Positions 1 through 64,000 of a DNA stretch of 64,000 nt are shown piece by piece. The notes under the pieces are model-generated. The model saw only the letters and a program-made list of their open reading frames with translations, did not search any database and was not told where the DNA came from. Both the position numbers and the translations under genes were made by a program. Each line of letters opens with the position of its first letter. Within the stretch, counting starts at the first letter, position 1. The stretch lies in the NCBI RefSeq assembly GCF_016469035.1, contig NZ_JAEHJZ010000010.1:1-64000 (forward strand), read 5' to 3'. The stretch comes from Gelidibacter salicanalis. GTDB lineage: Bacteria; Bacteroidota; Bacteroidia; Flavobacteriales; Flavobacteriaceae.

Positions 1-189
1 ATCGTTAATTTTTTTGAACTTGCGTTCAGTACTTTTCAACGACCAAAGGAAATTTAATGTTTGGTACTCAAAATGGTTTGTTCTCTTTTGTGCGGAGCAC
101 CGTTTCCGGTACTTCGCTACGCTGTCAATCCAATATGTTAATGAACTTATTTCTCGTTTTCCTCAACGAACTCAATCGCTAAGCGGGTG
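1..189 (-). promoter_or_regulatory. rRNA operon leader (16S would start just left of the window)
   Basis: Read on the minus strand, this stretch runs from the nearest promoter to AATTAACGAT at the window edge, and resembles the leader that precedes 16S rRNA in Flavobacteriaceae (from memory of such leaders). It contains a small hairpin, TGAAC-GCAA-GTTCA (positions 15-28), with a GNRA tetraloop. The 65-residue open frame at 14-211 on the other strand has no protein character. The 16S gene itself is not visible, so the assignment rests on the leader and promoter array only. Confidence 0.75.
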
Positions 190-220
190 CAAATATATAA
201 CCCTTTTTTAATTCCCACAA
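190..220 (-). promoter_or_regulatory. rrn promoter, proximal (P3)
   Basis: Minus-strand TATATTTG (190-197) fits the Bacteroidota -7 consensus TAnnTTTG, with a TTG (-33) at 218-220, 20 bp upstream. It is followed by GCACCCGC, as at the other two sites. Confidence 0.75.
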
Positions 221-327
221 TGTTTTTGAAGTTTTTTTTAAAAGTTTTTTTTCACACTCTAATCAACTTACAATAAACATTATTTTAATGAACTTCCCGC
301 TTTAAACGTTGCCGTTTTAAGCGGCTG

Positions 328-357
328 CAAACATACAACCTTTTTTCGTTCCGCAAA
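328..357 (-). promoter_or_regulatory. rrn promoter, middle (P2)
   Basis: Minus-strand TATGTTTG (328-335) matches TAnnTTTG, with TTTG at 354-357, 18 bp upstream. The GGTTG just before the box and GCAGCCGC just after it match the neighbouring promoters. Confidence 0.75.
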
Positions 358-452
358 ACATTTTTTTTGAAAATTTCTGCTTCCCTATTTTAAGATGGTA
401 ATGAACGCTTCCCCTTGTCTCGGCGGCCCTGCGGCCCCTCGTTTGCGGGGTG

Positions 453-481
453 CAAATATACAACCCTTTTTACTTTACAAA
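453..481 (-). promoter_or_regulatory. rrn promoter, distal (P1)
   Basis: Minus-strand TATATTTG (453-460) with TTTG (478-481) 17 bp upstream and an A-rich spacer. It is the best match of the three tandem promoters. Confidence 0.75.
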
Positions 482-1159
482 CAAACTAATCTTTCCCTTT
501 TTTTAAAGTTTTTTTCTCCGTTCTGAAAATGAACGGGTTAGTCCGCGCGGAGCAACGCTCTTCCTACGGTAGGATCTCTGCGGTTGGCCCGCGTTAGCGA
601 TGGAGCCCTTGTTTGAACTCTTTACCAGGCGCCTTTGCGACTGGGAAAAGTGAGGGGCGAGAGCGCGGTGGGTTGCCCCAGAGGGCAGACCGAACGCCCA
701 AAAAAAAATAGGGTCATTACATATAAAGCAACCGACACCTATATATAGTACAAGAACTCAATGAATTGTGAAGCCAACCATTTTAGAAGCGAATGCGATT
801 GCAACTTGACATGTTCTTTATACGATAACTGGACGCCCCATTATAGTGTATCTATTAATAGGTAGACCATTTTATATGTTTTTAAGATTGGAGAATGCTG
901 CAAAAATTTATTGAGGATCTATGACGAACGATAAACGGAAATGTTGGGCAGAATAATTCGACGTGGCAGATACTCTGTACCTCCATATATATAGTATAGC
1001 ACTATTTTGTTCCGTAGAAACATCAGGAGGCTGAGTACCAATATTGCATTCACGCCCTACATAACGGAAAGCCATATGACTAGACTGACTTTACAAATCA
1101 TAACTGAAAAGAGAGCTTTACCGAAATGCTATGCCCATCCTGCTATTTATGTGTATCTA
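482..1159. other. Gene-free stretch with decayed and GC-rich sequence
   Basis: No credible gene is seen on either strand. Positions 541-700 are much more GC-rich than the surroundings and include a copy of the GCGTTA...AACGCCCA repeat. Positions 705-1159 are AT-rich and contain only a short open frame (1007-1255) that runs antiparallel into the 3' end of the porin gene. Confidence 0.6.
591..700. repeat. GC-rich intergenic repeat, family A copy 1
   Basis: Starts GCGTTAGCGAT and ends GAACGCCCA, the same borders as copies at 46519-46601, 51111-51191, 59288-59365 and, inverted, 45001-45125. The interior is divergent, GC-rich and able to fold on itself. This copy is the least well conserved. Confidence 0.5.
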
Positions 1160-3082
1160 TTAAAGAAAGAAATTCCAGACCAATCCAAAACGAATGGTGA
1201 AGTCTCTGTACGGATTGTTGGGTGCGGAAAAGTAATTATACCCGGTGAATGCTGAATTGAAATGCTCCGCCTTGATAAAGATGCGTGTCTGTCTTATCTT
1301 GGCATTGATAAAAAAGTCCAACCTTGGGAAATTTCCTATTTCGGTCTGGTTTTGAACATAGAACTCTGCCAACAACGGGTCATAAGCATCCATAGCATAG
1401 TCCGTAAAATAGTTAACTGTGACTCCTGTTTGTAGGAAGAGCGCATTTTTAAACAGACGGTCAGAAAAATAGAGTGTGTTACGCGTAATGATTTGCGGCA
1501 CGTTCAATACCCCTTCGCCATCCAAAACATTTTGATATAGTATAGTATTGTCTAAAGCAAACTTACCAAACTGAAATTCTTTGGAGACATCCACTTTTAA
1601 GTACTTAAGGGTATGGCCTGTTTGTGTAGGCTTGACGTTATTGTCACTGTCCTTGCTAAAATAGGCATAATTGGTTATGGTGGTCAATTCTATTCCTGCG
1701 GTAGCGATTCGATCAGATTTCAGCTTGAAGGCCAAATTTTGGGTCTGCACATTTTTAAACTGCTCACTATTGTCCCAATTGTAATTGAGGTAATCACTTT
1801 GATGAAGCAACATATTATAATTGGCCTGTTTTGAGTTGGTATTTAAACGTGCCAACACCTTAAAATCAGGGTTGAGTTGGTAGGAGGCATTAAGGTCCAG
1901 AAAATTTCCGTTAAAATCCCCCGAGAGGTTCAATCCAAAGTCGCCATTTAAATGAAATCCGCCAATGGTATTTTTATAGCTTCCTCCTATTCCGAGGATA
2001 CTGCCTTTTAGTCGGTTGGCTATTTGGTTTCCGTCGATAACGGTTACGGCATCGTATCCGTAATTGTAGTTGGTATAATCTGCATTGAATTGCAGTTGGC
2101 CTAGGGTCTTATTTTGGTATTGGGCGAAAAACCGGTTTGAAAACTCTTCCAACGTAACCTTGTCATTAATATTAGTATTTAAAAAGGACGCTCCAAAAAA
2201 TTCACTGCGAGTGGCTTGGGTGAACTGATAATATTTGTCTTCAAATGAAACGACCTGCCCAACACTCAAACTATTTGATACACTATCTGAAGGTTTGAGA
2301 AGATTGTATTGGTGCTCTAGAAAGAACCGTTTGCCTTCAAGAATGCTCTCTGCATCTTCAAAATTGGGTGCAAATACAGATCTGTCAATAAATTCAGGAT
2401 CACCTGATTCAAAATTTGCAACATCTTCATCAGTGAGTCCGCCGTTTTCTTCATTCAAAATATCTTGCATGACAATATGCGCCCGAGCTTGATATTTAGC
2501 GTTCTTTGTAATGTAGCTGCTGGTAAATCTAAAATTACCAGTGCTGCTTAAAATGTTCTGGTACTTACCCAAGGACCGCATGCCTTTATAGGCTATGGAG
2601 AAATTAACCTGTTTAGAGGTATTGACCGTAAAGAAGGCATCCAACAACTGGCCTTGTTCAAATGCTGTTTTATACATCAGCTCTGTTAGTGGTGTAGGCA
2701 CATGGTAATAGCTAATATCTTCAATTTCCATATAATTGAAATGCTTGGCACGCGCCCCGAATAATGGGAGTGTTTTTTTAGTCTTATAATCGTGAGCTAG
2801 ACTGTTGTAGGTTTGTCCCAAATTTGAAAAGGGCATTAGACCAAATTCGTCTCTTCTCAGATAATTGAATTTATATTCTTTTTTTATGGATAGGGTGGTG
2901 TCTACAAAGGTGGTGTCTCTATCAGCACTAATAATGAGATAATCTTCAATGTTGGCCACCTTGTTTTTAGGATTGGACTGTAAAGTATCTCTCCCGTGAC
3001 CTTCTCCCGGACGCACGGCTTGGCTAAATACGGTGCTAAAAGTTGAAAGCAAGAAAATCCCTAATAAAAATACTTTATTCAT
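1160..3082 (-). CDS. Putative outer-membrane porin (Porin_10 family)
   Basis: About 640 residues with a signal peptide (MNKVFLLGIFLLSTFSTVFSQ), then a long run of alternating polar and hydrophobic strands typical of a beta-barrel, ending in FGLVWNFFL with a terminal aromatic pattern as in outer-membrane barrel proteins. The layout fits the Bacteroidota 'putative porin' family (PF14121), whose substrate is unknown. I prefer the ATG at 3082; the in-frame TTG six bases upstream adds two residues only. A minus-strand TATTTTTG (-7 type) lies at 3100-3107, giving a very short leader. It is transcribed in the same direction as the SusCD units but is separated from them by a terminator and about 860 bp, so it is probably its own unit. 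Confidence 0.75.
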   Translation of the reverse strand: MNKVFLLGIFLLSTFSTVFSQAVRPGEGHGRDTLQSNPKNKVANIEDYLIISADRDTTFVDTTLSIKKEYKFNYLRRDEFGLMPFSNLGQTYNSLAHDYKTKKTLPLFGARAKHFNYMEIEDISYYHVPTPLTELMYKTAFEQGQLLDAFFTVNTSKQVNFSIAYKGMRSLGKYQNILSSTGNFRFTSSYITKNAKYQARAHIVMQDILNEENGGLTDEDVANFESGDPEFIDRSVFAPNFEDAESILEGKRFFLEHQYNLLKPSDSVSNSLSVGQVVSFEDKYYQFTQATRSEFFGASFLNTNINDKVTLEEFSNRFFAQYQNKTLGQLQFNADYTNYNYGYDAVTVIDGNQIANRLKGSILGIGGSYKNTIGGFHLNGDFGLNLSGDFNGNFLDLNASYQLNPDFKVLARLNTNSKQANYNMLLHQSDYLNYNWDNSEQFKNVQTQNLAFKLKSDRIATAGIELTTITNYAYFSKDSDNNVKPTQTGHTLKYLKVDVSKEFQFGKFALDNTILYQNVLDGEGVLNVPQIITRNTLYFSDRLFKNALFLQTGVTVNYFTDYAMDAYDPLLAEFYVQNQTEIGNFPRLDFFINAKIRQTRIFIKAEHFNSAFTGYNYFSAPNNPYRDFTIRFGLVWNFFL

Positions 3083-3099
3083 TATCAATTATTGAGTGA

Positions 3100-3107
3100 C
3101 AAAAATA
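3100..3107 (-). promoter_or_regulatory. Probable -7 box for the porin gene
   Basis: TATTTTTG on the minus strand fits TAnnTTTG and sits about 18 bp upstream of the ATG. No clear -33 element was found. Confidence 0.4.
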
Positions 3108-3859
3108 ATAATATAACTTCTATTTTATGTGAATATCGATTGTGAATGCACTGTTGTTAATTAAAAAAAGAAAACAAGGGTTAAAATCTAAAAAACAAAA
3201 TGCCCTCTATACATGAAACATGCCAGTTCAATTAAAAAATAAATATTTTTCAGAGGCTAATTTTAGAATTAAACAATTAATTATCTTTGCGCACAGCGAT
3301 CTCTTAATGTATTCTGCTTCGTCCCTACGATGTGACAATCATTTAAGGCCTGAAAACATATCTAAAAAACATTCATAATAGGATAAAACTTACAAATTAA
3401 CTTTTTAAAAAATTAATCTTAAAATTTGTTTTTTGAATCAACGTCAACTGGGAGTAGCATTTTTTTTTTAAAATTATAATTGTGGAAACACCTGTCCATC
3501 CCTCCATTCAAATGATGACTCTTAAATTGCGGTTATCACTCAATTGGTAGACTAGCCAGAACAATGGTGCTTTGCCAGATTCAAGGACATCAGTAACCAA
3601 TTCCTCTAAAGGTTAGAAACTGATAGCTAAAATTAAGTTACAACACATTGGTGATTCTTTTGGGCAAGTCGGTTGAGCTATTGAACAGGAAGAAAAGAGA
3701 ACCATATGTTAATTATATAAGAGCTACACCAGTTCTGTAAACAATTAGCCTTGCAATTCACAACACCAAAAAATAGTCAATATTTTCTTCAGGTTTAATG
3801 AACTCTATGCTCGTCCTGATTCCAAAAACTACTATTTCGTGTCCCATGGTTTATAGGTA
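3108..3859. other. Gene-free stretch between the porin gene and the susCD unit 1 terminator
   Basis: Stop codons are frequent in all frames and I see no protein-coding pattern. The one structured-looking part is around 3529-3590, which vaguely resembles the first half of a tRNA. The rest is AT-rich and unremarkable. Confidence 0.6.
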
Positions 3860-3894
3860 TAAAAAAAATCCACCAGAGTCTAGACTCTAGTGGA
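3860..3894 (-). terminator. Terminator of susCD unit 1
   Basis: Near-perfect palindrome (CCACCAGAGTC-TA-GACTCTAGTGG, 3870-3893) followed on the minus strand by a run of T (A at 3861-3868 on the plus strand). It lies about 55 bp after the lipoprotein stop, as expected for a rho-independent terminator. Confidence 0.8.
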
Positions 3895-3950
3895 ATTGTT
3901 ATTATAAGGATTGATTGTAGTACTCTTTAATTAATTATATATAGTGAGAA

Positions 3951-4751
3951 CTAATTTTTGGTAAATACAAAATCAAAACTACCAAAACCTCCCTGAGCTA
4001 CGGTAATGGCAAATTTCATTTCAAAACTACCTGTACAGGACTTATATAAACCACTTACAGGGGTATAAGCATAATCATTATATGCACCCCAAGGCGCCGT
4101 AGGACCTAAAATTGTTTTCACACCCGATACAGAAAAATTACTCGGATTTATATTCAAATATAACACAGTGTTATTAGGCGCACCACCTTCCATTTCGAAT
4201 AAGCCCGTTACGCCAATTAAATAAGGGTCATCCGGATCTGCAGTTAATGTGACATCTCCTTCAACCTCCCAACTATCAGAGACTACATGATAGCTTCCTT
4301 CTGTAAGAACAGGATCGAATTCGCAGGTAACAAACACTTTTAGTGAGGCTAGTGAACGAGTTGTAATGCCTCCACTAGTTGTAACTACTTGGATCAAAAA
4401 GAAATCATCAACTTCAACTTCACTTTCTGTTAAACCCAATGCTGTTAATGCATCACTTGCAGCCACAGTTATGGTAGAAGGAAATGATGTGATATCCTGT
4501 AATATTTCAGTTTTCCCTTCATAAGTAATTTGAACTTCTGCTGCATCTACGGTATCACCGTCTTCTAATGCTACCGTAAATTTCACAAACGACCCTGATA
4601 AATCCGTTGTGTAAAAAGCAGGATTGACATCAGAAAGCACCGGAACTACCGCGACCCCTCTTGACTCAACACGGTTCTCGAATGTATCTTCACAACTACT
4701 TATAATCAATGCAAAAGCAAAGAAGAAGGCTAATATTTTATATTTTTTCAT
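3951..4751 (-). CDS. Surface lipoprotein of a SusCD unit (SusE/F-like position)
   Basis: 266 residues with a lipoprotein signal (MKKYKILAFFFAFALIISSC, Cys at about 20) and no recognised enzymatic motif. The body is rich in beta-strand patterns and acidic residues (around 35-140 and 145-266), resembling the Ig-like or SusE/SusF-type accessory lipoproteins that sit on the cell surface and help bind the substrate of the neighbouring transporter. It follows susD by 28 bp and precedes the terminator, so it is the last gene of a susC-susD-lipoprotein operon. Its ligand cannot be read from the sequence. The family assignment rests mainly on position and signal peptide. Confidence 0.65.
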   Translation of the reverse strand: MKKYKILAFFFAFALIISSCEDTFENRVESRGVAVVPVLSDVNPAFYTTDLSGSFVKFTVALEDGDTVDAAEVQITYEGKTEILQDITSFPSTITVAASDALTALGLTESEVEVDDFFLIQVVTTSGGITTRSLASLKVFVTCEFDPVLTEGSYHVVSDSWEVEGDVTLTADPDDPYLIGVTGLFEMEGGAPNNTVLYLNINPSNFSVSGVKTILGPTAPWGAYNDYAYTPVSGLYKSCTGSFEMKFAITVAQGGFGSFDFVFTKN

Positions 4752-4779
4752 GTTTTTTAATTTTAAAAGTTATAAACCA

Positions 4780-6234
4780 CTAGCGAGTGCCACCGGCCCA
4801 CCATACATTTTCAGTATATACATAGTTACCATCTCCATAGGCTTCACGTACGTTTACATTTGTAGTGACATCACTTGAGCCGTATGTGAAACGTAAAGGA
4901 AACTTACTAGCATTATTTAAAGGATTAGCAAGAACTATAAAATCCTCACCCATGGCTTTTAATCTACGGTAGTCATTGTAGGCTTCAACTGCTTCCTCTT
5001 CATAGAAAGCAAGATATTTTTGAACCATAATCTCCCTTAATGCATTATTCTTATTGGTAAGCTTAGGTTCAACTTCATCAGTATAGTAAGTTTCAGCTAC
5101 ATCCGATGATAAACCTATATTCACTTTCCCAAAAGCTGCTGTAATTGCTTTTCCCAAAGCTTCCTTGGCATTATCAAGTTGGTCAAGTCTAGCATAAGCC
5201 TCAGCTTTAAGAAACTCAATTTCATGATAACTTAATAAATATGTTGGAGCTGTAATATCGCTAATTCCAGACACTGAATATTTTCCTTGAGCTTGATCAT
5301 TACTACCATTAATAGCGAAAACAAGATCATCTCCCGTATTTGGATATGGTTTAAAGAAGATCGAATCTCGTGGATCGTCTCTATCAGTTAATTTATTATG
5401 AAGACTTGTGCTGGCTCCAAAATAATCCCTATCGTCCATAAATTGTTGAAATGGACTTTTTGACGTTCCTCCGTTATAATCAAATTGTGCTTGTTCTGAT
5501 GCTTTTGTGAATGATTTGTTTGCAAATGCTATAACATTCGCATAATCAGGAGACTTAAGAGATAGACGCATAGTGTGTCTAGCTTTTAATCCATAAGCCA
5601 TTTTAATCCAGTTGTCAGTGTTTCCTCCATAGATCACATCTTGTTTACCTAAAGATCCAAAAGTAGTTTCTTTTTCTAAATTTGAGATACCCTCATCTAG
5701 TAAAACGAATAACTCAGCATAAATAGATTCTTGACTATCTAAGTTTGGTGTAAAAATAACTCCTGGTTGTAAAGCCTCCGTCCATGGAACATCGCCCATG
5801 ACGTCAGTCAAAACGCCTAAATTATAAGCGGTAAGAATCTGGGCAATACCTAAGGTATGAAAATTCCCTTCTTCAGTACCCTCTGGTGAACACTTCTTAA
5901 TAATGTCTTTTAGGTTTAGAAGATTTGTATAAATTCCATCCCACGTGTTGTTATATGTTGAACTACTTGTAGGTTGAGCAACTCTTATTTCTGCACCGTT
6001 CATTTGTCCAAAGACACCAACATTATGCTCGATATAAGTACTTGCGTAAAAAGCCAAATCACTACCTATCACGCTAAATGCAGAACTAACCATAACATCT
6101 GTAATGATTAATGAAGCACTAACCTCTGAAGGATCATTGACATTAAAGTTAATGTCATCAAGCTTGTCCTGAGAACAAGAATAGAAAACAATTCCAATTA
6201 AGAGAATCATTATTTGATTAATATATTTTTTCAT
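4780..6234 (-). CDS. SusD-like surface substrate-binding lipoprotein (SusD-like_2 type)
   Basis: About 484 residues. It starts MKKYINQIMILLIGIVFYSC, a lipoprotein signal with the acylated Cys in FYSC, followed by DINFNVNDPSEV, and has the TPR-like helical layout of the SusD/RagB superfamily, in the branch usually annotated SusD-like_2 (PF12771). SusD proteins cap the SusC barrel and capture the ligand for TonB-dependent import. The SusD-like_2 branch is often found in units for peptides or other non-starch ligands, but the ligand here is unknown. I chose the ATG at 6234 because it gives a normal signal peptide; an in-frame ATG at 6246 would add MIIN. It begins 21 bp after the susC stop. Confidence 0.88.
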   Translation of the reverse strand: MKKYINQIMILLIGIVFYSCSQDKLDDINFNVNDPSEVSASLIITDVMVSSAFSVIGSDLAFYASTYIEHNVGVFGQMNGAEIRVAQPTSSSTYNNTWDGIYTNLLNLKDIIKKCSPEGTEEGNFHTLGIAQILTAYNLGVLTDVMGDVPWTEALQPGVIFTPNLDSQESIYAELFVLLDEGISNLEKETTFGSLGKQDVIYGGNTDNWIKMAYGLKARHTMRLSLKSPDYANVIAFANKSFTKASEQAQFDYNGGTSKSPFQQFMDDRDYFGASTSLHNKLTDRDDPRDSIFFKPYPNTGDDLVFAINGSNDQAQGKYSVSGISDITAPTYLLSYHEIEFLKAEAYARLDQLDNAKEALGKAITAAFGKVNIGLSSDVAETYYTDEVEPKLTNKNNALREIMVQKYLAFYEEEAVEAYNDYRRLKAMGEDFIVLANPLNNASKFPLRFTYGSSDVTTNVNVREAYGDGNYVYTENVWWAGGTR

Positions 6235-6255
6235 GTTAATAATCATTTATTGTTA

Positions 6256-9200
6256 TTAAAATTTAATTTCTAAATTCATACCGAAACTTGTGGCTTGAGG
6301 TAGAGAAAAACGCTCAAATCCACCTGCTATGTTGTTGTTTCCTTGAGAACTTTCTGGGTCAAAATTTGGTAGTTCTGTCCAAAGTAAAATATTCCTAGCA
6401 AAGCCAGTAATCGATAAATCCAATGATGGAATCAGTTTTTTTGGAAGGTCATACCTTAGAGAAAGCTCTCTTAATTTAACGTATGAATTTCCGAAAATAT
6501 AATATTCATCTATATTCCCCAATACATCACTGTACAATGTTTGCATAGCATTTGGATCACTAGGTCCACCTCTTGCAATATCATTTGGCGTACCGTCTGC
6601 CTTATATCCATTATAGATAAAAGTAGACTCTCTGTCCTCAGTTCTTTCAGACATCCCATACAAATCCAATAAACCATTAGATCCTGAATACATATGTCCT
6701 CCACTTTTCATTTCAAATACAGCTCCAAGCGAGAACGCTTTATATGTGAAATTTGTTGTGGCACCAATTATAAAATCTGGGGAAATACTTCCAAGAACTC
6801 CAGGAGCACCAACCATCGGCATACCATAAGATGGCGAATTTGGATCTTCATCAACAAGTATTTGACCTTTGTCATTTTTTGCATACTGATCACCATAAAG
6901 CACAGGATAAGTAGATCCAATACCAGCCCTTACCTGAGGAGTAGTGAAGCCTCCAAGGAAAATACTTTCAACTCCATCAGCAAGCTCATCAACAACGTTA
7001 TCTATTTTGGTATAATTCGCACTTACATCCCAAGAGAAGTTTTCTGTTTTTATTGGTGTACCATATACCATTAATTCATGAGCATCAGTATGAACAGAAC
7101 CTCCGTTTGTCAGCAAACTTGAAGCTCCTGTTGAAGCAGCAAGTGGTACTGTAAAAATTTGATCTTTGACATCTTGACGAGAAATGTTGTAGTCAATTCC
7201 AAGACGATTATTAAACAATTTTAAATCCACACCAAACTCATAAGATTTTGTGTTTTGTGGCTTCAATTCTGGGTCATATAAGGTACTATTTGGTGTGTAT
7301 GAATTTACACCATCCAGTGGGTATGTAATTGGTTCTCCTGCCCAAAAACCACCTCCATATCCAGGTTTGGTATAATTGTTAGGGAGATATCTTCCCGCTT
7401 GACCTACTTCCGCGTAGGAACCTCTAAGTTTAGCGAAGCTTATCCATGACACGTCTTTTATAAAATCAAGCTCGGAAACGACAAATCCTAAACCAACCGA
7501 AGGATAAAAGAAAGAACGATTATCTCTAGGCATTGTAGAAACTATATCATTTCGACCTGTACCATTTAAAAATAGCATGTTTTTCCATGATAGAGAAACA
7601 CTAGAAAATACACCAACAAGTCTATCTTGTCTTTGAGTTTCAGTAGCAGTTACAATGTTTGCATTTTCAATATGATTCCATCCTCCGAAATTGAACTCCT
7701 GGCCATATTGACTATAGAATTTTTCATTATTATGATTTAACTCATTACCAATAACGACATTTAAGTCAAAATCCTCATTAAATTTCCAATCGTAATTAGC
7801 CGTTAAAAGTGAGTTGTATGTCAACTGGGTTGTTCCATAATTATTAATTTCACCCGTACCACCTTTCCAGCCGAAACCAAAAATATCTTGAAAATTAGTA
7901 GTATAACTGTCAATACCCAACTGGTATCTTACCGTTAAATTCATATCCTCACCTAGTGGTGTGGCATAACTAATAAAGCCATTTCCAAAAAAACGATCAG
8001 TTCCTTCATTAAATGTATGATTTTGCTCAATCCAATATGGGTTATCAAAAGTTAGTGAACGATAATAAATTTGCGTATAAGGATCTCCAGGTTCATTAAA
8101 AGGAGTTCCTTTTAAATTATAACTTGATGGAGCCGCAAGTACTCCCGCCAATGAACCGTCATTTGCTCCAGTTAATTTATCAACATCATTTGTGGAGAAA
8201 TTAGTAGAAAAACCAGTTGAGAAATTCTCATTAAGTTCTAGGTCTGCATTTGCTTTTGCATTCCATCGGGTCATTCCTGTATTTAAGGCAATACCGTCCT
8301 GAGTAGTATTTGATATCCCAATAGAGAAATTTCCTTTCTCACCAGCCTGACTGAGGTTTACTGAAGTAGTAGCAGTTTGACCAATTTGAAAGTAATCATC
8401 CCAGTTATTATATACCTGTGGCGTAACCCAAGGATCTAGGCCCGCACGTTCCAACTGAGGAACTTTATACATTCCTTCATGTCCATTTCCGTTACCACCA
8501 TAAGTAGGGTCGTTTGGTAAATCATTTATTTTTCGCCCCCAAGACATGGATGATGTTGGGCTATAACTTCCATTAAAACCTTGAGACCAAGTTGTTTGAT
8601 AATCAGGAGTACGTGACACCGTTTCGAAACTAGTCGTTTGATTAATTGTAACAACTGCTTTCCCAATTGGACCGCCTTTACCACTTTTTGTGGTTATAAG
8701 TACTACACCGTTGGAAGCTCTAATACCATATAAAGCGGATGCAGCTTGACCCTTTAAAATGTTTATGGATTCAATATCATTCGGGTCAATATCTACAGCT
8801 CTATTCGAGATATCGGATCCAGTAACGCTATTTCCAGTAGAATAAGAAGCAGTAGAAGCTACTGGCATTCCATCTATCACATATAAAGGCGTATTATTTC
8901 CTGTAAATGACCGAGATCCTCTAATAGTAATTTGGGAAGAAGCTCCTGGCATACCACTAGACATCTTAATATCTACACCAGCAAGTTTACCTTGTAGAGC
9001 CTTAGAAAGATCTGATAATCCGGTTTTCATTAATTCTTCAGATTTAATGTTTTGCGTAGCAAAGCCAACCGCTTTCTCGTTTCTACTAATCCCTAAAGCT
9101 GTAATCACAACCTCTTCTAACGCCTGAGCATCTTCACTCAATTGGACATTAATTACCGTGGAAGATCCGACAGTAACGCTCTTCGAAGCATACCCCACAT

Positions 9201-9423
9201 AGCTAAACACAAGGGTTTGACCTGTGCTTGCTTCAATGGAGTACTTCCCATCAAAATCTGTTGAGACACCTGCAGATGTGCCTTTAATAATTACGGTTGC
9301 TCCTGGTAACGGTAAGCCAATTTCATCTGTGACCGTACCGGTAACCGCCTGTTGCTGGGCAAACGTAATTTGCATCACAAACGCCAATAATAGCGTCAGT
9401 AAACTTGTTAATTTTAATTTCAT
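6256..9423 (-). CDS. SusC/RagA-family TonB-linked outer-membrane transporter, unit 1
   Basis: About 1055 residues. A signal peptide (MKLKLTSLLTLLLAFVMQ..FAQ) is followed by a carboxypeptidase-D regulatory-like domain (about 25-110: GTVTDEIGLPLPGATV, FDGKYSI, FSYVGY), a TonB-box-like EEVVITALG, a plug domain (LQGKLAGVDI, ITIRGSRS, PLYVIDGMPV, SALYGIRASNGVVLITTKSG) and a 22-strand-type barrel ending in LEIKF. It imports a ligand captured by the SusD partner across the outer membrane, powered by TonB-ExbBD. The ATG at 9423 is preferred over the in-frame one 30 bp upstream, since the upstream bases (9424-9468) are a conserved leader shared with unit 2. It differs from units 2 and 3 by starting its plug with ALGISRNEKAVGFATQ. 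Confidence 0.93.
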   Translation of the reverse strand: MKLKLTSLLTLLLAFVMQITFAQQQAVTGTVTDEIGLPLPGATVIIKGTSAGVSTDFDGKYSIEASTGQTLVFSYVGYASKSVTVGSSTVINVQLSEDAQALEEVVITALGISRNEKAVGFATQNIKSEELMKTGLSDLSKALQGKLAGVDIKMSSGMPGASSQITIRGSRSFTGNNTPLYVIDGMPVASTASYSTGNSVTGSDISNRAVDIDPNDIESINILKGQAASALYGIRASNGVVLITTKSGKGGPIGKAVVTINQTTSFETVSRTPDYQTTWSQGFNGSYSPTSSMSWGRKINDLPNDPTYGGNGNGHEGMYKVPQLERAGLDPWVTPQVYNNWDDYFQIGQTATTSVNLSQAGEKGNFSIGISNTTQDGIALNTGMTRWNAKANADLELNENFSTGFSTNFSTNDVDKLTGANDGSLAGVLAAPSSYNLKGTPFNEPGDPYTQIYYRSLTFDNPYWIEQNHTFNEGTDRFFGNGFISYATPLGEDMNLTVRYQLGIDSYTTNFQDIFGFGWKGGTGEINNYGTTQLTYNSLLTANYDWKFNEDFDLNVVIGNELNHNNEKFYSQYGQEFNFGGWNHIENANIVTATETQRQDRLVGVFSSVSLSWKNMLFLNGTGRNDIVSTMPRDNRSFFYPSVGLGFVVSELDFIKDVSWISFAKLRGSYAEVGQAGRYLPNNYTKPGYGGGFWAGEPITYPLDGVNSYTPNSTLYDPELKPQNTKSYEFGVDLKLFNNRLGIDYNISRQDVKDQIFTVPLAASTGASSLLTNGGSVHTDAHELMVYGTPIKTENFSWDVSANYTKIDNVVDELADGVESIFLGGFTTPQVRAGIGSTYPVLYGDQYAKNDKGQILVDEDPNSPSYGMPMVGAPGVLGSISPDFIIGATTNFTYKAFSLGAVFEMKSGGHMYSGSNGLLDLYGMSERTEDRESTFIYNGYKADGTPNDIARGGPSDPNAMQTLYSDVLGNIDEYYIFGNSYVKLRELSLRYDLPKKLIPSLDLSITGFARNILLWTELPNFDPESSQGNNNIAGGFERFSLPQATSFGMNLEIKF

Positions 9424-9469
9424 AAAACAATTATTTGAGTTAGTCTTCCACAAACATCATAATAAAATA
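9424..9469 (-). promoter_or_regulatory. Conserved susC 5' leader, unit 1
   Basis: On the minus strand the roughly 45 bases before the ATG (TTTTATTATGATGTTTG, four variable bases, AGACTAACTCAAATAATTG) are identical to those before the unit 2 susC gene at 14651-14696 except for the short variable stretch. GATGTTTG is one base off the TAnnTTTG consensus and may be the -7 box. Confidence 0.6.
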
Positions 9470-10027
9470 TTAAAAAAACAATCTTTTTACTTAAAAATAT
9501 GTTAAACCGAAATCTCCCTAAAATAGGCTACTATTAGGCTAACACATTAATTACTAGCACCCAATGTAACTTTTATGTCTTTTAAACCAAGTATTAAAAC
9601 ATTATTTCTTTAATAAAACCCTTTCACTTTATTGTCAAAAAGCCGCTAAAAACTATAAAAAACACATTTCTAACGGCTGTAATTTGAATAAAGACAAACC
9701 AATGGGCTATTTGGATCACAATGGCGGTTAAACTTAAAATATGTTAAATTATTTCATTTTCTACAAGAGGCAATCATTGACTGAGTTAAAGCTGGATTTT
9801 GCATTTTAAAATACAGCTTTCAAACACTTATCTTAAAGCTAAAAGCTCAAATGTCTACTCTCAACAATATATTGAAACGTCAAAATTGTTTTTGAAGTCT
9901 TTTGATTAAAGATTAGAACACATCAGCAGACCTACTATAAAATAGAGAACATGTCCGGTGCTAACCATAACATTCCTGCACAACAATGTGACAGACATCT
10001 GAGGTGTCATTTAAACCGATGGCAAAA
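9470..10027. other. Gene-free spacer upstream of susCD unit 1
   Basis: About 560 bp with no protein-coding pattern, between the susC leader and the terminator of the upstream unit. AT-rich, with no obvious repeat. It may hold distal regulatory sites of unit 1. Confidence 0.5.
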
Positions 10028-10060
10028 CAAAAAAAGCAACCTTTACAGGTTGCCTTTTTT
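10028..10060 (-). terminator. Terminator of susCD unit 2
   Basis: GCAACC-TTTACA-GGTTGC hairpin (10036-10053) flanked by A and T runs on both sides, about 20 bp after the susD stop on the minus strand. The symmetry would allow function in both directions. Confidence 0.8.
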
Positions 10061-10078
10061 AAATATGAAAATAAGTTA

Positions 10079-11494
10079 TTATCTATTAGCGTTAACAGAA
10101 TCATCGATGTTATCATTCGCATCAATTTCCTTCTGAGGAACTTTCAAGTAAAAACGCTTGTCATTCGGCTCCAAAGTAAGAACAATTCTATGATTGGCAG
10201 TTCTTGTAATACCTCTTTGCAATCTTCTTGCATCAAACCACTCAACCCCAAATTCACCATACATTTCTTTTCTTCTCTCCAAAAGTATTTCTTCTTCTAA
10301 AGCAGAACCTCCGTTGTTACTTGCAACGGCCGCAGTATCTCTATTCAATTGCAGTGCATATAACAACGTACGCGCACCAGGCTCATCCCCTTGTCGGAAT
10401 TTTGCCTCAGCTTCCATAAGAATCATTTCTGGAGTCCTCATCAAAACAATATCACTATCAAATGCGAACACAAATTTAGTACTTTGTATTTGTCTGAAAT
10501 CCGTGACACCAGATGGATTTTGTCTAAACGTATTTCTTACATCAGTCTCAGTAAACGTATCAGAAAAGAACTTGTTGACATAAATATTATTGTAAGCTGG
10601 ATTAATTGGGTCAACAAAAGCTGAAGGGGCATTATAATAATAATTTGACTGGTCAGCTGTTTGTGGCAAACCCCAAATCCATTCAGGATTACTGATGTCG
10701 CTGAATCCGTCTTTATAAGCACTTGGCGCCAGTGAAGCATTTACATCACCGCCATAAGCATTACGAGCAGCAACCTCAGCACCAGACCAATTTTCCATTA
10801 CTAAATAAACACGGGCTAGTAATCCATTGGCTACATCAACATTAACGTAAGATTTACCTAGCCTATCTGTTCCTAAGTTCTCAACTGCAAAAGTCAAATC
10901 ATCAACAATTAGCTTATACATCTCTCTTAAAGTTGACATAGGGTTCCCTGTTAAAGATAACTCTGTATAGATAGGAGGAGCTACTGCGTCTGGGTCTTTA
11001 GCATAGGTCAGTTGAAACTCTTGAGCCAATTGAAAGTAATAGAATGCTCGTAACGCTTTGCCTTGAGCTGACAGCTCTACTTTGTCTATTTCAGACAGCC
11101 CAGAAACTTCAATTCCATTAATAAGGGTGTTAGTCTGGTTTATGACATAATATGGAAATTCCCAAGAGAAAATCGTTCTTGTATAGGTTGGTTCTCTATT
11201 GTCATTGGCATAGTCAAAACTCCACCAAGAATTTGCATGAATTAAATCATTACCCTTAATAGTCCTAGCAAAGTATAAAGAATTCACCCCACCAGCATCA
11301 GTTCTCTCGAATTGCGCACGAGCCCTTCTTTGAATCCCGGATATAAATGCTTCAACACCTATCCGAGAACCAAAAACAACTGATTCTGCTACAGCCTCTG
11401 TAGGAACTGGTTCATCTAAAAAATTATCTGAACACCCAGAAAAGGTTAGAACACTTGCACACAACAAGAATCCAATTTTTGTTATTTTTTTCAT
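10079..11494 (-). CDS. RagB/SusD-family substrate-binding lipoprotein, unit 2
   Basis: 471 residues. The lipoprotein signal MKKITKIGFLLCASVLTFSGC precedes SDNFLDEPVPTEAVAES, a typical SusD opening. The helical middle contains GKALRAFYYFQLAQEF (the TPR-like segment) and the C-terminal region has LMRTPEMILMEAEAKFRQGD and EILLERRKEMYGEFGVEWFDARR, both hallmarks of SusD_RagB (PF07980/PF14322). It would bind ligand at the cell surface for the SusC encoded 12 bp upstream. No neighbouring gene indicates which ligand. Its terminator lies about 20 bp downstream. Confidence 0.92.
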   Translation of the reverse strand: MKKITKIGFLLCASVLTFSGCSDNFLDEPVPTEAVAESVVFGSRIGVEAFISGIQRRARAQFERTDAGGVNSLYFARTIKGNDLIHANSWWSFDYANDNREPTYTRTIFSWEFPYYVINQTNTLINGIEVSGLSEIDKVELSAQGKALRAFYYFQLAQEFQLTYAKDPDAVAPPIYTELSLTGNPMSTLREMYKLIVDDLTFAVENLGTDRLGKSYVNVDVANGLLARVYLVMENWSGAEVAARNAYGGDVNASLAPSAYKDGFSDISNPEWIWGLPQTADQSNYYYNAPSAFVDPINPAYNNIYVNKFFSDTFTETDVRNTFRQNPSGVTDFRQIQSTKFVFAFDSDIVLMRTPEMILMEAEAKFRQGDEPGARTLLYALQLNRDTAAVASNNGGSALEEEILLERRKEMYGEFGVEWFDARRLQRGITRTANHRIVLTLEPNDKRFYLKVPQKEIDANDNIDDSVNANR

Positions 11495-11506
11495 AAATTT
11501 AATTTT

Positions 11507-14500
11507 TTAAAATTTTACATTTAATCCGAAACTTACTGTCTTCATTATAGAAGATCTACTGTCTGTAGTACCAGCAACATTCTGCTCAGGATCTAAACCT
11601 TTGTGAGAACTCCAAGTCAATAAATTATCACCTCTCAAATATATTCTTACCTTTTCAATAAATAGGCTTTTAGTAGCATTGCTAGGCAAAGTATATCCTA
11701 AAGTTATAGCTCTCATTCTTAGATAATCGTTATCAAATAAGAATCTTGTAGACGTACCATTAAAATCATTTTGAGAATTTAACAATAAAGGAATGTCAGT
11801 AACATCACCTGGTTGTTGCCATCTTCTAGAAATATCTGGAGACGCTTGGTAACCTGGGTTCGAGAAACCATCCATTAAACCAGCATATGAACTGTCATAA
11901 ATTTGAGATCCTAAACTGAAGTTAAATAGCATATTGAAATCGAAATTTCCAACTTTTAAATCTGTGTTAAAACCACCAGTTACATCTGGTAATGAAGAGC
12001 CTTGATAATACCGTTCTGCATCAGCATAAGATTTTGTAGTTTCACGCTCGCCTGTAGGCTCGCCATCTGTATCTAAAACATCTTTATACCACATACCGTA
12101 ACCGTCAACTGGATCTACTCCTGCCCATTCCCTAATATAGAAATCATATAATGATCTACCAACTTCCCATCTCTTAGTTCCTTTAATAAAACTTTCTTGG
12201 GTTAACTCAGTAATTTCATTGGTAGTGAATGCAAAATTCAATCCTGCAGACCAAGATATGTTGTTGCCTTTAATAATTCTACCCAATAAAGCCACCTCAA
12301 CACCTTTGTTGCTAATTGATCCTACATTTGTTGTAATCCCATCATTACCTGTTGATATTGGCAGGGGCTTCTGGTAAATTAAATCAACAGACTCCTTATT
12401 ATAGTATTCTACAGAGCCTTCAATTGTATTGTTGAACAATGTAAAATCCATACCCACGTTAAACAATGCACTAGTTTCCCAAGATAAATTAGGATCAGTC
12501 ACACCACCTAAAAGGACACCCGTATTACCAAGTTCATTCCATCCAGTTTCAAATAACTGTAAATAAGGGAAATACACATCATCATTATCATCATTAAGTG
12601 TTTTGTTATTTCCAAGCTCACCATAAGACACTCTGAATTTCAAAAAATCCAACCAAGTAGAGTTTTCCAAGAAACTTTCAGAAGATGCTATCCAAGTACC
12701 ACCAACAGAATAGAAGTTACCCCATCTTGACTCCTTAGCAAAACGAGACGAACCATCACGACGGAAAGACCCTTCTACATAATATTTTTCTTTAAAATTA
12801 TATCCCAATCGTCCTAAATAGGAAGTCAATCGTTCTTCATTTATATAACCGCTTACCTCCTCAGGTGTTGTGCTACCATTAAGAACTCCTACTCCAGGTA
12901 AAAACCCTGTTCCTTGAGCGCCCATGGCATCAATTTTAAACTGATAGGTCTCAAAGATTCCAGTTGCGTTGATGGCATGGTCACCAAAAGTCTTATCATA
13001 ATTGAAAGCATTTGTAAAGTTCAAGGTTGTTGTAATATCTCTGTCCTGAGAAACACGACCACCAACACTTGAAGCGCTTCCTATATTGTACGCATTATAT
13101 TCATAGCCATCAAATAAATAATTTTCATAAGAAACAGTAGACCTGAATGATAAATCATCAGTAAAATCAATATTAGCAAATCCGTTTGCTGTTACAGCTG
13201 TTCTATTGTTTAAAGTTTCGTAATTATACAATGATCCTGCTGCATTTTCATTACCAAACAATGGACGCGTACCATTCTGAGCCTGTTCAGGAGTTGAACC
13301 GTAATCATATATCGTATTCCCAAAATCGTCTAATATAAGTCCACCATTTGTATTGCGCCTATATAATGGATACACTGAAGACATACTGTAAATCCACTGA
13401 ATAGAACTTTGATAAGTGTTGCCTGATTGTTCCGGGAAATTTTGCTTAGAGTTTGAAAGTGAGGAATTTAAACCTACGGTCAACCACTCATTAATAGATG
13501 ACTCTAAATTTAAACGGGTTGTGATTCTTTCAAAATCAGACTCCTTCACTGAACCTTCTTGATTTAAATAGTTAGCAGATAAGAAATATCTTGTATTAGT
13601 ACCACCACCTGAAAGACTAAGGCTGTATTCGCTACGCAGTGCTGCTTTTCTCAAAATAGCATCTTTCCAATCCGTTTCCCACAATAAATTCGCGCCCGGT
13701 AGTAAATTGCCGTTTGCATCTACTGGCTGAGCCAATGTACCGTAAGGATTATACCCTAACGTTGGAATAAGATTTTGAGAGGCCGCTGCGGCCGCTGCTG
13801 CTGGAGTGAGGTTGCCTACATATAACTGGTTATTTCTTTCAGCTTCCCAAGAATAACGCATAAAATCATTTGTACCAATGGTTTTATGTAAATCTACCGC
13901 AGGTTCAGAAAAACCAGTTACAGCTGTGAGTTGAAGAGTTGGCTTAGAGTTCAAAGCACCTTTTTTAGTAGTTATCAAAATAACACCATTGGCAGCTCTA
14001 GAACCATATAGAGCAGTAGAAGAAGCATCTTTCAAGACGTTCATGGACTCAATTTGATCACCACTAATAGAGTTAATATTTCCATTAAACGGTACACCAT
14101 CTAAAACAATTAAAGGGCCTGCACTCGCATTGATTGAGCCAATACCACGAATTCTAATGGTTGGATTCTCACCTGGTTGCCCCCCAGAAGTAATGACATT
14201 TACTCCCGCAACAGTACCTTGAATGGCAGAAGTAACAGTTGTTACTTGTTGCTTTTCAATAGTTTCAGCAGATAGAGACGTTACAGAACCAACTAATGAT
14301 TTTGCAGTTTGGGTACCGTATGCCACTACTATTACTTCGTCAAGAGCTGCAACATCTTCTTCAAGCGCTACATTAATAATGTTGCTTGCGCCCACAACTA
14401 TTTCTTTTTTACTCATACTCACAAAAGAGAACGATAACGTTTCGCCAACACTTACATTAATGGAATAGTTACCATCAAAATCAGTTTGGACGCCACGAGT

Positions 14501-14650
14501 TGTTCCTTTTACAATTACATTCACACCAGGTAACGGCAAACCATCTGAAATGGATGTCACCGTACCCGATACAGTTTTCTCTTGTGCAAGAGAAATTTGC
14601 ATCACAAACGCCATAAAAAGCGTCATTAACCATGTTAATTTTAATTTCAT
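11507..14650 (-). CDS. SusC/RagA-family TonB-linked outer-membrane transporter, unit 2
   Basis: About 1047 residues from the ATG at 14650. Signal peptide MKLKLTWLMTLFMAFVMQ..LAQ, a carboxypeptidase-regulatory-like domain (GVNVIVKGTTRGVQTDFDGNYSI), TonB-box-like LDEVIVVAYG, a plug with IQGTVAGVNV, IRIRGIGSI, PLIVLDGVPF and STALYGSRAANGVILITTKKG, then a long barrel ending SFGLNVKF. The N-terminal 80 residues are very close to those of unit 3 and its leader to that of unit 1, while the barrels diverge, as expected when ligand specificity differs. It precedes its susD by 12 bp and forms a two-gene unit. The in-frame ATG 30 bp upstream is inside the conserved leader and is not preferred. Confidence 0.93.
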   Translation of the reverse strand: MKLKLTWLMTLFMAFVMQISLAQEKTVSGTVTSISDGLPLPGVNVIVKGTTRGVQTDFDGNYSINVSVGETLSFSFVSMSKKEIVVGASNIINVALEEDVAALDEVIVVAYGTQTAKSLVGSVTSLSAETIEKQQVTTVTSAIQGTVAGVNVITSGGQPGENPTIRIRGIGSINASAGPLIVLDGVPFNGNINSISGDQIESMNVLKDASSTALYGSRAANGVILITTKKGALNSKPTLQLTAVTGFSEPAVDLHKTIGTNDFMRYSWEAERNNQLYVGNLTPAAAAAAASQNLIPTLGYNPYGTLAQPVDANGNLLPGANLLWETDWKDAILRKAALRSEYSLSLSGGGTNTRYFLSANYLNQEGSVKESDFERITTRLNLESSINEWLTVGLNSSLSNSKQNFPEQSGNTYQSSIQWIYSMSSVYPLYRRNTNGGLILDDFGNTIYDYGSTPEQAQNGTRPLFGNENAAGSLYNYETLNNRTAVTANGFANIDFTDDLSFRSTVSYENYLFDGYEYNAYNIGSASSVGGRVSQDRDITTTLNFTNAFNYDKTFGDHAINATGIFETYQFKIDAMGAQGTGFLPGVGVLNGSTTPEEVSGYINEERLTSYLGRLGYNFKEKYYVEGSFRRDGSSRFAKESRWGNFYSVGGTWIASSESFLENSTWLDFLKFRVSYGELGNNKTLNDDNDDVYFPYLQLFETGWNELGNTGVLLGGVTDPNLSWETSALFNVGMDFTLFNNTIEGSVEYYNKESVDLIYQKPLPISTGNDGITTNVGSISNKGVEVALLGRIIKGNNISWSAGLNFAFTTNEITELTQESFIKGTKRWEVGRSLYDFYIREWAGVDPVDGYGMWYKDVLDTDGEPTGERETTKSYADAERYYQGSSLPDVTGGFNTDLKVGNFDFNMLFNFSLGSQIYDSSYAGLMDGFSNPGYQASPDISRRWQQPGDVTDIPLLLNSQNDFNGTSTRFLFDNDYLRMRAITLGYTLPSNATKSLFIEKVRIYLRGDNLLTWSSHKGLDPEQNVAGTTDSRSSIMKTVSFGLNVKF

Positions 14651-14696
14651 AAAACAATTATTTGAGTTAGTCTGGCGCAAACATCATAATAAAATC
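14651..14696 (-). promoter_or_regulatory. Conserved susC 5' leader, unit 2
   Basis: Same layout as 9424-9469: TTTTATTATGATGTTTG, four variable bases, AGACTAACTCAAATAATTG, then TTTT and the ATG. The likeness continues into the first signal-peptide codons. Confidence 0.6.
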
Positions 14697-15047
14697 CAAA
14701 TTAGGCAAGCTTTACACTTAATATTGTTTTAAGCTAAAACCCAGTGATACCGCGGGATACAAAGAACAAATAACTGATTTGCAATGCAATACAAAAATGT
14801 TAAAAAAATTAAAATAGGTTAATGTTTTGAAGAAAATAAAACCTACTGATTGGATTAATATGTAAAAATTAATAATATGAAATTTTAGTACGTTTTATTC
14901 AATATTTTAACAACTAATATGACATTGATAATCTGCTGAAAATTTTACAATTAAATTAACAACCTCTAAACGATGATTTAGCCTTTAAATAAAATTAGTC
15001 TTCGGATTATTTAAAATATTGTTTATACTATCGTGCGTTAATCAGTC
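14697..15047. other. Gene-free spacer upstream of susCD unit 2
   Basis: About 350 bp of AT-rich sequence with no coding pattern, between the susC leader and the terminator of unit 3. Nothing further is recognised. Confidence 0.5.
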
Positions 15048-15083
15048 AAAAAAAAATCTCGGAACACGACGTGTTCCGAGATT
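15048..15083 (-). terminator. Terminator of susCD unit 3
   Basis: Perfect 13-bp inverted repeat (ATCTCGGAACACG / CGTGTTCCGAGAT, 15056-15082), followed on the minus strand by a T run (A on the plus strand at 15048-15056). It lies about 50 bp after the susD stop. Confidence 0.88.
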
Positions 15084-15131
15084 TAGAAATATTTTAAACT
15101 TCAGTTTTTAAACCAAAATTTTTTGTACTGT

Positions 15132-16745
15132 TTAATTTTGGTCTGATTCAGAAATAAACGGATTAGCATCAATCTCCTGTTGTGGAATTTTAAAAATCCA
15201 GTCATCATTAACAGAAGGTTTTGCTTGCATAAAACCATCTTGATACAATACTGAGGCCGCGCCTGAATTAGATTGATCAAGACCTTCATCCCATCTGATA
15301 TTGTCATGGTAACTAAACCCTTCACCCCATAACTCCACACGTCTTTGCCATTTAATCTCTTCCATTAACAATTCTTTGGTACTGAATACACTTTTATCAA
15401 AAGCAGAATCTCTTTTGTTTCCAAGAATCGCAAGTGCATCTTGAGCACCTGAAACATCAGCCAACATGGCTCTTGCTTCTGCTTCAATCAATACCATTTC
15501 TGCTGATCTCATGTAAATTACATCATCAGGATCAATAGTACCTGGATTTTTCTGCTTGAATTTTACATTCATATAAGGATGCGTATTATGCCCGCTTGTA
15601 GCACCATATTCCGCTCTAATAGCATCTCTTGCAGCAATAAAAGCATCTTGAGAAGTATAATTTGGATCTGTCTCAGCACTTCCTCCCTGATCGTTCGATG
15701 CAGAAGGATTTGTATTTGGTGCCAATGGCAACCATCCTTTGGTTCTATAATCTGTAACAGGCAGTCTGTCGTACAATTCTTTACTGATCAATTTAGGGTT
15801 ACCTCTATTTTGGCTACCGTTAAAGGCAAAAGCCACGTAATAGAAATAAGATTGGTAGAAATTGGTTTGCGTATCAATTACACGCCCTCCCCATATCACT
15901 TCAGATAAATCAACCGTATTAAATCCAGAAAGCCAGCCAGCTTCATCCAACAAAGGATAGTCATTTCTTGCAAGTGCTGCATTTTCAGCCGCAACCATCC
16001 AATCTCCTCTTGATAAAGCTATACGCGCTTTAATGCCATAAGCCGCATTTAACGATAAGTGCGATTTATCTGCCGCTGGGCTCGCCTCCCCTAAATAAGC
16101 AATAGCTTTATCAATGTCAATATACATTTGATCATAGACCTCTTGTACAGTGCCTCTTGGGCCTCCTTCATAAGGAACACCTTCTTGCAATAATAATGGC
16201 ACTCCAGGATCTGTAGCCGGATTTCCTATAAGATATCCTTTACTGAATGTTGTTACCAATCTCAAATATGACCAAGCACGGTATGCGTGTGCTTGACCCA
16301 ATATATTATTCAATTGTGGCGTTACCGGAAAATCACTTCCTGCAACCTTATTAATAATAGCACTTGATACCGTCACAAAATGGTAACGCTGAAACCAAAG
16401 ATTAAACCCTGTGGTCGCATTTGAACTGATATGGCTTTGCCACTGTAAGTCTGCTGTCATCCACCCATTACCTGGTGAAGAATGAATAATGCTTCCGCCT
16501 ACGGCATCTAGCATTGGTATGAAGTGACTTTCACCAGATCTACTTGAAGACCCTCCAGTCAGTTGGTTTTGTCCATACATCATTCGATGTAGTCCGTTAA
16601 GCACCAAATCAATATTATCAGGTGTAGAATAGGCGGTTTCTTCTGAAATTGCATTGGTTGGGACAGTTTCAAGAAATTCTTGTTCACAACCCATTGTCAA
16701 TGCCATTGCACCCACAAAAAGTCCCATATATATTTTTCGTATCAT
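15132..16745 (-). CDS. RagB/SusD-family substrate-binding lipoprotein, unit 3
   Basis: About 537 residues from the ATG at 16745. The lipoprotein signal MIRKIYMGLFVGAMALTMGC leads into EQEFLETVPTNAISEETAY, a standard SusD opening. GQAHAYRAWSYLRLVTTF is the conserved helical segment, and YMRSAEMVLIEAEARAM plus WQRRVELWGEGFSYHDNIRW are the C-terminal SusD_RagB signatures. An upstream in-frame ATG at 16781 would overlap the end of susC and add a basic 12-residue stretch; the shorter start gives a normal signal and a 22-bp gap. It is paired with the susC just upstream; the ligand is not indicated. Confidence 0.92.
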   Translation of the reverse strand: MIRKIYMGLFVGAMALTMGCEQEFLETVPTNAISEETAYSTPDNIDLVLNGLHRMMYGQNQLTGGSSSRSGESHFIPMLDAVGGSIIHSSPGNGWMTADLQWQSHISSNATTGFNLWFQRYHFVTVSSAIINKVAGSDFPVTPQLNNILGQAHAYRAWSYLRLVTTFSKGYLIGNPATDPGVPLLLQEGVPYEGGPRGTVQEVYDQMYIDIDKAIAYLGEASPAADKSHLSLNAAYGIKARIALSRGDWMVAAENAALARNDYPLLDEAGWLSGFNTVDLSEVIWGGRVIDTQTNFYQSYFYYVAFAFNGSQNRGNPKLISKELYDRLPVTDYRTKGWLPLAPNTNPSASNDQGGSAETDPNYTSQDAFIAARDAIRAEYGATSGHNTHPYMNVKFKQKNPGTIDPDDVIYMRSAEMVLIEAEARAMLADVSGAQDALAILGNKRDSAFDKSVFSTKELLMEEIKWQRRVELWGEGFSYHDNIRWDEGLDQSNSGAASVLYQDGFMQAKPSVNDDWIFKIPQQEIDANPFISESDQN

Positions 16746-16767
16746 TTTTCTTATTTTAATAGTTTTT

Positions 16768-19700
16768 TTAAAAAGCAACATTTAATCCTACTGAAATTAC
16801 TCTGTTCGGATTGTAATCATTACCGCTAGGTGTTCCTGATAAATTATATTGTGGGTTTAATCCTATTCTATCATTGATAATAAACAAATTCTCCCCTGTT
16901 GCAAACAATCTTATTTTGTTAACCCCAATTCGTTCAGCCACATCTTTATTTAAATTATAAGATAATGTAACATTCCTAAGTGATAAATAAGACGCATCCG
17001 TCAACCATCTTGAAGATAGTGTAGGTGCTAAGTTTCGATTTCCATTTTCCAAACGTGGCACATCCGTAATATCACCCGGATTTTTCCAAGCTTTTAAGGC
17101 GTCAGGATGAAAAGAATCTCCATAAGAGCCTTCATGCATCATATTAGCATAACCATAGTCCAAAATATCACCACCAAGCTGATACGTAAATAAGAAACTA
17201 AGATCAATGTTCTTATAAGAAAAGTTATTTGTAATAGCGCCAATTACGTCTGGTACTGAAGACGCACCTACATAACCTTTTCCAGCATCTTCGTAATCAT
17301 TTACAGTGGCCTGCGTACCATCATCATTTAAAACAGGGATACCAACTTGACCATCTACTTCTTCATACATATAATAAAGGGCGTCTCCGTTTGCTGGATC
17401 TACACCTGCATAATCATACACAAAAAATTCGAATCTTGAACGTCCTTCTTCCCAACGTTTTGAACCATCTACAAATGGGTTTGGTAAGAAAGAAATTTCA
17501 TTTTTCAATGTTGAAGCTTGAACACCTAAGTTCCAAGAGAAATTTTCTGAGTCTATTAAACGAGCGTTCAAACCAAATTCAAAACCTGAGTTGAATAGAT
17601 CTCCAACGTTATCAGGTGCTTCTATTTGACCTTCTGACCCAGGAATAGGTACGTTATATAATAAATCAGAAGATACTTTTTTATAATATTCAAATGAACC
17701 TGATAAACGGTTATCAAAGAGTCCGAATTCTAAAGCAATATCAAAACTTTCAGAGGTCTCCCATTGCAAATCGGCATTACCTGTTGTATCCCAACGCAAT
17801 CCTGGTGATGTAGCATTTGGATAAATAGAATATAAGGGTTGAGAAATATAATAGTTTATTTCATCGTCAGAAAGCAGCTGATCATTACCAACTTGTCCAT
17901 AAGAAGCTCTCAATTTTAAATTGTTTACCCAAGAGACATCTTTCATGAATTCTTCTTGACTGATTCTGTAAGAGGCACCAACAGAATAAAAAGTACCCCA
18001 TTTATTGTTGGTAAACACAGAAGATCCATCTCTTCTAACAGAGCCGCTCAAATAGTATTTATCGTTAAAATCATAATTTAACCGTGCAAAAAATCCTTCA
18101 AGCCTGTAATCTTCACTAAAACCTTCACCAGCTAACACCACTGAGAAATTAGCTGCTTCATAAATTCCTGCGATGGTTTCTGTACTCTTAAAAACTCTAT
18201 TTTCAGAATAATTCCTGTCAAAACTTTCATGACCTAGAGTTAAATCAAAACTATGATCTCCAAAAGATTCATTATAACTTAGTAACTGTGTAAAGTTCTC
18301 AACGGTTCTTCTATATCTATTGTCGTCAAATCGAGCGGTTGGAGCACCATCCCCAACTTGAGCATTCTCATAACTTTGATTGATAAAATCTTGAAAATCC
18401 TTACCGTAAATTACTCCAAATTTTAAACCTTCAATGATGGTCAAATCTGCATTATACCTAAATCCGTAGTTGTTTCTCTTATCTAATTCATTATTTAAGA
18501 TTGCTTCTTCTAAAGCATTCCTACCTGGATCTGATGGTCTTGATAATATTCCCAATTCAGAGATACTTTCACCTCTATCCCATCTACGACTTCCATCCTC
18601 ATTTAAAATGATTTGATTGGTATTCGGATCTATTAAATAAGGTGAATAGATAGACCCCATGTTTTTTGCAAACGCAAACACATTGGCGATAGAAGACCCT
18701 CTTGATGGTGGTCCCGTTGATTCTTCTACCGCAATATTGATGTTTCCACCCATAGTTAACCAAGGTGTTGGATCATAGGTTCCACTTAAGCGGCTAGTTG
18801 TACGTTTATAATCACTTTCTATGACGTATCCTTTTTCTTTCAAGTTAGATGCAGAGAAAAATGAAGAGAAATTATCACCACCACCCGATACATTTATCGA
18901 ATGACTCTGTCTTGTGCCTGTTCTTTCTAAAGCTTTATACCAATCTAGGTCTTCTGCAATTACTCTTGCATTCGGATTGAGATTACCATTAACATCCACA
19001 ATTTGATCATTTGGCACATTAAACGGGTTTCTACCCAAACGATTAAAAATAGTGGATGATGCTACTTGAGCCGCATCATCACCATCTAACGAATTTTTAT
19101 AGGATTGAAACATCAATTCGTAATATTCTCCAGGGCTTGCCTGCTCATATTCGTCAATAGCCTTATCAATCACACCAAACTGACTTGTATAATCAACAGT
19201 AACACCAGATCCTTTTCTACCCTTTTTGGTGGTAATGATTACTACACCATTTGCTGCACGAGAACCGTATAATGCTGTAGATGCCGCATCTTTAAGTACT
19301 GTTATAGATTCAATGTCATTTTGATTAATGGTGTTAAGTCCTCCTTGAAATGAGATACCATCCACAATATAAAGTGGGTCTGTACTACCATTTAAAGTCC
19401 CTACACCTCTAATTACAATGTTTGGTGAAGATCCTGGTTGACCAGATGCCGATAAAAATTGCACACCTGTAGTACTACCCTCAATAGCCGCTATTGGCGA
19501 GGTCAAAGATCTCAACTCCAATTCTTCAGCCTTAATAACAGAGGCTGAACCCGTAAAAGCCTCCTGAGTTGTAGTACCAAATGCCACAACCACCACCTCA
19601 TCTAAGGTGTTATCCATATTTAAGCTCATGTTAATGGTATTGCTAGAACCTACGATGGCTTCTAAACTTTTCATACCCACATAAGAGAATGCTAAGGTTT

Positions 19701-19908
19701 CCCCAACACTTGCCTTAATAGTATAGTTACCGTCAAAATCTGTTTGAACACCACGAGTGGAGCCCTTAACAATAACATTTACTCCAGGAATTGGCAACCC
19801 ATCTGACGCAGACGACACCGTTCCTGAGACGGTCTTCTCTTGTGCGAGAGAAACCTGCATTACAAACGCCATACATAGCGTCATTAATCCTAGTAATTTT
19901 ACTTTCAT
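16768..19908 (-). CDS. SusC/RagA-family TonB-linked outer-membrane transporter, unit 3
   Basis: 1046 residues. Signal peptide MKVKLLGLMTLCMAFVMQ..LAQ, regulatory-like domain (GVNVIVKGSTRGVQTDFDGNYTI, FSYVGM), TonB-box-like LDEVVVVAFG, a plug with VIRGVGTLNG, PLYIVDGISF and STALYGSRAANGVVIITTKKG, and a barrel ending ISVGLNVAF. It imports an unidentified ligand with its SusD partner. Its leader keeps the core CTAACTTAAATAA seen before the other two susC genes but is otherwise diverged. It is the first gene of its unit and is divergent from rnhB across about 190 bp. Confidence 0.93.
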   Translation of the reverse strand: MKVKLLGLMTLCMAFVMQVSLAQEKTVSGTVSSASDGLPIPGVNVIVKGSTRGVQTDFDGNYTIKASVGETLAFSYVGMKSLEAIVGSSNTINMSLNMDNTLDEVVVVAFGTTTQEAFTGSASVIKAEELELRSLTSPIAAIEGSTTGVQFLSASGQPGSSPNIVIRGVGTLNGSTDPLYIVDGISFQGGLNTINQNDIESITVLKDAASTALYGSRAANGVVIITTKKGRKGSGVTVDYTSQFGVIDKAIDEYEQASPGEYYELMFQSYKNSLDGDDAAQVASSTIFNRLGRNPFNVPNDQIVDVNGNLNPNARVIAEDLDWYKALERTGTRQSHSINVSGGGDNFSSFFSASNLKEKGYVIESDYKRTTSRLSGTYDPTPWLTMGGNINIAVEESTGPPSRGSSIANVFAFAKNMGSIYSPYLIDPNTNQIILNEDGSRRWDRGESISELGILSRPSDPGRNALEEAILNNELDKRNNYGFRYNADLTIIEGLKFGVIYGKDFQDFINQSYENAQVGDGAPTARFDDNRYRRTVENFTQLLSYNESFGDHSFDLTLGHESFDRNYSENRVFKSTETIAGIYEAANFSVVLAGEGFSEDYRLEGFFARLNYDFNDKYYLSGSVRRDGSSVFTNNKWGTFYSVGASYRISQEEFMKDVSWVNNLKLRASYGQVGNDQLLSDDEINYYISQPLYSIYPNATSPGLRWDTTGNADLQWETSESFDIALEFGLFDNRLSGSFEYYKKVSSDLLYNVPIPGSEGQIEAPDNVGDLFNSGFEFGLNARLIDSENFSWNLGVQASTLKNEISFLPNPFVDGSKRWEEGRSRFEFFVYDYAGVDPANGDALYYMYEEVDGQVGIPVLNDDGTQATVNDYEDAGKGYVGASSVPDVIGAITNNFSYKNIDLSFLFTYQLGGDILDYGYANMMHEGSYGDSFHPDALKAWKNPGDITDVPRLENGNRNLAPTLSSRWLTDASYLSLRNVTLSYNLNKDVAERIGVNKIRLFATGENLFIINDRIGLNPQYNLSGTPSGNDYNPNRVISVGLNVAF

Positions 19909-20074
19909 GAATATTTATTTAAGTTAGTTACGGCGAATTTCTTAATAATATCTTAAAGAAACAATATTTAACATGAAAAGAGTTAAAAAATTAACGTTTG
20001 ATCATTAAAGACATATATTCTTTTTTGTTTATTCAATAAATAATATTAAGTAGTAATTGGTTATTCTAAAATTC

Positions 20075-20082
20075 TAACTTTG
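20075..20082 (+). promoter_or_regulatory. Probable -7 box for rnhB, which decides the start codon
   Basis: TAACTTTG fits TAnnTTTG exactly. It overlaps the most upstream possible start (TTG at 20080), so transcription would begin downstream of that codon and the TTG at 20101 is the better start. No strong -33 box is seen. Confidence 0.5.
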
Positions 20083-20100
20083 CCTAAAAATTATTACGCT

Positions 20101-20703
20101 TTGGCTCTCATACTTTCCTATACTTCAGATCCTTTTGAATGCGGCACCGACGAGGCTGGCCGAGGGTGTCTTGCAGGACCTGTTACCGCAGCCGCTGTAA
20201 TTTTACCACAAGATTTTGAAAATAGCATCTTGAATGATTCTAAGCTTCTTTCTGAATTGAAGCGTGACAAACTAAAACCTATTATCGAAGACAATGCTAT
20301 AGCCTTTGCATTTGCGCACGTCTTTCCTGAAGAAATTGATCAAGTAAACATCTTAAACGCTTCTATTCTTGCTATGCACAAAGCCATTACCAATTTAAAG
20401 ACGGCACCCAAATTTATCAGTGTTGATGGCAACAGGTTTAAAGCTTTTGGAGACATTCCGCATCAAACTATTATTAAAGGGGACAGTAAACATATGAATA
20501 TAGCCGCAGCATCAATCCTGGCCAAGACCAATAGGGATCTCTATATGTGCCAGATTCATGAAGAATTCCCGATGTACAATTGGAAACAAAACAAAGGTTA
20601 TCCTACCAAAGAGCACAGAGAAGCCATCAGAACTTACGGAATTACCAAATATCACCGTAAAAGTTTTAGATTATTGCCACAACAATTTCAATTAGACCTC
20701 TAA
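20101..20703 (+). CDS. rnhB: Ribonuclease HII
   Basis: About 200 residues. It removes ribonucleotides from DNA and RNA primers by cleaving the RNA strand of RNA-DNA hybrids. The catalytic acidic residues are visible: the DE pair in [15 protein letters not shown] near the N-terminus, the Asp in SVDGNRF and the later Asp in [20 protein letters not shown]. The DSKLLSE motif is also present, and the length is normal. The longest open frame begins with TTG at 20080, but that codon lies inside a promoter-like TAACTTTG, so I place the start at the TTG at 20101, a few residues before the conserved region. It is followed by a large lipoprotein gene 26 bp downstream. Confidence 0.95.
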
Positions 20704-20729
20704 CTTTTTATATTTGCAAGAAACCCTAC

Positions 20730-23159
20730 ATGAGAACAATTTGGTTATTACTTACGTTAATTCTCGTAATAAGTTGCAGCACTGATACGACAGAACATTC
20801 CAATCTCATAAATTTGGTTCCAGAAAACAGCGCTGTCATCGTTAAAACCACGTCTATTGAAGGTTTAAAAAACGTGTTCAAAAACAACAGCTTACTCCTT
20901 CAATTTTCGGATGCTAAAGCAATGGCTACTGTCAATTCAAAGCTGCGTTTCCTAGACTATCTCAAACCATCTGAAGAAGTTCTTATCACTTTTGGTAAAC
21001 TTAAAACAGACAGCCTACAAGTTGCAATCATCACAAAATACCACAAGGCTCTTTTCAATTTCGATTCCATTCCTAACCATTCAGTAGAAACCTTAACCTC
21101 TAATGGTAATACGGTAACAAAAACCACGATTGATAACAGCATCATATATAGTGTTATAAAAGACAGTATCTTTTTTGCCTCCAATGACCGTGCACTTACC
21201 GAAGCTGCTTTTCAGCGTAAGAAATCTGACCCTGAATTAAAAAGATTATACCAGACTACAGGCAATGACAATTCAGTGTCTATTATAGTGAACACCAAGA
21301 CCAGCTCCTTTAAACCCCATTTATTCATTGATGCAAAGCTCAATAGCCACCAACTGACCAATTATATGCTTTTGGATGCAGAATTGACTCAAGATCAACT
21401 TAAATTTGATGGTATTACCACCGCTAAAGATTCTTTAAAAAGTCTTATTAATGTTTTTAAGAACACCGTCCCCCAAGAGAATCAACTGCCTAAAATTTCG
21501 CCTTCAGATGTGGACGGATTTTTAAGTTTCTCTTTCAATAATTTTGAAATTTTCCATAAAAATCTCTCCACATATCGAGCTCAAGATTCTGCTGTTGATG
21601 CTTCTATTTTTGAAAGTGTTGTGGAAGTTGGTATGCTCTACAGGAATAAACAACAAGCGCTGTTTTTGAATAGCATTGATGCGCCAAATATGAGCAATTT
21701 TTTAGGTGTTTTAAATACGACAGAAACTTATAGAGACATTCCAATTTACGGATTTGATCAACCTGATCTGTTTTATAAAGTATTCAGCCCATTCATTTCT
21801 TTTGATAAGGCTACAAACTACATCAGAATGGACGACTATTTTGTGTTTTCAGATAATATTGATTTGCTAAAAGATGTGGTAAGTAGTTATCAAAATAGCA
21901 CAACGCTCTCAAATTCTGCACCTTTTGAAGACATGATGGTCAACTTGAGCGATGAATCGTCATTATTTGCATACGCCAACGCTAATCATCTAAAAACCAT
22001 TCTTAATTCTAATTTTGAGAAAGAAGACCCTATAAATCCAGAGGGTTTTAATGCGTCTGCCCTTCAATTTATATATGATACTGATTTTGCTCACGTACAC
22101 GCACTGACCCAAAAACACAAGAAAATATCAACAGCAAATGCTGTTTATGAGGATATGAGTGTCACTTTGGACGCTGACCTATTGACAAATCCGCAATTTG
22201 TAAACAACCACACCAACAACCAAATGGAAGTGGTGGTACAAGATGTCAACAACAACTTATACCTGATCTCCAAGGACGGGAAGGTGCAATGGAAAAAGCA
22301 ATTAAAAAGCAAAATCTTAGGACGGGTTGAGCAGATGGACCTATTTAAAAACGGTCGTCTTCAATTAGCATTTGCTACTCAAAACGCAGTACATGTGTTG
22401 GACAGGAACGGTAAGGACGCTGATGGATTTCCGTTGAAGTTTAAAGATCAAATTACGCAACCTCTTTCGGTTTTTGACTACGATAAAAATCGGGATTACC
22501 GATTGATGGTTACTCAAGGAAAATCGGTATTGATGTATGACAAACACGGTAAAAAAGTAACAGGATTTACCTATAAAAAAGCAGAGCAAACCATCAATAC
22601 ACAACCACAGCATTTCAGGATTGGCCGAAAGGATTACATTGTCTTTGTGCAAGGCACGGAACTTGAAATATTGAGCCGTGTTGGCAAAACCCGGGTTAAA
22701 ATCAAAAATAACATCGATTTTAGTGACAGTGGTATCTATCTCTACAATAACAAATTCACCACGACAACTGCTAAGGGAGATCTCATTCAAATTGATCAAA
22801 ACGGCAAACTGTCCAGCATCAATTTAAATTTAGGGGAGAAACACGCCATTACCGCTACCAGTAAAACTTTGGTTACACTTTCAGAAAACATCTTACACAT
22901 TAAGACCAATAAAGTAGAACTGGATTTTGGAGAGTATACATCACCAAAAATATTTTATATCAACGATAAAATTTACGTTTCGGTAACCGATTTACAAGCT
23001 AAAAAAGTCTATTTGTTTGACAGCTTGGGCGAATCTATAGACAACTTTCCTGTTTACGGAAACTCTGCCATAGATCTTGATAATATCGATAAAGACAAAC
23101 GTCCTGAATTTGTGACTACAGGTGACAAAAACAGCATTATCATTTATCAAATTAATTAA
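20730..23159 (+). CDS. Large lipoprotein with C-terminal beta-propeller-like region, function unknown
   Basis: 809 residues. The lipoprotein signal MRTIWLLLTLILVISC is followed by an N-terminal half (about 20-470) without a recognised domain. The C-terminal part (about 490-809) has repeated propeller-like blades, for example VVVQDVNNNLYLISKDGKVQWKK, NAVHVLDRNGKDADGFP, SVLMYDKHGKKVTGF and KKVYLFDSLGESIDNFP. Such repeats resemble PQQ/WD-type propellers that mediate protein contacts. The protein would sit in the outer or inner membrane as a lipoprotein. It is 26 bp downstream of rnhB on the same strand and probably cotranscribed. I do not recognise a function. Confidence 0.75.
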   Translation: MRTIWLLLTLILVISCSTDTTEHSNLINLVPENSAVIVKTTSIEGLKNVFKNNSLLLQFSDAKAMATVNSKLRFLDYLKPSEEVLITFGKLKTDSLQVAIITKYHKALFNFDSIPNHSVETLTSNGNTVTKTTIDNSIIYSVIKDSIFFASNDRALTEAAFQRKKSDPELKRLYQTTGNDNSVSIIVNTKTSSFKPHLFIDAKLNSHQLTNYMLLDAELTQDQLKFDGITTAKDSLKSLINVFKNTVPQENQLPKISPSDVDGFLSFSFNNFEIFHKNLSTYRAQDSAVDASIFESVVEVGMLYRNKQQALFLNSIDAPNMSNFLGVLNTTETYRDIPIYGFDQPDLFYKVFSPFISFDKATNYIRMDDYFVFSDNIDLLKDVVSSYQNSTTLSNSAPFEDMMVNLSDESSLFAYANANHLKTILNSNFEKEDPINPEGFNASALQFIYDTDFAHVHALTQKHKKISTANAVYEDMSVTLDADLLTNPQFVNNHTNNQMEVVVQDVNNNLYLISKDGKVQWKKQLKSKILGRVEQMDLFKNGRLQLAFATQNAVHVLDRNGKDADGFPLKFKDQITQPLSVFDYDKNRDYRLMVTQGKSVLMYDKHGKKVTGFTYKKAEQTINTQPQHFRIGRKDYIVFVQGTELEILSRVGKTRVKIKNNIDFSDSGIYLYNNKFTTTTAKGDLIQIDQNGKLSSINLNLGEKHAITATSKTLVTLSENILHIKTNKVELDFGEYTSPKIFYINDKIYVSVTDLQAKKVYLFDSLGESIDNFPVYGNSAIDLDNIDKDKRPEFVTTGDKNSIIIYQIN

Positions 23160-23327
23160 TTCACAGCTATAAAGCGAACAGCAGAAGCGTCGCATTTATG
23201 ACGCTATTGCAGGATCTGAAATCTTATCTTATTTCATAAAGTTCAAAGATTTTTCTTTGGCGTTTAGTGATTGATTTCGATCAAATTTATGTAGTATTGC
23301 ACACCTCAAAAAAGTTAATATTCCATC

Positions 23328-24377
23328 ATGATTAAACGCACCAAAGCTTCGTTATCAAAAGCCATTCTTCATAAAGTTGGCAACAAGTTTAACAGCACCA
23401 AAAACGCCTTTTCTGAACAAGAGCTGGACTTTGATGAAATCAGTTATGATTTGATGTTGCCGTATTTACTCCGTCCTTTTGGAAGTTTGGTGGAGAGCTA
23501 TCGGTTTAACCACCACTCCAACATCAGTCTTAATGAAATTAACAGCTATGCTGCACAATTATTTGCAGATGAAAGCAATTTTGTAGAAGTCTCCAAGCAC
23601 ATTGTGACCCATTTGTTTGAACAGAGCAATTCTGCACAAATAAAAACCGGGGATGTTTTAGTGTGCTTATTTAATGACATTCAATACGAAGATTTATTTG
23701 TTAACGCCGTGGGAATTTTTAAAATCGAAACACGCGCTGAATTTTTCCAAACCTATCTGGAAAATAACAGTTATGACATCATCACCCAAAAGGGAATTCC
23801 CACGAAAAAGGTGGATAAAGGTTGCTTGATCTTAAACACTTCAGACACCGAAGGGAACATTATCTTGAGCGTTGACAACAATTCTTACGACACGCAATAT
23901 TGGATAAAGCATTTTTTAAATATTAAATATCCTGATGATTATAACCAGCATACCAAAAACTATATTGAGCTCTGCAAGGATTTTTCTGAAGACATCTTAA
24001 AACCCACTTACGGACTACAGGAAAGAAGTACATTTTTGGCCAAAACAATTGATTTCTTTAAGGAAAACGAAGTGATTAACGTAGAAAACTTTAAGGATGA
24101 CGTGTTTGGGGAGGACAGCTACAAAGACCTTTTTGACGATTATAAGAAAGGTTTTGAAACCGACCACGCCTTGGTCATTCGCAACCAATTTGATGTTTCT
24201 GAGAGCGTCCTAAAAAAGGAAAAACAAAAGATTAAAACCGAAATTAAACTCGACACCAATATCCAGATTAAATTGGATGTTGATGCACCTGATGCTTCTG
24301 CAGAATATTTAGAACGCGGCTATGATGATGTTAAAAAAATGCATTATTATAAGGTGTATTTTAATGAGGAAGGATAG
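23328..24377 (+). CDS. Nucleoid-associated protein (NdpA/YejK family)
   Basis: 349 residues. The sequence runs KASLSKAILHKVGNKFNSTKNAFSEQEL at the N-terminus, then a middle region with GDVLVCLFNDIQYED and a C-terminal region with YLERGYDDVKKMHYYKVYF, in keeping with the 37-kDa nucleoid-associated protein family (PF04245), which binds the bacterial nucleoid and whose exact role is poorly known. It stands alone after the rnhB-lipoprotein pair, with 168 bp upstream that contain TAGTATTG, close to a -7 box. It is followed by a block of simple repeats and faces the minus-strand membrane gene. Confidence 0.8.
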   Translation: MIKRTKASLSKAILHKVGNKFNSTKNAFSEQELDFDEISYDLMLPYLLRPFGSLVESYRFNHHSNISLNEINSYAAQLFADESNFVEVSKHIVTHLFEQSNSAQIKTGDVLVCLFNDIQYEDLFVNAVGIFKIETRAEFFQTYLENNSYDIITQKGIPTKKVDKGCLILNTSDTEGNIILSVDNNSYDTQYWIKHFLNIKYPDDYNQHTKNYIELCKDFSEDILKPTYGLQERSTFLAKTIDFFKENEVINVENFKDDVFGEDSYKDLFDDYKKGFETDHALVIRNQFDVSESVLKKEKQKIKTEIKLDTNIQIKLDVDAPDASAEYLERGYDDVKKMHYYKVYFNEEG

Positions 24378-24395
24378 TGGGATAGGGATTTAAGA

Positions 24396-24632
24396 TTTAC
24401 GATTGTTGATTTACGACTCACGATTGTTGATTGCTGATTGTTGATTGTTGATTGTTGATTGTTGAAGTAAAAAAAGATAAAATTAAAGACTGCAAACTGC
24501 CTAATGCCTACTGTCACGAGGATTGCTGAATGCTGATTGACGATTGTTGATTGACGATTGTTGATTGCTGATTGTTGAAGTACAGAAAACATAAAATTGA
24601 AGACTACAAACTACCTACTACCTACTTCCTAC
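24396..24632. repeat. Low-complexity GATTGTTGATT repeat block, two tandem copies
   Basis: Variants of GATTGTTGATT are repeated many times, each run ending in TTGAAGTA and an A-rich stretch, then AAGACT(G/A)CAAACT(G/A)CCTA. This larger unit occurs twice in tandem (about 24420-24517 and 24530-24632). Related words recur between genes of the paa cluster. Confidence 0.8.
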
Positions 24633-25108
24633 TCCAATCCCTCTCCTTTAATATCTTCAATCTCAGAATGACGGTGCGCAAATTTGTGAATCTGTATTAA
24701 TTTATTGAGATAAAATGCCTCTCCTACTGTCCACACTCCTATAATAAATAAGGGAATTATAAAATAGAGCAGCATAGCATAGTCATCCCCTCGTCCTAAT
24801 TGATACATCATATATAACAGATAAATTGACATCATCATATAAATAACACCAAAAGCAATATCCAGCACCCAAAATAAGGTCTCGACTTTTGGTATAGTTG
24901 CCTCCTTTTTTAGCAGTTTATAAAAACTTTTCGATTTAAAATGAAAGATGAAACTGCAAATGCCTAACACCGTCATCCCAACAGGCACCCACATGGTAGT
25001 TTCGAATACTGGCTTTTCAAACAGCAGAACATAAGAAATCAATCCCCCTGGGAAGAGCGCTAAAGGCACGATTACAACCAATAAAATCATTTTTTGAATG
25101 TGCCCCAT
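24629..25108 (-). CDS. Small integral membrane protein, function unknown
   Basis: 159 residues with four predicted membrane segments (about 7-30, 38-60, 85-105 and 112-140), rich in Leu, Ile, Val and Phe, and a charged C-terminus (HKFAHRHSEIEDIKGEGLE). No known motif is seen. It starts 5 bp after the lipB stop and is read in the same direction, so it is very likely cotranscribed with lipB, but nothing in the sequence ties it to lipoylation. Its 3' end abuts the low-complexity repeat block. Confidence 0.7.
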   Translation of the reverse strand: MGHIQKMILLVVIVPLALFPGGLISYVLLFEKPVFETTMWVPVGMTVLGICSFIFHFKSKSFYKLLKKEATIPKVETLFWVLDIAFGVIYMMMSIYLLYMMYQLGRGDDYAMLLYFIIPLFIIGVWTVGEAFYLNKLIQIHKFAHRHSEIEDIKGEGLE

Positions 25109-25113
25109 ATTTT

Positions 25114-25830
25114 TTAAAAAGTAACGTTGTTGTGTTGCGGTATAGCTTCAAAAAGATTTAAAAAATGCTTCAAAAGTTTCGCTTTAACCTCAGCTTCATC
25201 CACTTTCTCAACGCCCAACTCGACGTTTAATGTAGTAACCGCTTTCCCACGGATGCCACACGGGATGATATGGTCAAAATAACCTAAATCAGCATTGACA
25301 TTAAATGCAAATCCGTGCATGGTCACCCATCGGCTCGCTCTAACGCCCATTGCACAAATTTTACGTGCAAAAGGAGTGCCTACATCAAGCCATACACCAG
25401 TTTCACCAGGGCTTCGTTCAGATTTGACCCCGTAATCAGACAAGGTTAAGATAACCATCTCTTCCAAAAGTCGTAAATACTTATGAATGTCCGTAAAAAA
25501 ATTCTCCAAATCCAATATGGGGTAACCCACCACTTGTCCCGGTCCGTGATATGTAATATCTCCGCCTCTATTTATTTTGTAGAACGTTGCTCCTTTTTGG
25601 GTAAGCTGTTCTTCATTCAATAAAAGATGAGAAAAATTGCCACTTTTCCCCAAGGTATACACGTGGGGATGCTCTACAAACAATAGATAATTTGAGGTTT
25701 CTAAATTGGCCTCTTCCCGCCTATTTTTAATTTTAGTATCCACAATAGATTGGAACAAACCTTCCTGATATTCCCACGTTGCTTTGTAATCTTTCTGGCC
25801 TAAATCTTGAATGTCGATGGTTTTATTCAT
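25114..25830 (-). CDS. lipB: Lipoyl(octanoyl) transferase LipB
   Basis: 238 residues. It transfers octanoyl from acyl carrier protein to the lipoyl domains of 2-oxoacid dehydrogenases and the glycine cleavage H protein, the first step of lipoate assembly. The family signature RGGDITYHGPGQ is at 88-99, the catalytic Lys is probably K157 (PFARKICAMG) and the catalytic Cys is C191 (IIPCGIRGKAV). Length is normal. A minus-strand TAAATTTG lies only 6 bp upstream of the ATG, so the message may be almost leaderless. One of its likely substrates, the E2 lipoyl domain at 45177-46484, is in this window. Confidence 0.96.
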   Translation of the reverse strand: MNKTIDIQDLGQKDYKATWEYQEGLFQSIVDTKIKNRREEANLETSNYLLFVEHPHVYTLGKSGNFSHLLLNEEQLTQKGATFYKINRGGDITYHGPGQVVGYPILDLENFFTDIHKYLRLLEEMVILTLSDYGVKSERSPGETGVWLDVGTPFARKICAMGVRASRWVTMHGFAFNVNADLGYFDHIIPCGIRGKAVTTLNVELGVEKVDEAEVKAKLLKHFLNLFEAIPQHNNVTF

Positions 25831-25836
25831 AGCCTA

Positions 25837-25844
25837 CAAATTTA
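25837..25844 (-). promoter_or_regulatory. Probable -7 box for lipB
   Basis: TAAATTTG on the minus strand, an exact TAnnTTTG match, 6 bp from the ATG. This would give a leader of only a few bases. Confidence 0.45.
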
Positions 25845-25909
25845 AACTATTTTGGATGGATGGTGTGTGATGTGGGGATGAAATAATCTAGACTGTAACC
25901 TCATTTGAT

Positions 25910-26075
25910 TGGAAGACGGAAGACGGAAGACGGAGGACAGATGACCGATTGCTATTCCACAGAGTTACACAAAGAAGCACAGAGTTCCACAGAGCGCCAC
26001 TTTTCAAAACTATTCACCACTGAGGACTGCAAACCACCAACTGAAAACTGAAGACTGAAAACTGCCAACTGACCA
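25910..26075. repeat. Short-repeat-rich intergenic block
   Basis: Contains GGAAGAC repeated in tandem (about 25914-25935), CACAGAGTT-type words repeated three times (25960-25997), and AACTGAAAACTGAAGACTGA-like words (about 26040-26062). No coding pattern. Such degenerate short tandem repeats are common between genes in Flavobacteriaceae. Confidence 0.65.
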
Positions 26076-26076
26076 C

Positions 26077-26166
26077 CTACCGTTTCGGATTATTTAAAAT
26101 AACCAAGGCCGCTATCACTCCAGGAACCCAACCGCACAGCCAAAGCAAAAACCTCCAAATACTCAT
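26077..26166 (-). pseudogene. Internally deleted YqaE/Pmp3-like membrane peptide
   Basis: An open frame of 29 codons reading MSIWRF directly joined to LLWLCGWVPGVIAALVILNNPKR. The tail is the second membrane helix of the small YqaE/Pmp3 family (PF01679), whose members are about 50 residues with two helices and a PPLAV-type turn. Here the first helix and turn are missing, as if about 20-25 codons were removed in frame. It could be a remnant or a functional single-helix peptide. It lies upstream of and divergent from lysS. Confidence 0.6.
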
Positions 26167-26279
26167 AATTTTAATAATTTTGATGATTGATGTACCAATA
26201 AGACGTAAAATTATCCATTTTGTTACGGTTTCAAGGCAATCTATACGCGAAAGTAGGGTGCTAATTTTTGTAAATAGTG

Positions 26280-26287
26280 TAATTTTG
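26280..26287 (+). promoter_or_regulatory. Probable -7 box for lysS
   Basis: TAATTTTG, an exact TAnnTTTG match, 20 bp upstream of the lysS ATG. No convincing -33 element is seen at the usual distance. Confidence 0.5.
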
Positions 26288-26307
26288 CAGTTCAAAAATT
26301 TAACAGC

Positions 26308-27996
26308 ATGCAACTTTCAGAACAAGAACTCATCCGAAGAGAAAAATTAGACAAACTACGTGAGTTGGATATCAATCCTTACCCGGCCGATTTATATCCT
26401 GTAGACCACACCTCTAAACAGGTAAAAGAGCAATTTGAGGAAGGTAAAAAAGTTGTTATTGCTGGCCGATTAATGTCGATGAGAGTTCAAGGAAAGGCAA
26501 GTTTCGCTCAAATACAGGATTCTGAAGGCAAGATTCAGGTCTATTTTAACAGAGATGAAATCTGCCCCGGAGAAGATAAAACCAAGTACAACGAAGTGTT
26601 TAAAAAACTGTTGGACTTTGGCGATTTTGTTGGTATTGAAGGTGAGTTATTTACCACTCAAGTAGGTGAAAAAACGGTAAAAGTTAAAGATTTTACACTG
26701 TTGAGTAAATCTTTAAAACCATTGCCGTTGCCAAAAGAGAAAGACGGTGTCATTTATGACGCGTTTACAGATCCTGAGCAACGTTACAGACAACGTTATG
26801 CTGATTTGGTAGTCAACCCAAAAGTGAAAGACGTATTTATAAAACGTACCAAATTATACAATGCCATGCGTCAGTTTTTCAACGATGCTGGTTATTTTGA
26901 AGTGGAGACCCCTGTATTACAACCAATTCCTGGAGGCGCAGCGGCACGACCGTTTACAACCCACCATAATAGCTTGGATATTCCATTATATATGAGAATT
27001 GCCAATGAATTGTACTTAAAACGATTAATTGTTGGAGGTTTTGACGGTGTCTATGAATTTTCTAAAAACTTCAGAAATGAAGGGATGGACCGTACGCACA
27101 ATCCGGAGTTTACCGCCATGGAAATCTACGTGTCCTATAAAGATTACAATTGGATGATGGAATTCTGTGAACAGTTGTTGGAGCATTGCGCCATAGCTGT
27201 AAACGGCACAACCGAAGCTACCTTTGGCGAACACAACATTAATTTTAAAGCGCCCTATGCCCGTGTCACCATGACCGATTCTATCAAGCACTTTACAGGA
27301 TTTGATATTACCGGCAAGACCGAAGAAGAAATCAGACAGGCCGCCAAGGATATGCACATTGCGGTAGACGACACCATGGGCAAAGGGAAATTGATTGATG
27401 AGATTTTTGGCGAAAAATGTGAAGGCAATTACATTGAACCAACATTCATAACAGATTACCCTAAAGAAATGAGCCCGTTGTGCAAAGAACACCGGGACAA
27501 TCCTGAATTGACGGAACGTTTTGAATTGATGGTTTGTGGAAAGGAAATTGCTAATGCCTATTCAGAATTAAACGATCCTATTGACCAGCGCGAGCGTTTT
27601 GAGCACCAAATGGAATTGGCTAAAAAAGGAGATGATGAAGCTACTGGCGTCATCGATTATGACTTCTTGCGCGCTTTAGAATACGGAATGCCTCCAACCT
27701 CTGGGATGGGCATCGGGATGGACCGTCTGATCATGTTTTTGACCAACAATCAATCCATTCAAGAAGTATTATTCTTCCCACAAATGAAACCAGAAAAGAA
27801 AGCGGTGGCGATGACAGATGAAGAAAAAGAGGTATTGGCCATTCTAAAAGCCAACGCACCTATTGATTTAAATAGCTTAAAACAACAATCGGGATTGAGC
27901 AATAAAAAATGGGATGCGACAATTAAAGGGTTAACCAAAAACAAACTTACCACAGTTACTAAAACTGACGAAGGTCTCTTTGTTGATCTTGTCTAA
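26308..27996 (+). CDS. lysS: Lysyl-tRNA synthetase (class II)
   Basis: 562 residues. It charges tRNA-Lys with lysine. An N-terminal OB-fold anticodon-binding domain (about 50-150, VVIAGRLMSMRVQGKASFAQIQD) is followed by the class II catalytic core, with motif 1 around VETPVLQPIPGGAAARPF, motif 2 FRNEGMDRTHNPEFTAMEIY and motif 3 GMGIGMDRLIMFLT. The last 65 residues (VAMTDEEKEVLAILKANAPIDLNSLKQQSGL...) extend beyond the roughly 500-residue bacterial norm and look like a winged-helix module. A downstream EEP-domain gene begins 5 bp later and is probably cotranscribed. Confidence 0.97.
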   Translation: MQLSEQELIRREKLDKLRELDINPYPADLYPVDHTSKQVKEQFEEGKKVVIAGRLMSMRVQGKASFAQIQDSEGKIQVYFNRDEICPGEDKTKYNEVFKKLLDFGDFVGIEGELFTTQVGEKTVKVKDFTLLSKSLKPLPLPKEKDGVIYDAFTDPEQRYRQRYADLVVNPKVKDVFIKRTKLYNAMRQFFNDAGYFEVETPVLQPIPGGAAARPFTTHHNSLDIPLYMRIANELYLKRLIVGGFDGVYEFSKNFRNEGMDRTHNPEFTAMEIYVSYKDYNWMMEFCEQLLEHCAIAVNGTTEATFGEHNINFKAPYARVTMTDSIKHFTGFDITGKTEEEIRQAAKDMHIAVDDTMGKGKLIDEIFGEKCEGNYIEPTFITDYPKEMSPLCKEHRDNPELTERFELMVCGKEIANAYSELNDPIDQRERFEHQMELAKKGDDEATGVIDYDFLRALEYGMPPTSGMGIGMDRLIMFLTNNQSIQEVLFFPQMKPEKKAVAMTDEEKEVLAILKANAPIDLNSLKQQSGLSNKKWDATIKGLTKNKLTTVTKTDEGLFVDLV

Positions 27997-28001
27997 AAAT
28001 C

Positions 28002-28913
28002 ATGAGAAAATTTAAATTAATAGTTAAGGCATGTGCATTGATTGCATATGCTTTTTTATTAATAATACATTTTATCGTAAAGGATCATTATCAGCTTTTA
28101 CAGGTTTTTTTCTATGCTTTTCCGCTGCCTATTTTAATTTTTACAGGAAGCACTGTCACTCTCTTATTTTATAGAACACGAACGTATTTCGTGTTAGGTA
28201 TCTGCTTGATTTTAGCACTGGTAGTTTATTGGTTCAGTACGTCTTATAATTTTTCAAACAATACAGACATCCCTAAAGATGCGTCATCCATCTTATTTTG
28301 GAATGCTGCCGATGGGTGGGACCTCCCTGTGGATGTTCTTATGGAGAGCATTTCTTCCATGAAGCCAGATATTATAGGTCTTGTGGAAGCGGAATACGCT
28401 ACCGTAGAAGATATTGATCTACTATCAACAACATTCCCCCAATATGAATTCCGGATACTGAAGGGCAACATGTTGGTGGGCGTAAAAGGCCGTATTGAAA
28501 ACGTTATTTTTAAAGCTGAAGAACGCAGCTATCACATCAACTTTATAGAAGCGCAACTCCGTAACGGCAGGATTTCAGTTGCGATTACGGACATTTTTCA
28601 GAGTCCAACCATGGATAAGAAAAAAGCTATAGAAACGGTGTTGCAATTCGCTTCCCAAAAAAAAACTGATCTTATAATTGGCGATTTCAATACGCCTCAG
28701 GAAAGTGTACATTTTAAAAGTTTTCAAACAGAATATAGGAGTTTTCATGAATACGGACAAGGATTTACAGCCACTTGGCCATTTGGAATCCCACTGCTTG
28801 AACTGGATCAGATTTTTGCAAAAAAAAACCTAACGCCCATTTTACTAAAAAAGTTTTATTATCCTGAGTCGGACCACGGCATGCTTGTGGGTTATATTGA
28901 AGAGCAATTCTAA
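28002..28913 (+). CDS. Membrane-anchored endonuclease/exonuclease/phosphatase-family protein
   Basis: 303 residues. Three membrane segments occupy about residues 8-80, followed by an EEP domain (PF03372) with the active-site blocks WNAADGWD, PDIIGLVEAEY (metal-binding Glu), LIIGDFNTPQES (DxN) and SDHGMLVGYI (Asp-His). The family hydrolyses phosphodiesters or phosphomonoesters; the substrate here is unknown, and the catalytic domain would lie on one face of the inner membrane. The gene follows lysS by 5 bp, but no functional link to tRNA charging is evident. Confidence 0.8.
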   Translation: MRKFKLIVKACALIAYAFLLIIHFIVKDHYQLLQVFFYAFPLPILIFTGSTVTLLFYRTRTYFVLGICLILALVVYWFSTSYNFSNNTDIPKDASSILFWNAADGWDLPVDVLMESISSMKPDIIGLVEAEYATVEDIDLLSTTFPQYEFRILKGNMLVGVKGRIENVIFKAEERSYHINFIEAQLRNGRISVAITDIFQSPTMDKKKAIETVLQFASQKKTDLIIGDFNTPQESVHFKSFQTEYRSFHEYGQGFTATWPFGIPLLELDQIFAKKNLTPILLKKFYYPESDHGMLVGYIEEQF

Positions 28914-29087
28914 AAATTTTAGGGCACAATCTCACTAGTGTAGACGAAATCTTTATTTAACATAACACGACTCTGACCTTTAAAAAACCTTGAATAGTTA
29001 AAATAATATTAAATTATTTACCAACACTACAACTATGTTAGGTATTACGTATTTTCCCTTTTTAAAATTTTGAAAACTCCTAACAAC

Positions 29088-31586
29088 GTGAAAAAAATTA
29101 CTTTGAGCGTGATGGTGATGGCATCTTTTTTTCTAGTTACATCCTGTGCAACTACAAAAAAAGCGTCTAAATCGTCATCTACCGCTACCACCGATTCGAC
29201 TTCGACAAAAAAACCTGGAAAAAATGACATCCAGCCCTACAATAAAGTCATTACTAAAGATGCTCAAAGTGATCCCGGATTATTTACAGTACATAAAGTA
29301 GATGAAAACTACTTTTATGAAATCCCAGATTCGCTTTTTGAACGGGAAATGCTCATGGTAACGCGTATTGCCAAAACAGCTAGCGGGTTAGGCTTTGGTG
29401 GTGGAAAGCAAGGTGAACAAGTATTACGTTGGCAAAAAAAGGACAAAAAAGTATTGTTACGCATGGTGTCGCACAGCGTAGTTGCCAATGATACGCTTCC
29501 GGTACATGAAGCGGTTGTAAATTCTAACTTTGAACCGGTTATTTTTAGCTTCCCGGTTAAAGCAATCGGTAAGGATTCATTAACTACTGTTATAGATGTG
29601 ACTGACTTGTTCAGCAATGATGTGAAGCCATTTGGTTTACCAGATCGTGCCAGAAAACAATATAAAGTAACCCGTTTGGATAGTGATTTATCTTATATTG
29701 AAAGTGTGAAAAGCTATCCGTTAAACATTGAATCACGCCACGTAAAAACCTACAGCGCGAGTGAGCCGCCTTCAAATGCAACTAGTGGTGCCATCTCCAT
29801 AGAATTGAACAACTCTATGGTACTCCTTCCAGAAGTTCCAATGAAACGCCGAATCTTTGACCAACGTGTAGGATGGTTTACCAGCGGACAAACGGATTAC
29901 GGTTTAGATGCTCATGAGAGTAAAAAAGTTACGTATTTGGACAGATGGCGTCTTGAAGTAAAAGATGAAGATCTTGAAAAATTTAATCGTGGTGAATTGG
30001 TTGAGCCTAAAAAACAGATTGTTTATTATATTGACAGAGCTACACCTGAACAATGGCGCAAATACATAAAAGAAGGAATTGAAGATTGGCAAGTTGCCTT
30101 TGAAGCGGCAGGCTTTAAAAATGCGATCATCGCTAAAGATCCTCCAACTGTAGAGGAAGAACCAGAATGGAGCCCTGAAGATGCCCGTTATTCTGTAGTG
30201 CGTTATTTAGCCTCACCAATCCCAAATGCTAATGGGCCTCACGTAAGTGACCCGCGAAGTGGTGAGATTTTAGAAAGCGATATCAACTGGTATCATAATG
30301 TAATGACCTTGTTGCGCAACTGGTTTTTCGTGCAAACGGCAGCTATCAATCCTGATGCGCAAAGTGTGAAATTTAAAGATGACATTATGGGCCGATTAGT
30401 TCGTTTTGTATCTTCTCATGAAGTTGGCCACACTTTAGGTCTACCTCATAATATGGGAAGTAGTGCCGCTTATAAAGTGGACGATTTACGCAACCCAGAA
30501 TTCACTAAAAAATATGGAACAGCACCATCTATAATGGATTATGCACGTTTTAATTATATCGCTCAACCGGGTGATGAAGGCGTTGCATTAATGCCAAATA
30601 TTGGTATGTATGATAAATATGCCATTGCATGGGGCTACCGTCCAATTTTAAACGCAGAAACTGCAGAAGACGAAAAGAAAACCTTAGACAGCTGGATTTT
30701 AGACCATGCTGGAGATCCAATGTATCGTTTTGGAAGACAACAAAGCGGTGGTGTTATTGATCCAAGTTCTCAGACAGAAGATTTAGGTGATGATGCGATG
30801 AAAGCAAGTTCTTATGGAATTGCCAATTTAAAACGCATTGTTCCTAACCTTATTGAATGGACTGCGGAAGATGGGAAGGATTATAATGATTTAGGCACTA
30901 TGTACGAGCAAGTGCTAGGCCAATACAACCGTTATATGGGCCACGTTACTGCAAACATTGGTGGTGTTTATGAAAATTACAAAACTTACGATCAAGAAGG
31001 TGCGGTTTACACACCAGTGAACAAAGCGAAACAAAAAGAAGCTTTAAAGTTCCTTCAAAACGAATTGTTTGCAACGCCAGAATGGCTAATTGATGCATCC
31101 ATTTTCAACAAAATTGAATTTGACGGTAGCTTAGAGCGCATCCGAGGCATGCAAATTAACACGTTAGATAATATTCTTGATTTTGGAAGAATGCAGCGTA
31201 TGATTGAAAATGAAACCACTAACGACAAAGAAGCTTATGGTTTATTGACCATGATGCAAGATTTACGCAAAGGTATTTTTAGCGAGTTGAACAGCGGTAA
31301 ATCAATTGATGCTTACAGAAGAAACCTTCAAAGAGGCTATATTGACCGTATGAACTATTTGATGACTAAAGACCAAACGCCAATTCCTTCTCAGTTTAGA
31401 CGTTTTGTTTCTAGAACCAATGTAGATGTTAACCAATCAGACATCAGAGCTATTGCTAGAGCAGAGCTTAAATCATTGGAAAGCGCTATTAGATCTGGTT
31501 TGTCAAGAACCGGTGACACGATGAGCAAAATCCATTTGAGAGATGCTTTAGAACGTATTGATGCAATTCTAAACCCATTGGGCTAG
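29088..31586 (+). CDS. Zinc-dependent metalloprotease lipoprotein (DUF5117/DUF5118 type)
   Basis: About 832 residues. I take the GTG at 29088 as start because it gives the lipoprotein signal MKKITLSVMVMASFFLVTSC; a TTG 18 bp upstream would add six residues. After a Ser/Thr/Lys-rich linker comes a DUF5118-like region (IQPYNKVITKDAQSDPGLFTVHKVDENYFYEIPDSLF), then the metzincin-like zinc site HEVGHTLGLPH (His 444, His 448, His 454) and SIMDYARFNYIAQPGDE, which resembles a Met-turn. A long C-terminal helical domain follows. It is likely to act on proteins or peptides outside the cytoplasm; the target is unknown. It is monocistronic with a clear terminator. Confidence 0.88.
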   Translation: MKKITLSVMVMASFFLVTSCATTKKASKSSSTATTDSTSTKKPGKNDIQPYNKVITKDAQSDPGLFTVHKVDENYFYEIPDSLFEREMLMVTRIAKTASGLGFGGGKQGEQVLRWQKKDKKVLLRMVSHSVVANDTLPVHEAVVNSNFEPVIFSFPVKAIGKDSLTTVIDVTDLFSNDVKPFGLPDRARKQYKVTRLDSDLSYIESVKSYPLNIESRHVKTYSASEPPSNATSGAISIELNNSMVLLPEVPMKRRIFDQRVGWFTSGQTDYGLDAHESKKVTYLDRWRLEVKDEDLEKFNRGELVEPKKQIVYYIDRATPEQWRKYIKEGIEDWQVAFEAAGFKNAIIAKDPPTVEEEPEWSPEDARYSVVRYLASPIPNANGPHVSDPRSGEILESDINWYHNVMTLLRNWFFVQTAAINPDAQSVKFKDDIMGRLVRFVSSHEVGHTLGLPHNMGSSAAYKVDDLRNPEFTKKYGTAPSIMDYARFNYIAQPGDEGVALMPNIGMYDKYAIAWGYRPILNAETAEDEKKTLDSWILDHAGDPMYRFGRQQSGGVIDPSSQTEDLGDDAMKASSYGIANLKRIVPNLIEWTAEDGKDYNDLGTMYEQVLGQYNRYMGHVTANIGGVYENYKTYDQEGAVYTPVNKAKQKEALKFLQNELFATPEWLIDASIFNKIEFDGSLERIRGMQINTLDNILDFGRMQRMIENETTNDKEAYGLLTMMQDLRKGIFSELNSGKSIDAYRRNLQRGYIDRMNYLMTKDQTPIPSQFRRFVSRTNVDVNQSDIRAIARAELKSLESAIRSGLSRTGDTMSKIHLRDALERIDAILNPLG

Positions 31587-31605
31587 TACTCCAAACACAC
31601 TTATA

Positions 31606-31645
31606 TAAAAAATGCTTCAAGAACTTCTTGGAGCATTTTTTATTT
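31606..31645 (+). terminator. Terminator of the metalloprotease gene
   Basis: Hairpin ATGCTTCAAGAA / TTCTTGGAGCAT with a one-base loop (31612-31636), followed by a T run. It lies about 25 bp after the stop codon. Confidence 0.85.
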
Positions 31646-31650
31646 TAAAC

Positions 31651-31885
31651 TATTGTCCGATAAAGAATTAAGACCGCTGCGCTTATAGTCCCTATAGCTA
31701 TCGGGAAAAGAACAAAGATTTGATTATAACTGACTGATAAATAATCGTTATTCTAAATTAAATTTGTCCAATCACTCTAAGTGAAATTGGTTTAAAAAAA
31801 ACAAGATGTCATTTTTGAGATCTCGTACCAGGTCATGCTTTAGTTGGGTTTGCAAACTTTTCACCTGTTTTACCGCACACTGATG
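31651..31885. mobile_element. MITE-like element, copy 1
   Basis: About 235 bp with no gene. The left end reads TATTGTCCGATAAAG and the right end, reverse-complemented, CATCAGTGTGCGGTAAAAC, so the ends are imperfect inverted repeats. ATTTTAAAC flanks it on both sides (31642-31650 and 31886-31894), consistent with a 9-bp target duplication. The interior aligns along its length with 61327-61570. The matching ends and flanking duplication argue for transposition by a transposase supplied from elsewhere; the parent family is not recognised. Confidence 0.75.
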
Positions 31886-31924
31886 ATTTTAAACCTTTTT
31901 CAACGTGTATTAATACTGATGAAA

Positions 31925-32485
31925 TTATTCCTTTTCAACATAATCCGTGATGGGCGTCTCATTGATAAACACATTATCAAGTACCGCTTTCCCATCTAAA
32001 ACATAAACCAAAGCATAGGTATTATTAGGAAGGGAGTCTCTTTGTGCATTAACGTGCGCCACTTCTGCATCATAAGCCTTCGCCTCATTCATATAAAATT
32101 CAGTAAAGGGAAAAGAAAAGTGAACAGTTTTTTGATAATTATTATAATAATCTACTTTGGCCTGAACATAGTCGGAATCATCAAATGCAATTCTTGAAAT
32201 GGCATTAACCTTTGCAAACCCTAAGGAATCGGTAGCGAGTGCAATATAGATGGGTGTTCCATGCACCCAGGTCGTGTCCTTGGAAGGGGCTGCGTTAATT
32301 TCAAAATTTAAATAAATATACTTTCCTTTAAAAGGATCTGACGGATCTACAGGTTGGGTTTTGAATTTATAGGCCACTCCTTTTGTGAGGACTTTTTCTT
32401 GATCAAAAATCATTCTAACAGGAACAAACAGCTGTGCCAAAACGAGCACTAGAAATATCGAAACTGTATAGATTGTTTTCATCAT
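31925..32485 (-). CDS. GDYXXLXY-domain protein
   Basis: 186 residues with one N-terminal hydrophobic segment (about 4-22), then a domain with DPSDPFKGKYIYLNFEIN, a variant of the GDYxxLxY motif that names the family (PF14345). The function is unknown. In other bacteria this family is a common partner of DUF2157/DUF4401 membrane proteins, and here it follows that gene by 1 bp on the minus strand. That upstream gene is frameshifted, so if the two work as a pair the system may be inactive or reduced. Confidence 0.8.
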   Translation of the reverse strand: MMKTIYTVSIFLVLVLAQLFVPVRMIFDQEKVLTKGVAYKFKTQPVDPSDPFKGKYIYLNFEINAAPSKDTTWVHGTPIYIALATDSLGFAKVNAISRIAFDDSDYVQAKVDYYNNYQKTVHFSFPFTEFYMNEAKAYDAEVAHVNAQRDSLPNNTYALVYVLDGKAVLDNVFINETPITDYVEKE

Positions 32486-32486
32486 C

Positions 32487-33769
32487 TTAAAGTTTTGGGG
32501 TTAGAGTTGCTTTTTTCTTTTTGAGCATCACATAATTGGTTACAAAAAACCCAATACCCACTGCAACGAACAAGAGTCCTCTAGTGGCAAAACTCATGTC
32601 GGTATCAAAAAAGCGACTTACAATCAACGCGGTAAGAATGACTAGGCCGTAATTAAGGATTCCGAAATGGAACTTGTCCGCACCTAATCTGATCGTGATC
32701 AATCCAAGGGTGAGCACAAGAAGATTAACGATAACGGTTGCCACTACGCTATTCCCCATCCCACTAAAAAACACGATGGCAAATATGATAAATGCGTATT
32801 GAAAGAGGTTCGCTAGTTGCAGCAACCGTCTTTTCTGTAAGTACATCAGCAATGCCAGTCCCATAGCATATAAAAGTATGGTCATTAAGAATTCGCGTGA
32901 CGAAAACAGTGCAGAATTCCATTCAAAATCCCAAACCCCGCTAAAGCTCATGATTAACAGCATCACCACAGTTCCGACAGAGCCTAATGCCAAATACCCA
33001 TTCCGTCTTAGCTTTTGGTCATTAAAGATGGGCAATTTTCCTATGTTATAGAAAATACCAAATAGAATCACGTACATCAGATATCCCAATTCGCCATGGT
33101 GCTTCAAAAACGTCCCTAAAGTGATGACTACGCTCAAGGGCAGCAACCAATTGAAAATGGAAACCATATGGGCTTGGGGGCTGTGCTTCAATATTCTTAA
33201 ATAGTGCGGAAGCAGTAAACCAAGGAGAATGAGATACCACAAGGCACTTGGCCTAATCCGTCATAGCCTAAACTGGCGGCATAAAATGTTGAAAAGACCA
33301 GATACAAAATGGCCACTGCATTGGATTTCAGCAAATACACCAGTGGCATACAAAGCACCACCCAAGTTAAAACATACACACTTAGATCTCCGGGAATATT
33401 ATAAATCTGACTGACCAAGGCAATACTCGAACCCACAGCAAAAAACAGAAATGTACCCGTGGCCTGCCTCCAAGTTGCACTCTTTCTTTTTAAGATAGTG
33501 TAGCCTACCAGAACCTGTCCGATTAATAAAGGTAAAAACGCAAGCATCGTTTTTAGGGATCTTGAAAAATGATCCCAATTATGAGCCAATATTAAGATGA
33601 TACCCAAGCTAACGAGCAATGCCCCTAAAACACCAAATACGGTGAACAACCGGTTTGGAGCATCGGACTGTTTTGACTCGTAGTGCGATTTAATTCTTAA
33701 GGCAGTTTCTTCTGATATAACCTGATGCTTGATCAAGTCAGGCAATTCATCAACAAATTTTGATTTCAT
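32487..33769 (-). pseudogene. Frameshifted DUF2157-DUF4401 membrane protein
   Basis: Two overlapping frames together make one protein. The upstream frame (33197-33769) has a DUF2157 start (KSKFVDELPDLIKHQVISEETALRIKSHY) and several membrane helices, then runs out of frame after SLGYDGLGQVP. The downstream frame (32487-33242) continues at WYLILLGLLLPHYLRI with seven or so more helices of DUF4401 type. Inserting one A on the minus strand at CAAGTGCC (33243-33250) restores GLGQSALWYLIL without a break. Total length would be about 425 residues, typical of the family. It may be a real mutation or a sequencing or assembly error. Confidence 0.8.
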
Positions 33770-33969
33770 CTATTTCTGTTTTCAGGTTAAATGTACTTAA
33801 TAATTCTTTTGAGGCAGTTATAGAGGCTCAACATACATAGCGCAAAGTTTGCCCTTCCAAATAACTTACGACGCTTCTAAAATGCTATTAAATGGACCAG
33901 AACCTCGCCTTGTTTAAACCTTTTAACAGATTAGCAGTCCAAGTAGTATAAACTTAAAATAAAAATCTT

Positions 33970-34413
33970 ATGAAAAAATTAGTAATGATATTGGTGGCTT
34001 TTGCGACGCTACAAGTTTCTGCACAAGAGCAAAAACGAGAAATGAGAAAGGATCATGCGGAATCTAAAATGCAGTATTCTCCGGAAGAAATGGCGCAACT
34101 TAGAACCAAACAAATGACTTTAAAACTCGATTTGAACGATAAGCAACAAAAAGACGTATCGGTCATCTTTTTAGAGGAAGCAAAATTCAGAGCCAATAAA
34201 AAAGCTGCCATGACTAAAGATAAGGGTGAACAATCCTTATCTAAAGAAGAGCGCTTAAAAATGAAAAATGAGCGTTTAGACCGTCAGATTGCAATGAAGA
34301 AAAAAATGAAGACTATTTTATCTGCAGAACAGTACGAGAAATGGGAGAAAATGGGTCAGAAACGTGGGCATAAGGGAGCACATAAGAAAGGTCCGAATAA
34401 AACAAAACAGTAA
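33970..34413 (+). CDS. Small exported helical protein (Spy/CpxP-like or DUF4890-like)
   Basis: 147 residues. A cleavable signal peptide (MKKLVMILVAFATLQVSAQ) precedes a highly charged, Lys/Glu/Met-rich, probably all-helical region with YSPEEMAQLRTKQMTLKLDLNDKQQKDV and KKKMKTILSAEQYEKWEKM. This helix pattern, with an LxAEQxxKW motif near the end, resembles small periplasmic proteins of the Spy/CpxP type that sense or buffer envelope stress. The C-terminus is extremely basic (RGHKGAHKKGPNKTKQ). It stands alone between two convergent or divergent neighbours and has a clear terminator. Confidence 0.65.
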   Translation: MKKLVMILVAFATLQVSAQEQKREMRKDHAESKMQYSPEEMAQLRTKQMTLKLDLNDKQQKDVSVIFLEEAKFRANKKAAMTKDKGEQSLSKEERLKMKNERLDRQIAMKKKMKTILSAEQYEKWEKMGQKRGHKGAHKKGPNKTKQ

Positions 34414-34436
34414 TATGTAGGTCGGGTTAGACCAAT

Positions 34437-34475
34437 TAAAAAGGGATTTAAATTAATTTTAAATCCCTTTTTCTT
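34437..34475. terminator. Bidirectional terminator between the small exported protein and hemL
   Basis: AAAAAGGGATTTAAA, a short loop, then TTTAAATCCCTTTTT. The symmetric A and T runs suit both converging genes. Confidence 0.88.
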
Positions 34476-35762
34476 TTATAAATCTTTACTGACCTTATCT
34501 ACCGCCTTAATAGTAGCATCTAAATCGTAGTAGGTTAATGCATCACTGATAAACCAAGTTTCAAAAGCACTTGGAGCAATGTAGACGCCTTCTTTTAGCA
34601 TCCCGTGGAAGAAGCGTTTAAAGCGTTCATTATTTGCTCTTGCGGCCGTATCAAAGTCCACCACTTCATGAGCTTCAAAATGAATGGAAATCATAGAACC
34701 CATTCTATTAATGGTATGGTCAATAGAATTGGCTTGAAGTGCCTTTTCAATACCTTGGTGTAAGTATTCCGTTTTTTCAGCTAGGCGCTTAAATACCGTT
34801 CCATCTTTATTTAAATGTTGTAACATGGCTAATCCTGCTGCCATTGCCAACGGATTCCCACTTAAGGTTCCTGCTTGATACACAGGGCCATTTGGGGCTA
34901 AATAATCCATGATGTCATTGCGTGCGGCAAATGCTCCTACTGGCAACCCGCCTCCAATCACTTTTCCGAAGCACACAATATCAGCGTCTACATTGTACAA
35001 TTCCTGTGCACCGCCTGGAGCCAGTCTAAAACCGGTCATCACCTCATCAAAAATCAACAGCACATTGTGTTCGTCGCACAGGTCTCTTAATTTCTTTAAA
35101 AAATCATCCTTTGGAGGAATACATCCCATATTTCCAGCGACTGGCTCAATGATAATACAGGCTATTTCACCTTTATTGGCTTCCATCAATGCCTTAACGT
35201 TAGCAATATCATTGTATGTTGCCAAGAGGGTATCTTTGGCAGTACCCTGAGTAACACCAGGACTATTTGGTGTTCCAAAAGTGATGGCCCCAGAACCTGC
35301 AGCAATTAAAAAGGAATCACTATGACCGTGGTAACAGCCTGCAAATTTGATGATTTTATCTTTTTTAGTATAGCCCCGCGCTAATCTTACCGCACTCATA
35401 CAAGCTTCTGTACCCGAATTTACAAATCTTATTTTGTCGATATTGGGCACCATAGACGTTGCCAATTGGGCAATTTCCGTTTCTATAGCCGTCGGCATTC
35501 CAAAAGAGGTGCCTTGTTTGGCTTTTTCGATAACTGCATTAACTACAGGTTCAAAAGCATGCCCAAGAATCATCGGACCCCATGAGTTGATATAATCAAT
35601 GTAGATGTTGCCATCTTCATCATGCACATAAGCACCTTTGGCCGATTTTGCAAAAATAGGCGTGCCGCCAACGGCGCCAAATGCTCTTACGGGCGAGTTA
35701 ACGCCACCTGGAATAACTTTTTCTGCTTCCTTAAACAAACTACTACTGCGTTGGTATAACAT
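34476..35762 (-). CDS. hemL: Glutamate-1-semialdehyde 2,1-aminomutase
   Basis: 428 residues. It converts glutamate-1-semialdehyde to 5-aminolevulinate in the C5 route to heme, with pyridoxal phosphate as cofactor. The PLP-binding Lys is K267 in [16 protein letters not shown], preceded by the cofactor-binding [12 protein letters not shown]. The N-terminal [19 protein letters not shown] and [18 protein letters not shown] are family hallmarks. Length is normal. It starts 9 bp after the glucosaminidase gene and is the last gene of a four-gene minus-strand run. Confidence 0.97.
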
Positions 35763-35771
35763 GAACTTAAT

Positions 35772-36608
35772 TTATTTTACAATGAGAATTTGTCCAACCT
35801 GTAAATTAGAGTTGGTCATTCTGTTGAGTTTCTGTAATTGGTTAACTGAAATATTATAGCGTTTTGAAAGGGAATACATGGTATCTCCAGGAACGACTTT
35901 ATGCGTCAAGTTATTGGTGATATCAGATGTTCTAGTGTTTTCCCTCCTAGTCCCCAAAACCTCTTCATCAAAAACATACAATTGAAACCGCTCAATAAGA
36001 CTGATTAATTTATCTGGATATTTTCTATCGGTAGCATATCCTGCTGCTCTCAAGCCTTTTGCCCATCCTTCATAATCATCCAAATCCAACTTAAATAACG
36101 CTCCATAACGGCCGCGAGAGGTCAAAAATTGAGAGTGGTCTTGAAAAGATTGATCGGCATGTTTGTATTTTCTAAAGCATTCTTGGGAAGCATCATCATC
36201 GTGGTAAATTTTATCGCCAGTCCAATCATGGCATTTAATTCCGAAATGATTATTGCCCTCTACAGCCAATCGTCCTCTACCCGAACCCGATTCTAAAATA
36301 CCTTGGGCTAAGGTGATACTCGCTGGAATTTTATGCTGGCGCATATTGTTTTTGGCAATCTCACTAAATGTAGCGATATAGATTTCACTAATATTTAAAT
36401 TTCCAGATGGTTTAGGAGTGGCAACATGTGGCGCGTTGTTTTCATTACTTTTAACTGACGGCGTAGAACGGTCCTTTCTAACGATGACACGTTCGGTTTT
36501 TGCTTTCGAATTTTTCTTTTTCGTTACAATACGCTTCTTACCGCCACAACTTGTGAGCACCAAGGCCAACACCAAAACCATTATAATTCTTACACTAAAC
36601 TTCATCAT
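35772..36608 (-). CDS. Peptidoglycan N-acetylglucosaminidase lipoprotein with LysM
   Basis: 278 residues. A lipoprotein signal (KFSVRIIMVLVLALVLTSCGG) and a basic linker are followed by a glucosaminidase domain (PF01832, about 75-215: YIATFSEIAKNNMRQHKIPASITLAQGILESGSGRGRLAVEGNNHFGIKCHDWTG in overall pattern, with the catalytic Glu in ILESGSG). A single LysM domain closes the protein (about 232-277, HKVVPGDTMYSLSKRYNISVNQLQKLN). It would cut the glycan chain of peptidoglycan at the outer-membrane face of the periplasm. It lies 4 bp after the desulfhydrase-like gene and 9 bp before hemL. Confidence 0.9.
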   Translation of the reverse strand: MMKFSVRIIMVLVLALVLTSCGGKKRIVTKKKNSKAKTERVIVRKDRSTPSVKSNENNAPHVATPKPSGNLNISEIYIATFSEIAKNNMRQHKIPASITLAQGILESGSGRGRLAVEGNNHFGIKCHDWTGDKIYHDDDASQECFRKYKHADQSFQDHSQFLTSRGRYGALFKLDLDDYEGWAKGLRAAGYATDRKYPDKLISLIERFQLYVFDEEVLGTRRENTRTSDITNNLTHKVVPGDTMYSLSKRYNISVNQLQKLNRMTNSNLQVGQILIVK

Positions 36609-36612
36609 TTCA

Positions 36613-37524
36613 TTAACTAATTAAAGGCAATTGCTTCTTTTTCAACACCGCATTCATTCCTAAAACGCCTTGTAGTCCGCCGGTATGGATCACCAAAATT
36701 TTAGAATGTTCAGGAAAATACCCCTGACGCATCAAATCCATGACGCCAAACATCAATTTCCCGGTATATACTGGGTCTAAAGGAATATCAAAATCGGTCT
36801 TAAACTGATTCATAAAACTGATTAATTCAGTATTTATTTTAGCATAACCTCCAAAATGATACTCAGTAATGAGTTGCCAGTTTAAATTTTGGGCAAATTT
36901 ACTAATTTCTTCTTGTAAAAAATCACCTTTTAACGCCGGAAACCCTAGAATCTTCTGATGTGGTTTTGAGGCATTAATAATCCCAGAAATGGTTCCACCG
37001 GTTCCTACAGAACAACAGATATAATCATAGTCAAAATCGTCTTCTGAAAGCATCTCTTCACAGCCTTTTATGGCCAAGTCATTGGTACCGCCCTCAGGAA
37101 TCAAATAGAACTCTCCAAATTCCTTTTTCAATTTCTCAATAAAACTTTCTGATGTTTTAAATCTAAACACCTCTCGACTAACAAATTTAAAGCTCATGCC
37201 GCACTGTTGAGCAAATTGAAGTGTCGGATTGGTAGCAACTTTATCAATAAGCTCCTCGCCTCGGATGACACCGATAGTTTTAAATCCAAATTCCTTGCCA
37301 ACTACTGCCACTGCCGAAATATGATTGGAATAGGCGCCTCCAAACGTCAATAAGGTCTGCCTACCCTCAGATTTTGCCTGAACAATGTTGTACTTTAATT
37401 TTCGGTATTTATTTCCAGAAATATGCGGATGAATGCGATCTTCTCTCTTAAGAGCCATCAGTTGTGTGGCATCTTTACCAAGATTTAAGATTTGATTTTC
37501 AGAAAGCTGTAGATTGAATGTCAT
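36613..37524 (-). CDS. PLP enzyme of the ACC deaminase / D-cysteine desulfhydrase family
   Basis: About 303 residues from the ATG at 37524. The PLP Lys is in HISGNKYRKLKYNI, followed by the phosphate or substrate loop TFGGAYSNHISA and the glycine-rich GTGGTISGI, all typical of the fold type II group that includes ACC deaminase and D-cysteine desulfhydrase. The sequence cannot separate these activities; D-cysteine desulfhydrase-like is more usual in Flavobacteriaceae annotation. An ATG at 37554 would overlap the upstream gene more deeply; the shorter start overlaps it by 4 bp, a typical coupled arrangement. Confidence 0.85.
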   Translation of the reverse strand: MTFNLQLSENQILNLGKDATQLMALKREDRIHPHISGNKYRKLKYNIVQAKSEGRQTLLTFGGAYSNHISAVAVVGKEFGFKTIGVIRGEELIDKVATNPTLQFAQQCGMSFKFVSREVFRFKTSESFIEKLKKEFGEFYLIPEGGTNDLAIKGCEEMLSEDDFDYDYICCSVGTGGTISGIINASKPHQKILGFPALKGDFLQEEISKFAQNLNWQLITEYHFGGYAKINTELISFMNQFKTDFDIPLDPVYTGKLMFGVMDLMRQGYFPEHSKILVIHTGGLQGVLGMNAVLKKKQLPLIS

Positions 37525-37853
37525 GGTTTGCAAAGATATTTCAAAAAGTTCCAAAAGGGACGCTTTTTAAGAAATTCTAAGTGTGCTTCATTTTGATAAG
37601 CTTCGCGCTCAAAAGAAATATTCCTATAGGCTAGATGCCAGTTTTTATAGTGAATATAGCGCATGGAAAATTCTAACGCATACCATATAAAAAATGGAAG
37701 GATCAACAATTCCAATTGCTGCCTAAGATGAATGCGTTCATGATTCACAAACACTTTATTTAACTTGAGCTGTGCGTATTTCACAAATACAAAAGGAAAC
37801 AACGTGATGCCAGTAAACCCCTTAGGAACCATAAATTTTGAAACTAGAATCAT
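37521..37853 (-). CDS. Small membrane protein with HExxH motif, function unknown
   Basis: 110 residues. Two hydrophobic segments (about 12-27 and 48-62) flank NHERIHLRQQLELL, in which H38-E39-x-x-H42 is a zinc-metallopeptidase-type motif. A downstream EREAYQNEAH could offer a third zinc ligand. The length is about that of a minimal catalytic core. It is conserved in arrangement, being the first gene of a four-gene run ending in hemL, but I do not know a described activity. Alternatively, the motif may be a chance match in a small membrane protein. Confidence 0.6.
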   Translation of the reverse strand: MILVSKFMVPKGFTGITLFPFVFVKYAQLKLNKVFVNHERIHLRQQLELLILPFFIWYALEFSMRYIHYKNWHLAYRNISFEREAYQNEAHLEFLKKRPFWNFLKYLCKP

Positions 37854-37888
37854 CCCAATCGTCTTTCAAAAATCTTTCCAATTTACAC

Positions 37889-37896
37889 TATATTTG
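37889..37896 (+). promoter_or_regulatory. Probable -7 box for DUF5522-hutU
   Basis: TATATTTG, an exact TAnnTTTG match, 6 bp before the ATG of the DUF5522 gene, implying a very short leader. Confidence 0.5.
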
Positions 37897-37902
37897 TAAG
37901 AT

Positions 37903-38064
37903 ATGAAGAAAATTATACCTGTTGAAGAAGGTGATTATTATCTCACACCAGAAGGTTATCGCTGCTTCACAGAACAATACCATCTCAAACGCGGGTATTG
38001 CTGTGAAAGTGGCTGCAGACATTGCCCTTATGGTTTTGATAAAAAAAATTTAAAAACAAACTAA
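37903..38064 (+). CDS. DUF5522-type cysteine-rich small protein
   Basis: 53 residues, too short for many gene finders. The frame reads MKKIIPVEEGDYYLTPEG, then RCFTEQYHLKRGYCCESG and CRHCPYGFDKK. The Cys cluster (CC-ESG-CRHCPYGF) matches the small DUF5522 family (PF17653) and suggests a metal-binding site. The stop overlaps the hutU start by one base (TAATG), so the two are translationally coupled. Its function is unknown. Confidence 0.8.
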   Translation: MKKIIPVEEGDYYLTPEGYRCFTEQYHLKRGYCCESGCRHCPYGFDKKNLKTN

Positions 38065-40073
38065 TGCAAACGACTTCTATTTCTTTTAAAGATCAAATTT
38101 TAGAAGGCATCCCAAGTGTTTTACCACCAGCAAAACCTTATGATGACACGATCAACCATGCGCCCAAACGCAAAGATATTTTATCTGATGAAGAAAAAAA
38201 GCTTGCCTTAAAAAATGCGTTGCGTTATTTTGAACCTCAACATCATGCCGAGCTACTTCCTGAATTCAAGAGCGAATTAGAGACTTACGGCCGGATTTAT
38301 ATGTACCGCTTGCGTCCGGATTACAAAATGTACGCCAGACCGCTACATGAATATCCTGCCAAATCTCAACAGGCTGCGGCAATCATGTTGATGATTCAAA
38401 ATAATCTCGATTACGCTGTAGCGCAACATCCGCATGAATTGATTACCTACGGCGGGAACGGCGCGGTATTTTCAAATTGGGGCCAATACCGATTGACCAT
38501 GAAGTATTTGGCCGAAATGACGGATGAGCAAACCCTGACCATGTATTCAGGACATCCTATGGGTTTGTTTCCAAGCCATAAGGAAGCGCCACGAGTGGTG
38601 GTGACTAACGGAATGATGATTCCCAACTATTCCAAACCGGACGATTGGGAAAAATTCAACGCATTGGGCGTGACACAATACGGACAAATGACTGCCGGAA
38701 GCTATATGTACATTGGTCCGCAAGGCATTGTTCATGGTACTACCATTACCGTTTTGAATGCATTCAGAAAAATAAAAAAATCTACCAAAGGTAATTTGTT
38801 TGTCACCTCTGGTCTAGGCGGAATGTCTGGCGCACAACCAAAGGCAGGAAGCATTGCAGGCTGTATAACGGTTTGTGCTGAAGTGAATCCGAAAATTACC
38901 CAAGTCCGTCTGGATCAAGGTTGGATTGATGAAAAGATCACCGATTTAGATCACTTGGTGAATCGCGTAAAAAAAGCCAAGACAGAAAAAGAAACGGTGT
39001 CCCTCGCTTATTTAGGCAACATAGTGGATGTCTGGGAAAAGTTTGATCAAGAAAACATCCACATCGACTTGGGAAGTGATCAAACCTCCCTTCACAATCC
39101 TTGGGCTGGCGGTTATTATCCTGTAGACATTTCCTTTGAGGATGCTAATGAAATGATAGCAAACAATCCAGAATTGTTTAAAGAAAAAGTTCAGGAAACG
39201 TTGCGTCGTCATGCCGATGCTATTAACAAACACACGGCTAAGGGCACCTATTTTTTCGATTATGGCAATGCATTTTTGCTTGAAGCTTCTCGTGCGGGTG
39301 CAGATGTGATGTCTGATAACCCAACTTTAGGCAAAGAATTTAAATACCCAAGTTATGTACAGGATATCATGGGACCGATGTGTTTTGATTACGGATTTGG
39401 ACCATTTAGATGGGTTTGTACTTCTGGGAAACCTGAAGATCTCGCAAAAACAGATCAAATTGCCTGTGATGTTTTAGAGGACATCAAAAAGCATTCACCT
39501 GAAGAAATTCAGCAGCAAATGACTGATAATATCCAATGGATTAAGGGTGCCCAGGAAAACAAATTGGTAGTCGGCTCTCAAGCTAGAATCTTGTATGCCG
39601 ATGCCGAAGGTCGGGCTAAAATTGCCAAAGCCTTCAATGATGCGATTGCCAATGGAGAGATTGGAGCTGTGGTGTTAGGGCGTGATCATCACGATGTATC
39701 TGGGACGGATTCCCCATACAGAGAAACCTCAAACATCTACGATGGCTCCCGATTTACTGCAGATATGGCCATCCAAAATGTGATTGGTGATAGCTTTAGA
39801 GGTGCCACTTGGGTAAGCATCCATAACGGTGGCGGCGTTGGTTGGGGCGAAGTTATTAATGGCGGATTTGGTATGGTTCTTGATGGTAGTAAGGAAGCTG
39901 AAAGACGCTTAAAGTCAATGCTGTTTTGGGATGTCAATAACGGAATTTCCAGACGTAGTTGGGCAAGAAATGAAGAAGCTATTTTTGCTATTAAGCGTGC
40001 CATGGAGGCTGAACCTAATTTAAAGGTTACCCTTCCAAATCTCGTGGACGCTGATTTATTGACCTCATTATGA
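38064..40073 (+). CDS. hutU: Urocanate hydratase
   Basis: 669 residues. It adds water to urocanate, giving imidazolone propionate in histidine breakdown, with tightly bound NAD+. Family features seen include YGQMTAGSYMYIGPQGIVHGTTIT, TSGLGGMSGAQPKA (NAD-binding glycines), FDYGFGPFRWVCTSG (the conserved catalytic Cys region) and VLGRDHHDVSGTDSPYRET. At 669 residues it is longer than the roughly 555-residue proteobacterial HutU and corresponds to the long form usual in Bacteroidota. No hutH, hutI or hutG lies nearby, so the pathway genes are elsewhere. It is coupled to DUF5522 upstream and to a lipoprotein gene downstream. Confidence 0.95.
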   Translation: MQTTSISFKDQILEGIPSVLPPAKPYDDTINHAPKRKDILSDEEKKLALKNALRYFEPQHHAELLPEFKSELETYGRIYMYRLRPDYKMYARPLHEYPAKSQQAAAIMLMIQNNLDYAVAQHPHELITYGGNGAVFSNWGQYRLTMKYLAEMTDEQTLTMYSGHPMGLFPSHKEAPRVVVTNGMMIPNYSKPDDWEKFNALGVTQYGQMTAGSYMYIGPQGIVHGTTITVLNAFRKIKKSTKGNLFVTSGLGGMSGAQPKAGSIAGCITVCAEVNPKITQVRLDQGWIDEKITDLDHLVNRVKKAKTEKETVSLAYLGNIVDVWEKFDQENIHIDLGSDQTSLHNPWAGGYYPVDISFEDANEMIANNPELFKEKVQETLRRHADAINKHTAKGTYFFDYGNAFLLEASRAGADVMSDNPTLGKEFKYPSYVQDIMGPMCFDYGFGPFRWVCTSGKPEDLAKTDQIACDVLEDIKKHSPEEIQQQMTDNIQWIKGAQENKLVVGSQARILYADAEGRAKIAKAFNDAIANGEIGAVVLGRDHHDVSGTDSPYRETSNIYDGSRFTADMAIQNVIGDSFRGATWVSIHNGGGVGWGEVINGGFGMVLDGSKEAERRLKSMLFWDVNNGISRRSWARNEEAIFAIKRAMEAEPNLKVTLPNLVDADLLTSL

Positions 40074-40639
40074 ACCTAAATAAAAATGCAATGAATAGAA
40101 TAATTAAAGTAGTTCCAATATTGATGCTGTTTGTATTAATGGCATCCTGCAGCTCTGTAAAAGTCGCATCTGATTACGACAAGAATGCAAATTTTAACCA
40201 ATATAAAACTTTTGCTTTCTACAAAACCGGCATAGATAAGGCCGAAATTAGTGACCTTGACAAACGTCGTATTTTAAGAGCTATCGAATCTGAGTTGATG
40301 GCAAAGGGTTTTACAAAATCTGAAAACCCAGATATGTTGGTCAGTATTTTTACAAAGTCTAGAGACAAAGTAAATGTTTACAATAACAATTACGGGTACG
40401 GCCCTTACGGTTATGGCTGGGGATGGAGCCCATATTACTGGAATTCCGGATATAGCTCTGTATCTACCTCCACAGAAGGCACCTTATATGTAGATTTGAT
40501 TGATGCCAATAAGAAAGAATTGGTATGGCAAGGCATGGGGATCGGTTTTATTTCTCAAAACATGGAAAAAAAAGAAGAACGCATCAAAGAATTTGTAGCC
40601 AAAATTATGGAGAAATATCCTCCAGGAATGGTCAATTAA
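40070..40639 (+). CDS. DUF4136-family lipoprotein
   Basis: 189 residues. A lipoprotein signal (IIKVVPILMLFVLMASC) is followed by a DUF4136 domain with VASDYDKNANFNQYKTFAFY, a Gly/Tyr-rich middle (NNNYGYGPYGYGWGWSPYYW) and LVWQGMGIG. The family is a common envelope lipoprotein of unknown role. The ATG at 40070 overlaps the hutU stop (ATGA), which argues for coupling; the in-frame ATG at 40091 would give a more normal signal-peptide length, and either may be used. Confidence 0.85.
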   Translation: MNLNKNAMNRIIKVVPILMLFVLMASCSSVKVASDYDKNANFNQYKTFAFYKTGIDKAEISDLDKRRILRAIESELMAKGFTKSENPDMLVSIFTKSRDKVNVYNNNYGYGPYGYGWGWSPYYWNSGYSSVSTSTEGTLYVDLIDANKKELVWQGMGIGFISQNMEKKEERIKEFVAKIMEKYPPGMVN

Positions 40640-40740
40640 AATAAAAAGAATAGCATTTTTAAAGAAGTATCAGACACTAGTTTTGATGCTTTTTTTTATT
40701 TTAAGATAAAGCTCTAAAGTACGCTTCGGCTCAAAAACCC

Positions 40741-40748
40741 TATATTTG
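40741..40748 (+). promoter_or_regulatory. Probable -7 box for the SulP transporter
   Basis: TATATTTG, an exact TAnnTTTG match, 22 bp before the ATG. The -33 element is not clear. Confidence 0.55.
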
Positions 40749-40770
40749 CACCTTTTCAATCGCAAAATTT

Positions 40771-42441
40771 ATGATTTTTAGCCAAACCACAAGACAAAAC
40801 TTCACCCAAAACCCCAAAAATGATATTCTTGCCGGAATTACAGTATCATTAGCAATGATTCCTGAAGTGGTCGCCTTTGCATTTGTGGCGCAAATAGACC
40901 CCTTAGTCGCATTATCAGGGGCATTTATAGTTGGATTAATAGCTGCCATATTTGGAGGCAGACCTGGATTAATTACTGGAGCCGCTGGCGCTGTAGCTGT
41001 TATTTTTGTAAACCTTATTACAGAAGGGCACGCTAAAGGCATGTTATTTGACACCCCCATCGATAATATGGGCTACTTCTATTTATTAGCGGCTGTTATT
41101 TTAATGGGAATCATACAAATAGGTGCTGGAGTTCTTAAATTAGGGCGTTTTGTGCGTTTAATACCACATTCCGTGATGATGGGATTTGTAAACGGTTTGG
41201 CAATTGTTATTTTCCTAGCGCAGGTTCGTATGTTCTCCCACAAAGAATTAGAAATAGGCGCTGACGGTATAAAGAAATTTATCAACATCCCAATGCAAGG
41301 TTCTGAATTGTACATCATGCTTGGTTTAGTGGGAGTAACAATGGCCATCATTTGGCTTCTTCCTAAAGTTACCACTAAAATCCCTGGAGCCTTAGTAGCA
41401 ATTCTGGTTACAACAGCTGTTGTTGTTTTTGGCGGTCTTGATGTGAGCACCGTTGGTTCGTATATTATAGAAGGTGGTGGAGAAGGTATGAAAGGTGAAT
41501 TCCCTACACCCAATACAGAATTATGGCATAATTTACCTATCAATTTTGATACGCTTATGTTTATTCTCCCTTACGCCTTTTTAGCAGCATCTGTGGGACT
41601 TATTGAATCTTTAATGACCATGAACCTTGTTGATGAACTTACAGAAACCAGAGGTGATGGCAACAGAGAATGTGTGGCGCAAGGTGCCGGAAACATGGTC
41701 AGTGGCTTATTTGGGGGCACTGGAGGTTGTGGTATGATTGGACAAACCGTTATTAACATTAATGCCGGGGGTAGAGGCCGTTTATCAGGGATTACCATGG
41801 CGTTAACTTTACTGACTTTTATTTTATTTACAGCTCAGTATATTGAACAAGTTCCTATTGCTGCATTAATCGGTGTAATGTTTATGATGGTAATTGAAAC
41901 ATTTGCCTGGTCTAGTTTTAGAATTATTAGAAAAATTCCTGTAGCAGATGCCGTTGTTCTTGTAGTTGTGTCTGCAGTAACGGTCATATTAGATCTTGCA
42001 ATTGCTGTATTTATTGGTGTGATTCTATCTGCACTTGTATTTGCATGGAAAAGTGCGACCATGATTAGAGCTCGTAAACTCGTCAAAGAAGATGGCACAA
42101 AAATTTACGAAATATGGGGGCCTTTGTTCTTTGGATCCGTTCAAAATTTCAATACCAAATTTGATGTAAAAACCGATCCTCAGAATGTAGAAATAGACTT
42201 TGTGGAATCTCGGGTAAGTGACCATTCCGCCATTGAAGCTATTTTCAATCTTGTGAATAAATACGAAGCGGAAGGGAAAACCATTCGCTTGAAACATTTG
42301 AGTGAGGACTGCAAGGTGTTGCTCTATAAGGCAAGTCCGAAATTTAAAGAGGTGATTATTGAAGACATTGATGATCCGAGATATCATTTAGCGGCTGATC
42401 CTGAAAGGTTCACAAAACCGCTCTCAGAATATAAATTATAA
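40771..42441 (+). CDS. SulP-family inorganic anion transporter
   Basis: 556 residues. Some 12-14 membrane helices (about 20-420) include the family stretch NDILAGITVSLAMIPEVVAFAFVA and IFGGRPGLITGAAGAVAVIF, followed by a cytoplasmic STAS domain (about 445-540). Members move sulfate, bicarbonate or other anions across the inner membrane, often with protons or sodium; the sequence does not settle the substrate. It stands alone, with its own promoter and a shared downstream terminator. Confidence 0.9.
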   Translation: MIFSQTTRQNFTQNPKNDILAGITVSLAMIPEVVAFAFVAQIDPLVALSGAFIVGLIAAIFGGRPGLITGAAGAVAVIFVNLITEGHAKGMLFDTPIDNMGYFYLLAAVILMGIIQIGAGVLKLGRFVRLIPHSVMMGFVNGLAIVIFLAQVRMFSHKELEIGADGIKKFINIPMQGSELYIMLGLVGVTMAIIWLLPKVTTKIPGALVAILVTTAVVVFGGLDVSTVGSYIIEGGGEGMKGEFPTPNTELWHNLPINFDTLMFILPYAFLAASVGLIESLMTMNLVDELTETRGDGNRECVAQGAGNMVSGLFGGTGGCGMIGQTVININAGGRGRLSGITMALTLLTFILFTAQYIEQVPIAALIGVMFMMVIETFAWSSFRIIRKIPVADAVVLVVVSAVTVILDLAIAVFIGVILSALVFAWKSATMIRARKLVKEDGTKIYEIWGPLFFGSVQNFNTKFDVKTDPQNVEIDFVESRVSDHSAIEAIFNLVNKYEAEGKTIRLKHLSEDCKVLLYKASPKFKEVIIEDIDDPRYHLAADPERFTKPLSEYKL

Positions 42442-42525
42442 AAAGAAGGAGTCTCTAAACTAAAACAAGTCCTTAAGAATTGCATATTTGAGATATGTTC
42501 TCCGGTAGGAGTCCGAATGTAAAAC

Positions 42526-42567
42526 AGAAAAAGAGGCTATTTCATGAGTTATGACAGCCTCTTTTCT
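42526..42567. terminator. Bidirectional terminator between SulP and the acidic lipoprotein
   Basis: AAAAGAGGCT (42529-42538) pairs with AGCCTCTTTT (42556-42565); A and T runs on the two sides serve both converging genes. Confidence 0.82.
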
Positions 42568-42581
42568 ATTCTAAATCGTAA

Positions 42582-42845
42582 TTAGTTATCGTCATTGTCA
42601 GTTTTGACTTTCACTTTAACGTCGCCATCATCTTCCTTAATTTTGACCTTTCTGTCGTCAGTTTCCATTTTTATCTTAGTGTCACCATCATCTTCCTTCA
42701 CTTTTATCTCGGCACCATCTGCCTTCATTTCATCAATGATGCGTTCATTCTCTGTGCGAACATCTTTCTCCTCTGTTTCTCTACAAGAGGTAAGTGACAC
42801 TGATAAGAATAATGCCATAAATGACATAAAAATTACTTTTTTCAT
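42582..42845 (-). CDS. Small lipoprotein with acidic/basic repeat tail
   Basis: About 87 residues from the ATG at 42845. A lipoprotein signal (MKKVIFMSFMALFLSVSLTSC) is followed by a repetitive tail in which KEDDGD(T/V)K(I/V)K appears twice and a related K(M/V)(E/K)TDD follows each copy. The tail has alternating Lys and hydrophobic residues broken by acidic turns, which may form a short beta structure or bind cations. No family is recognised. An upstream in-frame ATG at 42881 gives a less typical signal. Confidence 0.65.
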   Translation of the reverse strand: MKKVIFMSFMALFLSVSLTSCRETEEKDVRTENERIIDEMKADGAEIKVKEDDGDTKIKMETDDRKVKIKEDDGDVKVKVKTDNDDN

Positions 42846-42904
42846 AAATATTGGTTTTAGTATAAGGTGAAAAGTAATCATTAAATTTGAAATCTATACT
42901 GAAA

Positions 42905-44989
42905 TCAATAATTTAATAGCTCATTTATTTTGGCCTTTACCTTTTCCGTTGAAGGAATCATCGTTTCTTCTAAGGTGGAATTCAACGGAATCGCAGGCAT
43001 ATTTTCACTACCTATAGTCATTACTGGGGCATCGAGAAATTTAAAACATACTTCTTGTATTTTTCCTGCCAAAGCTCTAGCAAAACTATTGTTTGAAGGT
43101 TCTTCAGTAACTATCAGACATTTTCCTGTTTTTTTAACTGATTTCATAACGGTAGCCTCATCTAATGGAAAAAGCGTTCTTAAATCAATCACTTCAATCT
43201 GGTCTTTCATGCCTAATGCTTCCGAGGCATTCATGGCCCAGTGCACACCCATGCCGTACGTAACAATAGTCAGTGTTTCTAGGTGTTCCTGTTTCCAGAT
43301 TTCTTGCAGCACCCAAGCCTTGCCAAATGGCAATACATAATCTTCTGAAGGCTCCACTGATGTGGCACCTTTAGTGCCAGGCACCTTACTCCAATACAAG
43401 CCTTTATGCTCCAAAACAATCACCGGATTCGGATCGTAATACGCGGCTTTCATCAGACCTTTTAAATCGGCACCATTACTCGGATAGGCTATTTTAATTC
43501 CTCTAATATTGGTGACAATACTTTCTACGGATGACGAATGATAAGGTCCGCCACTGCCATACGCACCGATTGGCACACGCAAGATCATGCTTACCGGCCA
43601 TTTCCCGTTGGATAGGTAGCAACTTCTACTGACCTCCGTGAACAACTGATTCAACCCAGGCCAGATATAATCGGCAAATTGAACCTCAACGATCGGTTTT
43701 AGCCCCACGGCACTCATCCCAACGGTCGAACCTACGATGAACGCTTCCTGAATTGGAGTGTTAAAAACGCGATCACCACCAAATTTCTGAGCCAAGGTAG
43801 CGGCTTCTCTAAACACACCACCTAATCTGCCACCAACATCCTGTCCGTAAAGCAAACACTCTTTATGCTTACGCATCAATTCTTCCACAGCAAACAAAGC
43901 GCAATCCACCATGACCACCTTTTCTGCACCTTTTGGGGAGCGCTCCCCTACTTCTTCTGTGATTGGAGTCGGCGCAAAATCATTTGTGAATAAATCTTCT
44001 GATTTTGGATCTTCAGCCGCCAATGCCTTGTCGAAATCTTGCTGAACCTTGGATTTAGCAATATTTTCAATATCTAGAATATCATCGATAGCAATTCCCG
44101 CATCCAACAATTGTTGTTTAATTACTGGATACGGATCGCGTGACTTAGCCTCTTCCAAATCATCACGATACCATTCCATACGGACTCCAGAAGTGTGATG
44201 ATTCAACAACGGAACTTTAGCATGTACTAAAAATGGTCGGCGCTCTTCCCGAATTGTATGAATCACCTTTTCAAGCGCTTCATAACTTTCAACAAAGTTG
44301 GCTCCATCAATAGTAATCGCTTCTAAACCTTTAAATCCGTTAGCATATTCATAAGCGTCATGGGCTCTCGTTTCCGCGGCATTGGCCGAGATATCCCAAC
44401 CATTATCTTGCACGAGATACAGAATTGGCAATTGTTTTAGGACCGCCATTTGAAATGCTTCTGCAACCTCACCTTCAGTCACGGATGCGTCGCCAAGACT
44501 ACACACCGTAATCGGCTTGAGGTCTCTAGACTCTGAAAATGGAGATTGTTTTGCCGCTTGGTCTTCTATATTTTGGAACTCTTTATATTGCATTCCCATA
44601 GCAACTCCTGTCGCAGGAATGGCCTGCATACCAGTTGCTGAAGATTGGTGTGGGATTTTCGGTTTGTCGTCATCCTTTAAACTTGGATGCGCATAATAGG
44701 TGCGACCGCCAGAAAACGGATCGTCCTTTTTTGCAAGTAATTGCAACATTAAATCATGCGGTTCTAATCCGAAAGACAGCAACATCGCATCATCTCGGTA
44801 GTACGGAAAAGCATAATCCTGTGGTAATAATTGCATGCCCACAGCAATCTGAATGGCCTCATGACCTCTAGAGGTTGCATGGACGTATTTAGAAACCTGC
44901 TTAAAATTAGCCTCGTACAATTCGGCCATAGCCTTGGCGGTACAAAGGGTTGAAAATGCTTTTTTTAAAATAGCTTTAGTTACTGACAT
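42905..44989 (-). CDS. 2-oxoacid dehydrogenase E1, fused alpha and beta subunits
   Basis: 694 residues. The N-terminal half (about 1-330) is the thiamine-pyrophosphate alpha subunit, with GDASVTEGEVAEAF and LVQDNGWDIS; the C-terminal half (about 355-694) is the beta subunit, with LYGQDVGGRLGGVFREA and PIQEAFIVGSTVGMSAVG. The two are one chain, as usual in Flavobacteriaceae. The family oxidatively decarboxylates branched-chain or aromatic 2-oxoacids and passes the acyl group to the E2 lipoyl domain encoded about 190 bp upstream. Its place at the end of the paa cluster suggests phenylpyruvate as one substrate, which is inference only. Confidence 0.88.
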   Translation of the reverse strand: MSVTKAILKKAFSTLCTAKAMAELYEANFKQVSKYVHATSRGHEAIQIAVGMQLLPQDYAFPYYRDDAMLLSFGLEPHDLMLQLLAKKDDPFSGGRTYYAHPSLKDDDKPKIPHQSSATGMQAIPATGVAMGMQYKEFQNIEDQAAKQSPFSESRDLKPITVCSLGDASVTEGEVAEAFQMAVLKQLPILYLVQDNGWDISANAAETRAHDAYEYANGFKGLEAITIDGANFVESYEALEKVIHTIREERRPFLVHAKVPLLNHHTSGVRMEWYRDDLEEAKSRDPYPVIKQQLLDAGIAIDDILDIENIAKSKVQQDFDKALAAEDPKSEDLFTNDFAPTPITEEVGERSPKGAEKVVMVDCALFAVEELMRKHKECLLYGQDVGGRLGGVFREAATLAQKFGGDRVFNTPIQEAFIVGSTVGMSAVGLKPIVEVQFADYIWPGLNQLFTEVSRSCYLSNGKWPVSMILRVPIGAYGSGGPYHSSSVESIVTNIRGIKIAYPSNGADLKGLMKAAYYDPNPVIVLEHKGLYWSKVPGTKGATSVEPSEDYVLPFGKAWVLQEIWKQEHLETLTIVTYGMGVHWAMNASEALGMKDQIEVIDLRTLFPLDEATVMKSVKKTGKCLIVTEEPSNNSFARALAGKIQEVCFKFLDAPVMTIGSENMPAIPLNSTLEETMIPSTEKVKAKINELLNY

Positions 44990-45000
44990 GTGTTATGTTT

Positions 45001-45125
45001 TGGGCGTTCGAGCGGGCTTTTCGTTACAAGTCCTCGCAAGCTCCGGGCTTTTCACTGCAATTTAGCAAAGCGGTATCACGAATACCTATTTATCAAATTC
45101 AAATGAGATTCGTAATCCCTAACGC
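45001..45125. repeat. GC-rich intergenic repeat, family A copy 2 (inverted)
   Basis: Begins TGGGCGTTCG and ends AATCCCTAACGC, the reverse orientation of copies at 46519, 51111 and 59288. It lies between the E1 and E2 genes. Both borders match, the interior is divergent. Confidence 0.65.
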
Positions 45126-45176
45126 AAAATTTAAGATTTGACAAAATACGATGTATGTGTCAAGCCTTATTTATTA

Positions 45177-46484
45177 TTATATTTTTCTATTGAAATCAAA
45201 CTGCTCGAAATAATCAGCTACGCGACGTACAAAACTTCCTCCCAAAAAACCATCCACAACGCGATGGTCAAAGGATAAGGATAAATACATCATACTTCTG
45301 ATTGCGATCTCATCACCTGTTTCTGTTTCCATCACTTCAGCGCGTTTTTTGATAATCCCCAACGCTAAAATGGCAACTTCTGGTTGATTAATGATAGGCG
45401 TTCCCATCACACTCCCAAAGGTTCCGACATTTGATATCGTAAAAGTGCTGCCTTTAATATCATCGCCGCCCAATTTGTTTTCTCTAGCTTTATCAGCCAT
45501 GTCATTAACGTTCTGTGCCAAGGTTTTCAAATCCTTCTGATCTGCGTTTTTAACTACGGGAACAATTAAATTTCCACTTGGTAATGCTGTGGCCATCCCG
45601 ATGTTAATATCTTCTTTAACGATGATGTTATTCCCATCTACCGAAGTATTAATGTTTGGAAAATCTTTGACCGCTTTCGCTACGGCTTCCACAAATAATG
45701 GGGTAAACGTTAAGCGTTCGCCATATTTTTCTTCGAAAACTTTTTTGTTGGCATTACGCCAATTCACCATATTGGTCATATCGGCTTCTACATAGGCGGT
45801 TACGTGAGGCGATGTATGTTTCGAATACACCATATGATCTGCAATCATCTGACGCATCCGGTCCATTTCGATGATTTTGCCTTTGCCTTTATCAAAATTT
45901 AATTGCGGAATGCGATACGCCGTGGGATCTTGGGTTACGGGCTGCGCAAACTTGAAAGGTCGTCCGTCTTCAATATAAGTGAACACATCGCTTTTACGCA
46001 AACGCCCTTCATGTCCTGTGGCTGGAATTCGGGCCAATTCTTCAAAACTGATGTGTTGTTCTTTGGCTATTTTTTGAATTAACGGCGAAAAGAAGGTGTT
46101 CGAGTTTGAAGTTGAAAATAAACTTGAAATTGAAATTGAAGTTGAAGGAGCTGTTGCCTTTTGTGGCGCTGCATTTCTGACTTCCTTATGTGATTTCTCG
46201 CTTTTGCTCGAAATGACAAGCTCTTTTTTTATTTGAGACGTTTCGTAAACTTCTAAAACGGCAATCACTTCTCCTACGGGCACGACATCTTTTGCTTTAA
46301 AGAGGGTTTTCACCAAGGTTCCCGATTTTGGGGCTGGGACTTCGTTATCTACTTTATCAGTCGCTACTTCTAAAATGATGTCGCCTTCTTCAAAGGAGTC
46401 ACCTTCATTGATGAGCCAATTGATGATGGTACCTTCTGTAATGCTTTCGCCCATTTTGGGCATTGTTAAGTCAAATTTTGACAT
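45177..46484 (-). CDS. 2-oxoacid dehydrogenase E2 (dihydrolipoyl acyltransferase)
   Basis: 435 residues. One lipoyl domain (1-75, lipoyl Lys probably K44 in EVATDKVDNEV), a linker, an E3/E1-binding domain (about 133-170, SPLIQKIAKEQHISFEELARIPATGHEGRLRKSDV) and a catalytic acyltransferase domain (about 200-435) with the active His at about 407 in SFDHRVVDGFLGG. It transfers the acyl group made by E1 to CoA. The linker (about 113-130) is Ser/Thr/Ile-rich and is encoded by a run of GAAATTGAAGTT-like repeats identical in style to nearby intergenic repeats. No E3 gene is in the window. Confidence 0.92.
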   Translation of the reverse strand: MSKFDLTMPKMGESITEGTIINWLINEGDSFEEGDIILEVATDKVDNEVPAPKSGTLVKTLFKAKDVVPVGEVIAVLEVYETSQIKKELVISSKSEKSHKEVRNAAPQKATAPSTSISISSLFSTSNSNTFFSPLIQKIAKEQHISFEELARIPATGHEGRLRKSDVFTYIEDGRPFKFAQPVTQDPTAYRIPQLNFDKGKGKIIEMDRMRQMIADHMVYSKHTSPHVTAYVEADMTNMVNWRNANKKVFEEKYGERLTFTPLFVEAVAKAVKDFPNINTSVDGNNIIVKEDINIGMATALPSGNLIVPVVKNADQKDLKTLAQNVNDMADKARENKLGGDDIKGSTFTISNVGTFGSVMGTPIINQPEVAILALGIIKKRAEVMETETGDEIAIRSMMYLSLSFDHRVVDGFLGGSFVRRVADYFEQFDFNRKI

Positions 46485-46518
46485 TTTATTATCTAATTTT
46501 CTTTTTTAGTTAACGTTT

Positions 46519-46601
46519 GCGTTAAGGATTGCAGCGACATCCTTTTTTGTTTTTCACAAAAAAGATATAGCGGAAAGCCTGACCCTTTTGGGTAACGCCC
46601 A
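46519..46601. repeat. GC-rich intergenic repeat, family A copy 3
   Basis: GCGTTAAGGAT at one end and GGTAACGCCCA at the other; shares GCGTTAAGGATTG and AAAGCCTGACCCTTT(T)-GGGTAACGCCC with the copy at 59288-59365. It lies between paaY and E2. Confidence 0.8.
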
Positions 46602-46605
46602 ACTA

Positions 46606-47199
46606 TTACTTCATAAAATCACGAAGCGTCTTATAAACATCTTCCTGCATTTTCATACTTTCCGGAACTTCTCTTAAAGGTTCCACTGCTCTTAAACTTT
46701 CATGACAATCCGCTGGTAATTGCTGGTACAATTGTGTGCCTTTAGTTTTCCAAGCAATCATCTCGTCACTCACTTCTTTAATCACTTTTGCGGGATTCCC
46801 CACTGCCAGACTTCGCTCTGGAATGATAGTTTCGGCCTTAACAAACGACATGGCTCCAATGATGCTTTCATCACCAATTTCAGCGTCATCCATAATGACG
46901 GCATTCATTCCGATAAGGCAATTTCTGCCCAAATTAGCGCCGTGAATAATCGCGCCATGACCTACATGCGCGCTTTCTTTGAGGGTGATGGATTTTCCTG
47001 GAAACATATGCACCGTACAGTTTTCCTGAACGTTGACACCGTCTTCCAAAATAATCTGACCCCAATCGCCACGAATAGCCGCTCCCGGACCGATATAACA
47101 GTGCTTGCCAATAATGACATTGCCCGTTACGGCCGCGAGTGGATGTACAAAACTACTTTCGTGAACGACTGGTGTGTAGCCTTTGAAACTGTAAATCAT
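46606..47199 (-). CDS. paaY: PaaY-like hexapeptide-repeat hydrolase (gamma-carbonic anhydrase fold)
   Basis: 197 residues. Repeated hexapeptides (VIIGKHCYIGPGAAIRGD, SAHVGHGAIIHGANLGRNCLIGMNAVIMDDAEIGDESIIGAMSFV in outline) build a left-handed beta-helix with three zinc-binding His residues near GHGAIIHG and CTVHMF. In PAA catabolism PaaY is a thioesterase thought to relieve dead-end CoA intermediates. The C-terminal helix contains KEVSDEMIAWKTKGTQLYQQLP, a PaaY-type feature. Its place in the paa cluster supports this over a housekeeping gamma-carbonic anhydrase. Confidence 0.85.
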   Translation of the reverse strand: MIYSFKGYTPVVHESSFVHPLAAVTGNVIIGKHCYIGPGAAIRGDWGQIILEDGVNVQENCTVHMFPGKSITLKESAHVGHGAIIHGANLGRNCLIGMNAVIMDDAEIGDESIIGAMSFVKAETIIPERSLAVGNPAKVIKEVSDEMIAWKTKGTQLYQQLPADCHESLRAVEPLREVPESMKMQEDVYKTLRDFMK

Positions 47200-47209
47200 G
47201 GTGATTGCT

Positions 47210-47303
47210 GATTGTTGACCCGCCCGAACGTGCCTTTTCGGTACGGGCGGGTTGTTGATTGTTGACCCGCCCGAACGTGCCTTTTCGGTACGGGCGGGTT
47301 GTC
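47210..47303. repeat. Two tandem 47-bp hairpin repeats
   Basis: A 47-bp unit repeated exactly in tandem. Each contains GATTGTTG, CCCGCCCG, a short middle and CGGGCGGG, so each forms a GC-rich hairpin inside AT-rich DNA. It lies between paaY and the enoyl-CoA hydratase gene. Confidence 0.85.
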
Positions 47304-47350
47304 GATTTTTGAATTTCTTAAATTGAATTGTCCTAATAGTAATTCGCTAT

Positions 47351-48103
47351 TTATTTAAAACCTTTCAATTTTTCTTTGGTGAACTTGCTTAAGACCAAAC
47401 GGCCGCTGATTGCTGCGCGTTCCGCCAATAAATCATCCCAGTCGTCCGTACCACTCCAGAATACCTTTTTCATTTCTATCATCGCCTCCGGATTGTAGGT
47501 GCACAAATGCTCTGCCGTTGTTTTTACTGCAGCGTCAAGTTCCTCGGTGGACTCGTAAACTTGGGTAAACAGGCCTTTTTCTTTTGCCCAATCGGCCGGA
47601 TAAAAGGTATTGGCGTCAATAGCAATTTGCGACATGGCGCTCAAGCCCATTTTACGCTCAATAGCAGGCCCAACAACAAATGGTCCGATACCAATATTGA
47701 GCTCGCTTAATTTAATAGCGGCAAATTTAGATGCCATGCAATAATCGGTTGCTGATGCCAATCCGACGCCGCCTCCAACAGTCTTGCCTTGAATACGTCC
47801 GATTATGAATTTTGGACATTTGCGCATGGCGTTAATGACGTTTGCAAATCCTGAAAAGAATACTTTCCCGGTAGCTTCATCATTGATATTGATTAATTCT
47901 TTAAAACTCGCGCCTGCACAAAAGGTGCGTTCGCCGCCGCTTTTAAGGACTAGTACTTTTATGGCGTCATTTTTGCCTGCAGCGGTTATGGTGTCCGTTA
48001 ATTCTGCCAACAAATCTCCTGGTAGGGAATTGTGGGCTGGGTGAAAAAATTCGATGTAAGCGACTTCGTTTTCTATGGTTTGTTTTACGTAGGGTTGTGT
48101 CAT
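47351..48103 (-). CDS. Enoyl-CoA hydratase/isomerase (PaaF-type role likely)
   Basis: About 250 residues from the ATG at 48103 (MTQPYVKQTIENEVAYIEF). The crotonase fold signatures TFCAGASFKELI (oxyanion loop) and GGGVGLASATDYCMAS are present. The conserved Glu positions at the active site are less standard than in PaaG. In the paa cluster the remaining crotonase role is PaaF, hydrating 2,3-dehydroadipyl-CoA, so that is the likely job, but sequence alone does not prove it. An upstream start at 48157 would overlap the GIY-YIG gene. Confidence 0.82.
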   Translation of the reverse strand: MTQPYVKQTIENEVAYIEFFHPAHNSLPGDLLAELTDTITAAGKNDAIKVLVLKSGGERTFCAGASFKELININDEATGKVFFSGFANVINAMRKCPKFIIGRIQGKTVGGGVGLASATDYCMASKFAAIKLSELNIGIGPFVVGPAIERKMGLSAMSQIAIDANTFYPADWAKEKGLFTQVYESTEELDAAVKTTAEHLCTYNPEAMIEMKKVFWSGTDDWDDLLAERAAISGRLVLSKFTKEKLKGFK

Positions 48104-48118
48104 GCTTCTTAATTTGTC

Positions 48119-48139
48119 AATGCGCACTTGTTGCGCATT
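48119..48139. repeat. Palindrome downstream of the GIY-YIG gene
   Basis: TGCGCA-CTTGT-TGCGCA (core 48121-48137), extended by AA and TT. Reverse-complemented it is TGCGCAACAAGTGCGCA, one base in the loop different from the one upstream of the same gene. Confidence 0.8.
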
Positions 48140-48153
48140 CGTTTTGTTCTTTT

Positions 48154-48459
48154 TCAATATTTAGATAAATCCCAACCGTCACTTAAATCGTTCCATTTGG
48201 GATTCATTTGGGTAATTATGTTTATTTTCCAATCTCGTTTCCACTTTTTAATGGTCTTCTCCCTTCTTATGGCTAGTCTAATATCAGTATGGGTTTCATA
48301 GTAGACCAATTTCTTAATATTATAATGACCAACGTGAGTTTTAAAAGTCGCTGCCTTATGTTCACTCATCCGTCTAGCCATATTATTTGTTACACCAACA
48401 TAAAAGATATGATTTCTTTCGTGCGTTAGGATGTAAGTATAATATTCTCTGGACATCAT
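48154..48459 (-). CDS. GIY-YIG nuclease family protein (small, stand-alone)
   Basis: About 101 residues. The domain shows YYTYILTHERNHIFYVGVTNNMARRMSEH, a variant of the GIY and YIG strands with the conserved Arg in NNMARRMSEH, then KLVYYETHTDIRLAIRREKTIKKWKRDWK and a Trp/Asp-rich end. Small stand-alone members of this type are numerous in Flavobacteriaceae and of unknown role. It sits alone between paaZ and a hydratase gene, has no link to PAA metabolism, and is flanked by inverted copies of one short palindrome, so it looks like an inserted cassette. Confidence 0.85.
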   Translation of the reverse strand: MMSREYYTYILTHERNHIFYVGVTNNMARRMSEHKAATFKTHVGHYNIKKLVYYETHTDIRLAIRREKTIKKWKRDWKINIITQMNPKWNDLSDGWDLSKY

Positions 48460-48500
48460 GATGACTTATTAAAATCATAATTTAAACTTCAATATGAGCG

Positions 48501-48521
48501 ACTGCGCAACGAGTGCGCAGT
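48501..48521. repeat. Palindrome upstream of the GIY-YIG gene
   Basis: TGCGCA-ACGAG-TGCGCA (core 48503-48519), extended by AC and GT. It is an inverted near-copy of 48119-48139 on the other side of the gene. A TTAAACTTCAATAT word lies just beside it (48482-48495). Confidence 0.8.
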
Positions 48522-48527
48522 GACTTT

Positions 48528-51026
48528 CTATAATAACCCAAACTGCTCAAAGTGATGATTCAAATGTTTTCGTTCCAATAAATAGGCTTCATATTTATTC
48601 AATTCCCCAAACACCAAATTCTTCAATTTAGCTTCTGGATGTTCCTTATAAAACTCCAGATACTTTTCTCTTTGTTCAATAAACTTCTGTTTTGCAGTCT
48701 CTAAATCTGGATAAATCAAACGCTCCAATTTGCCTTTTTCGAGTGTTGGGAAATGGGTATTTTTTGGAAATTTCTCATAATTATACAGGCTCGCATGTAC
48801 CTTTTCCAAAATTTTCTCTGGGGTAGCAACTTCAAAATCTTGAATTTCTCCGGCGGCAATTTTATAGGTGTATTCTAGATGCTCCAACATGTGTTGTGGC
48901 GTCATGATGCCCCATTTCGGCTTCAGGTCCGGCGTTAACTTTGAGAGATAGTTTTTGATAGTGTCGTTCGTCATTTCAACAAAAACCTCTTGTTTTTTCT
49001 GAACCATGGTCAGAATTGTGGCAACGGCAACTAATTCGTCTGCACTGTCAAACACCTCAACAAACCATTTGACAATCCCACTTGGATGTTCAGCTGAAGC
49101 GACGTCTCTATCAACTTTCTGCTTACAGGTTAAACGCACATAAATGGTGTCGTTATGGTATAATGGACGAAGGAATCGACAGTCCTCCAATCCGTAGTTG
49201 GCAGCCACTGGACCTTTGTTTGGATAAACGAACAGTCCTGCAGCGGCGGCAATGATAAAGTAGCCGTGAGCAGTTCGTTTTTCAAAAATACTGCCGTCAA
49301 GAGACGTGATATCGGTATGGGCATAAAAATGGTCCCAAGTCAAGTTTGCGAAATTGATAATGTCTGTATCCGTCAGGGTCCGTTTATGGGTTTTTAATGA
49401 CATTCCTGCTTCAATATCCTCCCAATGGTATTTGAACGGATGCTGTTCCGCTTCTTTATATTTTGCATTGGCTTGATAGATGCCAGTGATTTCAGTTAAG
49501 GTTGTTGGCGATCCTTGGATAGCGGTACGTTGCAAGTAATGCTTGATACCACGCACACCGCCCATTTCTTCGCCACCGCCTGCTCTACCCGGTCCACCGT
49601 GTACCAAATTTGGTAATGGCGACCCATGACCGGTGCTTTCTTTGGCCATTTCACGATTGATGATTAAAATACGTCCGTGGTGACTTGCCGCGTTGATGAC
49701 GTAATCTTTTGCGATCTTATCATCGTAGGTTGCGATTGAGGAGACCAAAGAACCTTTCCCCATATGGGCTAAAGTAATGGCTTCATCTAAATTTTTATAA
49801 GGCATAATAGTACTTACCGGACCAAAAGCTTCCGTTTCATGAACTGCCAAATTTATAAAAGGATGATCTTCGCGAAGTAAAATTGGACTTAAGAAAGCAC
49901 CCTTTTTGGCATCCGCACCAATCGTTTCAATTTTATCGAGATGTCCGTAGACAATGCTTGCTGTTCTAGCCAATTCTTGAACACGATCTCTTACTTCATT
50001 CGCTTGATCTTTACTGATCAAAGCACCCATGCGTACCTCTTTCAATCTAGGATCTCCAATAGTGACTTTATCTAGGGCTTTTCCTAAGGCGATTTGCACA
50101 TCTTCGACAAGATTTTCAGGAACGATAACACGACGGATGGCGGTACATTTCTGTCCACATTTGACGGTCATTTCGTTACGGACTTCCTTGATAAACAAAT
50201 CGAATTCAGGTGTTCCCGGAAGTGCGTCTTCACCCAAAACGGAACAGTTTAAGGAATCGGCTTCCATATTGAAAGGCACTGATTCTTCGATAATGCGTTT
50301 ATGGGATTTTAGAAGTCGCCCGGTAGTCGCGGAACCTGTAAAGGTGACCACATCTTGAGATTCGACTGTATCTAAAATTGCTCTTGCAGAGCCTGTAATT
50401 AATTGTAAAGCACCTTCTGGTAAGATTCCAGAGACGATGATTTCACGCACGACAGCTTCCGTTAAGAAGGACCCATTGGTTGCAGGCTTCACTACTGCTG
50501 GTACACCTGCCATCCAGTTAGTGGCACATTTTTCCAACATCCCCCAAACTGGGAAGTTAAACGCATTGATATGAATGGCGACACCACGTTTTGGCACCAT
50601 AATGTGATGCGCCATAAAGCGTCCGCCACGAGATAAATCGATAGGTTCTCCTTCTACGTGATACGACTGATTTGGGAAGAGTTTTCTTAACGACGCATTG
50701 GCAAATAGATTTCCGAATCCGCCTTCAATATCAATCCAGCTGTCCACTCTAGTAGCACCTGTTCGATAACTTAATTCGTAAAAAGCTTCTTTCCTTTTGG
50801 TGAGATAAAGCGCAAGGCTCTTCAACATATTACCACGTTCCTGAAAAGTCATTTTACGCAAAACTTCGCCGCCTTTGGTGCGTCCGTAGTGCAAAATTTC
50901 AGCAAGATCTAATCCTTCAGTATCAGAAAGCGCCACGACTTCGCCTGTGATGGCGTCAAACATAGGAACGCCTTCTCCTTTTCCTTCAATCCATTGTCCT
51001 GTGACGTAATTTTGTAATTTCTTCAT
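48528..51026 (-). CDS. paaZ: PaaZ ring-opening enzyme fused to a DinB/DUF1569-like domain
   Basis: About 832 residues. An N-terminal aldehyde dehydrogenase domain (about 1-520, catalytic Cys in MTVKCGQKCTAIRRV) is followed by a MaoC-type hydratase domain (about 530-685, HWEDIEAGMSLKTHKRTLTDTDIINFA). These open oxepin-CoA and oxidise the aldehyde in the PAA pathway; PaaZ is normally about 680 residues. The last 145 residues (from about VEMTNDTIKNYLSKL) are an extra domain resembling DUF1569/DinB, with GIMTPQHMLEHLEYTYK and FGELNKYEAYLLERKHLNHHFEQFG. The start at 51026 is preferred over 51038. Confidence 0.9.
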   Translation of the reverse strand: MKKLQNYVTGQWIEGKGEGVPMFDAITGEVVALSDTEGLDLAEILHYGRTKGGEVLRKMTFQERGNMLKSLALYLTKRKEAFYELSYRTGATRVDSWIDIEGGFGNLFANASLRKLFPNQSYHVEGEPIDLSRGGRFMAHHIMVPKRGVAIHINAFNFPVWGMLEKCATNWMAGVPAVVKPATNGSFLTEAVVREIIVSGILPEGALQLITGSARAILDTVESQDVVTFTGSATTGRLLKSHKRIIEESVPFNMEADSLNCSVLGEDALPGTPEFDLFIKEVRNEMTVKCGQKCTAIRRVIVPENLVEDVQIALGKALDKVTIGDPRLKEVRMGALISKDQANEVRDRVQELARTASIVYGHLDKIETIGADAKKGAFLSPILLREDHPFINLAVHETEAFGPVSTIMPYKNLDEAITLAHMGKGSLVSSIATYDDKIAKDYVINAASHHGRILIINREMAKESTGHGSPLPNLVHGGPGRAGGGEEMGGVRGIKHYLQRTAIQGSPTTLTEITGIYQANAKYKEAEQHPFKYHWEDIEAGMSLKTHKRTLTDTDIINFANLTWDHFYAHTDITSLDGSIFEKRTAHGYFIIAAAAGLFVYPNKGPVAANYGLEDCRFLRPLYHNDTIYVRLTCKQKVDRDVASAEHPSGIVKWFVEVFDSADELVAVATILTMVQKKQEVFVEMTNDTIKNYLSKLTPDLKPKWGIMTPQHMLEHLEYTYKIAAGEIQDFEVATPEKILEKVHASLYNYEKFPKNTHFPTLEKGKLERLIYPDLETAKQKFIEQREKYLEFYKEHPEAKLKNLVFGELNKYEAYLLERKHLNHHFEQFGLL

Positions 51027-51110
51027 AGTAATGCCCACAAAAGTGGATATCTTATTATTAAATTATGTACTCTAATTTTAATGTAGCAACTTGTTCTATC
51101 ATGTCTGACT

Positions 51111-51191
51111 GCGCTAGGGATTATTCACCAATCTCTATTTGTTAAATAGGAGTTCGTGAATGTTTCGCATTTGAGGCAAGGCAGGCGCCCA
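51111..51191. repeat. GC-rich intergenic repeat, family A copy 4
   Basis: Begins GCGCTAGGGATT and ends GCAGGCGCCCA, between paaZ and the thiolase gene. The borders fit the family with one or two changes; the interior is AT-rich. Confidence 0.6.
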
Positions 51192-51195
51192 ATTA

Positions 51196-52407
51196 CTACA
51201 AATCCGCGTTTTCAATGATGGCGGCGTAGCCTTGACCAACGCCAATACACATCGTAATTAACGCATATCTTTTTCCTGTTTCTTGTAATTCTAGAGCTGC
51301 AGAATACGCTAATCGGGTTCCAGTAACACCAAGCGGGTGACCAATAGCGATGGAACCGCCATTCGGGTTCAACCGTGGATCATTATCCTCCAATCCCCAA
51401 GCTCGCGTGCAGGCTAATGCCTGTGCCGCAAAGGCTTCATTGAGCTCAATAATATCCATATCATCCATAGTCAATCCGGCTTTCGCCAAGGCTTTATTAG
51501 AAGCTTCAACAGGACCGATACCCATGATTCGTGGCTCTACACCAACTACTGCAGAACTTACGATGCGTGCTAATGGTTTTAGATTGTATTTTTTTACAGC
51601 AGTTTCTGAAGCGATAATGGTTGCAGCGGCACCATCATTTAAACCTGAAGAATTTCCAGCGGTCACGCTTCCGCCTTCAGCTTTAAATGCGCCACGCAAT
51701 TTCCCTAAAACTTCCATTGACGTGTTTGGCTTTACAAATTCGTCTTTAGAAAATAGAATAGGATCTTTTTTGCGCTGCGGAATTTCGACCGTCACAATTT
51801 CTTTTGCTAATCGACCATTTTCTTGCGCTTTTGCAGCTTTCATCTGGCTCCAATAGGCAAATTTATCCTGATCCTCACGCGAAATAGTGTACTGCTCTAC
51901 TAAATTTTCAGCAGTCTGGCCCATCCCATCGGTACCATATAGTTTTTGCATCTTCGGATTGACAAATCGCCATCCAAAACTAGAATCGTACATTTTAGCA
52001 TCCGTTCCAAACGCACTTGAAGGTTTCGCAACCACATAGGGTCCACGAGTCATGTGCTCAACACCACCCGCAATAAACAAATCGCCATCGCCAGCTTTAA
52101 TCGCGCGGTTAGCATGAATAATAGCAGAAAGTCCTGAACTACATAAACGGTTAACGGTTTCACCCGGAACTGTGACCGGCAGACCTGCCAATAGCGACGC
52201 CATTCTTGCCACGTTTCGGTTATCTTCTCCCGCTTGATTAGCACATCCTAAAATGACATCTTCATAAGCTTCTTTTGGGATGTTTGGATTCCGTTTGACG
52301 AGTTCTTCTATGACTAATGCCGCTAAATCGTCAGTTCTTATAGTTGATAATGCGCCTTGATAACTTCCAATTGGTGTTCTAATACCGTCTATAATGTATG
52401 CTTCCAT
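51196..52407 (-). CDS. paaJ: Acetyl-CoA acyltransferase (3-oxoadipyl-CoA thiolase, PaaJ)
   Basis: About 403 residues from the ATG at 52407 (MEAYIIDGIRTPIGSY). The nucleophile is C89 in NRLCSSGLSAI; GGSIAIGHPLG carries the catalytic His and CIGVGQG the second Cys, completing the thiolase triad. It cleaves 3-oxoadipyl-CoA, and in the PAA pathway also 3-oxo-5,6-dehydrosuberyl-CoA, to acetyl-CoA and a shorter acyl-CoA. A longer open frame to 52452 reads through an intergenic GAAATTGAAGTT repeat and encodes MKFQFSTSISTSISY, which I do not consider native. Confidence 0.93.
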   Translation of the reverse strand: MEAYIIDGIRTPIGSYQGALSTIRTDDLAALVIEELVKRNPNIPKEAYEDVILGCANQAGEDNRNVARMASLLAGLPVTVPGETVNRLCSSGLSAIIHANRAIKAGDGDLFIAGGVEHMTRGPYVVAKPSSAFGTDAKMYDSSFGWRFVNPKMQKLYGTDGMGQTAENLVEQYTISREDQDKFAYWSQMKAAKAQENGRLAKEIVTVEIPQRKKDPILFSKDEFVKPNTSMEVLGKLRGAFKAEGGSVTAGNSSGLNDGAAATIIASETAVKKYNLKPLARIVSSAVVGVEPRIMGIGPVEASNKALAKAGLTMDDMDIIELNEAFAAQALACTRAWGLEDNDPRLNPNGGSIAIGHPLGVTGTRLAYSAALELQETGKRYALITMCIGVGQGYAAIIENADL

Positions 52408-52409
52408 GT

Positions 52410-52460
52410 ATGAAATTGAAGTCGAAATTGAAGTTGAAAATTGAAACTTCAATTTCGAAT
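52410..52460. repeat. GAAATTGAAGTT-type low-complexity repeat
   Basis: Repeats of GAAATTGAAGT(T/C) ending in a small palindrome around TTGAAACTTCAATTTC. The same style of repeat is found inside the E2 linker (46103-46147). Confidence 0.7.
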
Positions 52461-52475
52461 TATTGTTATTAAATT

Positions 52476-53339
52476 TTAATTCATGATTTCAGAAAAGGTA
52501 TCGCCTTGCTTGATATCACCGGTTTTATAGCCTTTCAAAAACCAATACTTGCGTTGTTCAGAAGTTCCGTGTGTAAAACTATCAGGTTTAACGCTGCCTT
52601 GGGTTCTTTTTTGAATAGCATCATCACCAACAGCGTTTGCCGCACTCAATGCTTCATCAATGTCCCCTTCTTCTAAATAATCTCTGTTGTGATGCGCCCA
52701 AACCCCAGCGTAGAAATCCGCCTGAAGTTCTTGTGCCACAGACAACTTATTAGCTCCCGCTTGATTGGTTTGTTGTTGTAATTGTCTGACTTTTTGAGAT
52801 GTTCCCAAAATGGTTTGGATATGATGACCAATTTCATGGGCAGTAACATAAGCAATTGCGAAATCACCACCTTTGGCCCCAAACCGTGTTCTTAACTGAT
52901 CAAAAAAGGACAAGTCCATATACACTTTCTGGTCAGCAGGACAGTAGAATGGTCCGGACGCTGCACTCGCAGTGCCACAGCCACTTCTCACAGCATCCGT
53001 AAACAACACTACAGTTGGTTCTTTGTAAGTCCCTAAATTATTCTCTCTAAATATCTCACTCCAAATATCTTCAGTATCTACTATGACAGCGTTCATAAAG
53101 GCACCGAGTTCTTTTTCTTTTTCAGTCAGTTCGCGTTGCTCTCCGCCTTCTGATACGGATTGTGATTGTGTTACACCTTCAAGAATTGGTGCCAATACTT
53201 GTCCCGTATCACCTCCAAACATTTGAAGCAGTACTACAACAACTGCTATAATACCACCGCCAGCAGCCAATTTACCTTTACCGCTCATCCCGCGACGGTC
53301 TTCCAAATTCCCACTTTTTCTTCTACCTTGCCATTTCAT
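52476..53339 (-). CDS. Neutral zinc metallopeptidase (YpfJ family)
   Basis: 287 residues. A cytoplasmic start with the family signature MKWQGRRKSGNLEDRRG is followed by a single membrane helix (about 27-43) and a catalytic region with the zinc motif HEIGHHIQ (H168, E169, H172) and a downstream ELQADFYAG that offers the third ligand. The family (PF04228) is membrane-anchored with its catalytic part outside the cytoplasm; its substrate is not known. It is embedded between paaI and paaJ in the same orientation, without any obvious catabolic role. Confidence 0.92.
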   Translation of the reverse strand: MKWQGRRKSGNLEDRRGMSGKGKLAAGGGIIAVVVVLLQMFGGDTGQVLAPILEGVTQSQSVSEGGEQRELTEKEKELGAFMNAVIVDTEDIWSEIFRENNLGTYKEPTVVLFTDAVRSGCGTASAASGPFYCPADQKVYMDLSFFDQLRTRFGAKGGDFAIAYVTAHEIGHHIQTILGTSQKVRQLQQQTNQAGANKLSVAQELQADFYAGVWAHHNRDYLEEGDIDEALSAANAVGDDAIQKRTQGSVKPDSFTHGTSEQRKYWFLKGYKTGDIKQGDTFSEIMN

Positions 53340-53392
53340 ATTGTTTTGTCTTTAGTGTTAGTATATATTTTTATAAAATTAAACAATATTGG

Positions 53393-53800
53393 TTATTCTA
53401 TCCATTCTTTATTTGTCCTATATACGACGCCTTTAAACAGCGCCACCACTTCCTCTTGGCGTTTGACTTCAATAATATTAAATCCTAATTTGTTTTTCAC
53501 TTTCTCAATTACAGACTCCGCTGTTAAATAATCGCCTTCATTTAATGCCTCAATATGATTAATGCTGGTTTCAATGGACACGGCATATTTACCATGGGTA
53601 TTGGCTGCGAAACCAAAGGCGGTGTCTGCTAATGCGTAACTGATGCCACCATGTGCTTTCCCCATACTGTTGAGCATTTCTTTACGAATGGTCATCCCGA
53701 CTTTGCATCTGCCGATTTCGGATTTTAAAATTTCGATGCCTAGCCAGGTGCTGTAGGGATCTTGGTTTAACATTTTAAAGGGGATTTTTTCGCCGTTCAT
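53393..53800 (-). CDS. paaI: PaaI hotdog thioesterase
   Basis: 135 residues. A hotdog-fold 4HBT domain with the PaaI signature GKAHGGISYALADTAFGFAANTHG, including the conserved acidic residue in ALADT, and SVIEKVKNKLGFNIIEV late in the chain. In PAA breakdown it frees hydroxylated phenylacetyl-CoA from CoA, a housekeeping or overflow step. Length is normal. It is followed by paaH upstream with a palindromic spacer between. Confidence 0.92.
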   Translation of the reverse strand: MNGEKIPFKMLNQDPYSTWLGIEILKSEIGRCKVGMTIRKEMLNSMGKAHGGISYALADTAFGFAANTHGKYAVSIETSINHIEALNEGDYLTAESVIEKVKNKLGFNIIEVKRQEEVVALFKGVVYRTNKEWIE

Positions 53801-53820
53801 TACAATTATTTTAGATTGTC

Positions 53821-53896
53821 GATTAACGATTGTTGATTTTTGAAGTGATCATCAATACTTCAAAAATCTGAAATCAAAAATCTGCAATCGTTAATC
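53821..53896. repeat. Long nested palindrome between paaH and paaI
   Basis: GATTAACGATTG (53821-53832) pairs with CAATCGTTAATC (53885-53896), and GATTTTTGAAGT (53835-53846) with ACTTCAAAAATC (53857-53868). Together they can fold into a long two-part hairpin. Confidence 0.85.
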
Positions 53897-55072
53897 AAAA
53901 AACCTCAAATCTTCTCTACTCATCCTCCGCAACAAAGGGCTGCAACGGTAACGGTCTTCATGATACTCATTGTACAATTCGTCCATTTTGGAAACGCACC
54001 AATCAATGCCTTTTTCATTTGCCCAAGCGAGTAAACCTTTTGGGTAATTTACCCCTTTGGTCATGGCATTGTCAATATCTTCAGCGGAAGCGACATTCAT
54101 AAACAAGGCATCAGCAGCTTCATTGATCAGCATGACTAAAACACGGTCAAAAATTTTTTGTGCTAATTTAGACTCTTCGACTGCGCTCTGAGTGACTTTG
54201 GAACTCGGTACTACAATAGCCCCTTTTTCATCGTAATTATAATAACCCTTCCCTGATTTTCTCCCGAGATAACCTGCTTCTGCAAATCGTTTTTGAGTAA
54301 AAGCTGGTTTGTAGCGTGGGTCGAAATAGAAAGCGGTGAATACGGTTTCGGTGACGGTGTAATTGACATCATTCCCAATAAAATCCATTAATTCAAAGGG
54401 CCCCATACGGAAACCACCTATTGTTTTTAGACTGTTATCTATAGTTACAAAATCAGCAATACCTTCTTCGTAGATTCTTAAGGCCTCACCATAGAATGGA
54501 CGTGCTACACGATTAACAATAAAGCCCGGTGTGTCTTTTGCGACGGCCACTGTTTTTTTCCAATCGGTGATAATTTTTGTTGACATCTCTAATACCTCTT
54601 TAGAAGTTTGAATGGCTGGAATCACCTCAACCAGTTTCATTAGTGGTGCGGGATTGAAAAAATGAATTCCAATACAACGCTCTGGCTTTTTTAAGGACGC
54701 CGCAATGGATGCAATCGATAAACTTGAGGTATTGGAGGCGATGATACAATCATCAGACACAAAAGTTTCCAATTCTGAAAACACCTTTTTCTTAATCTCC
54801 AAATTTTCTACAATCGCTTCTATCGTTATATCTGAATCGGACAAATCTTTAAGAGTGTCGACGTAGGAAATATTGTTTTGAATTCGAGTTTTCTCGGATT
54901 CATCAATCCGCTCTTTTGCAACCAATCTTGACAAGATGTTTTCTAAAGCAACTTTTGCTTTATCCAGTGCCTGTTGATTCGTATCGTATAATTTAACTTG
55001 ACATCCCGAAGTTGCAGTAACTTGTGCGATGCCGCTGCCCATGGTGCCACTACCTATAATTCCTACTTTCAT
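53891..55072 (-). CDS. paaH: 3-hydroxyacyl-CoA dehydrogenase PaaH
   Basis: 393 residues. A Rossmann NAD-binding domain (about 1-185, VGIIGSGTMGSGIAQVTATSG) precedes the C-terminal 3-hydroxyacyl-CoA dehydrogenase domains, which carry IGIHFFNPAPLMKLVEVI and NRVARPFYGEALRIYEEGIAD with the conserved family residues. It oxidises 3-hydroxyadipyl-CoA to 3-oxoadipyl-CoA. The stop codon falls inside a palindromic spacer. Length is a little longer than the shortest members of the family, typical for the two-domain form. Confidence 0.93.
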   Translation of the reverse strand: MKVGIIGSGTMGSGIAQVTATSGCQVKLYDTNQQALDKAKVALENILSRLVAKERIDESEKTRIQNNISYVDTLKDLSDSDITIEAIVENLEIKKKVFSELETFVSDDCIIASNTSSLSIASIAASLKKPERCIGIHFFNPAPLMKLVEVIPAIQTSKEVLEMSTKIITDWKKTVAVAKDTPGFIVNRVARPFYGEALRIYEEGIADFVTIDNSLKTIGGFRMGPFELMDFIGNDVNYTVTETVFTAFYFDPRYKPAFTQKRFAEAGYLGRKSGKGYYNYDEKGAIVVPSSKVTQSAVEESKLAQKIFDRVLVMLINEAADALFMNVASAEDIDNAMTKGVNYPKGLLAWANEKGIDWCVSKMDELYNEYHEDRYRCSPLLRRMSREDLRFFD

Positions 55073-55100
55073 GAATAACGACTATTGAATTTTAAATACT

Positions 55101-55116
55101 GAATATCGAAGTTTAA
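55101..55116. repeat. Inverted repeat downstream of the four-helix-bundle gene
   Basis: GAATATCGAAGTTTAA, the reverse complement of the upstream copy at 55509-55524 with one mismatch. Confidence 0.75.
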
Positions 55117-55138
55117 TTTCTCTATCAGATTCATATTT

Positions 55139-55507
55139 TTATAATTTATTCTTATTTGTTGAAGTTCGAATGCTTGAAACGAAAATGGCTATAAGCTCAT
55201 TATTTTCTTTCAATATGACTTCTACTTTTTCTAAATCTTGAATTAATTCAGCTCCTTTTTGAATTTTCAAATTCACCAGAGATTCTCTTAATTCCTTTAG
55301 GCACAATTTCATTTTATGAAGAAAATCTCTGGAAGACTCTGCACTTTGAGCTTCTCCATAATTTAGAGCAGAAGCGGTTGCAGAACGAATGAGTTGTTTT
55401 GACAAATGTTGAGACGCGAAACCTCCATCAATCTTACCAGAAATTAAAATAACATTTACTGCAAACTGAATCAAACGTTCTTCCAAATCATATTTATGAA
55501 TCGCCAT
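55139..55507 (-). CDS. Four-helix-bundle protein (S23/IVP family)
   Basis: 122 residues, all helical. Matches the small family found in 23S rRNA intervening sequences and scattered in genomes (KYDLEERLIQFAVNVILISGKIDGGFASQHLSKQLIRSATASALNYGEAQSAESSRDFLHKMKLCLKELRES in outline, with the conserved SATASALNYGEAQSAESSRDF region). Its function is unknown. It interrupts the paa gene order between paaH and paaG and is bracketed by 16-bp inverted repeats, which suggests that it entered as a unit. Confidence 0.88.
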   Translation of the reverse strand: MAIHKYDLEERLIQFAVNVILISGKIDGGFASQHLSKQLIRSATASALNYGEAQSAESSRDFLHKMKLCLKELRESLVNLKIQKGAELIQDLEKVEVILKENNELIAIFVSSIRTSTNKNKL

Positions 55508-55508
55508 G

Positions 55509-55524
55509 CTTAAACTTCAATATT
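55509..55524. repeat. Inverted repeat upstream of the four-helix-bundle gene
   Basis: TTAAACTTCAATATTC, the inverted partner of 55101-55116 (15 of 16 bases). A close relative, TTAAACTTCAATAT, lies upstream of the GIY-YIG gene at 48482-48495. Confidence 0.75.
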
Positions 55525-55552
55525 CGTTATTCTTCAGTTCGATATTCGATAT

Positions 55553-56335
55553 TTATTTGCCTTTAAACGCTGGTTTCCTCTTTTCGACAAAGGCAGTAAC
55601 GCCTTCAAGATAATCTTTAGTTTGCGCAGCTTCGATTTGGAATTTAGACTCTAGAGCTAATTGCGCTTCCAAATCGTTGGTCATGGAATTGTTGAATAAT
55701 TCTTTAATCATGCCTAATGCTTTTGTAGGCATATTTGCGAGTTTTATAGCTAGCTGATTGACGTCCTCTTCAAAACTTTCTAAAGGAAGGACTTTATAAA
55801 TCATTCCCATTTTTTCCGCTTCTTCAGCCGATACTTTATCACCCAACATGGCTAATGCTAATGCTTTTTGAAATCCGATTAGTCGCGGTAAAAAGAAGGT
55901 TCCGCCACTATCAGGAACAAGTCCGATCAAACTAAAGGCTTGTATAAAACTTACTTTTTCATGAGCTACCACAATATCGCAAGCCAAAGCAATATTTGCT
56001 CCTGCGCCTGCCGCTACACCGTTGATAGCTCCAATGATTGGCTTTTTAATAGAACGCAGTCTGGTGATGATTGGATTGTAATGCTCCTCAAGAATTTTCT
56101 TGAACCCAGGGTTTAGCTCTGGTGACGTTACTTCTTTCAAATCTTGGCCCGCGCAAAATGCTTTCCCGTTTCCAGTGAGTATGATTGCTCGTACTTCATT
56201 GTTAGCTTCACATTCATCTAGAACATCATGTAGCCTGAAGGCCATTTCGCGATTAAAACTGTTGAAGACTTCCGGTCGGTTCAATGAGATTGTAGCGACT
56301 TTATTTTCTATTTTGAGTACTATACTTTCGTTCAT
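55553..56335 (-). CDS. paaG: 1,2-epoxyphenylacetyl-CoA isomerase PaaG
   Basis: 260 residues. Crotonase fold with AFCAGQDLKEV (oxyanion loop), the PaaG-like YNPIITRLRSIKKPIIGAINGVAAGAGANIALACDIVVA and SFIQAFSLIGLVPDSGGTFFLPRLIG, including the conserved Asp in VPDSGG. It converts ring-1,2-epoxyphenylacetyl-CoA to the oxepin, the step after epoxidation. Length is normal. It lies between paaD and the four-helix-bundle gene. Confidence 0.92.
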   Translation of the reverse strand: MNESIVLKIENKVATISLNRPEVFNSFNREMAFRLHDVLDECEANNEVRAIILTGNGKAFCAGQDLKEVTSPELNPGFKKILEEHYNPIITRLRSIKKPIIGAINGVAAGAGANIALACDIVVAHEKVSFIQAFSLIGLVPDSGGTFFLPRLIGFQKALALAMLGDKVSAEEAEKMGMIYKVLPLESFEEDVNQLAIKLANMPTKALGMIKELFNNSMTNDLEAQLALESKFQIEAAQTKDYLEGVTAFVEKRKPAFKGK

Positions 56336-56383
56336 ATTGCAATTCTATTTTTATATAACTGGTACCCTTTCGGTAATGTCAAC

Positions 56384-56884
56384 TTACTTCAAACATTTAA
56401 AATAATCAAAAGGTTCCAGGCATTCCTCACACTGAAATTGTGCTTTACAGGCTGTAGAACCAAACTGGCTCACCATTTTTGTATTTATCGATCCACATTG
56501 TGGACATTTTACCATGCGTTTGCCGTGTAACAATACATCTTTGTCTGCTTCAGCACCTAATGGTGCAGCAATGCCATAATCTTCCAAGGCTTTTCTGCCT
56601 CTCGGAGTAATCCAATCGGTGGTCCAAGCAGGAGCTAAAATTAATTCTACCTCTGATTTATATCCAGCTTCCTGTAATGCTTTTTTAATATCATCTCCGA
56701 TAACATCCATAGCTGGGCAACCACTATAAGTTGGAGTGATTTGAACTTTTACAAAGTCATCCTGAATTATTGCGGAACGCACCACACCCATATCCATGAT
56801 GGAAAGCACCGGAATTTCTGGATCAGACACTGTTTCCAGAATCGCGATCAGTTTTGGGTCGATATGTTGTTGGGTTGCTATCAT
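56384..56884 (-). CDS. paaD: Phenylacetyl-CoA epoxidase subunit PaaD
   Basis: 166 residues. An N-terminal SufT/MIP18-type domain (TVSDPEIPVLSIMDMGVVRSA, PTYSGCPAMDVI) is joined to a C-terminal Cys-rich region (CPQCGSINTKMVSQFGSTACKAQFQCEECLEPFDYFKC) that could bind a metal. PaaD is needed to mature or assemble the epoxidase complex PaaABCE. It is 49 bp from paaG and follows paaC across a repeat-rich spacer. Confidence 0.93.
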   Translation of the reverse strand: MIATQQHIDPKLIAILETVSDPEIPVLSIMDMGVVRSAIIQDDFVKVQITPTYSGCPAMDVIGDDIKKALQEAGYKSEVELILAPAWTTDWITPRGRKALEDYGIAAPLGAEADKDVLLHGKRMVKCPQCGSINTKMVSQFGSTACKAQFQCEECLEPFDYFKCLK

Positions 56885-56887
56885 TTT

Positions 56888-56984
56888 TTAAAATCGAATA
56901 TCGAACGCTGAATATTGAATGCTGAAGTTGTGCTTATTAAAAACTTCATGATTCGTTATTCGAACTTCGTTATTCATTATTCTT
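56888..56984. repeat. GAATATTGAA / TTCGTTATTC repeat spacer
   Basis: Repeats of (G)AATAT(C/T)GAA on one side and TTCGTTATTC words on the other, related to those around the four-helix-bundle gene. It can fold through these opposed words. It lies between paaC and paaD. Confidence 0.55.
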
Positions 56985-57740
56985 CTACCATTCCATATTA
57001 GGATACGCGCGTTGCATGTATTGCAATTCGGTTAATAAAAAGCCCATATGCTCGGTATGAATGCCTTTTTTACCTCCTTTTTGAAAGTATTTGGATTCGG
57101 GAATTGACAAGGTTGCTTCTTCTAGAATTGCATTCACTTTATCATAGTAGACAGCTTTCAATTTGGTCACATCAACACCGATACCTTCTGCAAACATAGC
57201 TTTGTCAGCATCTGTTTGATGGAATAATTCGTCCGTATAGGTCCACATATCGTTAATGGCGTTTTGCATTTTTTGATGACTTTCTTCTGTGCCGTCTCCT
57301 AAGCGCTTGATCCAATCTGTAGAAAATCGCTGGTGGTAACTTACTTCTTTAAGTGATTTGGTAGCGATGGCTGCCAAAGTTAAATCCTTGCTTTTTTGTA
57401 ATTCTGTCAAGAACAAAAAGTGATACACATCAAATAAAAAGTGACGCGCCATCGTGTAGGCAAAATCGGTATTCGGCTGTTCTGCCAAAAGCACATTGAC
57501 GTAATCACGCTCCTTACGAAGCATCGCAATGTCATCTTCCGTACGTCCGTCATTGGCAATTTTAGCGGCATATTGATAATAGCTTCGCACCTGCCCGAAT
57601 AAATCGAGTGAAATATTGGTGCAGGCAATATCCGTTTCCAAACTTGGCCCGTGACCGCACAGTTCGCCCATGCGCTGCCCTAGGATAAGGGAGTTATCGG
57701 CGATGCCGAGGATGTAGTGATACAGGTTAGTATTATTCAT
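56985..57740 (-). CDS. paaC: Phenylacetyl-CoA epoxidase structural subunit PaaC
   Basis: 251 residues. A ferritin-like helical protein with the PaaC landmarks LGQRMGELCGHGPSLETDIACTNISLDLFGQVR and KEVSYHQRFSTDWIKRLGDGTEES. It forms the structural partner of the di-iron subunit PaaA, holding it in the active complex; it lacks the complete set of iron ligands itself. Length is normal. It begins about 85 bp after paaB. Confidence 0.93.
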   Translation of the reverse strand: MNNTNLYHYILGIADNSLILGQRMGELCGHGPSLETDIACTNISLDLFGQVRSYYQYAAKIANDGRTEDDIAMLRKERDYVNVLLAEQPNTDFAYTMARHFLFDVYHFLFLTELQKSKDLTLAAIATKSLKEVSYHQRFSTDWIKRLGDGTEESHQKMQNAINDMWTYTDELFHQTDADKAMFAEGIGVDVTKLKAVYYDKVNAILEEATLSIPESKYFQKGGKKGIHTEHMGFLLTELQYMQRAYPNMEW

Positions 57741-57758
57741 TCTATCTATAATATTGAT

Positions 57759-57823
57759 GATTTGTGATTGCTGATTTTTGAACTTCTGAAATCAAAACTC
57801 TTAACTCGTCAATCGTTAATCTA
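57759..57823. repeat. GATTTTTGAA-type palindromic spacer
   Basis: GATTGCTGATTTTTGAACTTC, then GAAATCAAAACTC and CAATCGTTAATC: the same words as in the nested palindrome at 53821-53896. It lies between paaB and paaC. Confidence 0.65.
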
Positions 57824-57824
57824 T

Positions 57825-58112
57825 TTACATGTATTTCACCTCATCAGGCAACTCATAAAATGTAGGATGGCGGTAGACTTTATCTTGAGCCGGTTCAAAC
57901 ATCTCGCCATTGTGTTCAGGATTGGAGGCCGTGATGTTTTTAGATTCTACTACCCAAATACTGACACCTTCATTTCTTCGAGTGTAAACATCGCGGGCAT
58001 TTTCTAACGCCATCTCCGCATCAGCGGCATGGAGACTTCCAAAATGGCGATGTTCCAATCCGTTTTTACTTCTGACGAAGACCTCCCAAAGTGGCCAATT
58101 TTTTGTTGACAT
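57825..58112 (-). CDS. paaB: Phenylacetyl-CoA epoxidase subunit PaaB
   Basis: 95 residues, the usual size. The core reads WPLWEVFVRSKNGLEHRHFGSLHAADAEMALENARDVYTRRNEG with the conserved WVV and the C-terminal HPTFYELPDEVK. PaaB bridges subunits within the epoxidase and is needed for its activity. It is placed between paaA and paaC as in most clusters. Confidence 0.95.
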   Translation of the reverse strand: MSTKNWPLWEVFVRSKNGLEHRHFGSLHAADAEMALENARDVYTRRNEGVSIWVVESKNITASNPEHNGEMFEPAQDKVYRHPTFYELPDEVKYM

Positions 58113-58154
58113 AATTATTTCTGTTAATTTGAAATTGAATTTGAATAGTATTTG

Positions 58155-58246
58155 ATTTCACTCGGTTCTCGATACGAAATTGCGAAATTGCAATTTCACT
58201 CGGTTCTCGATACAAAATTGCGAAATGCAATTTCACTCGAACTGAC
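58155..58246. repeat. Tandem TTTCACTCGGTTCTCGATAC repeats
   Basis: A 37-38-bp unit containing TTTCACTCGGTTCTCGATAC and AAATTGCGAAATTGCA occurs twice (58155-58192, 58193-58229), with a partial third copy. Lies in the paaA-paaB spacer. Confidence 0.8.
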
Positions 58247-58257
58247 AAAATTCTTTT

Positions 58258-59247
58258 TTATACTGCTTCTTTTTCTTTTCGTTCGGCGTTCTTGGCTGCG
58301 TGTGCCATGGCTGCATCTCGCACCCATGCGCCACCTTCCCATGCGCCTACTCGGGCTTTCATACGTTCTTTATTCATTGGGCCGTGACCTTTGACCACTT
58401 GCCAAAACTCATCCCAATCAATCTCACCAAAATCATAGCTGTCGCGTTCTTCATTCCATTTTAAATCTGGATCTGGAATGGTGAGTCCGATTAAATCAGC
58501 CTGTGGCACGGTTTGATCAATGAATTGTTGGCGTAATTCATCGTTAGATTTACGCTTTAATTTCCATTTCATGGATTGCTCTGTATGCACTGATTCCGCA
58601 TCTGTAGGACCGAGCATCATTAAACTTGGCCACCACCACCGGTTCAGTGCATCTTGTGCCATATCTTTTTGTTCTGGTGTTCCATTCGCTAACTTGATCA
58701 TGATTTCATACCCTTGACGCTGATGGAAACTTTCTTCTTTACAAACCCGCACCATCGCTCTCGCATAAGGTCCGAATGACGTATTACACAACGGCACTTG
58801 ATTAATAATGGCTGCGCCATCTACCAACCAGCCAATCGCGCCCATATCTGCCCAGGTGACTGTTGGGTAATTAAAGATGGAAGAATATTTTGCTTTGCCA
58901 GAATGCAATTGTTCGTACAACTCATCACGAGAAATCCCCAAAGTTTCACAAGCTGAATACAAGTATAAACCATGGCCTGCCTCGTCTTGGACTTTCGCCA
59001 ACAATGCGACTTTTCGTCTTAAAGAAGGGGCTCTCGTAATCCAATTGCCTTCTGGAAGCATCCCCACGATTTCAGAATGCGCGTGTTGCGACATCTGACG
59101 GATGTGGGTTTGACGGTATTTCTCCGGCATCCAATCTTTAGGTTCGATTTTTTCGTCTCTTGCGATCCGTTCTTCGAACTGGGTTTCTAAATTTTCCACG
59201 CCCTTACCCAACGATACGTTCGGGCGGGTGATTTGTTCTTCACTCAT
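58258..59247 (-). CDS. paaA: Phenylacetyl-CoA epoxidase catalytic subunit PaaA
   Basis: 329 residues. It is the di-iron oxygenase subunit that epoxidises the ring of phenylacetyl-CoA with O2. Ferritin-like iron-ligand blocks include [14 protein letters not shown] and [13 protein letters not shown] (ExxH pairs), with [31 protein letters not shown] near the N-terminus. Length is typical. It follows paaE after about 160 bp, in which a family A repeat lies. Confidence 0.96.
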
Positions 59248-59287
59248 CTTATTCTGTATTAGTGAACTATTATTTTGTATTCAGATT

Positions 59288-59365
59288 TGCGTTAAGGATT
59301 GAGGCATTGTCGGAGCTCCTCGCAGAGAGCGACTGCCGAAAGCCTGACCCTTTAGGGTAACGCCC
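59288..59365. repeat. GC-rich intergenic repeat, family A copy 5
   Basis: GCGTTAAGGATTG at one end and AGGGTAACGCCCA at the other, with AAAGCCTGACCCTTT inside as in copy 3. Lies between paaA and paaE. Confidence 0.8.
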
Positions 59366-59409
59366 AAATTATTTTATTAACAGCACTCAAAATTATTAAG
59401 TGTTAAAAG

Positions 59410-60483
59410 CTACACATCAAAGTCAACCACCACCTTTTTACTGGTTGGGACGGCTTGACAGCTCAACACATAATTTTGTGCCACTTCCTTATCTTCTAAT
59501 GCGTAATTCTTTTTCATTTTTACTGATCCTTCCTTCACTTGACACTTGCAAGTACTGCAAACGCCACCTTTACAGGCAAAAGGTAAGTCGGCTCCTGCAG
59601 CCAACGCGCCATCTAGGATGTTGTCAAAATCATCATCCATAATGAAATGGAATTCCTTCCCTCCATCGATTATGGTCACTTGTGTGCCTTCAATTCTTTG
59701 TTCAAGAACTTCGGCTATTTGTTTGTTTTCTTCTTCAGAACTTCCTGTAAAGAACAGTTCGTAATGGATATTTTCCTTTGGCATTCCCGCAGCTTGCAAT
59801 TCGTCACGAATTAGGAAAATCATGTCTTGTGGCCCACAAATAAACGCATGATTAGTATCAGGCACATCGATGAATGATTTGGTCAAAATGGCTAATTTTT
59901 CCTTATCAAAACGGCCATTTAAAAATGGAATATCGCGCTGTTCCTTGGTCAAAAAATAAAAAACCTGAAACCTTTCAAAGAACTCATTTTTAAGCTGTTC
60001 TATTTCTTCTTTAAAGATAATGGATTTTACAGTCCTGTTCAAATAAAACAGTTTAAAGGTACTGTTGGGCTCTTCGTGTAAATGTGTTTTGATGATAGAC
60101 AGCAATGGTGTAATACCACTTCCCGCAGCAAAGGCAATATAATTGTTGCTCGCCTCAACATCTACATCTACCGTAAACTCACCGTGTGGCGCCATCACTT
60201 CAAGAGTATCTCCTATCTTCAGATCGTTAAACGCATAATTTGAAAACACACCATCGCGAATGGTTTTAACCGCAACCTTCCATTCGCCATCTAACGGACT
60301 TGAGCATAGCGAATAATTGCGCCTAATGTCTTCGCCGTTTAGTTCTTTTCGCAAGGTTAAATGCTGCCCTTGGCGGTATTTAAATTTATCTTTAAGCGCA
60401 TCAGGAACATCGAAAGCAATCACAACACAATCTTTCGTTTCCTTGTAAATATCTGCCACTTTAATGTTGTGGAATTCTGCCAT
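59410..60483 (-). CDS. paaE: Phenylacetyl-CoA epoxidase reductase PaaE
   Basis: 357 residues. A ferredoxin-reductase module (about 1-235; RRNYSLCSSPLDGEW for FAD, AGSGITPLLSIIKTH for NADPH) is followed by a plant-type 2Fe-2S ferredoxin domain (about 265-357, CKGGVCSTCKCQV and a later CQA). It passes electrons from NADPH to the di-iron site of PaaA. It is the first structural gene after the TetR gene and has the only good promoter candidate of the cluster. Confidence 0.95.
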   Translation of the reverse strand: MAEFHNIKVADIYKETKDCVVIAFDVPDALKDKFKYRQGQHLTLRKELNGEDIRRNYSLCSSPLDGEWKVAVKTIRDGVFSNYAFNDLKIGDTLEVMAPHGEFTVDVDVEASNNYIAFAAGSGITPLLSIIKTHLHEEPNSTFKLFYLNRTVKSIIFKEEIEQLKNEFFERFQVFYFLTKEQRDIPFLNGRFDKEKLAILTKSFIDVPDTNHAFICGPQDMIFLIRDELQAAGMPKENIHYELFFTGSSEEENKQIAEVLEQRIEGTQVTIIDGGKEFHFIMDDDFDNILDGALAAGADLPFACKGGVCSTCKCQVKEGSVKMKKNYALEDKEVAQNYVLSCQAVPTSKKVVVDFDV

Positions 60484-60574
60484 AATGGTTTTCGACCCTC
60501 TTTTAATACGAGAATTGGTGTTAACTTTAATTGTTTCTCAGCCTCCTCATGTTTCTATTAAAACGGAAAGACCC

Positions 60575-60594
60575 AAACTAACAACCGTTAGTTT
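60575..60594. promoter_or_regulatory. Putative PaaR operator
   Basis: Perfect inverted repeat AAACTAAC-N4-GTTAGTTT. Its core CTAACAACCGTTAG agrees at nine of ten fixed positions with the reported TetR-type PaaR site CNAACGNNCGTTNG. It lies in the interval between paaE and the TetR gene and covers the predicted start of paaE transcription. Confidence 0.65.
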
Positions 60595-60599
60595 ACTGA

Positions 60600-60607
60600 C
60601 AAAACTA
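60600..60607 (-). promoter_or_regulatory. Probable -7 box of the paa operon
   Basis: Minus-strand TAGTTTTG fits TAnnTTTG; a second match, TAATTTTG, lies at 60608-60615. Transcription would begin inside the adjacent inverted repeat. No clear -33 element is seen. Confidence 0.5.
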
Positions 60608-60678
60608 CAAAATTAATTCTATAACTTTTGTTAAAAATGGATGACTGCTGGGGAAGAATTTTTGGAAAAAGAAAGAAT

Positions 60679-61269
60679 TTACGCTTTTGTACTTTTAGGA
60701 TTGATACCATTAATAAGCACATCTCCCAAATTTTTAGCAAGCTCCTGCCCTTTTAAATCTTCTTTTTTAGGAATCCAAAGGTATAGGGACCGCAAGGTGG
60801 TCAAGATAGAGAACATAATAATTTCAGGATTTGAATCACGAATTTCCTGAGCTTCTATTCCTGATTTAATAATTTCCACAAAGTCCTGTTCGTAGTTTTT
60901 TCTCAAGGACAAATAATGGTCCAATTGATCTTCCAGATGCATCCAATCATTATTCAACGATGCCATGCCGTAGGTGTTATGTATGGTAATGTTGACATGC
61001 AGTGCCACAATTGCTCTTAATTTATTGATCGTTACATCTTCTGAGTTTTTAATAGTCTCCATGCCACGGGTAAATTCTTCCGCCAAAGAAATAATGATGG
61101 ATTTGAGAATATCCTGTTTGGAATCAATATGATTGTAAAGACTTGCCGCTCTAATGTTGACGGCCTTTGCCAAATCGCGCATAGTGACAGCACTGTATCC
61201 TTTCTCTTTAAAAAGTTTAGCAGCAGTTTTTATGATTTCTTCTTTGCGCGTTTGGCCTGTACTATTCAC
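60679..61269 (-). CDS. TetR-family regulator of the paa genes (PaaR-like)
   Basis: 196 residues. An N-terminal helix-turn-helix domain (about 8-55; IKTAAKLFKEKGYSAVTMRDLAKAVNIRAASLYNHIDSKQDIL) is followed by a ligand-binding helical domain. It is immediately upstream of paaE in the same direction, and the interval holds a PaaR-like operator, so it probably represses the paa operon until phenylacetyl-CoA or a related CoA thioester binds. In Thermus and others a TetR-type PaaR works this way. The naming rests on context. Confidence 0.85.
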   Translation of the reverse strand: MNSTGQTRKEEIIKTAAKLFKEKGYSAVTMRDLAKAVNIRAASLYNHIDSKQDILKSIIISLAEEFTRGMETIKNSEDVTINKLRAIVALHVNITIHNTYGMASLNNDWMHLEDQLDHYLSLRKNYEQDFVEIIKSGIEAQEIRDSNPEIIMFSILTTLRSLYLWIPKKEDLKGQELAKNLGDVLINGINPKSTKA

Positions 61270-61326
61270 TATTTAAAATTTAAGTCTCAAGATTCTTTGA
61301 GTGATGGATATTTTGTAAATTTAAAT

Positions 61327-61570
61327 CATTATTGTCCGATAAAGAATTAAGATCGCTGCGCTTATAGAATAAACCTGCCCTTGCCGTCAGGCGGGGAACA
61401 AAGACTTTATTGTAACTAACTGATAAACAGTAGTAATTTTAAATTAAATTTGCCTAATTACTTTAAGTGAATTTGGTTTCAAAAACAAGGTGTCATTTTT
61501 AAGTTCTTGAACCAGATCATACTTTAAGGGGGTTTTGCAAACTTTTCACCTGTTTTACTGGACACTGATG
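61327..61570. mobile_element. MITE-like element, copy 2
   Basis: About 244 bp without a gene. The left end CATTATTGTCCGATAAAG is repeated, inverted, at the right (CATCAGTGTCCAGTAAAAC). AATTTAAAT flanks it on both sides (61318-61326 and 61571-61579), a likely 9-bp target duplication. It aligns over its length with 31651-31885, the middle 30 bp or so differing. It lies between the TetR gene and the rhodanese gene, and ends 20 bp before the latter. Confidence 0.8.
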
Positions 61571-61590
61571 AATTTAAATAAAAATAAACT

Positions 61591-61899
61591 ATGGGATTTT
61601 TCGACTTTTTATTTGGTACGGGTAAGAAACAGCAAGTTCAGGAACTGATGGGCAAAGGTGCCATTATATTGGATGTGAGAACCAAAAGGGAATGGGATAA
61701 TGGCCATATTGCCAACGCCAAACATGTGCCGTTGGATGATTTGCAAAACCAAGTAGAAAAATTAAAAAAACTGAACAAGCCTATCATTACCTGTTGCGCA
61801 AGTGGGATGCGTTCCGCCAAAGCCGCTCAAATTTTAAAATCAAAAGACATTGAATCCATCAATGCCGGAAGCTGGTTGAGCTTGAAAAAGAAATTATAG
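61591..61899 (+). CDS. Single-domain rhodanese-like protein
   Basis: 102 residues. A rhodanese domain with the active-site loop C69-A-S-G-M-R-S (ITCCASGMRSAKAAQ), which fits the CxxGxR pattern of sulfurtransferases, and ILDVRTKREWDNGHIANAKHVP. It may transfer sulfane sulfur to cyanide or a thiol acceptor, or act as a redox or signalling module. A second Cys (C68) adjoins the nucleophile. It ends inside the DUF4230 gene on the other strand by a few bases and starts 20 bp from a MITE-like element. Confidence 0.9.
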   Translation: MGFFDFLFGTGKKQQVQELMGKGAIILDVRTKREWDNGHIANAKHVPLDDLQNQVEKLKKLNKPIITCCASGMRSAKAAQILKSKDIESINAGSWLSLKKKL

Positions 61900-62508
61900 T
61901 TTGATAGTCTGCAAATCGTCAGATGATTTTATATAATTGCCATCGTATACGAGTGTCCACCCTAATGAACTTGTCAAAATATAGAATTTGGACAGTTCAC
62001 TGATCAGTCGGTTTTGTGCGTTGCTCTTTAAGTTGGACGCCTCAATCTTTTTCATGAGTTGTGCATTCACTTTATTTTTGATTTTGTTGTAATCTTCCGC
62101 TTGAAACGGATTCAGAAAATCGGCCGTCACATCATAATATTCAAAATCAGGACTGATATTAATTTCCTCTTTAGGGATGCTTAAAATTTTAAGCGTTTTA
62201 GATTTTTCGTCCAATTCATATTCAATTTGGCTCAAATCATACGAAACGGTAACGTCGGCATTGACCACCACCAAAGCTTTCTTTTCGACATTCACCAAAT
62301 TGGCAAAAATGGCTTTCGAATTCTTATAGGTAAATACCTGACTGAAATGCCCTTCAGTAACCACTAACTTGCTGACATTCTTTATCTGTTCTTGAATGAG
62401 CGCAGAATTTTCCTGTAGTATAGTTTTCTCACTATCATTAAAAAAATAACGATAGCCAAACATGACTACCATAACTAAAATTAGGACATAGAGGAGTTTA
62501 CGCATCAT
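61894..62508 (-). CDS. DUF4230-family membrane-anchored protein
   Basis: 204 residues. One N-terminal membrane helix (about 4-20), then an extracytoplasmic domain typical of DUF4230, with NVSKLVVTEGHFSQVFTY, VVNADVTVSYDLSQIEYELDEKSKTLKILSIPKEEINISPDFEYYDV in outline. The role is unknown. It is placed 4 bp after gldC and is likely cotranscribed with gldB and gldC, but no gliding function is known for it from the sequence. Confidence 0.85.
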   Translation of the reverse strand: MMRKLLYVLILVMVVMFGYRYFFNDSEKTILQENSALIQEQIKNVSKLVVTEGHFSQVFTYKNSKAIFANLVNVEKKALVVVNADVTVSYDLSQIEYELDEKSKTLKILSIPKEEINISPDFEYYDVTADFLNPFQAEDYNKIKNKVNAQLMKKIEASNLKSNAQNRLISELSKFYILTSSLGWTLVYDGNYIKSSDDLQTIKL

Positions 62509-62512
62509 AGGG

Positions 62513-62848
62513 TTACTTATTAAGTTCTAACTTCTCAGCAAAATAATCGCAAAAATCTTTCATAGTTGCGGTCATTTTTTCATCTTGGGTTGCACGATGG
62601 AAGGTGTTGCTCATTTCCACCAAAGTCTGATGGAAAAACAATTTCATTTCATCGACAGGCATATCTTTCGTCCATAAATCAATCCGCAAGGTTTCCTGAG
62701 CTTTACTGTCCCAGACCGAAAGCATCATCGCTTTGGCTTCTTCATTGTTTATGCCACCGTCTTGTGCCGTCCAATTCAATTTTTCGGGAACTTTATTTTC
62801 ATCTAATTCCACATGGAGTTCAATGGTAGAGGTTTTATTTTTTGACAT
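62513..62848 (-). CDS. gldC: Gliding motility protein GldC
   Basis: 111 residues. The sequence STIELHVELDENKVPEKLNWTAQDGGINNEEAKAMMLSVWDSKAQETLRIDLWTKDMPVDEMKLFFHQTL in outline and its place directly after gldB match GldC, a small cytoplasmic protein that aids gliding in Flavobacterium. It overlaps the end of gldB by one base. The family has no known catalytic motif. Confidence 0.92.
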   Translation of the reverse strand: MSKNKTSTIELHVELDENKVPEKLNWTAQDGGINNEEAKAMMLSVWDSKAQETLRIDLWTKDMPVDEMKLFFHQTLVEMSNTFHRATQDEKMTATMKDFCDYFAEKLELNK

Positions 62849-63813
62849 TATTTACGAGGTTTAAATTTTGAGTTGTTAAAAATTTCGTCAGCATTCTTTT
62901 GAAGCATCTCCATCAAGGGGACGTCATTGTTGTTCATATAAGCTCTGACTATTTGCCAACCTATATACTGCCCTAACCTTCCTGGAGATTCGCTGTCCAA
63001 TTCCAAATAAAATTTTGAAAAAGGAGCATCGGCAATAAATCGGCTTGCCAAACTGTTGTCTGTACTAAACAACAATTCGCGCTCAATAAAATAGCGCCAT
63101 ATTTCACTTTCATTTTCACCAGCCCAAGCTAACTGATATTCAGTATACCCTATTTTATCAGCATCTGATGTAAACGGAATCATTTTATCTTTAAAATACA
63201 GCTGCTTTCCAAAATAGACCATATCATCTAATAAGGTTTTTGGCTTATCTTGAAGAATGTACTGCTCGGAATAATTGGCTGCCAAATCACTCACAATTTG
63301 CGAACGTTTCATATTTTGGGTCAGGAACTTTTGGATGCCCTCATAAAAATGATGGTCTACTCCCAAATAGGTGTCTAAGGAAATCAACACAATCGTATCG
63401 GTCACAATCGTCTTGTTACGGTAATCTACATCAGAGTTTACTGTAATAACACGTGGCACTGTAAAGCTCTTATCGTAATATTTTAAATGTTGAAAAAGAG
63501 ACGCGATGGCTTCCTCTTCTTTATTGAAATTAGAAAACGTCGATTTTACTTCGGCCTCCAATTCTTGCTGCAAAGAGTCATTCATGCGCTCCACCCAAAC
63601 AGAATCGGGAATGCGTTCAGAAAACAAAAATGGATAGCTTTTTTTTAATTTGGGCAATTCTTTTGGCTCAGCATTGGCAAAGGCCAAATCAAAACGTTCT
63701 ATAGTAACCGCAACATCAATTTTAGAAATTTCATTTTCTATTTGATTGTCTTCTTTACAAGCACTAAAAAAAAGCAGCAGGACTATTAGAAAACTAGCAT
63801 TCTTCATGGGCAA
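62848..63813 (-). CDS. gldB: Gliding motility lipoprotein GldB
   Basis: 321 residues. A lipoprotein signal (MKNASFLIVLLLFFSAC) is followed by an acidic domain (IDVAVTIERFDLAFANAEPKELPKLKKSYPFLFSERIPDSVW in outline), then YLGVDHHFYEGIQKFLTQNM, and the C-terminal LDSESPGRLGQYIGWQIVRAYMNNNDVPLMEML, all typical of GldB, an envelope lipoprotein essential for gliding in Flavobacterium johnsoniae. Its own promoter is probable (TACCTTTG at 63868-63875). It is divergent from nadE. Confidence 0.93.
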   Translation of the reverse strand: MPMKNASFLIVLLLFFSACKEDNQIENEISKIDVAVTIERFDLAFANAEPKELPKLKKSYPFLFSERIPDSVWVERMNDSLQQELEAEVKSTFSNFNKEEEAIASLFQHLKYYDKSFTVPRVITVNSDVDYRNKTIVTDTIVLISLDTYLGVDHHFYEGIQKFLTQNMKRSQIVSDLAANYSEQYILQDKPKTLLDDMVYFGKQLYFKDKMIPFTSDADKIGYTEYQLAWAGENESEIWRYFIERELLFSTDNSLASRFIADAPFSKFYLELDSESPGRLGQYIGWQIVRAYMNNNDVPLMEMLQKNADEIFNNSKFKPRK

Positions 63814-63867
63814 TTTTTAAAGGTCTTTAATTTTTATTACTTGGGTGATTACTCTATTTTTGTTGTA

Positions 63868-63875
63868 CAAAGGTA
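63868..63875 (-). promoter_or_regulatory. Probable -7 box for gldB
   Basis: Minus-strand TACCTTTG fits TAnnTTTG, about 55 bp upstream of the gldB ATG. A TTTG lies at 63898-63901, 22 bp upstream, slightly farther than usual for -33. Confidence 0.5.
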
Positions 63876-63903
63876 GTATTCTTTGTGTTAAATCTTCCAA
63901 AAA

Positions 63904-64000
63904 ATGCAAACAGAAAAAGTTATTGATCACATTGTAAACTGGTTAAAAGACTACGCCACTAACGCCAATGTAAATGGTTTTGTCATCGGTATTTCTGGCG
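63904..64000 (+). CDS. nadE: NAD+ synthetase, 5' fragment (continues beyond the window)
   Basis: The first 32 codons read MQTEKVIDHIVNWLKDYATN and then ANVNGFVIGISG, which leads into the ATP-pyrophosphatase SGGxDS loop of NAD+ synthetase (NadE). It makes NAD+ from deamido-NAD+. In Flavobacteriaceae nadE is a frequent divergent neighbour of gldB, which supports the call. The remainder of the gene is outside the window. Confidence 0.88.
   Translation, partial: MQTEKVIDHIVNWLKDYATNANVNGFVIGISG

Follow-up and report, generated by a model that had tools for sequence, protein, structure and literature searches.

Organization of the locus

All coordinates refer to the window, the whole stretch of 64,000 nucleotides that was analysed. 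On its minus strand the locus reads paaZ, hairpin, GIY-YIG gene, inverted hairpin and hydratase. The nuclease gene (48154..48459, minus strand) is an ORF of 101 aa; upstream of it, in the same direction, lies a paaZ-type gene (48528..51038, minus strand), and downstream an enoyl-CoA hydratase gene (ECH_1; 47351..48103, minus strand), whose ATG at 48103 was set by alignment with relatives. The original prediction had named both neighbours; the hydratase is borne out as ECH_1, while the name paaZ is carried over from that prediction for a gene that is also the neighbour in relatives.

The hairpin on the 5′ side of the nuclease gene (48499..48524, minus strand) consists of a GTC tag, the stem ACTGCGCA/TGCGCAGT with the loop CTCGT, and then CG (DNA fold −9.3 kcal/mol, z −2.87). 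The inverted hairpin on the 3′ side (48116..48141, plus strand) has a GTC tag, the stem AATGCGCA/TGCGCATT with the loop CTTGT, and then CG (−8.5 kcal/mol, z −3.31). Both 17-mers predicted to bracket the gene as inverted palindromes are present in the positions and on the strands given for them. Their cores differ by one loop base, as had been noticed, but the repeat is larger, 26 nt (GTC, 8-bp stem, 5-nt loop and CG), and the next outward pair, just outside the cores, differs too, being A–T in one copy and C–G in the other, a compensated change. The tag context is tGTC in one copy and aGTC in the other, and the tails are CGC and CGT. The GTC tags form the outer ends of the whole unit (48116-48524), with three bases between the paaZ stop and the 5′-side tag and 12 bases between the 3′-side tag and the hydratase ATG.

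An Rfam search at the hairpins gave no match up to E 1; the sole Rfam match of the window at the gathering threshold is a Flavo-1 RNA (RF01705) at 46504-46588 (plus strand; 59.9 bits, gathering 42). Hairpins in these positions could be ordinary RNA elements (terminators, mRNA stabilisers or control of the hydratase start), with the nuclease gene as a passenger or a housekeeping repair gene. The 3′-side hairpin does abut the hydratase start region, and both hairpins are terminator-like on the plus strand, opposite to the genes, at a frequency near chance (3 found, 2.4 expected). However, the tag lies outside the stem and faces outward on both sides, and we regard this explanation as very unlikely, in view also of the enrichment of tagged hairpins at nuclease genes of several phyla and the hairpin–protein co-divergence described below.

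The nuclease

The prediction of a GIY-YIG enzyme was confirmed by a Pfam scan, in which the ORF matches PF01541 above the cut-off (E 1.5e-14) as its sole Pfam domain. In an alignment of 40 hand-picked sequences, Y9, Y20, R30, H34, E67 and N86 are invariant, which we take to be the catalytic residues of the GIY-YIG domain, and a KKWKRxWKI segment is conserved. The AlphaFold model (pLDDT 88.8) has UPF0213, Slx1 and the UvrC N-domain as its nearest folds. Judged by its sequence, the protein is a member of the GIY-YIG nuclease superfamily. A PADLOC search returned no match up to E 1, and the one NCBIfam match was to a model for group I intron endonucleases, at 19.1 bits and so below the cut-off of 56. 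Phage records held no match, and PHROG matches were weak (E 0.002-0.007).

It is also conceivable that the target of the nuclease is RNA, namely hairpins in the transcript of its own operon, in a form of autoregulation, as both hairpins would lie in a paaZ–nuclease–hydratase transcript if the genes, which share a strand and are separated by short gaps, form one operon. Such a transcript would carry the two copies in opposite polarity, with the tag at the 5′ end of one hairpin and at the 3′ end of the other. Related palindromes are also found in pairs set close together with no gene between them, and the nearest folds are DNA nucleases where function is known; taken together, these points make autoregulation highly improbable.

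Nine pairs were compared for dN/dS of the nuclease gene. Six gave 0.07-0.14, two are saturated, and one differs by just one change, which is silent. The Lacinutrix copy (L050), which belongs to one of the six pairs, has an in-frame stop.

Conservation of the hairpins with the gene

In all 11 loci whose nuclease is 76–94% identical to that of the window (L040-L050, from Gelidibacter, Winogradskyella, Luteirhabdus, Ulvibacter, Oceanihabitans, Lacinutrix and one further MAG), the gene lies between paaZ and the hydratase gene; the nuclease of the nearest named relative, G. salicanalis, is 94% identical. Across 15 genomes with a clade nuclease, palindromes at ≤2 mismatches occur in the paaZ–hydratase gap alone, on both sides of the gene in 14, and both-side hairpins were found in 14 of 14 searched genomes whose clade nuclease is at least 63% identical. 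G232 (nuclease 59% identical) carries the clade hairpin on one side, its remaining hairpins being built on a GCGGA core. In G137, which lacks a nuclease of the clade, the gap contains three palindromes in tandem and what to the eye is a decayed fourth, an arrangement that suggests loss of the gene.

Stem covariation was measured on 20 of the 21 distinct sites, a site within hisC being excluded. Five of the eight stem pairs have changed on both sides, in 22 such cells, and 98.8% of cells are paired; none of 500 stem shuffles reached these three values, and 3/500 reached the number of pair types. The sites came from a search in which GTC, CG and the inner stem were specified, at ≤2 mismatches, and which so favours pairing and a constant tag, although the two outermost stem pairs, which hold 16 of the 22 doubly changed cells, were left free. 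Because tag and CG are part of the clade search pattern, their constancy there is partly built in. In a search that did not name the tag, GTC immediately precedes the hairpin on one side or both in six of seven wide-clade gaps; the seventh (L169) has a GTC-preceded hairpin on the 3′ side, and its 5′ stem starts one base later because the outer base is unpaired. The compensatory changes in the stem, together with a dN/dS close to 0.1, are signs that selection acts on both the hairpin and the protein.

Copy number

Within the window, the 17-mer at ≤3 mismatches is found in two places, the reported ones, and nowhere else, and two or more matches occurred in 2 of 100 shuffled windows. In the 5.16-Mb assembly of the same genome, TGCGCA-N5-TGCGCA without mismatch occurs at these two places alone; one mismatch adds four places elsewhere, with 2 per strand in a backwards control at ≤1 mismatch. 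In a draw of 199 genomes of the family, the exact motif GTCNNTGCGCANNNNNTGCGCANNCG gave 12 matches in 8 genomes (backwards control, 0), ten of them in the paaZ–hydratase gap and one, in G096, as a solo palindrome in a different gap of that catabolic cluster. The last match (L194, G019:C5:124321) is the exact clade motif inside a coding sequence read by eye as hisC, and may be chance or an intragenic insertion. A search of 16 chosen genomes at ≤2 mismatches returned one to three palindromes each, all in the paaZ–hydratase gap, and its backwards control one match (G092).

With one copy of the cassette per searched genome, the pattern departs from that of insertion sequences, which have many copies at many sites. 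A spreading element built on this palindrome was rejected as a candidate, since the genome of the window has two sites and the clade genomes searched share a single locus.

This palindrome is absent from the remaining GIY-YIG genes of the same genome: one of them, L008, is flanked on a single side by a 5-bp stem with a GTC tag, and two have none. A more distant GIY-YIG gene of this genome (L010, G000:C662:22153-22389) is flanked by CTCGATACATCCCGAAAGCTT-type and CTTCGAGTG repeats with no GTC tag. In G001 and G005, distant GIY-YIG genes occur as tandem pairs ~1 kb apart. G015 has 24 matches to GTCATTCCTGCGNNNGCAGGAATC at ≤1 mismatch, and three of its four GIY-YIG matches contain stop codons, the remaining one being distant and open.

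Turnover at the paaZ–hydratase gap

A hydratase match was obtained in 155 genomes. For 70 of them, chiefly those with the highest scores, the gap was examined, and both neighbours were found in 68. The original prediction had called for empty paaZ–hydratase junctions to be sought, and in many relatives the gap is indeed empty or otherwise filled. A GIY-YIG gene occupies the gap in 15 of the 68, seven belonging to the clade in the wide sense (54-100% identical) and eight being just 38-46% identical. In 24 of the 68 the gap is ≤33 bases. No hairpin of this kind was seen in tight empty gaps; a homing endonuclease would have in the empty allele a recognition site that insertion destroys, which might be of another kind than these hairpins. 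Some other gaps hold tagged hairpins but no gene (L125, L135 and L152). Within Gelidibacter, this cassette is present in G000 and G001, another nuclease fills the gap in G002, G005, G007, G008 and G009, and no nuclease is found there in G003, G004 and G006. The hairpins of the replacing cassettes in L025 and L026 (G002 and G005) have no GTC tag. The paaZ–hydratase gap is thus a hotspot: it may contain this cassette, a different GIY-YIG gene or hairpins alone, or be empty. Further GIY-YIG genes sit in other gaps of the paa cluster. One genome has four GIY-YIG matches within ~6 kb around the paaZ–hydratase locus (G110:C1:1187323-1193549), one of them interrupted by an in-frame stop.

At the protein level, G005 and G007 are 96–98% identical to the window in the hydratase and in the portion of PaaZ that was compared, versus ~41% in the nuclease; between Ulvibacter and Patiriisocius, PaaZ is 93% and the nuclease 63% identical, and the hairpins have changed. 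Recombination tracts flanking the exchanged cassette were sought in 150-nt windows along paaZ and the hydratase gene, between the genome of the window and G001, G005 and G007. Identity was 0.83-0.97, with 0.70-0.74 in the short last window, and in each of the three comparisons it fell to 0.83 close to the 3′ end of paaZ, where G001 and G007 are 0.91 identical to each other. The dip is special to the genome of the window, which makes a short recombination tract possible.

The original prediction suggested that the unit could be a mobile or selfish element in which the nuclease cuts at the palindrome. If such an element were active, the nuclease would cut the end palindromes and move the 400-bp unit, much as a RAYT REPtron would with another enzyme. 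The layout is REPtron-like, and the empty, swapped and gene-less states of the gap, the solo palindrome of G096 and the three gene-less tandem copies of G137 all favour such an element. So does G011, which has a closely spaced outward pair elsewhere in addition to the pair around its nuclease gene. Against it stand the two sites in the genome of the window and the single locus shared with 11 relatives at least 76% identical, and nuclease identity partly tracks PaaZ identity (rho 0.69, 11 loci). Furthermore, we know of no covalent intermediate in GIY-YIG hydrolysis that could serve strand transfer. A self-spreading unit is therefore not supported, and we consider an active mobile element unlikely.

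The same layout around related nucleases

We collected 113 GIY-YIG loci (4 + 29 + 80, the last kept of 189), which left 94 after removal of those with >90% protein identity; a hairpin was counted if it had a perfect stem of ≥7 bp at ≤160 nt from the gene, and ORFs of the same loci served as controls. The 94 nuclease genes have 153 perfect hairpins nearby, 89 upstream and 64 downstream. An outward GTC stands 5′ of the stem in 64 of these 153 (32 upstream and 32 downstream), against 14 of 186 around 263 control ORFs, while inward GTC is found in 8/153 near nuclease genes and 12/186 near control ORFs. GTC-tagged outward hairpins on both sides mark 24 of the 94 nuclease genes and 2 of the 263 control ORFs (p 2e-13, too small a value as the loci share descent), and a tagged hairpin on either side marks 38/94 and 12/263. 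The two-sided rule is failed by 70 of the 94 genes, and 56 have no perfect tagged hairpin on either side. Among all 64 trinucleotides, GTC gives the top two-sided count for stems of 5, 6 or 7 bp, and the runners-up are mostly shifted readings of GTCATT.

Hairpins and proteins diverge together: in the 38 genes with tagged hairpins, protein similarity and hairpin similarity are correlated (Mantel rho 0.58, with 0/2000 permutations as high), and upstream and downstream hairpins are more alike within one gene (0.89, 24 genes) than across genes (0.49). Among the 24 two-sided genes are some from Bacteroidota, from Bradyrhizobium and from contigs assigned to candidate phyla. In many flavobacterial relatives the stems are similar but lack the GTC tag, and no tagged hairpins were seen for the Planktothrix and Spirosoma relatives. 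In Neisseria gonorrhoeae, a relative with 39% identity over 85 aa is surrounded by cgtcATTCCCGC...GCGGGAAT hairpins of the CGTC/dRS3 type; these occur on both sides of the gene, clustered and in both orientations, with no clean outward pair.

The tie between palindrome and GIY-YIG gene that had been proposed is therefore upheld, as one structural class recurs at GIY-YIG genes of several phyla, often in the REPtron-like inverted layout. Two observations had been named in advance as counting against the proposed mobile element, a fixed locus in all relatives and palindromes unassociated with other GIY-YIG genes; the close clade does sit at the same locus, but the palindromes do associate with other GIY-YIG genes.

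On the Azospirillum lipoferum plasmid AZO_p3 (L262), a GIY-YIG gene with CGTC hairpins separates sufB from sufC; like the gene of the window, it appears to lie within an operon. In two metagenome-assembled Bacteroidota (L066 and L067), the GIY-YIG frame runs on into 6-phosphogluconate dehydrogenase domains, in frames of 539 and 603 aa.

A model for the cassette

Taken together, the sequence data favour, with good though not full confidence, a cassette made of a GIY-YIG endonuclease and two inverted GTC-tagged hairpins that are most likely its own recognition sites, in a variant with a single locus and two sites. By analogy with Ssn, it is probably of the Ssn single-strand DNA nuclease kind. 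The hairpin would fold when the DNA is single-stranded, as in transformation uptake or on the lagging strand, and the enzyme would nick at or near the GTC tag of the folded hairpin, as is reported for Neisseria Ssn. With two outward sites, the enzyme could excise the strand that carries the cassette or break it, which might affect whether the cassette is kept, lost or swapped via flanking homology. In this clade the cassette has long resided at one locus and is no spreading repeat.

A wider proposal, which we put forward only tentatively, is that small GIY-YIG nucleases are the missing dedicated enzymes of GTC/CGTC palindromes throughout bacteria, and that in the paa clade nuclease and hairpins have turned into a fixed cassette. 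Its two outward sites would drive allele exchange at a single operon gap through transformation and homologous flanks, with no transposition, so that related species retain the flanks and exchange nuclease and hairpins as one. The association spans Bacteroidota, Alphaproteobacteria, Neisseria and candidate-phylum contigs, which offers many natural nuclease–hairpin pairs with different stems, and the paa clade is a clean model with one gene, two sites and no background copies.

Comparison with known systems

Ssn is reportedly a family of site-specific single-strand GIY-YIG nucleases acting on a Neisseria repeat (said to have appeared in Nat Commun in 2025), with what are said to be hundreds of sites per Neisseria genome. 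The Neisseria relative described above is presumably of the Ssn type, and its similarity to the window nuclease indicates that the two are homologous; the Neisseria protein may be Ssn itself. Like Ssn, the window nuclease is a small stand-alone GIY-YIG protein, and its Neisseria relative lies among CGTC/dRS3-type hairpins; in contrast, the Gelidibacter stem has a TGCGCA core and there are two sites per genome. UPF0213, Slx1 and the UvrC N-domain have structure-specific repair or unknown roles, and the window nuclease group differs from them in its conserved KKWKRxWKI segment.

The original prediction held that the element could be undescribed, which is doubtful given the Ssn family and the CGTC-tagged palindromes described in Di Nocera 2013 (PMC3733652). 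There, CGTC-tagged REPs have a CGTC tag (TGTC or CCTC in variants), an 8-9-bp stem and a 4-5-nt loop, and the CGTC-1 elements of Neisseria are the dRS3 repeats. The window repeats resemble them in the 5′ GTC tag, the 8-bp stem opening with an A–T pair, the 5-nt loop and the inverted pairs, and so agree in tag, stem and loop, although aGTC is absent from the variants in section 6 of PMC3733652. They differ in the tail, which is CG(C/T) and not CCA, and in copy number, with two copies in the genome of the window against the high numbers typical of CGTC-tagged REPs. The same paper leaves the CGTC palindromes apparently with no dedicated transposase or other enzyme as of 2013, and a pairing with GIY-YIG nucleases can now be tested directly.

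REPtrons, as outlined in the same source (PMC3733652), combine a RAYT tyrosine transposase with GTAG REPs. The window cassette shares with them a gene between inverted tagged palindromes, but has a GIY-YIG protein in place of a Y1/HUH tyrosine transposase and GTC in place of GTAG, is not dispersed, and is thus not a RAYT REPtron. A printed link between GIY-YIG proteins and REP palindromes was sought in part of the literature, and none was recognised among the matches listed. In summary, the kind of system is probably already known, and what is added here is the clade, its stem sequence, the two-site single-locus state and the turnover of cassettes at one operon gap.
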